Shown piece by piece: positions 1-54,777 of a stretch of 54,777 bases of DNA. A model generated the notes under the pieces. It did not search any database, was not told where the DNA came from, and was given only the letters and a program-made list of their open reading frames with translations. A program made the translations under genes and the position numbers. How positions within the stretch are numbered: position 1 is the stretch's first letter; each line of letters begins with the position of its first letter. The stretch comes from Desulfuromonadaceae bacterium (lineage in GTDB: Bacteria > Desulfobacterota > Desulfuromonadia > Desulfuromonadales > JAAYDE01): assembly GCA_012512925.1 (NCBI GenBank), contig JAAZDE010000151.1, positions 1 to 54,777 of the forward strand, given 5' to 3'.

Positions 1-10
1 ATACTGTAAC

Positions 11-160
11 ATGAAAAGAACCTATCAACCGAGTCGGATAAAAAGAAAAAGAACTCATGGATTTCGGAAAAGGATGTCGACCGCTAACGGACGAAATGTC
101 ATCAAGCGGCGCCGGCAGAAAGGCAGAAAAGTTCTGGCACCAACAATTCCGCAGAAGTGA
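11..160 (+). CDS. rpmH: 50S ribosomal protein L34
   Basis: This 49-residue, extremely Arg/Lys-rich protein is L34 of the large ribosomal subunit, which binds 23S rRNA. It opens [19 protein letters not shown] and carries the family's central stretch [19 protein letters not shown]. The length fits the usual 44-50 residues, with a short extra C-terminal tail ending in PTIPQK. The ATG lies only 10 bases from the window edge, so its ribosome binding site and promoter are not visible. The TGA overlaps the GTG start of rnpA by two bases, giving tight translational coupling in the conserved rpmH-rnpA order. This order usually lies next to dnaA and the replication origin, so the origin is probably just left of the window (inference). 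Confidence 0.97.
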
Positions 161-540
161 TTTGTGAAAAGCCCGTTCTGAAGGACTTCCTTTGTTCACA
201 GAGGTTTCCTAAAACCCATCGTCTTCTTAAACGCTTTGAGTTTCTCGAGGTTAAAAGAAGCGGTAAGAAGGTTCGGGGCCGGTACTTAACATTAGGTCTG
301 GCAAAAAGGGAAGATGGCCTTAGGAGGTTGGGGTTGGTTGTCAACCGCAAGGTAGGAAATGCGGTTGTTCGCAACCGGTTGAAACGATTGGCCAGGGAAT
401 TTTTTCGAAAGCATTATGGTCAATTGCCCCCGTGTATGGACATGGTCCTTGTTTTCCGAAAAGGGGCCGGTGAACTCCTTGATTCGTCCTTTTTTCACAA
501 AGAAATCAGTAGTATGTTAGCGGATTTTAAGTGGGTTTAA
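157..540 (+). CDS. rnpA: Ribonuclease P protein component
   Basis: This is the protein subunit of RNase P. It helps the catalytic RNA bind and cleave the 5' leader of precursor tRNAs. At 127 residues it has the family's normal length. The hallmark basic helix [13 protein letters not shown] is present near residue 80, preceded by the strand with [14 protein letters not shown], and the N-terminus has the typical [10 protein letters not shown]-type segment. The start is GTG at 157, overlapping the rpmH stop, and no nearby ATG fits better. The gene is followed four bases later by yidD. The RNA subunit (rnpB) is not in this window. Confidence 0.95.
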
Positions 541-544
541 TCCC

Positions 545-763
545 GTGAACTTGCCTAAGAAAACAGTTGTATCCCTTATCAGGTTCTATCAAATTGTAAT
601 TTCCCCCATAAAAGGCAACACCTGCCGATTTTACCCCTCCTGTTCCGAATATGCCCGTGAGGCCATTATCAGGTTTGGAGTTCTGAAAGGGCTCTGGATG
701 GCCGTTAAAAGGATACTCCGTTGTCATCCTTTTCATCACGGGGGTTATGATCCTGTTCCCTGA
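545..763 (+). CDS. yidD: Membrane protein insertion efficiency factor YidD
   Basis: A 72-residue member of the YidD family (formerly DUF37), a small peripheral membrane protein thought to help YidC insert inner-membrane proteins. The diagnostic central motif [15 protein letters not shown] is intact, followed by the [15 protein letters not shown] segment and a C-terminus with HHGGYDPVP. The N-terminal amphipathic helix ([15 protein letters not shown]) is also typical. The start is GTG at 545, four bases after the rnpA stop, so the two are certainly cotranscribed. The conserved order rnpA-yidD-yidC supports the call. Nothing is missing from the family core. Confidence 0.95.
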
Positions 764-811
764 TAACATAGGCAAGTTTATTAATCCTTTCGGTTGGAGT
801 ACCCAATATTG

Positions 812-2449
812 ATGGAAAACAAGAATACGCTAATAGCCTTTGGGCTGATTCTGGTCATCTATGCAGCCTATATTCTGATTTTTCCTCCTCCATCCAATGA
901 TTCCAAGGTCGTGGAGGAAAAACAGCCCGAGGTGGTTTCTCCGGTTTCTGCAGGAGAAAGTTCTGTTAAGACCAAAAGTGAGGAAAAAATTTCCCTTCTT
1001 CCTGCGAAAACCCTCCCACCTCGAATAGATAAAGAAAGTAACAATAATAAGGAAAGAAAAATATTTCTGGAAAATGAACTTTTTCGAGCGGTTCTGACCA
1101 ATGCTGGCGCCAGAATTGAAAAATTTGAATTGAAAAAGTTCAAATCCGAAGCTGGCCCGGATTCAGGAAATATTTTTCTGGTCAATGCGGAGCTTCCCCA
1201 CCTAGGCACTTTATCTTCCTCGGGAACAGGTGAGTTGGCTTTTTCCGGTGACCGGTTTTACCAGATTGCCGGAGGAGAGGATAATTATTCCGTTTCAGGG
1301 TCCAATGAGGCGACGGTTGTATTTCAATCGGTTGAAAATCAATTACTTATCGAGAAAATTTATCGGTTCAGGGGAAATGATTATTCTTTTCAAATGGATT
1401 TGCGGGTAACAAATCAAGGAGAGAATGTCCTTAGTGGCTCTCTTGAAACTATTATGCTGCAACCTTTTGATGAATCGATGAAAGGGAACCGGTTTACCTT
1501 TGTAGGAACGGCCACCCTGTTTGATGACAAATTAAAAACCGACAGTATCGAAGATCTTGAGAAAAAACCGGCCACCTATTCTGGTTCTGTTGGATGGACT
1601 GGTTTCGAGGATAAATATTTTTTGAAGGCGTTGGTTCCTTTGGGCGGGAGGAAAACTGAAATCCTTCTCCAAATGGAAAACAGCAATGTTGTCAATCGAG
1701 TCAAGGAACCTCAAGTCCAACAGCTCCGACCAGGCGAGACTTTACAACATGAATATCTGGTCTATTTCGGTCCAAGGGATCTGGATATTCTGAAGAATGT
1801 TGGTCACCGTCTCGAAGCTGTGGTGGATTTCGGCTATTTTGATATCATCGCCCGGCCGCTTCTCAGTGTTCTTAAGTTTTTTTATGGGTTTGTCGGGAAT
1901 TACGGCTGGGCCATTATTCTGCTGACAGTGGTTATCAAGATTCTTTTCTGGCCTCTTACCGACAAGAGTTATGGATCAATGAAGGCCATGCAAAAGATCC
2001 AGCCCGAAATGCAGAAACTGCGACAAAAGTACAAAGATGACAAACAGCGACTTAATGTTGAAATTATGCAACTTTATCGGACTCACAAGGTGAATCCTTT
2101 GGGGGGGTGTCTCCCCATGATAATTCAGATTCCCGTTTTTTTTGCTCTTTACAAAGTTCTTATGGATGATATCGCCTTAAGACATGCTCCCTTTATGTTC
2201 TGGATCCAGGATCTATCTGCCAAGGACCCTTATTACATCACTCCCATCATCATGGGGGTCACTATGTTTATTCAACAGAAACTCACGCCCAGCACCATGG
2301 ACTCCACCCAGGCCAAAATTCTTCTATACATGCCATTGGTGTTTACCTTTATGTTTTTGAATTTTCCTTCCGGATTGGTTATTTACTGGCTGGTTAATAA
2401 CCTTCTCACCATCCTTCAGCAGTATCTGATCAACAGAAAGCCTGCGTGA
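812..2449 (+). CDS. yidC: Membrane protein insertase YidC (Oxa1 family)
   Basis: YidC inserts and folds inner-membrane proteins, alone or with SecYEG. This 545-residue protein has the Gram-negative layout: an N-terminal membrane segment (LIAFGLILVIYAAYILIF), a large periplasmic beta domain (about residues 55-340), and a five-helix Oxa1 core beginning near LLSVLKFFYGFVGNYGWAIIL. The core holds the cytoplasmic hairpin MKAMQKIQPEMQKLRQKYKD and the LGGCLPMIIQIPVFFALYKV helix. I chose ATG at 812 because translation from there begins directly with the membrane anchor; an upstream TTG at 794 would add six residues. The gene follows yidD by about 50 bases. The usual downstream jag gene (KH/R3H domain) is absent; mnmE follows. 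Confidence 0.96.
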   Translation: MENKNTLIAFGLILVIYAAYILIFPPPSNDSKVVEEKQPEVVSPVSAGESSVKTKSEEKISLLPAKTLPPRIDKESNNNKERKIFLENELFRAVLTNAGARIEKFELKKFKSEAGPDSGNIFLVNAELPHLGTLSSSGTGELAFSGDRFYQIAGGEDNYSVSGSNEATVVFQSVENQLLIEKIYRFRGNDYSFQMDLRVTNQGENVLSGSLETIMLQPFDESMKGNRFTFVGTATLFDDKLKTDSIEDLEKKPATYSGSVGWTGFEDKYFLKALVPLGGRKTEILLQMENSNVVNRVKEPQVQQLRPGETLQHEYLVYFGPRDLDILKNVGHRLEAVVDFGYFDIIARPLLSVLKFFYGFVGNYGWAIILLTVVIKILFWPLTDKSYGSMKAMQKIQPEMQKLRQKYKDDKQRLNVEIMQLYRTHKVNPLGGCLPMIIQIPVFFALYKVLMDDIALRHAPFMFWIQDLSAKDPYYITPIIMGVTMFIQQKLTPSTMDSTQAKILLYMPLVFTFMFLNFPSGLVIYWLVNNLLTILQQYLINRKPA

Positions 2450-2556
2450 TTTTTTTAAGGGCGTACAACCCCGAACAAAGAGCAACGTGTCTCCCGCTGA
2501 GAATAAAAAATTTTTCAGGAATTTTGGGTTTTGGGCTGTAAGGAGATAGCCGGGAT

Positions 2557-3927
2557 TTGGTCACAGATGATACCATAGCAGCTCCCGCCACCCCTTTGGG
2601 AGAAGGAGGTATCGGCATTGTCCGTATTTCCGGGCCCGCTTCTGAAACCCTTTTAAAGAAACGATTCCTCCCCTCCCGTCCCATCGACAGATTTCATTCT
2701 CATCGTCTTTATCATGGAACGATCCTTTCTTCCGACGGCAAACCCCTGGATGAGGTGCTGGCTGTTGTAATGCGGAAACCCCGTTCCTATACCTGCGAAG
2801 ATGTTGTTGAAGTCCAATGTCATGGGGGCCCTTTCGTTGTTCGCAAGATATTGGAAAGTTTTATCGTTGCCGGAGCTCGCCTGGCTGCTCCCGGTGAATT
2901 TACACTTAGGGCCTTTCTCAATGGGCGGATAGATCTGACCCGAGCTGAAGCGGTGATTGATCTGATTCGGTCCCGTTCCCAAAAAGCCGTCACCGTTGCG
3001 TTGCAGCAGTTGGAGGGGCGACTGGGAAACCATTTGGCCGAAATTCGCCAGGAAATTATTGAACTTCTTGTAATTATAGAGGCTTATGTCGACTTTCCGG
3101 AAGAAGACATGGCTACTCTTCATATGGATCAACTTGAAAAACAGTCCCTTGGCGTATTGCAGAAAATTGACAAATTATTGGATTCTTTTAATTTTGGCAG
3201 GGTTGCCAGGGAGGGGCTTGGCATCCTCCTTGTTGGTCGTCCCAATGTTGGAAAAAGTTCCTTGTTGAATTATTTGCTGGGGGAAGACCGGGCGATCGTG
3301 ACTTCAATTCCCGGCACTACGCGGGATACCATCGAGGAGCTTTGGGCTCTGGATGGTTTTTCTCTCAGGTTAATCGACACCGCCGGGATTCACGACAGCA
3401 ATGACCCTGTGGAAGCGGAGGGAATGAGGAGGACTCTGGAAAAGATTCGCTCCGCCGATCTGATTCTATTGGTTGTTGACGGAAGCAGGGACCTTGATGC
3501 CTTTGATGAAAAATCCCTTGACGCCTGTGATGTTTCGAAGACTGTTCTGGTTGTCAACAAATCCGACCTTGGCCAAAGGGAAGTAAAGGCTCCTTTTTCA
3601 ACTCTTCCCAGGGTCAGGGTCTCCGCCTTGAGTGGCGATGGGATGGAAGATCTTAAAAAGATGATATTACACCAGGTAACCCGGAACTGTTCAGGGGGGG
3701 ACATGGGTGAGTCGGCCATTCTTTCTTCCCGGAGGCACTGGGAATCCCTGAATCGTTGTCGCGGAAACCTGACCAGTTTCGTGGATTCTTTGGGAGCAGC
3801 CGTACCTTATGAATGTCTTGCCGTCGATCTTCGGGAAGCTGTTCAATCTATTGGTGAGGTCACCGGCGAAACCCTTCCCGAAGAAGTCCTGAATCGCATA
3901 TTCAGCCGATTTTGCATAGGAAAATAG
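2557..3927 (+). CDS. mnmE: tRNA modification GTPase MnmE
   Basis: MnmE and MnmG form the complex that adds the 5-carboxymethylaminomethyl group to wobble U34 of certain tRNAs. This 456-residue protein has the N-terminal folate-binding domain (TDDTIAAPATPLGEGGIGIVR), a helical domain, an embedded Ras-like G domain, and the C-terminal CIGK motif whose Cys is required for activity. G-domain motifs are GRPNVGKSS, the TTRD switch, DTAGIHD and NKSD. The start is TTG at 2557, with AAGGAG about 11 bases upstream; the family's start context (TDDTIAA) fits it exactly. MnmG lies 63 bases downstream, with a parS site in between. Confidence 0.96.
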   Translation: MVTDDTIAAPATPLGEGGIGIVRISGPASETLLKKRFLPSRPIDRFHSHRLYHGTILSSDGKPLDEVLAVVMRKPRSYTCEDVVEVQCHGGPFVVRKILESFIVAGARLAAPGEFTLRAFLNGRIDLTRAEAVIDLIRSRSQKAVTVALQQLEGRLGNHLAEIRQEIIELLVIIEAYVDFPEEDMATLHMDQLEKQSLGVLQKIDKLLDSFNFGRVAREGLGILLVGRPNVGKSSLLNYLLGEDRAIVTSIPGTTRDTIEELWALDGFSLRLIDTAGIHDSNDPVEAEGMRRTLEKIRSADLILLVVDGSRDLDAFDEKSLDACDVSKTVLVVNKSDLGQREVKAPFSTLPRVRVSALSGDGMEDLKKMILHQVTRNCSGGDMGESAILSSRRHWESLNRCRGNLTSFVDSLGAAVPYECLAVDLREAVQSIGEVTGETLPEEVLNRIFSRFCIGK

Positions 3928-3930
3928 AAT

Positions 3931-3946
3931 TGTTTCACGTGAAACC
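3931..3946. promoter_or_regulatory. parS: parS centromere-like site (ParB-binding)
   Basis: The 16-mer TGTTTCACGTGAAACC matches the bacterial consensus TGTTTCACGTGAAACA at 15 of 16 positions, departing only at the last base. It lies in the 63-bp gap between mnmE and mnmG, a few kilobases from parA and parB. ParB dimers load on such sites and spread as CTP-dependent clamps, and ParA then segregates the complex. It is the only near-complete copy I noticed in this window. Confidence 0.92.
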
Positions 3947-3990
3947 CATGTTGAAACTCGTTCCCCCTCAAAAGACTCTTCCTAACCGCC

Positions 3991-5865
3991 ATGGCAAAAA
4001 ATATATCCAAAACCTACCCTAAAAACTATGATGTGATTGTGGTCGGAGCGGGACACGCGGGGTGTGAGGCGGCGTTGGCGGCGGCCCGTCTTGGTTGCCC
4101 TACCCTTCTCCTGACTATGCACATTGATACCGTTGCCCAAATGTCGTGCAATCCGGCTATCGGGGGTCTGGCCAAAGGGCAGTTGGTCAAGGAAATTGAC
4201 GCTCTGGGTGGGGAGATGGCCCTCAATATCGATGCGGCGGGGATACAGTTCCGGATTCTGAATACCAAAAAAGGCGCGGCGGTCAGATCCTCCCGCGCCC
4301 AGGCTGATCGGCGGCTTTACCATCAGCGCATGCGCCGGGTTCTGGAAGACCAGGAAAACCTGGATTTGAAACAGGGCCATGTCATTCGCCTCGGAATCGA
4401 AGCTGACCGGGTATGCGGGGTGGAGATCGCCGAGGGGGTTTTTTTTGCAGCCAGGAAGGTGGTTGTGACAACAGGAACCTTTATGCGGGGCCTGATACAT
4501 ATCGGTTTGAATCATTTTCCCGGCGGCCGGGCGGGGGAGCCGCCTTCCGTCGGTTTGTCGGAGCAGTTGACATCCCTGGGAATGACGGTAGGCCGTTTAA
4601 AAACAGGGACCCCTCCCCGTCTTGACAGCAGATCCATTGATTTCTCCCGCTTGGAGCCACAGTACGGGGACCCTTTGCCAAGGCCATTTTCCTTCCTCCA
4701 CCAGAAGTTGGTGGTCGACCAGGTGCCCTGTTTCATTACCTACACCAACAACAAGACCCACGAAGTCATTGTCTCGAATCTGGACCGCTCTCCTCTTTAC
4801 AGCGGGGTGATAGAAGGTGTCGGTCCACGCTATTGCCCTTCCCTCGAAGACAAAGTGGTCCGTTTCCCCGAAAAAGAACATCATCAGATTTTTCTGGAAC
4901 CGGAGGGCAGGGAGAGTCGAGAGATCTATCCCAATGGGATTCCCACCTCCCTTCCGACCGATGTCCAAGTGTCTTTTTTGAGAACGATTCCGGGGCTTGA
5001 AAAGGCTGAAATCGTTCGCTTCGGATATGCCATAGAGTATGATTACGCCGATCCGATTCAATTGAAACCCACTTTGGAAACCCAGGCAGTATCGGGCTTG
5101 TACCACGCCGGTCAAATCAACGGCACCTCGGGTTATGAAGAAGCCGCCGCCCAGGGATTGGTAGCGGCAATCAACGCGGTCCTGGCAATCAGGGAAAGAG
5201 ACCCATTGATCATCACCCGGGACCAGGCCTATATCGGGGTGCTGATAGATGATTTGGTCAGTCTGGGAACCAATGAACCATACCGGATGTTTACCTCGCG
5301 GGCGGAATATCGGCTTCTTTTAAGAGAGGATAACGCCGATCACCGATTGACGGAAAGGGGTCGGGACATCGGCCTGGTCAGTGATGAGCGTTATGCGGTT
5401 TTTCAGGGAAAAATGGCCGGCTTGGCAAGGGGGGAAAACTTGATGAAAACAATCCGCCTCGGTCCCGGAGACAAAGTGGCGGCGGAATCCCTCGGACTGG
5501 GCCAAATAACCAACGGTTATTCCCTGGAGGAACTGCTGCGGCGGCCGGATGTCACCATGGAGAAGTTGCTTTTCCTGAATCAGGAACTGGCCACACTGCC
5601 TGAAGACATACGCGAACAATTGGAAATCAAAATCAAATATGAAGGGTACATCCAGCGGCAGTACCAGCAGGTGGAACGTTTCAGAAAATCGGAAAATGTA
5701 CCCATTCCCGAGGACATGAATTACGACGGCATCCTGGGCCTAACCGCTGAGGTCCGGGAAAAACTCAAACGGGTGCGGCCGGTGACCTTGGGCCAGGCTT
5801 CGCGAATCCGGGGCATGACACCGGCGGCGGTGGCCATTCTCTCCATTGTCCTGCGCAGGGGTTGA
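3991..5865 (+). CDS. mnmG: tRNA uridine 5-carboxymethylaminomethyl synthesis protein MnmG (GidA)
   Basis: The FAD-dependent partner of MnmE in wobble-uridine modification. At 624 residues it has the expected length. The N-terminal dinucleotide-binding motif [19 protein letters not shown] is followed by the signature [24 protein letters not shown]. The middle holds GTPPRLDS, and the C-terminal helical domain has [12 protein letters not shown] and the late segment [14 protein letters not shown] that contacts MnmE. The start is the ATG at 3991, and the first residues lead straight into the FAD fold. The rsmG frame begins next to the mnmG stop, so the genes are probably cotranscribed. This is the full-length MnmG rather than the shorter TrmFO type. 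Confidence 0.97.
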
Positions 5866-5866
5866 G

Positions 5867-6523
5867 GTGCCTTTGACGAGAAAATTGCTGAAGATTCAAC
5901 TGCCATCCATCGGCATTGAACCCACCGATAATATTCTGGAACCTTTGGCAATCCTTTTAGAAGAGCTTTATCGTTGGAATTCGGCAATTAACCTTACCGC
6001 CATCAATTCACCCCAGGAAGCGGTTGAAAAACATATTATTGATTCGCTGACCCTTCTGCCGTTTTTGCCCAGGGAAATAAAACTTTTGGATGCCGGTTCT
6101 GGAGCGGGTTTTCCGGGGTTACCGTTAAAAATCTGTCGCCCGGATATAACCGTTTTTTCGGTTGAGGCATCGAAAAAAAAAGTATACTTTCAACGGGAAG
6201 TCATTCGCAGACTCAAACTTCAAAATTTTTTACCCCTCCCGGTGCGTCTGGAAAACCTGCGCTCTTCTCACCCCGAACTGCCCCTTGTCGACGTGGTGGT
6301 TTCAAGAGCCTTGGGCAGTACCACCGATTTGGCACAAACAACCTCGGGGTATCTGAAGGGTGGGGGATACCTCATTGTTATGAAAGGTGCCGCCGGGAAT
6401 CGTGAAGCGATGGATTGGCAGGAAAAAGATTCAGGCCTTTTCCTCGAGGACATTCATGAACTGAACCTTCCGGTATCGGGCGCCGCAAGAAAAATCCTGG
6501 TATTCAGAAAAAGACACTTTTAG
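5867..6523 (+). CDS. rsmG: 16S rRNA m7G527 methyltransferase RsmG (GidB)
   Basis: RsmG methylates N7 of G527 in 16S rRNA using S-adenosylmethionine. From the GTG at 5867 it is 218 residues, the usual size. The family motif YRWNSAINLTAI lies near residue 40, the SAM-binding loop LLDAGSGAGFPGLPLKI follows, and VVVSRALG marks the later strand. The start is uncertain: TTG at 5846 (overlapping mnmG), GTG at 5867 and TTG at 5873 are all in frame. I prefer 5867 because an AGGGG lies six bases upstream, though the GAGG just before TTG 5873 is a close rival. It belongs to the mnmE-mnmG-rsmG group. Confidence 0.94.
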   Translation: MPLTRKLLKIQLPSIGIEPTDNILEPLAILLEELYRWNSAINLTAINSPQEAVEKHIIDSLTLLPFLPREIKLLDAGSGAGFPGLPLKICRPDITVFSVEASKKKVYFQREVIRRLKLQNFLPLPVRLENLRSSHPELPLVDVVVSRALGSTTDLAQTTSGYLKGGGYLIVMKGAAGNREAMDWQEKDSGLFLEDIHELNLPVSGAARKILVFRKRHF

Positions 6524-6540
6524 CCTCCGCTCTCCTGTGA

Positions 6541-6744
6541 ACTTGCCGGGGGATCAAATACCAAACATATTCACACCAGTATCGCTCCATTGGGGAATCC
6601 GGTGCCACGTATGACTGGCTTGGCAACCGCAATATCCCTAAAGATCCTGAAAAAAAAGGTTTGGAATCTCTGGCCGTTTGGGGGATTTTTAAAAGCGAGG
6701 CTAAAACAAGTGAGGATGTGCAAGTATTTGACAGGATCACGTAA
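6541..6744 (+). pseudogene. Open frame without a start codon; possible gene remnant
   Basis: Directly after rsmG a 67-codon frame runs to TAA at 6742 with protein-like composition (for example GESGATYDWLGNRNIPK and EDVQVFDRIT). It has no ATG, GTG or TTG near its beginning. The only candidate is an internal TTG, and the frame is closed by a TGA at 6538, only 15 bases after the rsmG stop. It may be the C-terminal piece of a gene whose front was deleted. I do not recognise the family, and it could still be chance. Confidence 0.25.
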
Positions 6745-6859
6745 CGCACCCTGTGGGTCTAAATCGCTTTAATAGGCATTCTGCCAGGATATGCAACAGG
6801 TCAAATGGGGAATATGCCATGATTAAAGGTTCTCTAAAAAAGAGCAAAGGCTGGAGAGC
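6745..6859 (+). other. Gap upstream of parA
   Basis: Together with the remnant at 6541-6744, this is a gap of over 300 bases between rsmG and parA. I see no RNA gene, no terminator and no convincing promoter. A 14-codon frame at 6819-6863 overlaps the parA start, but nothing else supports it. A TTGACA at about 6728 has no matching -10 box at a normal distance. Confidence 0.4.
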
Positions 6860-7624
6860 ATGAATCGGATTTTCGCCATAGCCAACCAAAAGGGGGGGGT
6901 GGGGAAGACGACCACGGCCGTGAACCTGGCCGCTTCGCTGGCCGTTGCCGAAAAGAGGACCCTCCTGTTGGATCTGGACCCGCAGGCAAATGCGGGGAGT
7001 GGCTTTGGGTTGGAAAAAAAGTCAATAAAAACAAGTATATATAATTTATTGGAAGGCTCGGTGGCGGTCTCCGAGGTTATCGTCAAAACCCAATTGCAAT
7101 ACCTGGATATCCTTCCCTCCAACGATGATTTGATCGGGGCTGAAATCGAGTTGGTGGAGGTGAAAAATCGTGAACGGGTCCTGAAAAACGTCCTTTTCGG
7201 CATTTGCGAGAATTACGACTACATATTGATCGATTGTCCTCCCTCTTTGGGCCTTCTAACCGTGAATGCCCTCTCTGCAGCAAAAGCGGTTTTGATTCCG
7301 GTCCAGTGTGAATATTATGCCATGGAGGGATTGAGCAGTCTGGTCAGAACCATCGAGTTGATTCAAAACAGATACAATCCCTGCCTGACGATCGGCGGCA
7401 TCGTTCTGACCATGTATGACGGAAGGAACAATCTTTCCAAGCAGGTCAGCGACGAGTTGCACCGGTACTTTCCCAAAAAGGTGTTTGAAGCCATTATCCC
7501 ACGAAATGTTCGGCTTTCCGAAGCTCCCAGCCATGGTCTGCCGGCACTCCTCTATGATGTTTCCTCCAAAGGTGCCAGGGCTTACCTGGAGCTGGCCCAA
7601 GAGATAATCGACAAGGGGTTGTGA
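6860..7624 (+). CDS. parA: Chromosome partitioning ATPase ParA (Soj)
   Basis: ParA is a deviant-Walker ATPase that binds nucleoid DNA when ATP-bound and moves ParB-parS complexes. The 254-residue protein starts MNRIFAIANQKGGVGKTTTA, with the signature lysine in KGGVGKT. It continues with LLDLDPQANAGSGFG and the Walker B-like strand YDYILIDCPPSLGLLTVNAL. The length matches chromosomal Soj-type proteins rather than longer plasmid ParAs. GGAGAG stands close upstream of the ATG. A run of eight G in the Walker A codons is a homopolymer, but the residues are invariant in the family. The parA stop overlaps the region of the parB start. Confidence 0.96.
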   Translation: MNRIFAIANQKGGVGKTTTAVNLAASLAVAEKRTLLLDLDPQANAGSGFGLEKKSIKTSIYNLLEGSVAVSEVIVKTQLQYLDILPSNDDLIGAEIELVEVKNRERVLKNVLFGICENYDYILIDCPPSLGLLTVNALSAAKAVLIPVQCEYYAMEGLSSLVRTIELIQNRYNPCLTIGGIVLTMYDGRNNLSKQVSDELHRYFPKKVFEAIIPRNVRLSEAPSHGLPALLYDVSSKGARAYLELAQEIIDKGL

Positions 7625-7626
7625 TC

Positions 7627-8475
7627 ATGGTTAAAAAAATCGGTCTTGGCAGGGGTATGGGGGCGCTTCTCGAAACGATGGAGAATCATGAAGGCAGCAA
7701 GTATTATCTGTGCCCCATCGAAGAGATTCGCCCGAACAGCAACCAGCCCAGAAAGCATTTTGATCAACAGAAACTGGACGAACTGGTGGCTTCTATCCAG
7801 GAAAAAGGCATCATTCAGCCTCTCCTGGTAAGAAAAATGGAAGGTTTTTTTGAAATCGTGGCCGGGGAAAGGCGCTGGCGAGCGGCCCAGAAAGCGGGGC
7901 TTCTCGAGATCCCGGTCATTATCGAATCCATCGGGGAGGAAGCCTCTCTGGAGATAGCGCTGATCGAAAACCTTCAGCGGGAAGACCTCAACCCCATTGA
8001 AGAGGGAGACGCTTATCGTTTTCTGATAGAGAAATATGGGTTTTCCCAGGATGAGGTGGCGAGAAGGGTCGGCAAGGAGCGAAGCACCGTCGCCAATGCC
8101 CTGCGTTTGCTGAAGTTGCCGGAGGATGTGCGCAAAGATGTGGTATTGTCCCGTTTGTCCATGGGGCAGGCGCGCGCCCTGCTTTCACTTGATTCGGAGG
8201 AGGACATCCGCGAAGCGAGAGACACCGTTGTAAGCAAAGAACTCTCGGTGCGGGAAACGGAGAGCCTGGTCAAAAGAATCAAGAAAAAAAGTTCTTTTGG
8301 GACAAGAAGGCAGGTACCGGGCCCGCCCGCGGAAATCGAGGAGTTGTCCGGTCGTCTCAAGCAGGTACTGGGAACCAAGGTCCGAATTCAGCCCAGGGGC
8401 AGAGGGGGGAAAATAGAAATATCCTATTTTTCCGCTCAGGAATTGAATCGTCTTCTGATATTGCTGGGTATTTGA
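7627..8475 (+). CDS. parB: Chromosome partitioning protein ParB (Spo0J)
   Basis: ParB is a CTP-dependent DNA clamp that loads at parS and stimulates ParA. The 282-residue protein has the N-terminal KKIGLGRGMGALL ParA-contact segment and the LDELVASIQEKGIIQPLLVR region. The CTP-binding motif IVAGERRWRAAQ and ALIENLQREDLNPIEEG follow, then a helix-turn-helix (FSQDEVARRVGKERSTVANALRLLKLP) and a C-terminal dimerisation domain. I chose ATG 7627; a GTG at 7621 overlapping the parA stop is possible. It presumably acts on the parS at 3931. Confidence 0.96.
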   Translation: MVKKIGLGRGMGALLETMENHEGSKYYLCPIEEIRPNSNQPRKHFDQQKLDELVASIQEKGIIQPLLVRKMEGFFEIVAGERRWRAAQKAGLLEIPVIIESIGEEASLEIALIENLQREDLNPIEEGDAYRFLIEKYGFSQDEVARRVGKERSTVANALRLLKLPEDVRKDVVLSRLSMGQARALLSLDSEEDIREARDTVVSKELSVRETESLVKRIKKKSSFGTRRQVPGPPAEIEELSGRLKQVLGTKVRIQPRGRGGKIEISYFSAQELNRLLILLGI

Positions 8476-8513
8476 AATATTTGAAGAGAGGTTGATGCCA
8501 GAGAGGGGATAAA

Positions 8514-8912
8514 ATGTTCGGACGGGGGGACAAAAAAGACATCGCCAAAGAGAAGGACAAGGGCAAGGGGGAGGTAGAGGCTTTCCTGGGGGCCGGCAGC
8601 AGTTTCGAGGGAAAGCTGGTGTTTGAGGATATCGTCCGTCTGGATGGGGATTTCAGCGGAGAAATCGTTTCCCGGGGGACCTTGATTATTGGTGCGGAGG
8701 CCAATGTCAAAGCGGAACTCAAGGTGGATACCCTGATCATGAGTGGTGCCTTCCAGGGTAACATTGAGGCGATCACCAGAGTGATATTGAGAAAACCGGC
8801 CCGGATAACGGGCAATATCGTCACCCCGATGCTGTTGGTGGAGGAGGGGGTAATCATTAACGGTAGCCTGGAAATGAGAGAGAAATCGGAGATGCGGACC
8901 GAACAGGATTGA
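8514..8912 (+). CDS. Bactofilin (polymer-forming cytoskeletal protein)
   Basis: A 132-residue bactofilin (DUF583 family). These proteins self-assemble into filaments without nucleotide and scaffold cell-shape, polarity or chromosome functions. A charged N-terminal tail (about 30 residues, rich in K/E/D) precedes the right-handed beta-helix core, visible as repeated short strands: FEGKLVFEDIVRLDGDFSGEI, LIIGAEANVKAEL, DTLIMSGAFQGNI and PARITGNIVTP. A polar tail follows. A GGGG lies just upstream of the ATG. It sits 38 bases after parB. In some bacteria bactofilins tether ParABS complexes, so the position is suggestive, but a partition role here is inference. Confidence 0.9.
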   Translation: MFGRGDKKDIAKEKDKGKGEVEAFLGAGSSFEGKLVFEDIVRLDGDFSGEIVSRGTLIIGAEANVKAELKVDTLIMSGAFQGNIEAITRVILRKPARITGNIVTPMLLVEEGVIINGSLEMREKSEMRTEQD

Positions 8913-8989
8913 GGGGAAAAGGACACCGATAGCCCGTGGCTTTGTTGGAGAGATTCATGCGGCGGCAATCCGTTTCCCCCCAAAAGAAG

Positions 8990-9018
8990 TTGACATCCGG
9001 CAAGGCATATGTTAGCTA
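8990..9018 (+). promoter_or_regulatory. Possible promoter of the ATP synthase operon
   Basis: A perfect TTGACA (8990-8995) stands about 130 bases upstream of atpF'. The -10 region at the expected spacing (around 9013-9018, TAGCTA) is a poor match to TATAAT, so this is only a candidate. The gap between bactofilin and atpF' (8913-9121) holds nothing else that I recognise. Confidence 0.3.
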
Positions 9019-9121
9019 AACGATGCCTTTTCAGCTCGATTTATAAACTTCCGGACAGATTTTAAATAGAATGGCCTCCGGAGTGTTTTCCGGCGCCATT
9101 CCCCGTTCAGAGAGGTGCTCC

Positions 9122-9547
9122 TTGCTTGAGATCAATATAACCCTCCTGATTCAATTCATAAATTTTATATTCCTCATTGTTGTCCTGAATTTTATCCTTT
9201 TCCGCCCTTTGCGGGGAGTCCTTCAGAAACGCCGTGCCGAACTGAGTGAATCCCATGCCAGAGTGGCGGTTCTGGGCAAGGATGTGCAGACCAAGCTGAG
9301 CCTCTATGAGGCCAAGTTGGATGGAGCCCGGAAAAAGGGGGCGGAAATTAAAAACGGGCTGCGGCAGGAGGGCCTCGTTGAAGAACAGAGGATGGTCGAG
9401 GAAGCCGAAATGGCCGCGCAACAGAAGAAGGAATCGATTCGGGAACAAATTATAGCCGAAACTGGCGCGGCCAAAAAACAACTCAAGGCACAGGTTGATT
9501 CGCTGGCCAGGGAAATAACGGAAAAAGTCCTGGGCAGGGCGGTTTGA
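9122..9547 (+). CDS. F0F1 ATP synthase subunit b' (AtpF')
   Basis: One of two b-type stator subunits, which join the membrane F0 part to F1. It has a single N-terminal membrane helix (ITLLIQFINFIFLIVVLNFILF), then RPLRGVLQKR and a long charged helix ending in AREITEKVLGRAV. I chose TTG at 9122 because AGAGG stands just upstream and the product then begins at the membrane helix (141 residues). A longer frame from ATG 9071 lacks a ribosome binding site and adds a non-hydrophobic leader. The stop overlaps the extended atpF frame. Genomes with b' plus b use them as a heterodimer. Confidence 0.9.
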   Translation: MLEINITLLIQFINFIFLIVVLNFILFRPLRGVLQKRRAELSESHARVAVLGKDVQTKLSLYEAKLDGARKKGAEIKNGLRQEGLVEEQRMVEEAEMAAQQKKESIREQIIAETGAAKKQLKAQVDSLAREITEKVLGRAV

Positions 9548-9579
9548 ACAGGACGCCCGTGAAGCATGGAAAGAAAGAG

Positions 9580-10170
9580 ATGTCCATGAAGAAAAAAAAT
9601 ATCCTGACCATGATCCTTGCCGCAGCCATGATTACCTTCTTTGCCTCTCTGGCCATGGCAGCCGGCGATGGTCACGGTGCCTCCAAGGAAGTTCTGCTGA
9701 AAGATTTTATCTACCGGACCATCAATTTTGCAGTTATGGCCGGCATCATCTATTATTTTGTCGCCAAGCATTTCAGGAAGGCGATGGCCGACCGGCGTCA
9801 GAAGATTGAAGCGGAGCTGCACGAGGCGCGTACCGCTCGCGCTGAGGCGGAGGCCAAATATCAGGAGGTGACCGTTAAATTGCAAAAAGCCTCCGATGAG
9901 ATTGAAAACATTCGTCTCTCCATTCAACGGGAGGGCGAGATCGAAAAGGAAAAGATCATTGCCAATGCTCAGCAGGCGGCGGGGAAGATCCGCGCCGATG
10001 CGGAAAAAGTGGCCGCCCGGGAAATCGACAGGGCGCGAAATGAGTTGCGCCAGGAGGCCTCCCATCTGGCCATTGTTCTGGCAGGGGAGCTGATCCGCAA
10101 GAACGTCACCACCGAAGACCAGGAACGTTTTGTCAGCGAATACCTTAAGAATGTAGGAGAACTCCATTGA
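9580..10170 (+). CDS. atpF: F0F1 ATP synthase subunit b
   Basis: The second b-type stator subunit, 196 residues from ATG 9580. It begins with a signal-like hydrophobic stretch (ILTMILAAAMITFFASLAMA) followed by AAGDGHG. A second membrane helix (TINFAVMAGIIYYFVAKHF) comes next, then a long coiled-coil rich in E/K/A/R (about residues 70-185). I recall the extra N-terminal segment from Geobacter-type b subunits; E. coli AtpF lacks it. The frame is open back to TTG 9544, but a Shine-Dalgarno-like GGAAAGAAAG supports 9580. The atpH start overlaps its stop. Confidence 0.92.
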   Translation: MSMKKKNILTMILAAAMITFFASLAMAAGDGHGASKEVLLKDFIYRTINFAVMAGIIYYFVAKHFRKAMADRRQKIEAELHEARTARAEAEAKYQEVTVKLQKASDEIENIRLSIQREGEIEKEKIIANAQQAAGKIRADAEKVAAREIDRARNELRQEASHLAIVLAGELIRKNVTTEDQERFVSEYLKNVGELH

Positions 10171-10709
10171 GTATCAACGCGATACCCAGGCGTTATGCAA
10201 AGGCCTTGGTCGGGTTGGCCGAGGATCCACAGAGATTGGAGCAGTTCGGCCGCGAGCTGGATATGGTGGAAAAGATTTTTTCGGACCATCGGCAACTGCG
10301 AAACATGCTGATCTCCCCAACCTATTCCCTGGCGAAGAAAAAGGGTCTCCTGGGCGATTTCCTCGGTCTTCTGGACCTTTCCGAGGAGGGGAAGCATTTT
10401 TTCGGGCTTCTTCTGGAAAAGGACAGACTCAAGTTTCTAACCCAGATCACTGTCTGCTACCACCGGCTTGCCGATGAGAAAGCGGGCATTGAGAGGGCCT
10501 ATGTTACCTCGGCCAGAAAGCTCTCCAAGGATCTGCGGGAACAAATCAAGGCGGTTCTCGAGCAGCAGACTGGCAAGAAGGTGGATCTGGAGGTCAAGGT
10601 GGACAATACCTTGATTGGTGGAATCCGCACAGAAATAGGCGGCAAAGTGGTGGACGGCAGTATCTTGACCCAACTGAAAAGGATGGAAGATACCTTAACA
10701 AAGGGGTGA
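10167..10709 (+). CDS. atpH: F0F1 ATP synthase subunit delta
   Basis: The delta subunit sits on top of F1 and holds the stator b dimer. The 180-residue protein starts MSINAIPRRYAKALVGLAED and has the family's C-terminal motif KKVDLEVKVDNTLIGGIRTEIGGKVVDGSI (shown by position near residues 135-165). The start is TTG at 10167, overlapping the atpF stop, with AGGAGA six bases upstream. Gene order b'-b-delta-alpha-gamma-beta-epsilon is normal. The protein is full length with no anomaly. Confidence 0.95.
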   Translation: MSINAIPRRYAKALVGLAEDPQRLEQFGRELDMVEKIFSDHRQLRNMLISPTYSLAKKKGLLGDFLGLLDLSEEGKHFFGLLLEKDRLKFLTQITVCYHRLADEKAGIERAYVTSARKLSKDLREQIKAVLEQQTGKKVDLEVKVDNTLIGGIRTEIGGKVVDGSILTQLKRMEDTLTKG

Positions 10710-12227
<1,518 letters not shown>

Positions 12228-12251
12228 TTACTTCACAGAAGGTGCGGATAA

Positions 12252-13121
12252 ATGGCCAGCCTGAAGGATATCAAGAAGCGGATCAGCTCCGTTAAAAATA
12301 CCCAGCAGATCACCAAGGCAATGAAGATGGTCTCCGCGGCCAAGCTGCGCAGGGCACAGCAGGCGGTTCTGGCAACCCGTCCCTACGCGGAAAAAATGGG
12401 TGTCATCATTGCCAACCTGGTGCCCCAGGTTAAGGAGTTCTCCCACCCCCTGCTCACGGAGCGTCCCAAAGAGCGGGCCCTCATTCTTCTGCTGACCGGG
12501 GACAGGGGCTTGTGTGGTGGCTTCAATGCCAATATTTCCAAAGCTGTGGAAATATTTGTCCGCACCAACCCGGAGAATTTTCAGCATATCGATATCGCCA
12601 TAATTGGGCGCAAAGGGAACGATTACCTCAAGCGACGCTCCGGCATGAATATCGTCAAGGTTTATGAGAATATCACCGCAGATATCAATTATCAGACTGC
12701 GGCGCTTCTTGCCGAGGAGCTTTCCACAGCCTACACAGAAGAAAAATACGACGTCATTTACCTTTATTACAACAATTTCCGGAGTGTTATCTCCCAGGTT
12801 ATCACCCGAATCCAGCTGCTTCCGGTGACGATGCCCGAGGGGGAGGATGACCTGTACACGGGTGTTGATTATATCTTCGAGCCGAATCCGGCTGAGGTTC
12901 TCTGTCAGTTGTTGGCCAAAAACGTGGAGGTTCAGATTTTCAGGGCTCTGCTGGAATCCCGGGCCTCCGAGCAGGGGGCCCGAATGACCAGTATGGACAG
13001 TGCTACCAAGAACGCTTCCGAAATGATTGGCAAGCTGACCTTGATGTATAACCGGGCGCGGCAGGCCGCCATCACCACGGAACTGATGGAGATCATTTCC
13101 GGCGCTGAGGCGATCAAGTAG
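12252..13121 (+). CDS. atpG: F0F1 ATP synthase subunit gamma
   Basis: The central rotor shaft, 289 residues. The N-terminal helix MASLKDIKKRISSVKNTQQI and the C-terminal helix with MTSMDSATKNASEMIGKL and YNRARQAAITTELMEIISGA form the coiled coil that turns inside the alpha3beta3 ring. The Rossmann-like middle includes LLTGDRGLCGGFNANI. The length and both ends match the family. It follows atpA by 24 bases with a GAAGG upstream. There is no insertion of the chloroplast regulatory type. Confidence 0.97.
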   Translation: MASLKDIKKRISSVKNTQQITKAMKMVSAAKLRRAQQAVLATRPYAEKMGVIIANLVPQVKEFSHPLLTERPKERALILLLTGDRGLCGGFNANISKAVEIFVRTNPENFQHIDIAIIGRKGNDYLKRRSGMNIVKVYENITADINYQTAALLAEELSTAYTEEKYDVIYLYYNNFRSVISQVITRIQLLPVTMPEGEDDLYTGVDYIFEPNPAEVLCQLLAKNVEVQIFRALLESRASEQGARMTSMDSATKNASEMIGKLTLMYNRARQAAITTELMEIISGAEAIK

Positions 13122-13160
13122 GGGAACGGTAACGGTTGGCTTCGGTTTCCACCGATCTAG

Positions 13161-14591
<1,431 letters not shown>

Positions 14592-14637
14592 GAGTGATGC
14601 CGGGTGGATCCCTGCAATTGTTAAAGGATAATCGAGC

Positions 14638-15051
14638 ATGGCGGATAAGCTGAAGCTTGAAATGGTGACCCCCTATGGGGAGATACTCTCCGCGGAGGTG
14701 GATGATGTCGTTGCACCCGGGGTGATGGGTGAGTTCGGCGTTCTTCCGGGGCACAGGTCGATGCTGGCCCTTCTTCAGGTAGGGGAGTTTTCCTACCTTC
14801 AGAAAGGTAAGCGAAATTATGTAGCGGTCAACTGGGGTTATGTGGATGTGGATCAGGACCGGGTGACTGTGATGGTCGAAACCGCGGAACCAGCTGACAT
14901 CATCGACTTGGAGCGGGCCAAGAGGGCTCTTGGCCGTGCCGAGGAGGCACTTAAAAAACTGACGGACGAGGAAAAGGAATACAAACTCATGGAAGCCGCA
15001 CTGGCCAGGGCTCTTATCCGCATTCAGGTGGCCAGTCGCCGCGGGCGGTGA
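14638..15051 (+). CDS. atpC: F0F1 ATP synthase subunit epsilon
   Basis: Rotor-foot subunit that joins gamma to the c-ring and can inhibit ATP hydrolysis. The 137-residue protein has the N-terminal beta-sandwich (LKLEMVTPYGEILSAEVDDVVAPGVMGEFGVLPGH region, with the classic GEFGVLPGH loop) and a C-terminal pair of helices (LERAKRALGRAEEALKK and MEAALARALIRIQVASRR). It is last in the operon and is followed by a strong terminator. Subunits a and c (atpB, atpE) and atpI are not in this window. Confidence 0.96.
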   Translation: MADKLKLEMVTPYGEILSAEVDDVVAPGVMGEFGVLPGHRSMLALLQVGEFSYLQKGKRNYVAVNWGYVDVDQDRVTVMVETAEPADIIDLERAKRALGRAEEALKKLTDEEKEYKLMEAALARALIRIQVASRRGR

Positions 15052-15075
15052 GGATCAATAACAATAAAAGACAGG

Positions 15076-15107
15076 AAAGGCGATCTGAAAAGGTCGCCTT
15101 TCTTTTT
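15076..15107 (+). terminator. Rho-independent terminator of the atp operon
   Basis: An eight-base stem, AAAGGCGA pairing with TCGCCTTT (15076-15083 and 15094-15101), is followed by CTTTTT. It lies 25 bases after atpC. On the opposite strand the same stem is followed by a weaker T-rich stretch and could also stop transcription coming from the CBS genes. Confidence 0.88.
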
Positions 15108-15160
15108 GGCCGGGTGGATGATTGGTTTTTGGGAACACTTGCAGTGACGGACGTGTGGGT

Positions 15161-15592
15161 TTAGTTTTCCGCCGGTTTTTCCCTCTGGTCAAAGAAGAAA
15201 CTGCGGTGCATGGCACGGATGATTTCTCTTCGCGAGATCTGTCCGACGATATGCCCTCCTTCCACCACCGGCAGATGACGATGTTTGCTGTTCAGGAACA
15301 GGCGGGCCGCTTCCACAATGGTGGTGCCGCCGGTTATCGGCATGGGGGGCTCGCACATATAGGTGGCCACCGTGTCTTCGGGATCCTGCTGGTAGTATGT
15401 CTGCTGAAGGAGAACCTTGAGACAGTCATTTTCCGACAGGAGCCCGATCGGAGCCCCCCTTTCATCAATAACGAAGGCCGCCAGCAGGCGGTGTTTCAGA
15501 AAAATATCCATGGCCTGGGTGATCGGCATATCAGGTCGAAGGGTAAGGTTTCTTTTGTCCATGTAGTTGGCGACAATCAATTGCTGATTCAT
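15161..15592 (-). CDS. CBS-domain pair protein
   Basis: A 143-residue protein made of two CBS motifs and nothing else, so probably a nucleotide-sensing (AMP, ATP or SAM) regulatory module. First CBS: YMDKRNLTLRPDMPITQAMD through IGLLSENDCLKVL. Second: TYMCEPPMPITGGTTIVEAA through LPVVEGGHIVGQISRREIIR. I chose the ATG at 15592 because GGAGG lies five bases upstream; the frame runs further back but without a better site. It lies 31 bases downstream of a similar CBS gene, and the two look like an old tandem duplication. A partner protein is not obvious; being downstream of nqr could be coincidence. Confidence 0.88.
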   Translation of the reverse strand: MNQQLIVANYMDKRNLTLRPDMPITQAMDIFLKHRLLAAFVIDERGAPIGLLSENDCLKVLLQQTYYQQDPEDTVATYMCEPPMPITGGTTIVEAARLFLNSKHRHLPVVEGGHIVGQISRREIIRAMHRSFFFDQREKPAEN

Positions 15593-15623
15593 TTTAACCT
15601 CCATGGAGAAATCTCCCAAAGAT

Positions 15624-16061
15624 TTACTGCCGTTCCATCCTGAACGATTCTTTCTGGGAGTATTGCCGGATAGCCCGCATCAGATCGCGGCGGGTGATCT
15701 GCCCTACCAACACCCCGTTATCGACAACCGGCAGGCGTCGAAACTCGTTTTCCAGAAATATCTGGGCGAGATCGAAAATCCCCATGGTGCTGGGAACGGT
15801 TTTGAAACCGCTGGGGACGATATCGGCCAGGTTTTTTTCTTCCAGAAGCCGGGGATTGCCGGTCACCAGGGCCTGATGGTAAATCTTCAGGCATTCCTTC
15901 TCCGCCATGATACCAACCAGTTTCCCTTCTTTGTCGACCACGCAGGCGCCGAAAAGGCGTTTTCTCCACAGGGTTTCCACCGCCTCCTTGATGGGCGTCT
16001 CCGCGTCGAGTTTGACAAATTCAGCATCCATGATTGAGGCCACTACCGGTAATGGTTTCAT
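15624..16061 (-). CDS. CBS-domain pair protein
   Basis: A 145-residue stand-alone CBS pair similar in layout to the adjacent gene. First CBS: SIMDAEFVKLDAETPIKEAVETLW through LVGIMAEKECLKIY. Second: DIVPSGFKTVPSTMGIFDLAQIFLENEFRRLP through LVGQITRRDLMRAI. The second ATG (16061) is six bases after GGAGG and is preferred over the ATG at 16067, which abuts the ribosome binding site. Both CBS genes end with an arginine-rich or acidic tail and have no other domain. The gene starts 89 bases after the nqrM-like stop on the same strand, so readthrough from the nqr operon is possible. Confidence 0.88.
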   Translation of the reverse strand: MKPLPVVASIMDAEFVKLDAETPIKEAVETLWRKRLFGACVVDKEGKLVGIMAEKECLKIYHQALVTGNPRLLEEKNLADIVPSGFKTVPSTMGIFDLAQIFLENEFRRLPVVDNGVLVGQITRRDLMRAIRQYSQKESFRMERQ

Positions 16062-16150
16062 CTTCATCCTCCAGGCGCCTGGCTTCCTGTCCCGCTTCGA
16101 AAATTCCTTTCCATCACTCTAAAATCATTTTGAAAACGGGAATTTTTCGA

Positions 16151-16366
16151 TCATTCATCACAGCGGCAGGACTCGGCGCCGCAACTATCACTTTTTGTTT
16201 TTGGATTATCTCCGTTTTTCTTTTTCCTCCCGGAATCGGTCAGACAGGCCCCGGTTCCGCAAGTGCAGCCACCGGAGCGTTTTTTATAGCGGGCCCAGTG
16301 GAGCACCCCCCAAAAGAGGGCCAAGGCCAGCAGAAAAAAGAGCAGGGAAAATATGAATTGAGCCAT
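16151..16366 (-). CDS. Small Cys-rich membrane protein, NqrM-like candidate
   Basis: A 71-residue protein with one N-terminal membrane helix (FIFSLLFFLLALALFWGVL), a basic turn (ARYKKR) and a Cys-rich tail containing GGCTCGTGAC and SCGAESCRCDE. It lies 47 bases after nqrF on the same strand, with GGAGAG before the ATG. NqrM (DUF539) is a small single-helix Cys protein encoded next to nqrF and needed to mature the Fe centre of NqrDE. Position, size and topology fit. I could not align it in detail, and the number and spacing of its Cys (seven) differ from the enterobacterial or Vibrio form I remember. The call is therefore a supported guess. Confidence 0.6.
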   Translation of the reverse strand: MAQFIFSLLFFLLALALFWGVLHWARYKKRSGGCTCGTGACLTDSGRKKKNGDNPKTKSDSCGAESCRCDE

Positions 16367-16413
16367 CTTCTCTCCGGGGTTGTCGTTTCGAGAATTGTCT
16401 CTTTGGGCGCGGC

Positions 16414-17649
16414 TCAGGAGCCGAAATCGTCGTACAGGATATTTTCGGGTTCCACCCCCAGGTCCTCCAGCATCTTGACGAGGGAACTGGTCATCATGGG
16501 GGGGCCGCACAGGTAGTATTCGCAATCCTCGGGGGCGGAGTGGTCCTTGAGGTAGTTGTCGTACAGGACCTGGTGGATGAATCCTTTGAGACCGCTCCAG
16601 TTGTCTTCCGGCGCCGGGTCCGACAAAGCCAGGTGCCAGGTAAAGTTGGGATGTTCCTTGGCCAGGGCGTCAAATTCATCATTATAGAAGGATTCACGAA
16701 GACTCCGCGCTCCATACCAGAAGCTGATTTTTCTTTTGCTTTCCAGCCTTTTGATTTGATCGAAGATGTGGGATCGCATCGGTGCCATACCCGCGCCGCC
16801 ACCGATAAAAACCATCTCGTTGTCGGTCTCGCGAGCGAAAAACTCGCCGTAGGGGCCCGAGATGGTGACCCGATCTCCTGGTTTGAGACTGAAAATGTAG
16901 GAAGACATTTTTCCAGGCGGCAGGGAACTGTCGCTCGGCGGTGGAGTGGCTACCCGCACGTTGAGCATAATGATCCCCTTTTCATCGGGATAGTTGGCCA
17001 TGGAATAGGCTCTTACCACCGGTTCATCGACCTTGGAAACATAGCGCCACATGTTGAATTTATCCCAATCCCCGCGATACTCTTCCTCGATCTCGAAATC
17101 CTTGTAATGGACGGTGTGGGGAGGCGCCTCGATCTGTATATAACCCCCGGCCCGGAAGTTCACATCTTCCCCTTCGGGCAGTTCCAGCACCAATTCCTTG
17201 ATGAAGGTGGCGACGTTCCTGTTGGAGCGAACGGTGCACTCCCATTTTCTGATCTCGAAGATCTCCGGCGGGATCTCAAGTTGCAAATCACCTTTGACCG
17301 GCACCTGGCAGGCCAGACGGTATCCTTCCTTTTGCATGCCGCGGCTGATGACGCTCTTTTCGGTGGCGAGGATGGAGCCGCCTCCCTTCAGAATCTTGAC
17401 TTTGCATTCGCCGCAGGTGCCGCCTCCCCCGCAGGCGGAGGGGAGGTATATCCCCTGGGCGGCCAGGGAGCCGAGGAGCTTGTCTCCTGTGGGGATATGC
17501 AGTTCCTTTTCCGGGTCGTCGTTGATGCTGATTCTGGCGTTACCATGGACCACCAGGTGGGACTTGGCGAAGAGGATCACCCCGACCAAGGCCAGGACGA
17601 TGAGGGTGAACATCAACGTTCCGAAGAGAATCAGACTAATTCCATCCAT
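16414..17649 (-). CDS. nqrF: Na+-translocating NADH:quinone reductase subunit F
   Basis: NqrF is the NADH-oxidising entry subunit. The 411-residue protein has one N-terminal membrane helix ([22 protein letters not shown]). A plant-type [2Fe-2S] domain follows, with [16 protein letters not shown] and the fourth Cys in [10 protein letters not shown]. The ferredoxin-reductase FAD domain has RAYSMANYP, and the NADH domain has [17 protein letters not shown] and the late [10 protein letters not shown]. It ends with DDFGS. The order A-B-C-D-E-F is complete here. RnfC- or phenol-hydroxylase-type reductases share domains, but the membrane helix and operon settle it. Confidence 0.97.
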
Positions 17650-17685
17650 TCATTTTTCCTTTTTGACGGTTTCGTCAAAGGTCCA

Positions 17686-18297
17686 TTACAGCTGGATTCC
17701 CGAAAAGGCCATAAAGGCGATGGCCATCAGACCCGCGGTGATGAAGGTGATCCCCAACCCACGCAGCCCCTGGGGAACGTCGCTGTATTTCATCTTCTCC
17801 CGAATGCCGGCCAGGCCGATGACGGCCAGAGCGAAGCCGATCCCCGAACCAAGCCCGAAGACGACGCTTTCCGGGAAGGTGTAGTCCCTCTCGATCATGA
17901 ACAGGGAGCCCCCCAAAATGGCGCAGTTGACGGTGATCAGCGGCAGGAATATGCCCAGGGAGTTGTAGAGGGCCGGCACGTATTTATCGAGGCCCATCTC
18001 CAGAATCTGAACGATGGCGGCGATGACGCCGATGTAGGTGATCAGACCGAGGAACGACAGGTCGAGATTCGGCAGGCCGGCCCAGGCCAGCGCCCCTTCC
18101 CGAAGCACATGGTTGTAGATGAGGTTATTGACCGGCAACGTTATCGTCTGGACGACCACCACGGCGATGCCCAGGCCGGCGGCCGTTTCCACCCTTTTGG
18201 AGACGGCCAGGAAGGTACACATGCCGAGAAAGAAGGCCAGAGCCATGTTTTCGATGAAGATCGATTTGATGAACAGACTTAGATAGTGTTCCAGCAT
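17686..18297 (-). CDS. nqrE: Na+-translocating NADH:quinone reductase subunit E
   Basis: A 203-residue polytopic inner-membrane subunit with about six helices. NqrE and NqrD are homologous, inverted in the membrane and together hold an Fe centre through conserved Cys. Here one Cys lies in [16 protein letters not shown] and the other in [15 protein letters not shown], matching the family positions. The start [20 protein letters not shown] is typical. The ATG is five bases after the nqrD stop, with an AGAGGAT binding site inside the end of nqrD. Rnf complexes have an equivalent RnfA, but the operon is clearly NQR. Confidence 0.96.
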
Positions 18298-18301
18298 CGG
18301 C

Positions 18302-18922
18302 TTAATCCTCTTGCACCGGTTTCGGTTTCCAGGTTCTGAGCAGCCAAATCAGCACGCCGATCAGCACGAAAGCGCTGGGGGCCAGCAGGAACAATCCGTT
18401 GGGAACGTACCAACCGCCCTCCGTTTCCAGCCGCAGGATCGAGTAGCCAAGCACCTTTCCCGATCCGAGCAGTTCCCTGGTGAAGCCGACGATCAGCAGC
18501 ACCAGGCTGTAGCCGATCCCGTTGCCGATCCCGTCAAGAAAGCTTTTCAGTGGCGGCTCCTTGAGGGCGAAGGCCTCGGCCCGTCCCATGAGAATGCAGT
18601 TGGTGATGATAAGGCCAACATAGACCGACAGCTGTTTGCTGACGTCGTAGGCAAAGGCTTTAATCAACTGGTCGGCGATGATGACCAGGGAAGCGATGAT
18701 GGTCATTTCAATCAGAATGCGGATGCTCCCGGGGATATGCTTTCGGATCAGGCTGATAGAGAGATTGGAGAAGGCGATGACAAAGATGACTGCCAACGAC
18801 ATAACCATGGAGGTTTCCAGCTTGGAGGTCACCGCCAGGGCGGAGCAGATCCCCAAAATCTGACCGATGATGGGATTGTTGTTGAAAACCGGTTCCCAAA
18901 AGACCTTCTTGAGTTTGTTCAT
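18302..18922 (-). CDS. nqrD: Na+-translocating NADH:quinone reductase subunit D
   Basis: A 206-residue polytopic subunit with six predicted helices. One expected conserved Cys is in [20 protein letters not shown] and the other in [17 protein letters not shown]. It opens [20 protein letters not shown], as in other NqrD proteins. Its ATG overlaps the nqrC stop (ATGA), and its own stop is four bases before nqrE. It transmits electrons between NqrF and NqrC across the membrane with NqrE. No anomaly seen. Confidence 0.96.
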
Positions 18923-19713
18923 CCTTTCCCCTCCTGCCGCAGTTTGGCCAAATAGGGGCCGTAGCCGTCATCTCCGAGCCAGTAGCGGACCAGTTTGTCA
19001 ACACCGCGGGTGGTCAGGCTTGCGCCGGAGAGGCCGTCAATCTGATGCGCTGCCTTGGGGCTGCCGGGGTCGACCGTCCCTTTCAGCACCTCGATGACCA
19101 CATTGCCCCCTTTGTCGAAGACCTTTTTGCCGACCCACGACCGCTTCCAGCGGGGATTGTCGACCTCTCCACCCAGGCCGGGGGTTTCCCCATGGTCATA
19201 GAAGGAGAAGCCTTCCACCGTGGTAAGATCATTATTCAAGGCGATGAAGCCGTACATGGTGGACCAGACCCCTTTGCCGTAGACGGGAAGGATAATCTTC
19301 TCCACCGCGCCGTTTTGGATCACCTGGTAAACGATCATGTAGCGCGGCCGGCGTTTGATCCCGGCAATATCCTCGTCGGCCGGAATCTTCATCCCGTATC
19401 GCGGGCTGCTGGCGATTTTTTTGATGTCGAAATCATCGGTGTTCAAAACGGCGTCAAATCTTTCCCGCGGGAGGACGGCGCCCTTTTCCAGATCGACGAT
19501 GAAGGGCCGGATGTTCTCCTGAAAGACTTTTCCAATATCTGTTTTTGGTGAATAAAGACCGCCAACGACCAGAATGTTTTTCAGCCTATCCAGTTGCTTG
19601 TTCTGTTCCTGTTTGTCTTTCAGGGAAACCGCGGCGGAGGAAACCAGCACCGAGCAGACCAGACAGACACCGAGGGCGACTGCGACCGTCTTTGTTTTGG
19701 TCTCTTTAGACAT
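18919..19713 (-). CDS. nqrC: Na+-translocating NADH:quinone reductase subunit C
   Basis: The periplasmic FMN subunit, 264 residues with one N-terminal helix ([20 protein letters not shown]). The conserved [10 protein letters not shown] loop lies near residue 176. The flavin attachment site reads [10 protein letters not shown] (residues 226-235). In characterised NqrC proteins the motif is SGAT and FMN is bound through a phosphoester to the Thr; here that residue is Ser 232. The FMN transferase ApbE is not in this window. The start overlaps the nqrB end by eight bases and the stop overlaps nqrD, so expression is tightly coupled. Confidence 0.96.
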
Positions 19714-20905
19714 TTCTCAGCAGCCTCCTCTTGATGTTGGCATTGATGAAGAACCGGTCGATGATGGCGGCAAAGAGGTTGCCGAAGAGGATGGCCAGCA
19801 TCATCCCCTCCGGGAAGGCGGGGTTCACCACCCGGATCATTACCGCCATGGCCCCGATGAGAAAGCCGTAAAGGTATTTTCCCTGGTTGGTCAGTGCCGA
19901 GGAGACCGGGTCGGTAGCCATGTAGACGGCGCCAAAGGCGAATCCGCCGAGAACCAGATGCCACAAGGGGGACAGCGCAAAGAGGGGATTGGTGGCGCTG
20001 CCGATGGCGTTGAAGAGCAGGGCCAGGCTGGTCATTCCCACCAGGACGCTGACCATGGTCCGCCAGGAGGCGATGCCGGTACCGAGCAGGATGGCGGCTC
20101 CCAGCAGGCAGGCCAGGGTAGAGGTTTCCCCCATGGAGCCGGGGATGAGGCCGATGAAGGCATCCCACCAGGAGGCCGTCATCGCTCCCCCGGTGTCTGC
20201 CAGCCTGGCCAGAGGGGTGGCGGTGCTGACGCCGTCCACCGCAACCCAGACCTTGTCCCCAGAAATCTGACCGGGATAGGCAAAAAAGAGGAAGGCGCGG
20301 GCGACCAGGGCGGGGTTGAAGATATTCATGCCGACGCCGCCAAAGACCTCTTTCCCGAACACGACCCCGAAGCTGATTCCGAGAGCGACCTGCCACAGGG
20401 GGATGGTCGGCGGCAGAATGAGGGGGAAAAGCAGGCTGGTGACGAAAAACCCCTCATGGATTTCATGCCGGCGGACGCAGGCGAAGATCACTTCCCAAAA
20501 TCCTCCGACCGCCACCGTCACCAGGTAGACGGGAAAAAAGTAGAGAGCACCATGAACCATGTTTCCCACCAGGCTTGCCGGATCGACGCCGATCCCCAGA
20601 AGGGAGAGGACCGCGCCGCGCCAGCCTTCGGCACCTCCCTTTCCAAGTGCGGATAGGGCGCCGTTGGCCTGCAGGCCGGTGTTGTAGAGGGCCATGATCA
20701 CCGTCGGCACGAGGGCGATCACCACCCAGGTCATGGTTCTCTTCAGGTCCAGGGCATCGCGCAGATGGGTCAACCCCCGGGTGACGTTTCCGGCGGAGAA
20801 CAGCAGGGTATCTGCAGCTTCGTAAAGGGGGTAGAGTCGTTCCAGCGCACCCCCCTGGTGAAAGTGCTTTTCCTGGGAATCGAGAAACTTCCTTAAGGTT
20901 TTCAC
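19706..20905 (-). CDS. nqrB: Na+-translocating NADH:quinone reductase subunit B
   Basis: The 399-residue, ten-helix membrane subunit that carries covalent FMN and riboflavin, reduces quinone and is central to Na+ transport. Conserved blocks seen: [37 protein letters not shown] and [19 protein letters not shown]. The expected FMN site reads [10 protein letters not shown] with Thr 230, a departure from SGAT that keeps the acceptor Thr. The start is GTG at 20905, sharing one base with the nqrA stop. The N-terminal hydrophilic tail begins [15 protein letters not shown]. RnfD is the homologue in Rnf systems. Confidence 0.96.
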
Positions 20906-22248
20906 TAGCCTTCCTTTTCTATCAGGGTCAGTACGGTTCTCAGGTTCCTGCCGTGATCAATCTTGCCGGGACAGACATAGGTGCACAGGGCCAAATCCTC
21001 CTCGTCCAACTCCAGACAGCCGAGCGCTTCCGACTCTTCGATGTCTTTGACCGCCAAGGCCCGCAGCAGGTAGGTGGGGATGACATCCAGCGGCATCACC
21101 TTTTCATAGCTGCCGACGGGGACGATGGCTCTTGGGCTGCCGTTCTGGGAGGTTGTAAAGGCAATGTCGCGGTTGGAGAAACGGTTGATGAGAATGTTTT
21201 TGACCGAATGAAGCTGGCCCCATGGGGAAAACCAGCCCAGAAAACGGCGGATGCCTCCCTCGGGAAGGGCGCAGACTCCCTGATGGAACCTGCCCAGGTA
21301 AGCGTAGGTCTTCTGAGCAGTGCGTCCGCAGAGGAGCGAACCGGAGACGATCCGGTTGCCACCCTCGGTTGTTTCACCATCCATCAGTTCCGCCAGGGAG
21401 GCACCGAGACGGGTCCTGACGAGGCGCGGCCGGCGGACGGAAGGGCCGGCCACGGAGACGATCCGCTCCGTAGCCAATCTGCCGGTGGTAAACAGCTTGC
21501 CGATGGCGACAACATCCTGCGCTCCGATATACCACACCATCTTGCGCTCCCCTACGGGGTCGAGAAAATGGATGTGGGTGCCGGCGTTGCCGGCCGGATG
21601 AGGACCGGAGAATTCAACTTCCACAACCCGTTCCAGTCCCACGGAAATGGCGCTGGCGGCCGCCTTGCAGAGATAGACCTTACCTTCAGTCAGGCGGGAG
21701 ATGAGGATCAGGCCGTCGCGGAAATTTTTTTCCTTCCCCTGGAGGATCACCTCCGGATCGGGAGCCAGAGGATTGGTGTCGATGGCGGTGACGAAAATGG
21801 AGTGGGGTTCGGAATCAACAGCGGGGGCTTTGCTGAAAGGGCGGGTGCGAAAGGCGGGCCACAGGCCCGAAGCAACCAGCTGTTGCCGGATGATCGATCG
21901 CTCCAGCGACGGCAATTTGTCCGTGGCGAAGGAAGGGAAGGTAACTTCCTCGTCCCCTTCCAGAGCGATGACCATCGATTCAAAATGGCGTCTGGCGCCG
22001 CGGTTGATCTCAATCACGGTCCCGGCGCCGGGGGAGGTATACTGCACACCGGGAGTTTTTTTGTCGCTGAACAGGAGTTGGCCAAGTTTCACCTTCTCGC
22101 CGACAGCAACCTCCATGGTCGGCTTCATCCCCACAAAGTCATCGCCGACGACGGCCACCCGGGATACCGGTTTGCCCTCATGGATGACCTGTTCCGGTTC
22201 CCCGGCGACGGGAAGCCGCAATCCCTTTTTAATCCTGATTGGCTCCAT
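20905..22248 (-). CDS. nqrA: Na+-translocating NADH:quinone reductase subunit A
   Basis: The 447-residue cytoplasmic subunit, first gene of the operon. The N-terminus [18 protein letters not shown] and the following [21 protein letters not shown] region match NqrA and its RnfC-like barrel domain. The middle holds [17 protein letters not shown]-type and [11 protein letters not shown] segments, and a Cys pair lies in [13 protein letters not shown] near the C-terminus. AAGGAAG stands three bases before the ATG. A strong promoter lies about 140 bases upstream. It has no Fe-S motifs, unlike RnfC. Confidence 0.96.
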
Positions 22249-22387
22249 AATCTTCCTTGTCCCCCGCTCCTTGCCCGGTCTGATTTTTTCGCGTCCATTT
22301 CCATCCGTGAACGGATCGAAATGCGGGCAAAGTTCAGTCGTAGAGGGTTTCGATGTGTCCCTGGAAAATCATATAACACTGTTTTAA

Positions 22388-22416
22388 ATTTTATAGACCC
22401 TCTTTAAGGGTGTCAA
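22388..22416 (-). promoter_or_regulatory. Sigma-70 promoter of the nqr operon with inverted repeat in the spacer
   Basis: Read on the minus strand: -35 TTGACA (22416-22411), a 17-base spacer, then -10 TAAAAT (22393-22388). Both boxes are near consensus at ideal spacing. The region between them contains ACCCTTAAAGAGGGT, a five-base inverted repeat around TTAAA, placed where a repressor could block RNA polymerase. Transcription would start near 22381, leaving a leader of about 130 bases before nqrA, which holds a small hairpin (ATCCGT/ACGGAT). Confidence 0.7.
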
Positions 22417-22583
22417 CATGATAAATTTTTCGGAATGAAACGGATTAAAAAAACCGATATCGGCCACAGATGGTCGAAGTTCTTCCTTTTCTTCGGCGAA
22501 AAAAGTTTTCCTGCGCCGGCATTTATTATGATCCTCTCTTTTATCCCATACTTGATGCCATCGCTTCGGATATAATTAGTCAT
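22413..22583 (-). CDS. Small basic protein of unknown function (candidate)
   Basis: A 56-codon frame upstream of nqrA. Its ATG is five bases after a perfect GGAGG, which is the main support. The product begins MTNYIRSDGIKYGIKERIII, is Lys/Arg-rich in the middle (SPKKRKNFDHLW) and hydrophobic near the end. I recognise no family. The stop overlaps the -35 box of the nqr promoter. The frame may be a real small protein, a leader, or chance. No other gene occupies 22417-22667, which is otherwise empty. Confidence 0.35.
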   Translation of the reverse strand: MTNYIRSDGIKYGIKERIIINAGAGKLFSPKKRKNFDHLWPISVFLIRFIPKNLSC

Positions 22584-22688
22584 GGTTGCCTCCAATCCGT
22601 TGCCGTCGCCCTGAGAGTGGGGACGATTTAAGGAATCGAGGCGGATAGTACCGGGAATTTTCCCCTTTTGGATAATCAATTTTACCTT

Positions 22689-23114
22689 ATGCTTAAAGTT
22701 TCCGCTACCTTGACTATTCCTGAAGCTGAAATACGGATCTCCTTTGTCCGTTCCGGGGGACCCGGCGGGCAGAATGTCAACAAGGTGGCCACCGCCGTTC
22801 TTCTTCAGTTCGACTTTCGTCATTCTCCCACCCTCACTGAGGAAAGCAAGGCGCTTCTGGATCAATATCCCGACAGCCGCATCGGCAGGGACGGAGTGAT
22901 CACCATCCGCGCCAGCCGCTACCGCTCTCAGGAGATGAACCGCCAGGACGCCATGAGCCGCCTGGCCGCTTTGATCGGAGCGGCACTGAGACGCCGCGTT
23001 CCCCGCCGTCCCACCCGGCCGACCACCGCCTCGCTGAAAAAGAGGCTGGAAGGTAAAAAGAGGCGCGGGTCGATAAAAAAGGGGCGGACCGCCCGTTTCG
23101 ACGATTCGGAATGA
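22689..23114 (+). CDS. arfB: Alternative ribosome-rescue factor ArfB (peptidyl-tRNA hydrolase, RF1-like domain)
   Basis: ArfB (YaeJ) frees ribosomes stalled on truncated mRNA by hydrolysing peptidyl-tRNA. The 141-residue protein has the release-factor catalytic loop RSGGPGGQNVNKVATAVLL with the GGQ motif, and a basic C-terminal tail (LKKRLEGKKRRGSIKKGR) that would enter the empty mRNA channel. Size and order match ArfB rather than full release factors. The start ATG 22689 aligns with other ArfB N-termini (TLTIPEAEI); a TTG at 22668 extends the frame. No clear ribosome binding site precedes either. Confidence 0.9.
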   Translation: MLKVSATLTIPEAEIRISFVRSGGPGGQNVNKVATAVLLQFDFRHSPTLTEESKALLDQYPDSRIGRDGVITIRASRYRSQEMNRQDAMSRLAALIGAALRRRVPRRPTRPTTASLKKRLEGKKRRGSIKKGRTARFDDSE

Positions 23115-23164
23115 GCTGGAAGTGCAGATGAAAAACTTTCCTGACATTTGCGGAGACCGTTTCC

Positions 23165-24649
23165 ATGGGCCCTCTTCATAGAGCCTGTTTGCTGTCCCCC
23201 CCAGCTTTTTTTCTTTTTACGGCGTTTATCTGCCTGTCCCTGCTTTCGGGCTGTGCCGTCGGTCCCGACTATCTTCCCCCCCAGGCACAAGTACCCGATT
23301 CCTGGCATGCCAGACCCGACCCCGCCATGGTCCGCGATTGCCAGGCCATTCACCGTTGGTGGACCCTGTTCGACGACCCTCTCCTGGAAACCCTGATCCG
23401 GGAATCTGCCGCCGGAAATCTGGATCTCAAAACCGCTTACGCGAGGGTCAGAGAAGCCCGCGCCACCCTCGGCATCGCCCGCGGGGATCTGCTGCCCGAA
23501 ATCGGCGGCGGCGGCTCCCTAAATCGCCAGCGCACCAGTGACAACACCATCAATCCGGGCTCCATCGCCACCTATTACAAAACAGCTCTGGATGCGAGCT
23601 GGGAGATCGACCTGTTCGGCCGCATCCGCCGTTCGGTGGAAGCGGCGGCCGCGGATTATCAGGCCAGCCGGGAAGATGTCAACGATATCCTGGTGACCCT
23701 TCAGGCCGAGGTGGCCGTCACTTATCTCAACATCCGCACCCTCCAGGCCCAGCTCCGCGCCAGCGAAAGGAACATCTCCTCCCAGAAGCAATCGCTGGAA
23801 CTGACCCGCGCCCGTTTCAAGCATGGTCTGGCCACCGATCTCGATGTCGCCCAGGCGGAGCGGATCCTTTACAGTTCGGAAGCGGAAATGCCTCTGCTGC
23901 GAACCAGTCTGGCCGGGGCCATCAACGCCATGGCAGTTCTGCTGGGCGGCCCGCCTGGCTATCTTTCCGACGAATTTGCCCGGGAAGAGCCGATTCCCCT
24001 GCCCCCGGAGCCGGTGATGATCGGCATTCCCGCCGATCTGGTCCGCCGCCGTCCCGATATCCGCCGTGCGGAGCGGCAGCTGGCGGCCCAGACGGCGCGG
24101 ATCGGGGTGGCCACCGCCGATCTCTACCCGAGCTTTTCCCTTTCGGGGACCTTCGGTTTCGAATCCATTTCGACGGCCGATCTTTTCGACGCCGGGAGCC
24201 GGACCTGGTCTTATGGACCCTCCCTGCGCTGGCTGCTGTTTTCCGGCAACCGCATCCGCAACCGCATTCGGGCCGAGGATGCCCGCACCGAGCAGGCCCT
24301 GCTGAATTACGAAAAGACGCTTCTCAACGCACTGCGTGAGGTGGAGGATGGGGTGGTGGCATTTTCCCAGCAGCGAACAAGGGTGGCGGCTCTGGAGCGT
24401 TCTGTGGCCGCATCCCATCGCAACCTGCGGCTGGCCTCCAACCTCTACAAGGAAGGGCTGGTCGATTTTCAGAATGTGCTGGACGCACAGCGCTCCATTA
24501 TCCTTCTCGATAATGAACTGGCGGCGGCCAAAGGGGAGAGCGCCATTATTCTGGTGCGGCTCTACAAGGCTCTGGGCGGAGGGTGGGACCAGAAGGGAGA
24601 GGGGGCCAACGCTTTCGTGAAGCCGGCCCCCGGCGACGAAAATTTCTGA
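23165..24649 (+). CDS. Outer-membrane efflux lipoprotein (TolC/OprM/NodT family)
   Basis: The outer-membrane channel of a tripartite pump, 494 residues. The signal peptide ends in a lipobox LLSGC, followed by AVGPDYLPP, a hallmark of the OprM/CusC branch. Two OEP repeats are visible: the first has LLETLIRESAAGNLDLKTAYARVREAR, the second has RRPDIRRAERQLAAQTARIGVATADLYPSF. It is the first gene of a channel-adaptor-transporter operon; the adaptor starts 48 bases later. The ATG has GGAGA nine bases upstream. Substrate cannot be deduced. Confidence 0.93.
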   Translation: MGPLHRACLLSPPAFFLFTAFICLSLLSGCAVGPDYLPPQAQVPDSWHARPDPAMVRDCQAIHRWWTLFDDPLLETLIRESAAGNLDLKTAYARVREARATLGIARGDLLPEIGGGGSLNRQRTSDNTINPGSIATYYKTALDASWEIDLFGRIRRSVEAAAADYQASREDVNDILVTLQAEVAVTYLNIRTLQAQLRASERNISSQKQSLELTRARFKHGLATDLDVAQAERILYSSEAEMPLLRTSLAGAINAMAVLLGGPPGYLSDEFAREEPIPLPPEPVMIGIPADLVRRRPDIRRAERQLAAQTARIGVATADLYPSFSLSGTFGFESISTADLFDAGSRTWSYGPSLRWLLFSGNRIRNRIRAEDARTEQALLNYEKTLLNALREVEDGVVAFSQQRTRVAALERSVAASHRNLRLASNLYKEGLVDFQNVLDAQRSIILLDNELAAAKGESAIILVRLYKALGGGWDQKGEGANAFVKPAPGDENF

Positions 24650-24696
24650 GGTGGCCACTTTTCTGGATCTGAATTCACCATAGGGGAGTCAGCATA

Positions 24697-25905
24697 ATGT
24701 TCCATTCATACCCGGTGTCACGGCTTTTCCAGTGTCTTGTGACGGTTTCTCTTTTTCTACCGGTGCCGTTTTTGGTTGGCTGCGGAAATGAGCAGAAACC
24801 GGCCGCCGCTCCACCCCCACCGATGGTAACGGTCACGGCTCCGACGGCCCAAACGGTCACCGCTTACGCCGAATTCACCGGTGTCACCGCTCCTTTTGAA
24901 GCGGTGGAAATCCGGGCACGGGTTGTCGGCTATCTGGAAAACGTTCACTTCCAGGATGGCATCCTGGTGAAGAAAGGGGATCTGCTTTTCACCATCGATC
25001 CCAAGCCGTTCCGGGCCAAACTGGAACAAGCGAAGGCCGATCTGCTGGTGCGGGAAGCTGAAATGAATCTGGCCGCGACCACTTTGCGGCGCAAGGAAGG
25101 GGCGCTCAAGGACAAGGCGATCAGCGAGGTGGAGGTAATCCAGGCCCGGGCCGAGCAAAAAAAAGCGGCGGCTGCCGCCGAAGCGGCCCGCGCCCAAGTG
25201 GAGACGGCCCGTCTCGACCTTTCCTACACCCTGGTGCGGGCGCCGATCAACGGCCGCATCGGGCGCAATCTGGTCGACATCGGCAATCTGGTCGGCTCCG
25301 ACGGGCCGACCCTGCTGACCACCATCGTCAACGACAATCCGATCTACATTTATTTCACTGTCAGTGAACGGGATATCCTCGACTATCTCCGCAGCATTCG
25401 GGAGCGGAATGAGCCGCTCGACAAGTGGCGAAATCCGAAACTGTTCCTCGGCCTGGCCAATGAAGAGGGCTATCCCCATGAAGGAAAAGTCGATTTTGCC
25501 GAGAACACCCTCGATCCCGCCACCGGGACTCTCAAGGTTCGCGGTCTTTTCGACAATCGGGAAGGAATTCTGCTGCCCGGTCTTTTCGCCAAGGTGCGCC
25601 TGCCGGTGGGGAATCCCTACCCGGCGCTGCTGGTTCCCGACCAGGCGATCGGCAAGGATCAGCGCGGCAGCTTCATCCTGATTGTCAACAAAAAAAATAT
25701 CGTCGAGTACCGTCCGGTGGTGGCAGGACAACTTTTCGGCGCCGACCGGGTGATCCGCTCCGGCGTTGCCGAGGATGATCGGGTCATCGTTTCGGGACTC
25801 CAGAAGGCGATGCCCGGCATGCCGGTAACCGCGGTGCCGGCCGGCCAGGTCGGTTCTCCCGAAACAGGACCGGCGACACGTGAAAATGGGGGAGGTCCAT
25901 CCTGA
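24697..25905 (+). CDS. RND efflux periplasmic adaptor lipoprotein (AcrA/MexA family)
   Basis: The membrane-fusion protein of the pump, 402 residues. The signal peptide carries a lipobox (LVGC) for N-terminal lipidation. It then shows the barrel-sandwich hybrid half (RVVGYLENVHFQDGILVKKGDLLFTIDP), a coiled-coil hairpin rich in A/E/R (about residues 105-175), the second lipoyl half (LDLSYTLVRAPINGRIGRNLVDIGNLV) and the beta-barrel/MP domains. The stop overlaps the start of the transporter gene, so the subunits are translated together. GGGGAG precedes the ATG. Confidence 0.94.
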   Translation: MFHSYPVSRLFQCLVTVSLFLPVPFLVGCGNEQKPAAAPPPPMVTVTAPTAQTVTAYAEFTGVTAPFEAVEIRARVVGYLENVHFQDGILVKKGDLLFTIDPKPFRAKLEQAKADLLVREAEMNLAATTLRRKEGALKDKAISEVEVIQARAEQKKAAAAAEAARAQVETARLDLSYTLVRAPINGRIGRNLVDIGNLVGSDGPTLLTTIVNDNPIYIYFTVSERDILDYLRSIRERNEPLDKWRNPKLFLGLANEEGYPHEGKVDFAENTLDPATGTLKVRGLFDNREGILLPGLFAKVRLPVGNPYPALLVPDQAIGKDQRGSFILIVNKKNIVEYRPVVAGQLFGADRVIRSGVAEDDRVIVSGLQKAMPGMPVTAVPAGQVGSPETGPATRENGGGPS

Positions 25906-28900
25906 TGTTCAGCCGTTTTTTCATTGAACGTCCCCGCTTTGCCGCCGTTATCTCCATCGTTATCGTCATCGCCGGCCTGGTGGTTTTCAACCTCCTCCCG
26001 GTGGCCATGTACCCCGAGATCACGCCGCCGACGGTCAAGGTGGAAGCCTTCTATCCGGGTGCCAACGCCAGGGTTCTGGCCGATACGGTGGCCGTTCCCA
26101 TCGAACAGGAGGTCAACGGGGTGGAGCAGATGCTTTACATGGCGAGCACCTGCTCCAACAACGGGTCCTATTCCCTGACCGTCACTTTCAAGGTGGGGAC
26201 CGACCTTGACATGGCGGCTGTCCGTGTCCAGAACCGCGTCGCCATCGCCGAATCCTCGCTTCCCGAAGAGGTCACACGGCAAGGAGTCACGGTCAGCAAG
26301 GAGTCGACCAACATTGTTCTTATCGCCGCCCTGACCTCGACCGACAAGCGCTACGACGAGCTTTTTCTCAGCAACTACGCGACGCTTCGGGTCAAGGATG
26401 AACTCTCCCGCCTCGACGGCGTCGGCAATGTTTTCATTTTCGGGGTCGGCGACTACAGCATGCGGATCTGGCTCGACCCGGCCAAGCTGAAAGCCAGGGG
26501 ATTGACCACCACCGACGTGGTCAGCGCCATCCGTGAGCAGAACGTCCAGGTGGCGGCCGGCCAGATCGGCCAGCCGCCGGCGCCGCCGGGACAGAACTTC
26601 CAGTATTCGGTCAACACCCTGGGGCGTCTGGAAGAGGTGGCGCAGTTCGAAGAGATCATCCTCAGCTCGGAACCGGGAGAAGGGCGCCTGCTGCGGGTCA
26701 GAGACGTGGCGCGGGTGGAACTGGGGGCGCAGAATTATGACATCTCTTCTCAACTGAAAGGCACTCCCATCGTCGGCCTGGGAGTTTTCCAGCTTCCCGG
26801 CGCCAACTCTCTGGAAGTTTCCCGGAAGGTCCGCGCCAAGATGGAGGAACTCAAGCAGAGCTTTCCTCCCGGCATGGATTACCGGGTTCCCTTCGACACC
26901 ACCGGCTACATATCGGCGTCGATTCGTGAGGTGCTGATCACCATCTTCATCGCCGCCGTTCTGGTCATCCTCACCATCCTGCTGTTTCTGGAGGATTGGC
27001 GGGCCACCTTGATCCCTGCCGCCGCCATCCCCGTCTCTCTGATCGGCACTTTCGCCTTCATGGGGGTGCTTGGTTTCAGCATCAACACCCTGAGCCTGTT
27101 CGGCATCGTTCTGGCCATCGGCGTGGTGGTCGATGACGCCATCCTCGTGGTGGAGAATACGGCGCGCAACATCACCGAAAACCGGCTGCCGCCCAAGGAG
27201 GCGGCAATCCGCGCCATGGAGGAGGTCACCGGCCCGGTCATCGCCACCACTCTGGTTCTGCTGGCGGTATTTGTTCCCACCGCTTTTCTGGGCGGGATTA
27301 CCGGCCAGCTCTACCGCCAGTTTGCCCTGACCATTTCCGCCGCCACCGTTTTCAGCTCCATCAACGCCCTGACCCTGAGTCCGTCGCTGTGCGCCATCTT
27401 TCTGCGCCAGCCGCGGGAAAAGCGAAACTGGTTTGTCCGCCTTTTCAATCGGGGGTATGAACGCAGCGCCGCCGTCTATCAGAAATCCCTGGCGCTGGTA
27501 ATGAGGCGGATGGCTGTCATGGTCATCCTTTTTCTGGCTCTGGGCGCGGCCACCTTTTTCGGTTACCTGAATATCCCCACCGGCTTTGTCCCCCCGGAAG
27601 ACCAGGGGTGGGCCATCGTCTTCGCCCAGCTTCCCGATGCGGCCTCCAAACAGCGTACCGAAGCGGTGGTTGCCGAAATCAACCAGAGGTTTGCCCGGAT
27701 AGAAGGAATTGAAAGCTGGGTGTCGGTGCCCGGCTTCTCCCTGCTGGACGGCGGCGTTGCCGCCAATGCCGCCACCTTTTGGGTGGTTTTTGACCCGTGG
27801 GAAAAAAGAAGGGCTTCCCATCTCAGCCAGGAAGCTCTCATCGGAAGGATGTGGCAGGAATTTTATACTATCCAGGAGGCCGCCATCATCCCCTTCGTCC
27901 CCCCCCCCATCATGGGGCTGGGGGAGTCGGGAGGGTTTCAGATGATGCTTCAGGACCGGGGAGGTGTCGGCTTCGATGCCCTCCAGGAGATGCTTGGGAT
28001 GGTGGTTCGGGATGCCAACGCCCGCCCTGGCCTGCAGACGGTCTACAGCACCTTTCGGGCCAATGTGCCGCAAATTTTTGTCGATGTGGATCGCACCAAG
28101 GCCAAAACCCTGGGCGTTCCCCTGTCGTCGGTCTTTGAAACCCTGCAGGCCTACCTTGGTTCCGCTTATGTAAATGATTTCAATAAGTTCGGCCGTTCCT
28201 ACCAGGTCAAGGTGCAGGCCGAACCGGAATTCCGGGCTTCGCTGGAGGACATCCGCCGGCTGGAGGTGCGCAACAACCAGGGTGGGATGCTCCCCCTCGG
28301 GACCCTGGTATCGGTGAAGGACGCTTTCGGGCCCCAGGTGATCAGCCGCTACAACCTGTATCCGGCCGCCGCCGTCAATGGTTCGGCGGCGCCGGGAGTG
28401 AGTTCCGGGGAGGCTCTCAACCGGATGGAGGAGGTGGTCCGCGCCCGCCTTCCCTCCTCCATGGGCTTTGAATGGACCGGCATCTCCTACCAGGAAAAAG
28501 CCGTCGGCGGGGAGGCGGTTTTCATTTTTCTGCTGGCGGTCGTTTTCGTCTATCTGACCCTGTGCGCCCAGTACGAAAGCTGGATGATTCCAGTGGCCGT
28601 CATTCTCTCCGTGCCTCTGGCCATTTTCGGCACCATGGCGGCACTGATGATCCGCGGTCTCGACATCAACGTCTATACCCAGATCGGCATGGTGCTGTTG
28701 GTCGCCCTGGCCAGCAAGAGTTCCATTCTAATCGTGGAATTCGCCAAAGAAATTCACACTTCGGGCAAAGGGGCGGTTGAGGCGGCGCTGGAGGCAGCCC
28801 GCCTCCGCTTCCGGCCTATTTTGATGACCGCGTTCACTTTCATCCTGGGAGTGTTTCCCCTGATCGTCGCCACCGGCGCGGGAGCCGCCGCCCGCCGCGC

Positions 28901-29063
28901 CCTCGGCACGGCGGTTTTCGCCGGTATGATTTCCGCAACCCTGCTAACTATTTTTTTCGTGCCGGTTTTTTACGTTTTGGTGCAGAAAATCCGGGATTTT
29001 GGCAAATCGAAAGGGACTGGGGGAGAAAAAGGGGAGGGGCCTCACAACAGCCCGAAGGCGTGA
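25905..29063 (+). CDS. RND multidrug efflux transporter, HAE1 family (AcrB/MexB-like)
   Basis: The proton-driven inner-membrane pump of the operon, 1052 residues with 12 helices and two large periplasmic loops. It opens MFSRFFIERPRFAAVISIVI. The proton-relay acidic pair is in LAIGVVVDDAILVVENTARN, and the matching Lys is in ASKSSILIVEFAKEI. These residues place it in the hydrophobic-drug (HAE1) group, not the metal (HME) group. A run of ten C at 27899-27908 encodes FVPPPIM. Its last 22 bases overlap the convergent gene at 29042. No regulator gene lies beside the operon. Confidence 0.95.
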   Translation: MFSRFFIERPRFAAVISIVIVIAGLVVFNLLPVAMYPEITPPTVKVEAFYPGANARVLADTVAVPIEQEVNGVEQMLYMASTCSNNGSYSLTVTFKVGTDLDMAAVRVQNRVAIAESSLPEEVTRQGVTVSKESTNIVLIAALTSTDKRYDELFLSNYATLRVKDELSRLDGVGNVFIFGVGDYSMRIWLDPAKLKARGLTTTDVVSAIREQNVQVAAGQIGQPPAPPGQNFQYSVNTLGRLEEVAQFEEIILSSEPGEGRLLRVRDVARVELGAQNYDISSQLKGTPIVGLGVFQLPGANSLEVSRKVRAKMEELKQSFPPGMDYRVPFDTTGYISASIREVLITIFIAAVLVILTILLFLEDWRATLIPAAAIPVSLIGTFAFMGVLGFSINTLSLFGIVLAIGVVVDDAILVVENTARNITENRLPPKEAAIRAMEEVTGPVIATTLVLLAVFVPTAFLGGITGQLYRQFALTISAATVFSSINALTLSPSLCAIFLRQPREKRNWFVRLFNRGYERSAAVYQKSLALVMRRMAVMVILFLALGAATFFGYLNIPTGFVPPEDQGWAIVFAQLPDAASKQRTEAVVAEINQRFARIEGIESWVSVPGFSLLDGGVAANAATFWVVFDPWEKRRASHLSQEALIGRMWQEFYTIQEAAIIPFVPPPIMGLGESGGFQMMLQDRGGVGFDALQEMLGMVVRDANARPGLQTVYSTFRANVPQIFVDVDRTKAKTLGVPLSSVFETLQAYLGSAYVNDFNKFGRSYQVKVQAEPEFRASLEDIRRLEVRNNQGGMLPLGTLVSVKDAFGPQVISRYNLYPAAAVNGSAAPGVSSGEALNRMEEVVRARLPSSMGFEWTGISYQEKAVGGEAVFIFLLAVVFVYLTLCAQYESWMIPVAVILSVPLAIFGTMAALMIRGLDINVYTQIGMVLLVALASKSSILIVEFAKEIHTSGKGAVEAALEAARLRFRPILMTAFTFILGVFPLIVATGAGAAARRALGTAVFAGMISATLLTIFFVPVFYVLVQKIRDFGKSKGTGGEKGEGPHNSPKA

Positions 29064-29476
29064 TACGCCATCAGAAAGACATAGGTTGCCACCATATTCA
29101 CCGCCAACAAGACGATCTTTCTGAATTTCCGGTATTTCCAGACCAGACTGAAGAGAAGGACGGTTACGCTCATTTTAAAGAGAAACGCGGTCTCGCTTTG
29201 CGATTCGAACAGGTACTTCATGAGGGGATTCAATTCCCCACCGCCGTTTTTCAACACATTCACGGTCAGGAAAAAATCCAGCAGATTGAGAATTACAAAG
29301 CTCAACAAAATCGCCATCATGGCAAGGCGGTTTTGGCTGAGAAAATAGAGGAAGCTGGTAAAGGAACGGCTTCTTCCGACGTTCCGGCGGTCAAAACCGG
29401 AGCGGTTTTCATGCCAGCGGAAACACGGCGGATTAATGCGCCGTTCCCCAATCCGTTGATCCCGAATAATGTCCAT
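29042..29476 (-). CDS. DUF5658 family membrane protein
   Basis: A 144-residue protein with a basic N-terminal tail containing the RRNVGRSR-type Arg motif. About four membrane helices follow: AMMAILLSFVILNLLDFFLT, the TAFLFKMSVTVLLFSLVW stretch and the C-terminal IVLLAVNMVATYVFLMAYH. The LNLLDFFLTVNVLKNGGGELNPLM region (a DxxxT near the start of the first helix and a conserved ELNP) is what I associate with DUF5658. The function of the family is unknown. A GAGGG lies nine bases before the ATG. Its 3' end overlaps the RND transporter gene tail to tail. Confidence 0.65.
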   Translation of the reverse strand: MDIIRDQRIGERRINPPCFRWHENRSGFDRRNVGRSRSFTSFLYFLSQNRLAMMAILLSFVILNLLDFFLTVNVLKNGGGELNPLMKYLFESQSETAFLFKMSVTVLLFSLVWKYRKFRKIVLLAVNMVATYVFLMAYHAFGLL

Positions 29477-29767
29477 AATACTTTGCCCTCAACAAACGGA
29501 AATGTTTCTCGAGGCTCTTCTTGCTTCAATAATAACCTAAAATAGTTTTGTTTTTTTCTCCGGAACCGGCCCCTGGAATTTTTGGCGGGAATATTTTTAA
29601 CCTTTTGGGCTTTCCCGGGAGCTTAAATTCTTCCGATTTCAACTGTATCTTATTATAGAAAGTTTATGCGGGAAATTCAAAATTTTTATTAATTGTGGAG
29701 ATAATAGCAGGATAAAAACCGCAGTCAGGGAATCCGCCGGGGTTGCAAAACGGAGCGGAACAATTAA
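29477..29767. other. AT-rich intergenic region
   Basis: About 290 bases between DUF5658 and the rubredoxin promoter, rich in A/T runs. I see no gene, terminator with a clear stem, or known riboswitch. The right end carries the rubredoxin promoter. Confidence 0.5.
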
Positions 29768-29786
29768 ACTGATGATAATCATTCTC
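29742..29786 (+). promoter_or_regulatory. Rubredoxin promoter with Fur-box-like operator
   Basis: A plausible promoter is TTGCAA, 16 bases, TAAACT. Overlapping its downstream edge is ACTGATGATAATCATTCTC (29768-29786). This matches the 19-base Fur consensus GATAATGATAATCATTATC at about 15 positions, including the core TGATAATCATT. Fur bound there would be expected to block transcription when Fe(II) is plentiful. The rubredoxin start codon is about 40 bases downstream, after AAAAGGAGGT. Confidence 0.6.
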
Positions 29787-29824
29787 TCCAGTTTGGAAAA
29801 AACATTTAAAAGGAGGTAACAGTT

Positions 29825-29983
29825 ATGGCGGCAAAGTATCAATGCGTATGCAACTATGTGTATGACCCTGCCGAAGGGGATCCGAAGGGGAAAATTCCAC
29901 CGGGAACGGCCTTCGAAGACCTTCCCGATGACTGGGTCTGCCCGGTCTGCGGCCTCGGCAAGGACGCCTTCGTGCAGATCTGA
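29825..29983 (+). CDS. Rubredoxin with an atypical CxC first knuckle
   Basis: A 52-residue rubredoxin-like protein, a small electron carrier that normally holds one Fe by four Cys. The second knuckle is normal ([15 protein letters not shown], Cys 39 and 42) and the [11 protein letters not shown] loop is intact. The first knuckle reads [12 protein letters not shown], giving Cys 7 and Cys 9 with one residue between them instead of two. The other rubredoxin in this window (43221) has the normal CVVC. The strong ribosome binding site AAAAGGAGGT and a downstream terminator show a functional monocistronic unit. The missing codon could alter Fe binding, redox potential or metal choice (inference). 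Confidence 0.9.
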
Positions 29984-30022
29984 TCGCGGAGATCCCCCTT
30001 CCCGATTCTGTTGCATCATCTG

Positions 30023-30064
30023 AAGCCCAGATGGAGAAATGCTGTCTGGGCTTTTTCTTTCTTT
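30023..30064 (+). terminator. Rho-independent terminator after rubredoxin
   Basis: A nine-base stem, AAGCCCAGA with TCTGGGCTT (30023-30031 and 30045-30053), is followed by TTTCTTTCTTT. It starts about 40 bases after the rubredoxin stop and would end a single-gene transcript. Confidence 0.85.
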
Positions 30065-30089
30065 AAAAAACCCTTTAATTCTGAAAACA

Positions 30090-30122
30090 CCGCCTCCAGC
30101 CGTTACACTTGAACTGAGGCGG
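30090..30122. repeat. Perfect 7-bp inverted repeat
   Basis: CCGCCTC (30090-30096) and GAGGCGG (30116-30122) could form a stem with a 19-base loop. There is no T run after it. It lies in the otherwise empty 300-base stretch between the rubredoxin terminator and the gene at 30365, where I see no other feature. Confidence 0.3.
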
Positions 30123-30364
30123 ATTCACTCATTGTATCTCCTCGGTTCCGGCAAAAGCTGTGACGCCTGTCATGGGTAAAACGGTGGCTTGATGGTTCGT
30201 AATGGGTTTGTTTAGACCTGTTGCGGGGGCCAGGAGCCTTCCCTGCGGCTATTCCCTTGCCTGCTGTACGTCCCTCTTGGGTGCGGGGCGAGGACGGATT
30301 GAGCTGTGGTGCAATCGGTGGTTGCGGCAGAAAACTTCCTGAATGATTCGGGCTAGGAGGGGCC

Positions 30365-31303
30365 ATGTCTGCGGAAAGTTCGGGGCGGCCGGAGGTGGAG
30401 GTTGGTAGCGGAGTTGAGGGAGAGCCTTTTTTCGGAGCATCCTATCATCCCTTCCGTTATTTTTCGGTGCGGAGTGGCCAGGAGCTTGATCCTTTGATGG
30501 CGAGGTTCCTGGAACTGATGGAAACGGCCGATGAGATCAAGGCCAACCGGGAACTTTTCCGCCTGGCGGCACCCGATATAGAGCTGGCGGGGAGGGATCT
30601 CTGGGATGTGGTTCTGCGCGAGGCTCTTCTTTATTCCCGCTTCATGGTGCGGTCGCGGACGCAACAGGGGCGCCTGCTGCTGCCTCCGCGGATTATTTTT
30701 CATCTCCATCCTCACTTGGTCGGAAGATATGATTCGGGAGAATCGGCGGCGGGGGTTTCCTGCGAACAACTGAAGGAAGATTTTCCCCTCGTTTACATCC
30801 ACTTCGGCAAAGAGGCCGGGATCATTACCCCAGACGGCCGGAAGCCGATCGAGGGGGCTTATGCCCGTTCCCACTGGGATGCCGATAAGGAATCGCTGCT
30901 GATGGAGGTTCTTCTGGCCCCCGGTTCCGGTGGGGAAGAGACCTTTCTGCAGCTCTGTTCGATTCTCCGGCGCATGGCCCTGGACGGCGGCTATATCTAC
31001 TTTTGGCTCGGTTACGACAAGAAACCGTGTACCGTGGGCGAGGCCCTCGACTTGAATATGACCCTCAATGCCGAAGGACTTTCCGCCCAGGTTTTGCTGC
31101 GCAATGAGATCCAGAAGGAACAGGTTCTCGGTGCCTGCCGGGTGCTGGTTCCGTTTTTCCGGAGGATGTCGGCGATTCTGACCCTGGCGCGGCAGGAGGG
31201 GTTGGGCAGAAGGGAGGTGTGTGACGCAATCGATGTCCAAGGGGTCCGTGTGGAAAGGAGGGTCGTTCGGGGGGTGGAGGTTCTTCTGGTGGACGAAAAC
31301 TGA
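30365..31303 (+). CDS. Hypothetical protein, no family recognised
   Basis: A 312-residue soluble protein that I cannot assign. It has a clear start: AGGAGG stands a few bases before the ATG at 30365. There is no signal peptide or membrane helix. Notable segments are FRYFSVRSGQELDPLMARFLELM near residue 30, PPRIIFHLHPHLVGRYD near 106, an acidic/aromatic middle with ITPDGRKPIEGAYARSHWDADKE, and a helical C-terminus (RRMSAILTLARQEGLGRREV). No nucleotide-binding or metal motif is obvious beyond HLHPH. Codon use looks like the neighbours. It stands alone between the rubredoxin terminator and a convergent minus-strand operon. Confidence 0.8.
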   Translation: MSAESSGRPEVEVGSGVEGEPFFGASYHPFRYFSVRSGQELDPLMARFLELMETADEIKANRELFRLAAPDIELAGRDLWDVVLREALLYSRFMVRSRTQQGRLLLPPRIIFHLHPHLVGRYDSGESAAGVSCEQLKEDFPLVYIHFGKEAGIITPDGRKPIEGAYARSHWDADKESLLMEVLLAPGSGGEETFLQLCSILRRMALDGGYIYFWLGYDKKPCTVGEALDLNMTLNAEGLSAQVLLRNEIQKEQVLGACRVLVPFFRRMSAILTLARQEGLGRREVCDAIDVQGVRVERRVVRGVEVLLVDEN

Positions 31304-31434
31304 AGATCGGCTGCCAGGTTCTACCGTGCCGCTAAAAAATGCCCTTTTGGCCCTTATGCCGTGTTGTTCTGATTAAGGGTGTAATGATATCGCGCCCCTG
31401 GTAAAGGTCCGCGCGGCTTGTCTAAAAGACCAAA

Positions 31435-31938
31435 TTATCGTTTTTCAGCAATCTGTTGCAGCTCAATGATCTGTCCTTCCACCAGTCCTTCCACCACCTT
31501 CAGCAGGCCGACGGAAACCGGCAGGTTCCACCGTTTGGGTCCGGCACTGCCGGGATTGAAGTAGAGAATCCCACCTCTTTTTTTCATTCGCGGGATGTGG
31601 CTATGGCCGCTGATGACGGCGGCCACTCCGGCCGCCACAGGGTCGATATCGAGCTGGTCGAGCTGGTGAAGGAGATAGAAATACCGGCCCCCCGCTTCGA
31701 CCAGTTCCTTTTCCGCAAGGGCTGCCGCCCAGCTGCCCCGGTCCACATTCCCCCTTACCGCCACCAACGGCGCAATAAGGCGCAGATCGTCAAGGATCTC
31801 GGGCCGGCCGACATCCCCGGCGTGGAGAATCAGGTGGCAACCCTGCAGGGCCGCGGTGGCCTGGGGACGAAGCAGGCCATGGGTGTCGGAAATGACGCCG
31901 ATAAGCAGGGGTGAATGTTGATCCGGGACATTTTTCAT
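31435..31938 (-). CDS. YfcE/MJ0936-type metallophosphoesterase
   Basis: A 167-residue calcineurin-like phosphodiesterase of the short YfcE/MJ0936 group. Metal-binding motifs appear in order: GVISDTHGLL (D and H), LILHAGDVG (D), VRGNVDRG (GNxD variant), and the C-terminal ISGHSHIP and FNPGSAG. Members hydrolyse phosphodiesters with Mn or Ni in vitro; the natural substrate is unknown. The ATG overlaps the stop of the asparaginase-domain gene (ATGA). It is the last gene of a three-gene overlapping operon. Confidence 0.9.
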   Translation of the reverse strand: MKNVPDQHSPLLIGVISDTHGLLRPQATAALQGCHLILHAGDVGRPEILDDLRLIAPLVAVRGNVDRGSWAAALAEKELVEAGGRYFYLLHQLDQLDIDPVAAGVAAVISGHSHIPRMKKRGGILYFNPGSAGPKRWNLPVSVGLLKVVEGLVEGQIIELQQIAEKR

Positions 31939-32447
31939 GGGCCATGGTCCACGGCTGGGATTTCCACAAAGAGCCCTTTTTCACGGTCTTTGCGGACTCG
32001 GCGGAAATCGAAAGAGTGGCCGTTCATTGCGATATAGGTGCCGGGGGACAGAAGTTGCACGGCGGCGGCGGCGAAGCCTATATTGAAGATGGCGTCGGTG
32101 CCGCTGAAGCGGCCGGGCAGCATCGATCCCGTCAGAACGACGGTTTTTTCTGGCAGCAGGCCGATGGCTTTGGCGGTCTCAACCATGGTGTCGGTGCCGT
32201 GAGTGATAAGAATCCTTCGGGCCGGGGAATTTTTCACCGCCGCGGTGATCAGCTCCCGATCCTCGTTGGTCAGGTCGAGACTGTCCTTGCGCAGCAGTTG
32301 GTGTATTTCATAGTGGAAGTTGAGGTTCAGGTGAGAAAGGATCTCGCGGATACTCGGCTCCCCCACCTGAAAGGCGCTCAGGGCATCGAAATAGATCTTG
32401 TCGATGGTGCCGCCGGTGGTAAAGATGGCGATTTTTGTTGGGTTCAT
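31935..32447 (-). CDS. Short asparaginase-domain protein
   Basis: A 170-residue protein equal to only the N-terminal catalytic domain of L-asparaginases. It has the first Thr site, IAIFTTGGTIDKIYFD, and the second, ILITHGTDTMVETAKAI, both typical of asparaginases. The C-terminal domain of the ~330-residue enzymes is absent and the next gene follows immediately, so this is a naturally short form rather than a truncation. A Thr-based amidohydrolase activity is plausible but unproven. I chose ATG 32447 because the frame before it is unlike the family. Its start overlaps the HIT stop and its stop overlaps the phosphodiesterase start. Confidence 0.85.
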   Translation of the reverse strand: MNPTKIAIFTTGGTIDKIYFDALSAFQVGEPSIREILSHLNLNFHYEIHQLLRKDSLDLTNEDRELITAAVKNSPARRILITHGTDTMVETAKAIGLLPEKTVVLTGSMLPGRFSGTDAIFNIGFAAAAVQLLSPGTYIAMNGHSFDFRRVRKDREKGLFVEIPAVDHGP

Positions 32448-32884
32448 CAATGATCCTGTCCCTGGGCTTCCGGCTTGAGGCCGCATTTTTTTTCCAGCAT
32501 GGCCGTCCATTCCTTGATCCGCTCCGCGGGGTAGGAAAGGTTTTCAAGCAGATTTCCCCAGACCGTAAGGGGCCAGCAAGGGTCTCCGGCGCGGCGTCCG
32601 ATCAGATGCAGATGGAGCTGGGGCACCAGATTGCCGATGGCGGCGAAGTTGATCCTGGGGAAAGCCAGCTCTTCGGTAATAAAACGGGCGATGGAAGCGC
32701 TTTCCTCGATGACAGCCCGACGGGGCTCCGGGGCCAGCTCGAAAAGGTTGGTCAGGTCGGTTTCGGGAACCAGAATGAACCAAGGGATGAGGGCGTTTTT
32801 GTGCAGCAGCAGATGGCTGCGGGGGAAACGTCCCAGCAGGTGGCAGTCGGCTCGTAATTGGGGATGGATCGAGAAGGGGGACAT
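32447..32884 (-). CDS. HIT-family nucleotide-binding protein
   Basis: A 145-residue histidine-triad protein. The active-site motif reads LVPQLHLHLIGRR, a His-x-His variant of HxHxHxx with Gln at the first place, as in many bacterial single-domain HIT proteins. FILVPETDLTNLFEL precedes it. HIT proteins hydrolyse AMP-linked compounds such as dinucleoside polyphosphates or AMP-lysine. It is the first gene of the overlapping trio. No Shine-Dalgarno sequence stands near the ATG, but a 16-codon frame with a good ribosome binding site ends 19 bases upstream and could feed ribosomes into it. Confidence 0.88.
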   Translation of the reverse strand: MSPFSIHPQLRADCHLLGRFPRSHLLLHKNALIPWFILVPETDLTNLFELAPEPRRAVIEESASIARFITEELAFPRINFAAIGNLVPQLHLHLIGRRAGDPCWPLTVWGNLLENLSYPAERIKEWTAMLEKKCGLKPEAQGQDH

Positions 32885-32903
32885 GGCGTATCGCGTCGGC
32901 CTT

Positions 32904-32954
32904 TTATTTGGACAGTAAAGTTGTGGAGATCCTTTTCACCTGATAGTGAGCCAT
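32904..32954 (-). other. Possible 16-codon leader frame upstream of the HIT operon
   Basis: AGGAGA, six bases, ATG, then MAHYQVKRISTTLLSK and TAA. The frame stops 19 bases before the HIT start, which lacks its own ribosome binding site. Otherwise the gap 32885-33170 shows no gene or RNA feature that I can recognise. Confidence 0.3.
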
Positions 32955-33170
32955 TTTATTTCTCCTGGGTTGATTGGGCAAGAAACGAAATGGCATAAAA
33001 ACTGGTTGTCCCAAAAACCGCATTCCGTCGAGATCAATCTCCGGCTCCTTCTGCAGGAAAAGGTGATCGACTTTTTCTCAAAGGAATTCAGCTTATTGTT
33101 GATCGGGAAGCGGAAAGGGGCACCCGATCGATATAAGAAGAGTATTACCTGTTGACTTGGCTAGATTAGT

Positions 33171-34085
33171 TTACCCCTCTTTCCCATATTCATATTCGAT
33201 CCGGTTGCGGCCTTTTCTCTTGGCCTGATAAAGTGCGTTATCGGCCTTTCGGATGAGTTCATCCATGGTGTCCCGGCCGTTCCATTTTGCCGCTCCAAGG
33301 CTCACCGTGATCCGTATCCGGTTTCCTTTCGCCTCGATATCCTCCGCAGCGATGGTTTCGAGGATCCTTTCCATGGCCTGAACTTCGGCGCCATTTTCCC
33401 CCTCCGGGAAAATGAGCAGAAATTCTTCCCCACCATAGCGGCCGAAACGTTCGTGTCTGCGGATTGAGCAGGATATCCGCCTGACGCACTCCTTGAGTAC
33501 CACGTCCCCCACCAGATGACCGAAGTTGTCATTGATCCGTTTGAAGTGATCGATATCAAGTACCGAGACCCAGAGGTGGTTTTTTTTACGCCTGGCTCTC
33601 GACATCTCCATCTCGAGGTGGTCGAGAATGGCCCTGCGGTTGGCGATTCCGGTCAAAGGATCGGCAAGGGCGAGCTTTTTTTGCTGCTCGATGGCCCGAT
33701 AGAGCTTGTCCTGGAGGTCAATCATCCTTTCCCCAACCCTCAGCCTGGCCCGCAGTTCCTCATTGTCGAAAGGTTTGAGGATATAGTCGTTGGCCCCCGA
33801 TTGCAGGCCCTCGACAATATCCTCCATTTTGGCGCGGGCTGTCAGCAGGATGAGGTAAGGGGGGAAAGGGTTCTTTTCGGCGCAAAGCCTGTGGCAGATG
33901 TCGACGCCGTTGAGCCCCGGCATCATCCAGTCGAGGATCGCAAGTTTGGGGGCGTTTTCCCGCCGTAGTATTTCCATGGCTTCGTTGCCGTCGCAGACGA
34001 CCACAACTTCATAGCCCCATTTCATCAATACCGCTTTCAATATCGAACGGGTGGTCAAATCATCTTCGGCAACCAGGATCCTCAT
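33171..34085 (-). CDS. Response regulator with GGDEF diguanylate cyclase output
   Basis: A 304-residue protein with an N-terminal receiver domain and a C-terminal GGDEF domain. It would make cyclic di-GMP when phosphorylated. The receiver has MRILVAEDDLTTRSILK, the phospho-acceptor Asp in LAILDWMMPGLNGVD, and the Lys in YILKPFDNEEL. The cyclase has DPLTGIANRRAILDHLE and the active-site motif GRYGGEEFLLIFPEG. The inhibitory I-site RxxD normally just before GGEEF reads RRHE, so product inhibition may be weak (inference). It starts 24 bases after the hybrid kinase and is cotranscribed, so the kinase is the likely partner. Confidence 0.94.
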   Translation of the reverse strand: MRILVAEDDLTTRSILKAVLMKWGYEVVVVCDGNEAMEILRRENAPKLAILDWMMPGLNGVDICHRLCAEKNPFPPYLILLTARAKMEDIVEGLQSGANDYILKPFDNEELRARLRVGERMIDLQDKLYRAIEQQKKLALADPLTGIANRRAILDHLEMEMSRARRKKNHLWVSVLDIDHFKRINDNFGHLVGDVVLKECVRRISCSIRRHERFGRYGGEEFLLIFPEGENGAEVQAMERILETIAAEDIEAKGNRIRITVSLGAAKWNGRDTMDELIRKADNALYQAKRKGRNRIEYEYGKEG

Positions 34086-34109
34086 GGTTTGTCCATTGTG
34101 TGCAATCAG

Positions 34110-38207
<4,098 letters not shown>

Positions 38208-38663
38208 CGTTTGCTTTTTCCTCATTATGAATTTTTTGTTTCTTGTTCCCTGTGGCCATCCGGAGAAGGTTCCGTTCGGTGTGGTTAAAATAGCACTCCT
38301 GGCCAAAGGTGGAGGAGATATCCTGGAATCAGGGGTCGACCTGAATTCAATGCAATTTTCTGTCTTTTGGAAAGGAACAGGGACATCAGTCATTCTTTCA
38401 AGAGGTTTTCCCTCGGGATTTTGGGAGGAAAAACCCACCATTGACAACTACGCATTCTTTGGGCGAACAAAAAATAAAATTATAATCTAAAAAAAGAAAA
38501 TCAGGGACGACAATACTTTTGGGCCATTTTTGTGTTAATTTTACATAATTTAAATGAAGCGTAGGGAAATAATCTGTACCAAGGGATGAAGTGGTTGAAA
38601 AAAGGAAAGGTCAGCGCCGTTTTTCGCCCAGCCATGGTATTGTTGATAAAGGAGGTTTGACTC
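38208..38663. other. AT-rich intergenic region
   Basis: About 450 bases between the divergent hybrid kinase and the small selenoprotein candidate. The part from about 38450 to 38580 is very A/T rich and should hold promoters for both directions. I cannot fix a convincing -35/-10 pair. No RNA gene or repeat was recognised. Confidence 0.45.
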
Positions 38664-38822
38664 ATGGACATGCAAGAACTGCTTATCTTTTTAGGTGTGG
38701 TGGCCCTTTATTTCATTCTCAACCGCTGGGTGTTGCCGCATTTCGGCATCCGCACCTGACTTTCCAAAAGCTGCGATCTTCCGGTGCGGAAGAACAAAGA
38801 GGAAGAGGAGAAGGAAAAATAA
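38664..38822 (+). CDS. Candidate selenoprotein: small membrane protein with in-frame TGA (Sec) at codon 32
   Basis: AAAGGAGG stands seven to eight bases before ATG 38664. Codons 1-31 encode one membrane helix (LLIFLGVVALYFILNRWVLP) and PHFGIRT, then TGA (38757-38759). The same frame continues for 20 codons, LSKSCDLPVRKNKEEEE..., to TAA at 38820. The tail has a Cys five positions after the TGA and a charged end. A hairpin with a GGU apical loop lies 24 bases after the TGA (SECIS-like), and a terminator starts four bases after the TAA, so the transcription unit fits the longer product. If decoded, the protein is 52 residues with selenocysteine at 32. If not, it is a 31-residue membrane peptide. 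The selA/B/C/D genes are not in the window. Confidence 0.7.
38777..38793 (+). promoter_or_regulatory. SECIS-like hairpin downstream of the in-frame TGA
   Basis: TCTTCC pairs with GGAAGA around the loop GGTGC; the outer G and C of that loop may also pair, giving seven base pairs. The apical loop begins 24 bases after the TGA, inside the 16-37 base range of bacterial SECIS elements, and has G in its first two positions as SelB-binding loops usually do. It lies within the open frame, as bacterial SECIS elements must. Confidence 0.6.
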
Positions 38823-38825
38823 TGG

Positions 38826-38858
38826 GGGCGGCCCTTCGCGGGCTGCCTCTTTTTTTTG
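38826..38858 (+). terminator. Rho-independent terminator after the selenoprotein candidate
   Basis: GGCGGCCC pairs with GGGCTGCC (one G-U pair) around TTCGC and is followed by a run of eight T. It starts only a few bases after the TAA at 38820, which supports the view that the gene extends beyond the TGA. Confidence 0.85.
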
Positions 38859-38992
38859 GCTGTCTGCTGCAAACCGCGTTTTTTGCTTCTGGTCAAGGCT
38901 GCAGGTATTGGGACGCAATGATAGGGTGTCCCTGCAAATCGAATTCCGCGCGTCTCGTCTGCCTTGCCCGATTCCTGTTTTTTTGCGGCCAT

Positions 38993-40432
38993 TTAGAGAA
39001 AGGGAGAAAAGAGCTTACAAAAAGAGTCCCGGAGCCTAACGGGGAGGGGGCGCCCATCGACCTCCTCGAGAGTGACCTGGCGGGAGTTTCTGCGGGTCTG
39101 TTCGAAGTGCTCAGACAGAATTTTGACCGTTTCGGGATCGAAGACTTCCACATTGAATTCAAAATTGAGGCGCAGGCTGCGGGGGTCCAGATTGGCCGAG
39201 CCGACCAGGGCGAAGAAGGTGTCGACCAGCAGCAGCTTGTTATGGGCAAAGGGGGGTGGACGGTAGTAGATGCGGGTTCCATATTCGAGGAGCTCCCAGA
39301 GATAGGCCCGGGTCGCCCAGTGGACGTAGGGAAGATTGCTGCGTCCGGGCAGAATGATCTCCACCTTGACGCCGCGCAAGGCGGCGCTGTTGATGGAGGA
39401 GATCAGATCGCGGTCGGGGATGAAGTAGGGGGTCATGATCCGCACCCGCTGGCGGGCGCAATCAAGGGCACCCACCATCAGCCAGCGGAGTTTCTCGAAA
39501 TCCTCGTTGGGACCGGCGCTGATCCCCCGGCAGTAGGCGGTGCAGTCTTCCAGCGGTGGTGAATGAGGGCGGGTGCTGACCTCCTCGCCGGTGGCGAAAT
39601 GCCAGTCCTCAAGGAAGGTGTCCTCAATCTGACCGACCACCGGTCCTTCCGCCTGAAAATGGAGGTCGATCACATCCCCCCGGTCGATCTTACTGGAGAG
39701 CCAGCTGCGGCCGATGTTGATGCCGCCCGTGAAGCCGATTCTTCTGTCCACCGTAAGCAGTTTGCGGTGGTTGCGCAGATGGAGATGGAACATCCCCCAG
39801 GAGGTGAAGGGGGGGAGAAAACGAACGGTGCGCACGCCGGCCCGGTTCAACAGCGAGCGGGCTGAGGGTAAGGCATAACGCTCCCCCAGGGCGTCGACCA
39901 GGACACGGACATCGACCCCGCGCTGGGCGGCGGCCCCCAGCTCATTGATGAAGCGCCGCCCGATCCGGTCGCTGCCAAAGATGTAGGTGGACAGGAAGAT
40001 GCTCTCTTCGGCTTTGGCAATGGCCTGCAGCATGGCCGGGAAAATCTCGTTGCCGTTGATCAGGGGCCGCAGACGGTTGCCGGCGGTCAGCGGCCGCCGG
40101 GTGATGGCGTTGGAGAGATGGAGCAGGGCGGCGAGATTCTCCGCGGGGAAGGGAGGGACCGGATCGGCGGAAATGACGAAATGCCGGGACGCGGGGGTCA
40201 GCCACTGCATGCCGCGGCCGCTGGTTTGCCAACTGCGGGCGCGGGTGCGGATGCGGTTGACCCCAAGCAGCCAGTAAAGGCTGAAGCCGATGCCGGGAAT
40301 GAAAAGGCAGATGAGGATCCACACCAGGGCGGCGCGGGGATCGCGTCGGTAGAGCAGGGCGTGGCCGGCGGAGAAGAAGCCGGCCATCAGCAGTAACAGA
40401 CCAAATAGCCAGTTCAGGTGATGAAGGAGCAT
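38993..40432 (-). CDS. cls: Cardiolipin synthase (phospholipase D family)
   Basis: Cls condenses phosphatidylglycerol molecules into cardiolipin. The 479-residue protein has two N-terminal membrane helices (LNWLFGLLLLMAGFFSAGHA and ALVWILICLFIPGIGFSLYWL) and two HKD motifs: LRNHRKLLTVDRRIGFTGGIN and FAHNKLLLVDTFFALVGSAN. I chose ATG 40432, with GGGAGG about ten bases upstream and the first membrane helix right behind it; a longer frame exists without support. It starts 31 bases after trxB on the same strand. It could be ClsA- or ClsB-like; the two helices favour ClsA. Confidence 0.92.
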   Translation of the reverse strand: MLLHHLNWLFGLLLLMAGFFSAGHALLYRRDPRAALVWILICLFIPGIGFSLYWLLGVNRIRTRARSWQTSGRGMQWLTPASRHFVISADPVPPFPAENLAALLHLSNAITRRPLTAGNRLRPLINGNEIFPAMLQAIAKAEESIFLSTYIFGSDRIGRRFINELGAAAQRGVDVRVLVDALGERYALPSARSLLNRAGVRTVRFLPPFTSWGMFHLHLRNHRKLLTVDRRIGFTGGINIGRSWLSSKIDRGDVIDLHFQAEGPVVGQIEDTFLEDWHFATGEEVSTRPHSPPLEDCTAYCRGISAGPNEDFEKLRWLMVGALDCARQRVRIMTPYFIPDRDLISSINSAALRGVKVEIILPGRSNLPYVHWATRAYLWELLEYGTRIYYRPPPFAHNKLLLVDTFFALVGSANLDPRSLRLNFEFNVEVFDPETVKILSEHFEQTRRNSRQVTLEEVDGRPLPVRLRDSFCKLFSPFL

Positions 40433-40463
40433 CTCATTATGGCCTCCCGAAGCCGAAACTCCA

Positions 40464-41405
40464 CTACGGATTTTCCTCCAGGAACCGTTCCGCCTGAATT
40501 GCCGCCATGCATCCGGAGGCGGCGGCGGTGATTGCCTGGCGGAAATGGGGGTCCTGGACATCGCCGGCGGCGAAAACCCCGGGGATATTGGTCCTGGCCC
40601 CGGTGCCGGTCAGCAAATAGCCGCGCTCCTCCATCTCCACCTGCCCCTTAAACAGACCCGTGTTGGGGATATGGCCGATGGCGATGAAAAGACCGTCGCA
40701 GATCATTTCCTCCTCCTTGCCGGTGGCAACGTTCTTGAGGCGGATGCCGGTCAACCCTTTCTGTTTGTCGCCGAGGATGGCGCTTACCACCGAATCCCAG
40801 TGAAAGACGATCTTCTGGTTGGCGAAGGCCCGCTCCTGCAGGGGCGGCGAGGCGCGAAGGGCATCGCGGCGGTGGATGACATGGACCTTGCTGGCGAAAC
40901 GGGTCAGGAAGGTGGCCTCCTCCATGGCCGTGTCCCCTCCTCCGACCACCGCTACTTCCTTATCGCGGTAAAAGAAACCGTCGCAGGTGGCGCAGACCGA
41001 TACCCCCTTGCCGTAGAGTTCCTTTTCGTGAGGGAGGTCGAGCAGGCGGGGGGAGGCGCCGGTGGCGATGATGAGGGTGCGGCAACGATAGCTGTCGTCG
41101 CCGGCATGGATGGTGAAGGGGTAGGAATCAAGTTCTACCTTGGTCACCTCCCCGGCCAGGAAGCGGGCGCCGAAACGGCGCGCCTGTTTTTCCATCTCCT
41201 CCATCAGCACCGGTCCGTCGATCCCCTCGGCGAAACCGGGGTAATTCTCCACCAACGTGGTGGTGGTCAGCTGCCCTCCCGGCTGGCTGCCGTGAATGAC
41301 CAGCGGCTCCAGATTGGCGCGCGCCGCGTAGATGGCGGCGGTGAGCCCTGCCGGTCCCGACCCCAGGATGATGACGTTCAGTATCTCGTTATCTTTTTTC
41401 TGCAT
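40464..41405 (-). CDS. trxB: Thioredoxin reductase
   Basis: Low-molecular-weight NADPH-thioredoxin reductase, 313 residues. FAD motif: VIILGSGPAGLTAAIYAARA. Redox-active disulfide: SVCATCDGFFYRDK. NADPH motif: VAVVGGGDTAMEEATFL. C-terminal FAD motif: GVFAAGDVQDPHFRQAITAAASG. AAGGAGG stands six bases before the ATG at 41405, and the 16-base overlap with lipA argues for coupling. No thioredoxin gene lies in the window. The normal CATC active site makes alternative roles such as flavin ferredoxin reductase unlikely. Confidence 0.95.
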   Translation of the reverse strand: MQKKDNEILNVIILGSGPAGLTAAIYAARANLEPLVIHGSQPGGQLTTTTLVENYPGFAEGIDGPVLMEEMEKQARRFGARFLAGEVTKVELDSYPFTIHAGDDSYRCRTLIIATGASPRLLDLPHEKELYGKGVSVCATCDGFFYRDKEVAVVGGGDTAMEEATFLTRFASKVHVIHRRDALRASPPLQERAFANQKIVFHWDSVVSAILGDKQKGLTGIRLKNVATGKEEEMICDGLFIAIGHIPNTGLFKGQVEMEERGYLLTGTGARTNIPGVFAAGDVQDPHFRQAITAAASGCMAAIQAERFLEENP

Positions 41406-42264
41406 CGACAACCTCCTTGAACTGTTCTTCGGCATGGTAGGAAGACCTTACCAGGGGCCCGGCCTCGACATGGGCGAAGCCGATTTTCAGACCTTCCTTT
41501 TTGATTTCATCGAATTCCTCGGGGGGAACATAGCGGTGGACCGGATAGTGATTTCCGGTTGGCCGCAGGTACTGCCCAACCGTCAGCAGCCGGCAGCCGG
41601 CTTCGGCCAGATCGTTCATGGCTTCCGTCAACTCCCGGCGGCTCTCTCCCATCCCCAGCATCAGGCCGCTTTTGACCGGAATCGCCGGGTAGGTGTCGCG
41701 GACGCGGGCCAGCAGTTCGAGGGAGCGCCGATAGTCGGCCGCCGAACGGACCTGTGGGTAGAGTCGCGGCACCGTTTCCAGATTGTGCCCAAGAATATCA
41801 GGGCCGGCGGAAAGAATTCGTTGCAACGCCCGGGGATTTCCGCCCAGGTCGGGGATGAGCAACTCCACCCGGCAGGAGGGCGCGGCGCGGCGGATTTCAC
41901 CGACTACGGCGGCGAAAACGGAGGCGCCTCCGTCGGCGAGATCATCGCGGGTCACCGAGGTGATCACCGCGTGGCGCAACTCCAGTTCGGCGAGAGCGGC
42001 GGCCACCTTGGCCGGTTCTTCAGGCTCGGGGGGAAGGGGCTTGCCATGGGCGACGTTGCAGAAGGCGCAGTCGCGGGTGCAGAATTCGCCGAGGATCATG
42101 AAGGTGGCCGTTCCCCGGCTCCAGCATTCCCCCTGATTGGGGCAGGCGGCGCTGCGGCAGACCGAATGGAGGCCGTGGTCGCGGTGCCATTTTTCTATGC
42201 GGGCCGCCTTGGGGCCGCCTTGCGGGCGGACCTTTAGCCAGGCTGGTTTGCGCTCTTGCTTCAA
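41389..42264 (-). CDS. lipA: Lipoyl synthase
   Basis: A radical-SAM enzyme that inserts sulfur into octanoyl groups on E2 and GcvH proteins. The 291-residue protein has both Fe-S cluster motifs: the auxiliary CRSAACPNQGEC near residue 36 and the radical-SAM CTRDCAFC near 62. It continues with the family's HAVITSVTRDDLADGG, VLIPDLGG-type and GLMLGMGE segments. The start is TTG at 42264, giving a typical N-terminus (KPAWLKVRPQGG). lipB lies directly upstream, so the pair makes a complete octanoyl-transfer-then-sulfuration pathway. The last 17 bases overlap trxB. Confidence 0.96.
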   Translation of the reverse strand: MKQERKPAWLKVRPQGGPKAARIEKWHRDHGLHSVCRSAACPNQGECWSRGTATFMILGEFCTRDCAFCNVAHGKPLPPEPEEPAKVAAALAELELRHAVITSVTRDDLADGGASVFAAVVGEIRRAAPSCRVELLIPDLGGNPRALQRILSAGPDILGHNLETVPRLYPQVRSAADYRRSLELLARVRDTYPAIPVKSGLMLGMGESRRELTEAMNDLAEAGCRLLTVGQYLRPTGNHYPVHRYVPPEEFDEIKKEGLKIGFAHVEAGPLVRSSYHAEEQFKEVVDAEKR

Positions 42265-42331
42265 AATAAAAGACCTTTCATCTCACCAAAAATCCTCATT
42301 CCCCGAAAGCAAAAATTATAACCCTCACCAG

Positions 42332-42982
42332 TCACCATTCACCCAGATGGATACTTTCGAAAACCTCGGCGAAGCAGTGGATCACCTGCCCCTCCACCTC
42401 CTCAATCGATGGTTCTTCTCCCAGGTGTTCAGCCATGGAGGTCATCTCCACCCCGGTGAGGCCGCATGGGACAATGGCGCCAAAAGGAGAGAGATAACCG
42501 CCGACATTGAGGGCAAAGCCGTGCCAGCTGATCCAGCGCCGTACGCCAACGCCGATGGAAGCGATTTTTCTGCCGGAAACCCAGACGCCGGTGCGGCCGG
42601 CGAGCCTCTCTGCGGAAATCCCGTAACGACGCAACAGCTTTACAAGGAGTTCCTCCAGCAGCCGCAGAAACCGGTGCAGGTCGCGATTGACGAGGTCAAG
42701 GCCGACGATCGGATAGCCGATGAGCTGACCGGGACCGTGGTAGGTCGTTTCTCCGCCGCGCCGGGCACGGATTACTTCGATGCCGCGGCTTTCAAAATAA
42801 TCGTGCGGCGCCAGAGGACGGAACTCCTTCACCTTGCTGCCGAGGGTGATTACCGGCGGATGCTCGAGGAGAATCAGGAAATCGGCTGTTCCCGCTTCCC
42901 TGTGGGCCAAGAGTTGTTGTTGCAAAGCAAGGCCCGCACGGTATGAGATCCGTCCGGGCCTCAAGGTGAAAAAACCGTTCAC
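42332..42982 (-). CDS. lipB: Octanoyltransferase LipB
   Basis: LipB moves octanoyl from acyl carrier protein to lipoate-dependent proteins. The 216-residue protein carries the signature RRGGETTYHGPGQLIGYPIV (residues about 75-94), the KIASIGVGVRRWISWHG segment with the catalytic Lys, and the acyl-acceptor Cys in IVPCGLTGVEMTSM. The start is GTG at 42982, with an AGG upstream. It is followed by lipA after about 67 bases and preceded by the ferredoxin gene after 38. The LplA salvage enzyme is not seen. Confidence 0.95.
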   Translation of the reverse strand: MNGFFTLRPGRISYRAGLALQQQLLAHREAGTADFLILLEHPPVITLGSKVKEFRPLAPHDYFESRGIEVIRARRGGETTYHGPGQLIGYPIVGLDLVNRDLHRFLRLLEELLVKLLRRYGISAERLAGRTGVWVSGRKIASIGVGVRRWISWHGFALNVGGYLSPFGAIVPCGLTGVEMTSMAEHLGEEPSIEEVEGQVIHCFAEVFESIHLGEW

Positions 42983-43020
42983 ACCGAAACCTGTCCGATG
43001 CGGTTCGAGGTCATTCGGGG

Positions 43021-43212
43021 TTATTCAGACCAGTTGATACAGGAAACCGGGCAGTTTTTCATAACCTCCTCGATGCGGATTTCCGGAGCTCCGGCGGGGT
43101 TGTATACTTCGGCCAGGTCGAAGTGGTTGAAACGAAAAACCGCCGGAAGTGTATCCACGCAGAATCCGCAACGGATACATCTGTCCTGGTCAACAACCGG
43201 TTGCCGGATCAT
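43021..43212 (-). CDS. Small [4Fe-4S] ferredoxin
   Basis: A 63-residue ferredoxin with Cys arranged CIRCGFC near residue 12 and a distal CP pair in MKNCPVSCINWSE, enough for one [4Fe-4S] cluster. The middle lacks a second cluster motif, resembling the single-cluster Fer4-type ferredoxins of sulfate and iron reducers. GAGG stands seven bases before the ATG. It lies eight bases after the rubredoxin stop, so the two are one unit. The electron partner is unknown; LipA needs reducing electrons and lies two genes on, which is only an association. Confidence 0.92.
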   Translation of the reverse strand: MIRQPVVDQDRCIRCGFCVDTLPAVFRFNHFDLAEVYNPAGAPEIRIEEVMKNCPVSCINWSE

Positions 43213-43220
43213 CAGCTACC

Positions 43221-43379
43221 TCATGCCGGTTCGAAATTGCTTTTGTCGGCGCCGCACAGAGGGCAGACCCAGTCATCGGGGATATCTTCGAAAGCGGTTC
43301 CCGGAGCGATGCCGCCGTCCGGGTCGCCAATTTCCGGATCATAAATGTAATTGCATACCACACAACGATATTTGGCCAT
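43221..43379 (-). CDS. Rubredoxin
   Basis: A 52-residue rubredoxin with normal knuckles: [13 protein letters not shown] (Cys 6 and 9) and [15 protein letters not shown] (Cys 39 and 42). The [15 protein letters not shown] loop is complete. It binds one Fe and carries electrons, for example to oxygen- or peroxide-reducing enzymes. AAAGGAGA precedes the ATG. It heads a unit with the ferredoxin. It differs from the rubredoxin at 29825 chiefly in keeping the canonical CxxC, so the two are probably specialised for different partners (inference). Confidence 0.95.
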
Positions 43380-43439
43380 GATTTCTCCTTTAAATTGGGA
43401 TTTCCCTGTCAGGGGAAAATGGGATGATAGTGGCCTTAA

Positions 43440-43468
43440 ATATTAATTGATCACAAAATATTTCGCAA
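43440..43468 (-). promoter_or_regulatory. Candidate promoter of the rubredoxin-ferredoxin-lipBA unit
   Basis: On the minus strand: TTGCGA (43468-43463), 17 bases, TAATAT (43445-43440), each matching four of six consensus bases at ideal spacing. Downstream, between this and the ribosome binding site, is an imperfect palindrome, TTTCCCTGTCAGGGGAAA (43401-43418), a possible operator or 5' hairpin. Confidence 0.4.
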
Positions 43469-43516
43469 CCATGGGAAAGGGGAGATTGATTTTTTGTTGC
43501 AACAGAGTGAAACAAT

Positions 43517-46500
43517 TTATTGCACGGCATTTGTTTCCAGGCCATCGAAGACTCTTTCCAGATTGGTGTAGTTCAGCGGTTGGGTTTCTCCTCCCACGAA
43601 TTCGGCGATGCGCCGCATGCGCAACCGGATGGCCTCTTCGCTGCGATGGCGCAGATCCTCCTCGATTCCGGCGAAGCGGTCCTGAACAAAGGCTTCCTCT
43701 GTTTCCGGGGCCTCCTGGAGATCGAATTCCAGCCGCTCCTGCAGAAACTGCTGGAGCTTTTGATGATAATCGGGGCCGAAATAGAAGACCTCCCGCACCA
43801 ATCCGGAGAAGCTCCGCACGCCGCGGATGTCTTTGCTCTCGATACGATAGGCCTTGAGAAGTTCGGGTTCCAGGTCCTCATAGTTCTGCATCGGCATGTA
43901 CATGCGGGGGAGGTACTGAAGCACCTTTTCCGTTTTTCGGCGGTGTCCACCGATGATGACGGAAGCTCCCACCTCTGTTTTGTCCGCTCCCTTGATCCAC
44001 GGGGCGCCGGTGATGCCGAAATTGTTGAGCACCGGCAGGTTGATCAGCACGGAAAGGGTGTTGATGGCCAGGGCGAAGCCTGCCGAGGGGCCGCCCACCG
44101 TGTAGGAGGTGCTGAGTAACTGGTGATGGAGGGAATAGCCCTGAAGATATTGGCCGAGGACCCGTGAGACGTTCAGGTCCGGGCACAGGGACTGGAGGTA
44201 GTTTTCCACCAGGGTCAGCGCCTCCTGGGCGCTCTGCCGGGTCATCTGCACCGCCAGATCGATTTCGGCGGCGGCGGGGGAGGCGCTGGAGACCGCTCCG
44301 GTGACGACGATTTTCTCCGGGAAGATCTGGTAGACCAGGGAGGAGGCGATGGGGAGCAGGACGCCGGAGGTATCGTTGGCTCCCACCCCGACCACGAAAC
44401 CGACCTGGGGCTCTTTGGAGAGTTCCGTTTCCAGGAATTTGTCGAGCTGCTGTTTCCCCTTGCGGGTCGGGCTGTGGGCCAGTTGAATCTTGGCGTTGAC
44501 CAGATGGCGCTGAGTGATGGGATAGATCTTCTCGGCGCGGCGGTGGTCCATGTCGGCGGCGACCTCGTCGAGGCAGGAGAGCATCTCCTCTTCACTGCGG
44601 CGGGCCCTGGCGAAGAGATCGGAGCCGCTTGATACCGCCTCCATGAGGCTGAGGAGCGTCTTGGCGTTGAAGCGGACGAAACGGAGGCGCTCTTCCGGCG
44701 ATCCCTGAAGGGCGGTTTTCAGCTTGGCGAGGATTTCCACCTCGGTTTTGTGCAGACTGCGCACCTTCTCGGCGAAGGCGGTGAAATCGGCCGGGGTGTC
44801 GCACAGGCCCCGCGCCACCCGGACCATGTCCTCGTAGCCAAGTCCTTCGTCGAGGGGCATGCCGTCCAGTTCCTTGCGCAGGATGCGGATCGCGTCCTCT
44901 TCACGCAACTGCCCCGGCACGTTAAGCACCTTGAGCCGCTTGGAACGGATCAGGGCCGGGTCGAGGATGTCGAGGCGGTTGGTGGTCAGCACCGTGAAGA
45001 CGTGGTTGAGGGGGGATTCGCCGTCGATGATGGAAAGGAACTTGTTGGTCACCTTGTCGTAGGGGGAGCCTCCCTGCTGGCTGCGGCGCGGGGCGATGGC
45101 GTCCCCTTCGTCGAAGAAGACCAGACAGGGGGAGATCATTTTGGCGATGTCGTAGATCCGTTCCAGGTTCTCCACCATCGACTCATAGGGGTTGTTGGGG
45201 TCGGAGAGGTCGTTGACATGGACGGCGAGATCCTGAATCTCGGAATTTTCCCCCAGCCAGGCCTTGACCATATAGGTCTTCCCCGAACCGGGGGGGCCGG
45301 TGAGAACCACCCCCTTCTCGTCCTGGACATTGTAGTAGAGGGAGTTGTTGGCCATCTCGGAAAACTCGTCCTTGATCGCGCCGATGTAGTCCTGCCAGTG
45401 GACATCCCGTCCCATTCGTCCCGACACTCGGTTGTACAGGCCGCCGTAGACGTTCTTGGCCACCGACTTGAAGGCATCGCGGACCAGGAATTGGTCGTCC
45501 AGGTAGCCGGCCTTGAAGTCCCCCTTGAGGGTGATCACCGAATCGATCAGGCGGCGCACGTAGGCCGGGGTGATGCGCAGGCTGCGGTTGCGGAAGATGT
45601 TAGCCAGGCGGTTGACCGTTTCCTGGGCCAGGGCCTCGATGAGGGTCTTGTCTTCTTCGGAGGAAAGGTGAATAAAGAGGTTGTTGCGCCGCAGTTCGAG
45701 GCGCACCACCTCTTTGAGGTTGTTGGTGTCCTGCCAGTAGTCGCTGATGTCGATCACCTTGCCCCGTTCCACGAAGCGCCGGTAGAGCGACTGTTCGATC
45801 TGCTCCGGCTGGTCGGTGGTGGCGATCAGCAGGCAGTCTCTTTTGCCTTGAGTGATCTCGTCGAAGATAATGTTGGCGGTGTCGATCAGGGTCCCTTGCT
45901 GGCTTTTGACGGTGCTGGTCTGATCGGGGCGGCCGAAGGCGGAGTGAGCCTCTTCCAGATGACGGATGCAGGTCTGGTTGGGTTCGCCCATCGCCTTGCG
46001 CAGCCGGTTCCCCGGCTCCCCGGCAAAGGCGGTCTGGTAGTCGTTGGGGGTGATCACCGCGTAGTCGACGAAGATGCCGCTTTCTCCCAGGGAGTAGAGG
46101 GCCTCGGCCACCCGCTTGCGGTAGAGATACTTGAGGATGGGGATCCGTGACAGAAATTTGAGCTGTTCGATGCGGCGCATCCTTTCGATTTCCACCGCCA
46201 GTTCCGGGTCGACATCCTCCAGGCTTTTCCAGATCGGCTGGTTTTTGAGCACCTCCTCCTTTTTGGCCTTGAGGTCGATGGTGGGCCGCACCTCATTGGA
46301 GAAGATCGTCTCCTCCAGGGTCTGGGTTACCGTGGCGCTTTTGCCGCTGCCGGAGGGGCCGATGACCAGGATCAAAGGGGAGCGGGGGACGCTGGAATCC
46401 TGGGAATATTCCTTGAGGATGTGGGCACGGTAGATTTTTTCGAAAAAATCGTGCAGGGAAGGGGGAACGAAGATGTCGGCGGTTTCCCGCTCCAGCAGAT

Positions 46501-46846
46501 AGGTCAGGTAGTGATATTCATGCCAGTTGAGCTCGCGGGCGAGAATCTTGTTCCAGGCCGCGCCGGCGCTGGAGGAGCCGGAGATCTCGAAACGGCGATG
46601 CCAGTCGGAGAGCGCTTCCGGGTTGCGCAGCATCTGGAAGCGCCGCTCCGTGGACCACAGGAGGTTTTTGAACAGGTCGCGGAAGAAGCGCAAGGGGGTG
46701 CGTTTGGGGCGGAACTGGCGCAGCCGCTGGAGGACGAAAACGCGGCTTTCGTAGCTCCAGCTGTCCACCAGGTTCTGGATCTGGCGCAGCCGCTTCTCCG
46801 AGATGCGGACGTTGATGGGGGTTTTGGTTTTGCGCACCGTCGACAT
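43517..46846 (-). CDS. Dual-AAA+ Lon-type (S16) protease
   Basis: A 1109-residue protein with an unusual layout. An N-terminal helical region (1-150) precedes a first AAA+ module (GPSGSGKS at 163-170, Walker B IIFDE about 326-330). A second, FtsH/CDC48-like AAA+ module has GPPGSGKT at 517-524 and CLVFFDEGDAI about 574-584. The C-terminal Lon protease domain holds the catalytic Ser in YTVGGPSAGFA (Ser 921) and the catalytic Lys in IIGGHRRKTEKV (Lys 971). LonA and LonB have a single AAA module and end soon after the protease; this has two and a 130-residue tail. It has no membrane helix of its own. The SPFH gene lies 34 bases upstream, so it probably works at the membrane with that protein. Confidence 0.85.
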   Translation of the reverse strand: MSTVRKTKTPINVRISEKRLRQIQNLVDSWSYESRVFVLQRLRQFRPKRTPLRFFRDLFKNLLWSTERRFQMLRNPEALSDWHRRFEISGSSSAGAAWNKILARELNWHEYHYLTYLLERETADIFVPPSLHDFFEKIYRAHILKEYSQDSSVPRSPLILVIGPSGSGKSATVTQTLEETIFSNEVRPTIDLKAKKEEVLKNQPIWKSLEDVDPELAVEIERMRRIEQLKFLSRIPILKYLYRKRVAEALYSLGESGIFVDYAVITPNDYQTAFAGEPGNRLRKAMGEPNQTCIRHLEEAHSAFGRPDQTSTVKSQQGTLIDTANIIFDEITQGKRDCLLIATTDQPEQIEQSLYRRFVERGKVIDISDYWQDTNNLKEVVRLELRRNNLFIHLSSEEDKTLIEALAQETVNRLANIFRNRSLRITPAYVRRLIDSVITLKGDFKAGYLDDQFLVRDAFKSVAKNVYGGLYNRVSGRMGRDVHWQDYIGAIKDEFSEMANNSLYYNVQDEKGVVLTGPPGSGKTYMVKAWLGENSEIQDLAVHVNDLSDPNNPYESMVENLERIYDIAKMISPCLVFFDEGDAIAPRRSQQGGSPYDKVTNKFLSIIDGESPLNHVFTVLTTNRLDILDPALIRSKRLKVLNVPGQLREEDAIRILRKELDGMPLDEGLGYEDMVRVARGLCDTPADFTAFAEKVRSLHKTEVEILAKLKTALQGSPEERLRFVRFNAKTLLSLMEAVSSGSDLFARARRSEEEMLSCLDEVAADMDHRRAEKIYPITQRHLVNAKIQLAHSPTRKGKQQLDKFLETELSKEPQVGFVVGVGANDTSGVLLPIASSLVYQIFPEKIVVTGAVSSASPAAAEIDLAVQMTRQSAQEALTLVENYLQSLCPDLNVSRVLGQYLQGYSLHHQLLSTSYTVGGPSAGFALAINTLSVLINLPVLNNFGITGAPWIKGADKTEVGASVIIGGHRRKTEKVLQYLPRMYMPMQNYEDLEPELLKAYRIESKDIRGVRSFSGLVREVFYFGPDYHQKLQQFLQERLEFDLQEAPETEEAFVQDRFAGIEEDLRHRSEEAIRLRMRRIAEFVGGETQPLNYTNLERVFDGLETNAVQ

Positions 46847-46880
46847 GTTTTTCCTACGTTGGTCCTGTTTCCGCGGTTGA

Positions 46881-47918
46881 TTATCGGGGGGCAGTCTGCC
46901 AAGGGTACTGGTAGGTCCGCAGGGCTTCTCTCAGTGTCGGCTCATTCCCCTGGCCATCCATGGCGGCAACCCCGTTTTTTTGCGGCCGGGGTGGTCCCGG
47001 CGACGGCGAGGTCGGCAGAACCACGGGCGGGCTGCCTCCGGAATTGTTGAGGACGACGGTGTTCTGGCCGTGGACATTCTTTTCATAAGCCATGGCCCAT
47101 TTCTGCTGGTTGAGGAATTCGAAGAGCACCTGGTCGCTGCGCGAGTCGAGATTCAGCGCCTCGCGGAATTCGCGGATGGAATCACTGTAGGCGGCGTAGA
47201 GCTTGCGGGTCCGGCTCGCCTCCTGGTCGGCGGCGTAGTTTTCCGCCTCGGCGATCATCTCGCGGCGTTTCTTCTCTTCGCTGGCTTCGACCAACTTGTC
47301 GCCGAAGCGGGTATCCCGCAGGACGAAGGAGACGATCTCAACCCCGTACTTCCTTTCCAGGGTGGGTCCGCCGACGTTGATCGGCTTGTCCTTGAGAGAC
47401 TCATAGATCATTTCCTTAATCCGGGCGCGGTTGGAAATCAGCTCATCCACCGTCTTTCCCTGCATCACGTCCTTGACCATGCCGTCGAAATCAGCCTGCA
47501 GAAGTTCCTTGGGGGCGCGGTTTTCAATCCCCCATTTCTCCAGATCGAGGATGCGGTAGGTCATCATGGCACTGACATAGAGGGCCACATTGCCGCTGGA
47601 AATGATGCGCTGAACATCCGGTTCTCCCCCCAGGTAGAGTTCCTGGTTCATCAACGGCACCTCCAATTCCAGGCGGGAGAAGAAGGGGGGTCGGGCATGC
47701 CAGCCGACATCATCCACCACCCGCCGGTTGCCAGCCAGATCCTCCAGGATCACCGCGTAGTTGCGGCGCACCTTGTAGATGGTCTTGGTGGCGTAGACCA
47801 GAGCGATGGCGTAATAGAAAAGAATGCCGACGATCAGGAAGATACTGCCTTTTTTCAGGATGCTTTTTATCCTGCCTCGCTGCAGAAGCTGAAAACGCTG
47901 TTTGTCTTGCTGCTCCAC
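46881..47918 (-). CDS. SPFH/band 7 (stomatin-prohibitin-like) membrane protein
   Basis: A 345-residue protein with a short basic cytoplasmic lead, one N-terminal membrane helix (SIFLIVGILFYYAIALVYA, about 25-43) and an SPFH domain (about 50-250). The domain includes YKVRRNYAVILEDLAGN, VALYVSAMMTYRI, ERKYGVEIVSFVLRDTRF and the charged coiled-coil EEKKRREMIAEAENYAAD, as in HflC and prohibitins. It ends in a Pro-rich tail. The start is GTG at 47918, five bases after AAGGAGG. SPFH proteins form large rings around membrane AAA proteases, for example HflKC with FtsH. Here the partner gene is a Lon-type AAA protease. HflK-like partners are not seen. Confidence 0.85.
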   Translation of the reverse strand: MEQQDKQRFQLLQRGRIKSILKKGSIFLIVGILFYYAIALVYATKTIYKVRRNYAVILEDLAGNRRVVDDVGWHARPPFFSRLELEVPLMNQELYLGGEPDVQRIISSGNVALYVSAMMTYRILDLEKWGIENRAPKELLQADFDGMVKDVMQGKTVDELISNRARIKEMIYESLKDKPINVGGPTLERKYGVEIVSFVLRDTRFGDKLVEASEEKKRREMIAEAENYAADQEASRTRKLYAAYSDSIREFREALNLDSRSDQVLFEFLNQQKWAMAYEKNVHGQNTVVLNNSGGSPPVVLPTSPSPGPPRPQKNGVAAMDGQGNEPTLREALRTYQYPWQTAPR

Positions 47919-48040
47919 GCCATCCTCCTTTTTAAAAAGTTCCTAGAATATGATAGCATCTTTCCATCGATTTCCTATAGCCAGGAGAAGGTTCGATTTG
48001 GTTGAAACAGGAAGAAAGACCGGGAAAGGATTGAATTGAC

Positions 48041-49144
48041 ATGAGCGGAAAGGTCTATTTTGCCGATACCCGCACCAGTTCCGAGGAAAACCTCCACGAC
48101 AAGGTGTTGCGATTGATGGAGGCGGCGGGGATCGAAAACGTTATCCACAGCGGCGATCTGACGGCAGTCAAAACCCACTTCGGGGAGAAGGGAGGGCATG
48201 CCTATGTGCGTCCCACTTTTCTGCGCCGGGTCATTGATCGCCTCAGGAGGGGCGGGGCTCTTCCATTTATCACCGACAGCTGCACTCTTTATCCGGGGGA
48301 GCGCAAGGAGGCGGTTTCGGCGCTGCGCTGCGGCATCGAGAACGGACTGGCCTTTGCCGTGGTTGGGGCGCCGTTGATCCTCTGCGACGGCTTGCGCGGT
48401 CATTCGGCGCGGCGTGTACCCATCGACGGGGGAATCCTCGCCAGCGTCGATATCGGGGAAGTGATACTCGAGGCCGACTCCATGGTGGTCGTCTCCCATT
48501 TCAAAGGGCATGAACTGACCGGCTTCGGCGGCGCGATTAAGAATCTCGGCATGGGCTGCAGCAGCCGTCAGGGAAAGATGGAGCAGCATTCCAGTATCGC
48601 GCCGCGGGTCAGTGAAGAGGCCTGCACCGCCTGCCGCGTCTGCCTCAAGGCCTGTGCTCACGATGCCATCGTCATGAAGGGGAAGGCTTTCATCGTTCCC
48701 GGGAAATGCGTTGGCTGTGCCCGTTGCATCGGCGTCTGCCCGGAGAGGGCGATCCGTATCCAGTGGAACGAAAGCGCCGACATGGCGATGAAAAAAATGG
48801 CCGAGTATGCCCTGGGAGCCCTGCATGGCAAGAAAGGAAAGGCGCTGTTTATCAATTTCATCGTGCAAGTCTCCCCCGACTGTGACTGTTACCCCCATTC
48901 CGACGCTCCCATCGTTCCCGATATCGGTATCCTTGCCGGGACCGACCCGGTGGCCCTCGACCAAGCCTCGGCCGATCTGGTCAACCAAAGTGCGGGACTG
49001 CCCAACACCGCCCTGAAGAGCGGCCATGAACCGGGGGGGGACAAATTCCGCGGCGTTCATCCCGCCATCGACTGGGAAACGACCCTGGAGCATGGTGAGA
49101 AGATCGGCCTCGGCGGCCGAAAGTATGAACTGGTTCGATTTTAA
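48041..49144 (+). CDS. DUF362 domain protein with two [4Fe-4S] clusters
   Basis: A 367-residue protein with a DUF362 core (VYFADTRTSSEENLHDK, the KTHFGEKGGHAYVRP motif and VVSHFKGHELTGFGGAIKNLGMG) and an inserted 2x[4Fe-4S] ferredoxin module: CTACRVCLKAC (about 190-200) and CVGCARCIGVCPE (about 218-230). These proteins are common in anaerobes and their electron-transfer partner is generally unknown. AGGA lies about ten bases before the ATG. It starts 122 bases after the SPFH gene on the other strand, so the shared space holds divergent promoters. No signal peptide is seen. Confidence 0.9.
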   Translation: MSGKVYFADTRTSSEENLHDKVLRLMEAAGIENVIHSGDLTAVKTHFGEKGGHAYVRPTFLRRVIDRLRRGGALPFITDSCTLYPGERKEAVSALRCGIENGLAFAVVGAPLILCDGLRGHSARRVPIDGGILASVDIGEVILEADSMVVVSHFKGHELTGFGGAIKNLGMGCSSRQGKMEQHSSIAPRVSEEACTACRVCLKACAHDAIVMKGKAFIVPGKCVGCARCIGVCPERAIRIQWNESADMAMKKMAEYALGALHGKKGKALFINFIVQVSPDCDCYPHSDAPIVPDIGILAGTDPVALDQASADLVNQSAGLPNTALKSGHEPGGDKFRGVHPAIDWETTLEHGEKIGLGGRKYELVRF

Positions 49145-49278
49145 TAGACAAGGCGGATAAAAATCCCGACATCAAATTCCAGGAGCACCCCAGGGGCGGC
49201 GGGTCTGGGCCGTTCCTGCATCCTGGCCGGATCAGTTTTGAAAAGGGGCAAGAGGCGGTACAATGAAGATAGCAGGGG

Positions 49279-49524
49279 TTACAGCGGCTGGTAATCCTCG
49301 GGAGGGGGAATTTCCGTCAGCCCCGTTTCCTTCTCCAGGGCCAGGATCAGTGCCTCGGCGTCGCGGCGCCGGGTCGGCGAGTAACCGATTTCCACCACCG
49401 CCCTGCTGGGGTCGAGGGTGCGCATGAAGGCCAGACCGTCGTAGCTCTCCAGGATGAATCGGAGGTAGGCAATCTGGTTTCTGGAAACCAGGAAACAACG
49501 GCTCAAAAAATGGTGGTAAAGCAT
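49279..49524 (-). CDS. DUF4911 family protein
   Basis: An 81-residue cytosolic protein with the DUF4911 pattern: RNQIAYLRFILESYDGLAFM, then ALVVEIGYSPTRRRDAEALI-like sequence and an EIPPPEDYQPL tail. Function is unknown; it is widespread in Desulfuromonadales and sulfate reducers. GGGAGC stands before the ATG. It is divergent from alanine dehydrogenase, with 74 bases between starts, and faces the DUF362 gene tail to tail. Confidence 0.75.
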   Translation of the reverse strand: MLYHHFLSRCFLVSRNQIAYLRFILESYDGLAFMRTLDPSRAVVEIGYSPTRRRDAEALILALEKETGLTEIPPPEDYQPL

Positions 49525-49598
49525 GGTGCTCCCTTTTGAGGGCTGCTTGCAATGGACAGTTTTTCGGCTGCCGGCCGTCTCCGGGAAAGGATCAAACC

Positions 49599-50702
49599 AT
49601 GGTTATCGGGGTGCCCAGGGAAATCAAGGTCAGGGAATATCGGGTCGGAATGACCCCGGCGGGGGTCCATGCCCTGGTCGAGGACGGCCATACGGTGCTC
49701 CTCGAGAAGGGGGCCGGTGAGGCCAGCGGCATCGGCGACCAGGATTACCTCCACGCCGGAGCGGGGATCATCGATTCGGCGGCGCAGCTCTATGCCGAAA
49801 GCGAGCTGATCGCCAAGGTCAAGGAGCCCCTGCCGCAGGAGTATCCTTTCTTCCGTGAGGGGCAGATGCTTTTCGCCTACCTCCATCTGGCTCCCAACCC
49901 CGACCTGACCCGTTTTTTGCTGGAGCGGCGCATCACCGGCATCGCTTACGAAACCGTGCAGCTCGACGATGGTTCGCTGCCGCTCCTGTTCCCCATGAGT
50001 CTCATCGCCGGGCGGATGGCGGTGCAGGTCGGCGCCCATTTTCTGGAGAAGGAAAATGGCGGCAAGGGGTTGCTCCTCTCCGGTGCTCCGGGGGTGCCGC
50101 CGGGCAAGGTGGTTGTCCTCGGCGGCGGCGCCGTGGGGGAAAACGCCGCGCGGCTGGCCGTCGGCGCCAAAGCCGATGTGACCCTGGTCGACATCAATCT
50201 CAAGAAACTGACCCTTCTCGACGAGCAGTACGAAGGGCGGCTCAAAACCCTCTTCTCCACTCCGTTCAATGTTCGGGAAGCGGTGGCCGCCGCCGATCTG
50301 GTGATTGGCGCCGTTCTCATTCCGGGCGGGAAAACTCCCCATCTGGTGACCAAAGAGATGGTCGCCGAAATGACGCCGGGAAGCGTCATCGTCGACGTCT
50401 CCATCGATCAGGGGGGGTGCGTGGAAACCATCCATCCCACCACCCATGAGCATCCGGTTTACGAGGTCAACGGGGTGCTTCATTACGGCGTGACCAACAT
50501 TCCAGGGGCGGTTTGCCGCACCAGTACCTTCGCCCTGACCAACACCACCCTGCCCTATCTCCGCAAATTGGCCGCCGGAGGTTTCGACGCCCTGCTCGGG
50601 GACCGGGCCTTTCTTCTTGGCCTCAACACCCATGCCGGCAAGGTGCGCCACACGGCGGTCGCGGAGGCGCTCGATCTGCCTTGCGAACCGTTGGCCGGGT
50701 GA
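49599..50702 (+). CDS. ald: Alanine dehydrogenase
   Basis: Reversibly converts alanine and NAD+ to pyruvate, ammonia and NADH. The 367-residue protein starts MVIGVPREIKVREYRVGMTPAG and has the substrate/His region FAYLHLAPNPDLTRFLLE, the NAD-binding VVVLGGGAVGENAARLA and the C-terminal LNTHAGKVRHTAVAEALDLP. I chose ATG 49599 because the family begins with MxIGVPREIK, with AAGGA upstream; the frame extends back to 49536. It is full length. In anaerobes it may supply alanine or ammonia as needed; no linked amino-acid genes are present. Confidence 0.96.
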   Translation: MVIGVPREIKVREYRVGMTPAGVHALVEDGHTVLLEKGAGEASGIGDQDYLHAGAGIIDSAAQLYAESELIAKVKEPLPQEYPFFREGQMLFAYLHLAPNPDLTRFLLERRITGIAYETVQLDDGSLPLLFPMSLIAGRMAVQVGAHFLEKENGGKGLLLSGAPGVPPGKVVVLGGGAVGENAARLAVGAKADVTLVDINLKKLTLLDEQYEGRLKTLFSTPFNVREAVAAADLVIGAVLIPGGKTPHLVTKEMVAEMTPGSVIVDVSIDQGGCVETIHPTTHEHPVYEVNGVLHYGVTNIPGAVCRTSTFALTNTTLPYLRKLAAGGFDALLGDRAFLLGLNTHAGKVRHTAVAEALDLPCEPLAG

Positions 50703-50711
50703 CGTCTTATC

Positions 50712-51233
50712 TTACCCATTGCCGCAGTGGTGCGTATGGAGAAGGAGCGCCATTACGGTCTTGGCGTCGGTGATTTCCCCCCGCTCCAGCAGGGCCAGGG
50801 CTTCCTGCAAGGGGAGCCTGAGCACCTCGATGAATTCATCCTCTTCCAGTGCCTGCTCCCCTTCTTCCGTCACCTCCGCCGCAAAAAGGTGCAGGTAGAT
50901 GTCGGAGAAACCGACGGCGGTGTAAAAGTTGCCCAAAGGGCTGAGTCGCTCCACCCGGCAGCCGATCTCTTCCTCGATTTCCCGCCGGGCGCACTGTTCC
51001 GGGGTTTCTCCTTCCTCCAGCCGTCCGGCCGGGATTTCCAGAATCATGCCGTCGATAGAGGGACGGTACTGGCGGATCAAAATTATCCGGTCGTCTTTCA
51101 GCAGCGGCAACACCGCGGCGGCGCCGGGATGGCGAACAATTTCGAAATGGGAAAGGCGGCCGTCGGGCATGCGGTGCTCCTCGATACCCACCGAAAAGAC
51201 CCGTCCCCGGAAGATTTCCTTTTTGTCGGACAT
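50712..51233 (-). CDS. Nudix hydrolase, ADP-ribose pyrophosphatase-like
   Basis: A 173-residue Nudix protein. The Nudix box is complete: GRLEEGETPEQCARREIEEEIGC, with the REIEEEIG core. Upstream, IEIPAGRLEEGE-type context and FSVGIEEHRMPDGRLSHFEIVRH are as in NudF/ADP-ribose pyrophosphatases, which cleave ADP-ribose to AMP and ribose 5-phosphate. I chose ATG 51233 as the family's first residues (MSDKKEIFRGRVFSV) follow it, with AAGGA upstream. It starts 16 bases after the LOG-family gene and is cotranscribed. The exact substrate is not certain. Confidence 0.92.
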   Translation of the reverse strand: MSDKKEIFRGRVFSVGIEEHRMPDGRLSHFEIVRHPGAAAVLPLLKDDRIILIRQYRPSIDGMILEIPAGRLEEGETPEQCARREIEEEIGCRVERLSPLGNFYTAVGFSDIYLHLFAAEVTEEGEQALEEDEFIEVLRLPLQEALALLERGEITDAKTVMALLLHTHHCGNG

Positions 51234-51249
51234 AAGGCGTTTCCTTGCG

Positions 51250-52293
51250 TCAGGGGGCGGAGCCGTCAAAGGTGTTGAGACGGCGGATAAAGGCGTGGAG
51301 CAGGCCGTAGTAACGGCGGTCGAAATCGAAGATCAGCCGGGGCAGTTCGGCCAGGTCGGGCTCGTCGCTCTCGATCGGCATCGCCTCTCCGATGCGGAGG
51401 TGTCCGCCGGGAATGATGATGTCGCGGAATTCATCTTCCAGGGTTTGCACCTGTTCCGGGTTGAGTGGTTTGTTGAGGCGCACGATCAGGGTTTTGCCGC
51501 TGAAACGGATGGAGTGGTAGACACGGTAGAAGTCTTCGATGATCCGCACCGCCTCGTTGATGTCTCGAGTGATTGAAAAAAGGCTGAAATCCTGCCCTGA
51601 GATGAGCCCTTTGGTGAGCAGGGTGGTTTTCATGAAGAGGTGGACGCTCTCCCAGTAGTCGCTGTCGTCGTCCTCGATGAAAATAAGCGGGATAGGGGGG
51701 TTTTTGCCGGTCTGAACCAGGGTGAGGGTCTCCATGGCCTCGTCGAGGGTGCCGAAACCGCCGGGGAACAGGGCCACGGCGTGGGCCTCCTTGAGAAAGG
51801 CCAGTTTGCGGCTGAAAAAGTATTTGTAGGTGAGGGAATGCTGGCTTTCCCTCATGACCGGGTTGGTTTCCTGCTCAAAGGGGAGGCGGATATTGACGGC
51901 GAAGGAGTTGTCCGCTCCCGCCCCTTCGTTGCCGGCCTGCATGATGCCGCCGCCGCCGCCGGTAATGACCATGTAGCCATTTTCTACCAGGGAGTGGGCG
52001 AAATCGCGGCATTTTTGGTAGATCGGCTGATCGGGGGTGGTACGCGCCGAGCCGAAGATGGTTACCTTTTTCCTGTTTCGGTAAGGGCCGAAGATTTTGT
52101 TGGTGTAGCGCAGTTCCTTCATGGTGGTGCGCATCAGTTTGAGATCGGCCGGGTAGTCGTTTTCCCTTCCCGCCTTGAGGGCGGTGACAATCATTTCCCG
52201 GATGATGGAGGGATGATGCACCTCGGCATGTTCGTTCAGTTCGTCGATGAGGCGGTCAATGACATTGTCAGTGCGTTCAAAAGAAAGTTCCAT
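51250..52293 (-). CDS. LOG-family protein (TIGR00730/lysine decarboxylase-like fold)
   Basis: A 347-residue Rossmann-fold protein. The LOG motif VALFPGGFGTLDEAMETLTLVQ and the nucleotide-binding GGGGGIMQAGNEGAG are intact, with VTIFGSARTTPDQPIYQ at the start of the fold. Members are nucleoside 5'-monophosphate nucleosidases/phosphoribohydrolases, such as PpnN or cytokinin-activating LOG. N-terminal (about 1-70) and C-terminal (about 240-347) extensions make it longer than plant LOG (~215) but shorter than PpnN (~454). It shares an operon with the Nudix gene, and the pair would handle ribose-nucleotide breakdown. Confidence 0.9.
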   Translation of the reverse strand: MELSFERTDNVIDRLIDELNEHAEVHHPSIIREMIVTALKAGRENDYPADLKLMRTTMKELRYTNKIFGPYRNRKKVTIFGSARTTPDQPIYQKCRDFAHSLVENGYMVITGGGGGIMQAGNEGAGADNSFAVNIRLPFEQETNPVMRESQHSLTYKYFFSRKLAFLKEAHAVALFPGGFGTLDEAMETLTLVQTGKNPPIPLIFIEDDDSDYWESVHLFMKTTLLTKGLISGQDFSLFSITRDINEAVRIIEDFYRVYHSIRFSGKTLIVRLNKPLNPEQVQTLEDEFRDIIIPGGHLRIGEAMPIESDEPDLAELPRLIFDFDRRYYGLLHAFIRRLNTFDGSAP

Positions 52294-52412
52294 GAAATAT
52301 CCTGATGTTAATGAGTTGGCCTTCCGGAAAGATTACGGAAGAAAGGTATTGGAAGATTGTTGGGATACGGTTTGCATGGCTTAGGGGCAAGGGCCGAAGT
52401 CCCTTTTTTCAG

Positions 52413-52432
52413 TGCCCGCCGCCGGGCGGGCA
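52413..52432. repeat. Perfect 8-bp hairpin
   Basis: TGCCCGCC, loop GCCG, GGCGGGCA. It lies between the divergent LOG gene and the small unknown gene. No T run follows in either direction, so it is not a usual terminator; an operator or 5' mRNA structure is possible. Confidence 0.4.
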
Positions 52433-52474
52433 TGATATGATAGATCAACAATATTTTTGGAGGAACGAAAAAAG

Positions 52475-52669
52475 ATGGCTGACAGCACGGTGCTTCCCAA
52501 AGGGGAAGATCTGCGGCGCGCGGTTCTCTGGCTTGCGGAATGTGGCAAGGAGGTCGGGTGGAGCTTCTCCCTCGTCGAGGAGGCCAGTCGCCGTTTTAAT
52601 CTTTCACCCAAAGACGAGGAATTCCTCATCCATTTTCTGCATGAACGGAAAAGGGGCGAAACTTCCTGA
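52475..52669 (+). CDS. Small protein of unknown function
   Basis: A 64-residue soluble protein starting MADSTVLPKGEDLRRAVLWL and ending HFLHERKRGETS. It is helical and charged, with a GWSFSLVEEASRRFNLSPKDEEFLI stretch that may pack as a small helical bundle. GGAGG lies 11 bases before ATG 52475, a little far; a TTG at 52457 would extend it by six residues. I do not recognise a family. It is convergent with the YeeE/YedE genes. Confidence 0.6.
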   Translation: MADSTVLPKGEDLRRAVLWLAECGKEVGWSFSLVEEASRRFNLSPKDEEFLIHFLHERKRGETS

Positions 52670-52730
52670 GCGCCCAGTGTTCCTCGCAGCAACCCGGTTT
52701 GAGGGTGTATTTCATCGCCTCACTGGTCAT
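52626..52730 (-). CDS. Possible 34-residue peptide coupled to the YedE gene
   Basis: The ATG overlaps the stop of the upstream YeeE/YedE gene (ATGA). The product starts MTSEAMKYTLKPGCCEEHWA and has a Cys-Cys pair. Its 3' part lies antisense to the small gene at 52475-52669. There is no separate ribosome binding site beyond a weak AGG. I rate it as doubtful: coupling is suggestive, the overlap speaks against it. Confidence 0.25.
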   Translation of the reverse strand: MTSEAMKYTLKPGCCEEHWALRKFRPFSVHAENG

Positions 52731-53251
52731 AGCCTGTTTTTTTCGCACCAAACGAAGAAAGCCATGACCACAAAGAAGAACCCCCCGATGACTACCCAGT
52801 GGTTGACCTGCAGCAGCTCCGGCAGGGTGACCTTGCCGACCACCCCCCATTTCAGCAGCGTCTCGCTCAATTCCGGATAGGCTTCGGCATAGAGGGCGGC
52901 GCCGACGAGCATGCCGAAAATCCCCCACAGGGCGTGAATGCGCCCTTCCCCCAGCGCCCCCACGGCGGTGCCTGGACAATAGCCGAAAATCGCCCAGCCG
53001 ACGCCGAACATCAGACCGCCGATGATCTGAGCTCCCAACACGGTGCTCTTGACATTGAGTTGGATCATGCCCAGATCCAGGAAGAGGTAGATCCCCACCA
53101 TGCCGACCAGAATGGCGGAAAGCATGAACTTGATGATGGTCATGTCGATGAGGCGCAGAAAACCGATCTGTTTTTCAAAACGCAGCACCCGTCCCTTCTG
53201 GAGAAGGAACCCGAAGAAAACCCCGGTTATCAATCCCAGTACTAGGTCCAT
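52727..53251 (-). CDS. YeeE/YedE-family sulfur transporter, second half-protein
   Basis: A 174-residue membrane protein with about five helices, a half-size member of the YeeE/YedE (DUF395) family that moves thiosulfate or related sulfur compounds. Family motif: FGYCPGTAVGALGEGR (a CPG motif in place of the other half's CPSGHG). The start is ATG 53251, with GGGAGG upstream; a longer upstream frame is antisense noise. It overlaps the end of the first half by ten bases. Single-chain YeeE fuses both halves; here they are separate and presumably pair. YedE is also linked to selenium use in some genomes. Confidence 0.88.
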   Translation of the reverse strand: MDLVLGLITGVFFGFLLQKGRVLRFEKQIGFLRLIDMTIIKFMLSAILVGMVGIYLFLDLGMIQLNVKSTVLGAQIIGGLMFGVGWAIFGYCPGTAVGALGEGRIHALWGIFGMLVGAALYAEAYPELSETLLKWGVVGKVTLPELLQVNHWVVIGGFFFVVMAFFVWCEKNRL

Positions 53252-53784
53252 GGATACTCCCTCCCCCCGTAAATGGCGCGGGCGATGACGATACCTCCCA
53301 CCATAAAGCCGGCCATGGCGACAAGGCCGCTCAGGGAGAGCTGCATCACGCCGCTCAGGCCGTGGCCGCTGGGGCACCCCCCCGCCAGGCGGGCACCGAA
53401 GATGGCGATGACCCCGCCGCCGAAGGCGGCGACGGCACGGCACCAGACACCATAAGGAAACCGCTCCCGCCACATGGGTGGAATCTTCTCCTTGCGGAAA
53501 CTGCCGTCGCTCAGAGAAGCCAGCAGGGCGCCGCAGAAGATGCCGATCACGAACATCATCTGCCAGTCCACCTTGATCTTCGTCCTCACGAAGTAGTCGT
53601 TCTGGGTGACATTCTCCGGCATTATCTGTTTTTCGATCAGGCCGGCGCCGCGGACAAAAGTGGTGGAGGCGCCCAGGTAGCTCCCTTTTCCCAGAATTTG
53701 GGTCGTCACCACCACCGACATCACCGCCAGGATTCCCACCAGCGCCCCGGCGAGATAGGGGTTCCATCCTCCGTTGGATGACAT
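53242..53784 (-). CDS. YeeE/YedE-family sulfur transporter, first half-protein
   Basis: A 180-residue membrane protein with about five helices and the YeeE/YedE signature GARLAGGCPSGHGLSGVMQLS near residue 130, whose Cys contacts thiosulfate in the characterised YeeE transporter. The start is ATG 53784, with AAGGAGG seven bases upstream. Its stop overlaps the second half-protein by ten bases, so the two are made together. A TusA- or rhodanese-type partner, often found with such pairs, is not present. Confidence 0.88.
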   Translation of the reverse strand: MSSNGGWNPYLAGALVGILAVMSVVVTTQILGKGSYLGASTTFVRGAGLIEKQIMPENVTQNDYFVRTKIKVDWQMMFVIGIFCGALLASLSDGSFRKEKIPPMWRERFPYGVWCRAVAAFGGGVIAIFGARLAGGCPSGHGLSGVMQLSLSGLVAMAGFMVGGIVIARAIYGGREYPWT

Positions 53785-53870
53785 GTCATAACCTCCTTGG
53801 TTGAATATTGAAGCTTTCGTAAATTTGAGCTGTCCGGCCCGGTAGATACTGTCCGGTATTCATCTTTTTC

Positions 53871-54777
53871 CTACTGGCCCGCCGCCAGAACATTCAGGGT
53901 CATGGCCACCAGGAAATGGATTCCACGCTCCAGGGCCTGATCATTGAAGTTGAAATAGGGGCTGTGCAGGGAAGGAGATGATTCCCCCATCCCGAGGCGG
54001 AACATGGCCCCCGGAGCCTGTTGCAGGAAATAGGAAAAATCCTCGCTGCCCATGGAAGGGGAAGGAATGTCCAGCCAGCTGTTTTCGCCGAAGGTTTCCG
54101 TCGTCAGCTTTCTGGCCTGGGCTACCAGGGCGGCGTCATTGTGGGTGGCGGGGTAGTCGCGGCTGTACTCCAGTTGGTAGCCGGCCCCCATCGCCAGGCA
54201 GGTCCCCTTGACCAGATTCTCCAGATGTTCCGCCGCCCGCTCCCCGATCTCAGGCTTCAGGTAGCGGACCGTTCCTTCCACCGTCGCTGTCTCGGGAATG
54301 ACATTGACCTCACTGCCACCGCGAAAGCGTCCCACTGAGACAACCACCGGTTCCACGGCGGCGATGCGGTGGCCCGGGATGCACTGCAGGGCCTCCACGA
54401 TGCGGGCGCCGATGAGGATCGGATCGATCGATTTCTCAGGCATCGAACCATGCGCCCCCTTCCCCTTGACGGTGATGCGGAACATGTCGGCGGCGGCCAT
54501 CATGGGGCCGGGCCGCGAGCCCACCACGCCGGCGCCGATGCCCGGCCAACCGTGGATGGCCAGGACCGCTTTGGGGCAAGGATCGGCGAGGATCCCTTTG
54601 GCGACCAGGTCACGGGCGCCGGCGACGATTTCTTCGCCAGGCTGAAAAACAAAACGCACCGTGCCCTCAATGGAATCGCGCAACCGGGAAAGCACCGCAG
54701 CGGCGCCGATCAACATGGCGCTGTGGCCGTCGTGGCCACAGGCATGGCTGACCCCTTCCACACGGGAGCGGTAGGGA
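53871..54777 (-). CDS. M20-family amidohydrolase (partial, 5' end beyond window)
   Basis: The C-terminal ~302 residues of an M20D amidohydrolase such as N-acyl-L-amino acid or hippurate hydrolase; the gene runs off the right end of the window. Seen: PYRSRVEGVSHACGHDGHSAM (metal ligands C/H/H in CGHDGH), FVFQPGEEIVAGA (catalytic Glu pair), FRGGSEVNVIPETATVEGTVR in the dimerisation domain, and the last metal site MGSEDFSYFLQQAPGAM. The usual length is about 390-400, so roughly 90 residues are missing. It is upstream of the sulfur-transport pair by 86 bases; a shared transcript is possible. Confidence 0.95.
   Translation of the reverse strand, partial: PYRSRVEGVSHACGHDGHSAMLIGAAAVLSRLRDSIEGTVRFVFQPGEEIVAGARDLVAKGILADPCPKAVLAIHGWPGIGAGVVGSRPGPMMAAADMFRITVKGKGAHGSMPEKSIDPILIGARIVEALQCIPGHRIAAVEPVVVSVGRFRGGSEVNVIPETATVEGTVRYLKPEIGERAAEHLENLVKGTCLAMGAGYQLEYSRDYPATHNDAALVAQARKLTTETFGENSWLDIPSPSMGSEDFSYFLQQAPGAMFRLGMGESSPSLHSPYFNFNDQALERGIHFLVAMTLNVLAAGQ

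Follow-up and report, generated by a model that had tools for sequence, protein, structure and literature searches.

A small membrane protein from a Desulfuromonadaceae bacterium, very likely a selenoprotein of an apparently undescribed family decoded through a SECIS-type hairpin

Introduction

Does a TGA codon in a very short reading frame of a Desulfuromonadaceae bacterium (assembly GCA_012512925.1, contig JAAZDE010000151.1) end a 31-residue peptide, or is it read as selenocysteine (Sec) within a longer membrane protein? The whole stretch of DNA analyzed, 54,777 nt in length, is called the window. An initial annotation, made from its sequence alone, had proposed a small membrane protein that is probably a selenoprotein and had stated that the proposal would be refuted if the genome had no sel genes, if no homologue had Cys or TGA at this place, or if tail sequence and hairpin were not conserved in close relatives. 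The analysis presented here makes it highly probable that the gene encodes a small selenoprotein with a single membrane pass, which belongs to an apparently undescribed family of the phylum (Desulfobacterota), is decoded through a SECIS hairpin, and has a probable Sec32-Cys37 redox site.

Results

Reading and translating the sequence confirmed the layout that had been described, with the frame MDMQELLIFLGVVALYFILNRWVLPHFGIRT-U-LSKSCDLPVRKNKEEEEKEK encoding 31 residues that include one membrane helix, the UGA, and 20 further residues that include Cys37 before TAA is reached (Table 1). The codons around the UGA are ATG...ACC TGA CTT TCC AAA AGC TGC GAT CTT CCG GTG CGG AAG...TAA. The strong ribosome binding site is present as claimed and its spacing favors a start at ATG 38664 over the alternative ATG 38670 (Met3), the equivalent of which is used in most homologues; a Shine-Dalgarno-like motif lies at most 20 nt upstream in 150 of 159 distinct copies of the gene. 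The terminator does follow the second stop codon, as had been stated, but begins about 2 nt after TAA and not four. Judged by eye, the flanking genes encode a hybrid histidine kinase and a cardiolipin-synthase-like protein of the phospholipase D type; as both are on the opposite strand, the putative selenoprotein gene is probably monocistronic. On the minus strand, the downstream region 38993-43212 of the window appears by eye to encode the phospholipase-D-type protein, a thioredoxin reductase, lipoyl synthase, lipoate-protein ligase B, and a small ferredoxin.

Table 1. Positions of the putative selenoprotein gene and its elements in the window
Feature	Position	Strand	Basis
Putative selenoprotein gene, 52 residues, Sec very likely at 32	38664..38822	+	sequence read and translated; homologues
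Shine-Dalgarno AGGAGG	38650..38655	+	8 nt upstream of ATG 38664
Codons 3-26, predicted transmembrane helix	38670..38741	+	AlphaFold2 helix and conservation (W/Y16, N20, W22-x-LP)
UGA codon 32, very likely Sec	38757..38759	+	UGA at the site in 159/159 distinct copies
Cys37 codon, likely redox partner of Sec32	38772..38774	+	Cys at U+5 in 140/159 copies
Bacterial SECIS-type hairpin UCUUCCG-GUG-CGGAAGA, loop 38784-38786	38777..38793	+	folding, controls, covariation
Stop codon TAA, true stop	38820..38822	+	sequence
Intrinsic terminator, GC-rich hairpin and T8 run (38850-38857)	38824..38857	+	sequence, folding

The source assembly (2.6 Mb in 213 contigs, estimated to be 100% complete) possesses all four sel genes, the absence of which would have refuted the proposal: selC was recognized as tRNA-Sec at 72 bits (cut-off 47), selB at 376 bits, and selA (607 bits) and selD (365 bits) are adjacent to each other. 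The selD gene of this genome itself contains an in-frame UGA, downstream of which lies the hairpin GGCGCAG-GUU-CUGCGCC, and the loop types of selD, G-[GUU]-C, and of the small gene, G-[GUG]-C, are alike.

Searches reading through stop codons revealed homologues in 163 of 195 close relatives, a few of them weak or truncated at contig ends, and a profile matched 171 of 395 genomes sampled from across the phylum, corresponding to 115 of 246 genera. From the DNA that was fetched 159 distinct copies were recovered, and in all of them UGA occupies the same codon and is flanked by conserved residues on either side, so that homologues with TGA at this place, without which the proposal would have failed, are at hand. 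The core motif is LP[RK]xG[IV]xT-U-[ML]SxxC, and the residues conserved relative to U are W at -16, N/Q at -12, W/Y at -10, L at -8, P at -7, G at -4, T at -1, S at +2, and C at +5. In most of the copies lacking Cys at U+5 this residue is slightly shifted; a Cys is present somewhere in the tail of 157 copies and absent from that of two, and the U-x4-C spacing is changed in about 12%. Members are only about 44-66 residues long. The most divergent copies, obtained with a broader profile, have different tails but kept the UGA, and some occur as tandem pairs, namely L241 with L246 (G402:C109:8701-8996) and L245 with L247 (G233:C1:158924-159247). Five genomes (G162, G166, G167, G188, and G139) possess two separate copies each, with UGA in all copies read. 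In one divergent copy (L242, G257:C1:1542167-1542301), which reads ...GIQPCUQIPFPP..., Cys immediately precedes Sec and there is no Cys at +5.

When the genome lists for selB, which was detected in 353 of the 395 phylum genomes, and for the small gene were compared by eye, the small gene was present in 163 of the 353 genomes with selB versus 8 of the 42 without it (Fisher p 0.0008; neither this nor any other statistical test was corrected for shared ancestry). The 8 gene-bearing genomes without selB are all drafts, most of them with selB-bearing congeners.

In the first 12 codons past the UGA, which include the Cys, pS is 0.26, as compared to 0.42 before the UGA and 0.55 further on. For the far tail pN/pS is 0.47, and these values indicate that the tail is translated. 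The low pS directly after the UGA together with the pN/pS of the far tail indicates that an RNA constraint and a protein constraint both act, and the conservation of these 12 codons, a lack of which would have counted as refutation, is evident.

The 7-bp stem UCUUCCG/CGGAAGA starts 17 nt past the UGA, and the distance of 24 nt that had been given for the beginning of the hairpin holds only for its apical loop. The same region also encodes L-P-V-R-K. With -7.6 kcal/mol and its loop at 24 nt, the window hairpin meets the published SECIS rule of G in the first two loop positions, a loop 16-37 nt past the UGA, and a minimum free energy of -7.5 kcal/mol or lower (PMC13188914). Although folding of the mRNA past the TGA thus yields the predicted hairpin, its significance in the window alone is only mild (z -2.2 with the terminator and -0.4 without it). 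An Rfam scan gave no SECIS match. Chance is excluded because the hairpin is conserved across relatives, and not by the window statistics. When the same proteins were encoded by redrawn synonymous codons, hairpins of -5 kcal/mol or lower were found in 22% of these controls versus about 90% of the genuine copies, and hairpins of -7.5 kcal/mol or lower in 8% versus 62%; mean energies in two clade groups were -8.4 and -8.3, with controls at -3.8 and -2.6, respectively, and the effect persists when the LP-type clade and all other copies are considered separately. The loop is located 23-24 nt past the UGA in most copies. Among 45 copies of the LPVR/LPG type, the third base of the Leu39 codon and the first base of codon 43 form T-A in 24 cases and C-G in 20, with a single mismatch (covariation score 0.210 versus 0.110 shuffled, 0 of 500 shuffles, and 20 double changes at one pair), and owing to this compensatory pairing the choice of Lys or Glu at residue 43 tracks the hairpin. 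Another group has the same stem in a shifted reading, with LPRDGS replacing LPVRK, and other clades have LGDRG or IEDRS, palindromic at the same place; the sequences that encode these differing peptides can each fold into a hairpin of this type. The hairpin is therefore conserved in relatives with compensatory base changes, and the third ground for refutation does not apply.

These data bear on two further explanations. If the UGA simply terminated a 31-residue peptide, with the similarity downstream of it due to chance or to untranslated RNA, the weak hairpin statistics in the window alone would be understandable; however, the codon is UGA and never UAA or UAG in 159 copies, SxxC and the charged tail are conserved in frame with true stops at varied distances, and pN/pS is below 1 past the UGA. 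This explanation is scarcely credible and was rejected, as the invariant UGA and the tail constraint already contradict it. UGA, hairpin, and terminator are consecutive in the window, an arrangement that would also suit a selenium-sensing leader peptide in which the terminator and the genes beyond it are controlled by whether the UGA is read. As the genes that follow show no conservation and mostly lie on the opposite strand, the strongest conservation resides in the protein, including helix and Cys, and the far tail is under purifying selection, a leader peptide is very improbable, and the candidate was rejected because of the protein-level conservation and the unconserved downstream genes.

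Since sel genes, an invariant UGA, and a covarying hairpin are all present, the proposed selenoprotein is well supported and insertion of Sec at codon 32 is very likely, an inference from sequences for which no expression, mass-spectrometric, or selenium-labelling data exist. As judged by the comparisons, the UGA is decoded as Sec by means of the downstream SECIS hairpin and the selA-D of the genome, and translation runs to the TAA before the terminator. At low selenium, translation would be expected to halt at the UGA, leaving a 31-residue helix without active site.

Replacement of the TGA by a Cys codon in relatives, which had been expected to lend support, was not encountered. Among about 570 genomes of the phylum not one Cys form was found, even with a profile from divergent members and in genomes lacking the gene. 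The homologue searches imposed no UGA, and a Cys codon would have received at least the same score. Inspection of 24 relatives whose match was weak or absent revealed contig-end fragments or chance similarities, and those weak matches of the phylum sample that could be inspected were UGA copies or chance, in neither case a Cys form. The usual selenoprotein criterion of Cys-containing homologues, which is not strictly defining, is therefore not met. Within the limits of one phylum searched, the family is Sec-only; we consider it probable that such a Sec-only family occurs in nearly half of the sampled phylum genomes and that the peptide following its active site is shaped by the encoding of the SECIS hairpin.

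AlphaFold2 predicts a helix at residues 3-26 and an extended, disordered tail of low confidence. Lys/Arg amounts to 0.4 on the N side of the helix versus 4.2 on its C side, and from this positive charge it is inferred that Sec faces the cytoplasm: according to the positive-inside rule the helix would insert N-out/C-in, and Sec32 would lie about 8 residues past the membrane, in the cytoplasm, where a flexible tail rich in Lys and Glu begins. Sec is a selenolate at neutral pH. By inference, Sec32 and Cys37 most probably form a reversible selenenylsulfide, which would act as a membrane-tethered redox relay or as a reductase for a partner that is not identified. Inferred from the U-x4-C spacing, in which four residues between Sec and Cys permit a selenenylsulfide, such a membrane-tethered relay is the most likely role.

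No neighboring gene is conserved across the phylum, synteny being clade-specific only, and no partner was identified. A phospholipase-D-type (cardiolipin-synthase-like) gene is located on the other strand in 18 loci. Neighbors with a thioredoxin fold show a mild excess (3-5 of 78), which is a hint and not a result, and genes of the thioredoxin, TlpA, CcdA, and ArsR types adjoin a few distant copies, too few to decide. In L070 and L138 the gene immediately upstream on the same strand encodes an ArsR-type regulator, and in L077 and L127 a thioredoxin; these genes overlap the small gene or are separated from it by no more than about 25 nt. Geobacter-like copies (L059, L167, L168, L172, L174, L193, L195, and L196) have a CcdA-type gene on the other strand about 0.5-1.3 kb further downstream, and in several of these loci it follows a VOC-family-like gene; this arrangement possibly reflects clade synteny only.

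Two other roles of a selenoprotein have to be considered against this background. Sec and Cys might bind or transfer a metal or metalloid at the membrane without any selenenylsulfide cycling, as several catalogued small selenoproteins with adjacent Cys and Sec are tied to mercury or arsenic handling (PMC13188914) and an ArsR-type regulator overlaps the gene start in L070 and L138; however, metal-resistance neighbors are not conserved and there is usually a single Sec and a single Cys with no other conserved His or Cys, which leaves this role possible but unlikely. Alternatively, the protein might belong, as a small subunit, to a larger membrane complex in which Sec relays electrons or serves as a cofactor ligand. 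The conserved polar and aromatic helix positions (W -16, N/Q -12, W/Y -10) would be expected for packing against a partner, and NrfD or cytochrome b561, which are redox membrane proteins, are among some same-strand neighbors, but as no adjoining partner gene is conserved across the phylum a subunit function remains doubtful.

Discussion

Pfam and NCBIfam yielded chance-level matches only, both for the window protein and for sets of 22 and 60 diverse members, and phage and plasmid collections contained no match to the small selenoprotein. A 2026 catalogue comprises 119 prokaryotic selenoprotein families, and the family motif is absent from its Table 1 (PMC13188914). No description of the family was found in the open-access literature and, as far as such papers go, it is apparently undescribed.

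The discovery of selenoproteins depends largely on Cys homologues. According to the 2025 deep-Sep study, Cys homologues now seem to exist for all known selenoproteins, and its filter may discard selenoproteins without them (PMC12013277). The small gene is carried by what is apparently the Desulfuromonas soudanensis of that study (L157), for which the deep-Sep table, as we read it, contains only previously known families (PMC12013277). Being common, Sec-only in the phylum searched, and endowed with a very short frame before the UGA, the family would therefore be missed by standard selenoprotein filters. If it is confirmed, selenoproteomes are undercounted, Sec is seemingly irreplaceable in this case, and a minimal membrane selenoprotein becomes available as an experimental model. 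In addition, the Lys or Glu at residue 43, which follows a base pair, clearly illustrates how an RNA signal can bend a protein sequence.

Like OS_HP3, OS_HP4, GOS_B, GOS_C, TsoA-TsoY, SaoC, and others in the 119-family catalogue, the protein is small, and these are often of unknown role; several of the catalogued small selenoproteins also have a Sec/Cys pair, whereas LP[RK]xG[IV]xTU[ML]SxxC is listed for none of them (PMC13188914 Table 1). With selenoproteins decoded by SelB and a bacterial SECIS, such as SelD and formate dehydrogenase, the family shares the UGA, the sel machinery, and a downstream hairpin with G at the start of a loop 16-37 nt from the UGA, and with SelD of the same genome it shares the G-GU loop type, whereas it differs from them in its length of about 44-66 residues, its one membrane helix, and in that no Cys form was found. 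Eukaryotic SELENOS and SELENOK possess a single-pass anchor and carry Sec near the C-terminus of a flexible cytosolic tail, with a proposed selenenylsulfide redox role. We know of no sequence relationship between them and the small selenoprotein, and the likeness is one of layout only, with Sec near the membrane in the small selenoprotein and near the C-terminus in SELENOS and SELENOK.
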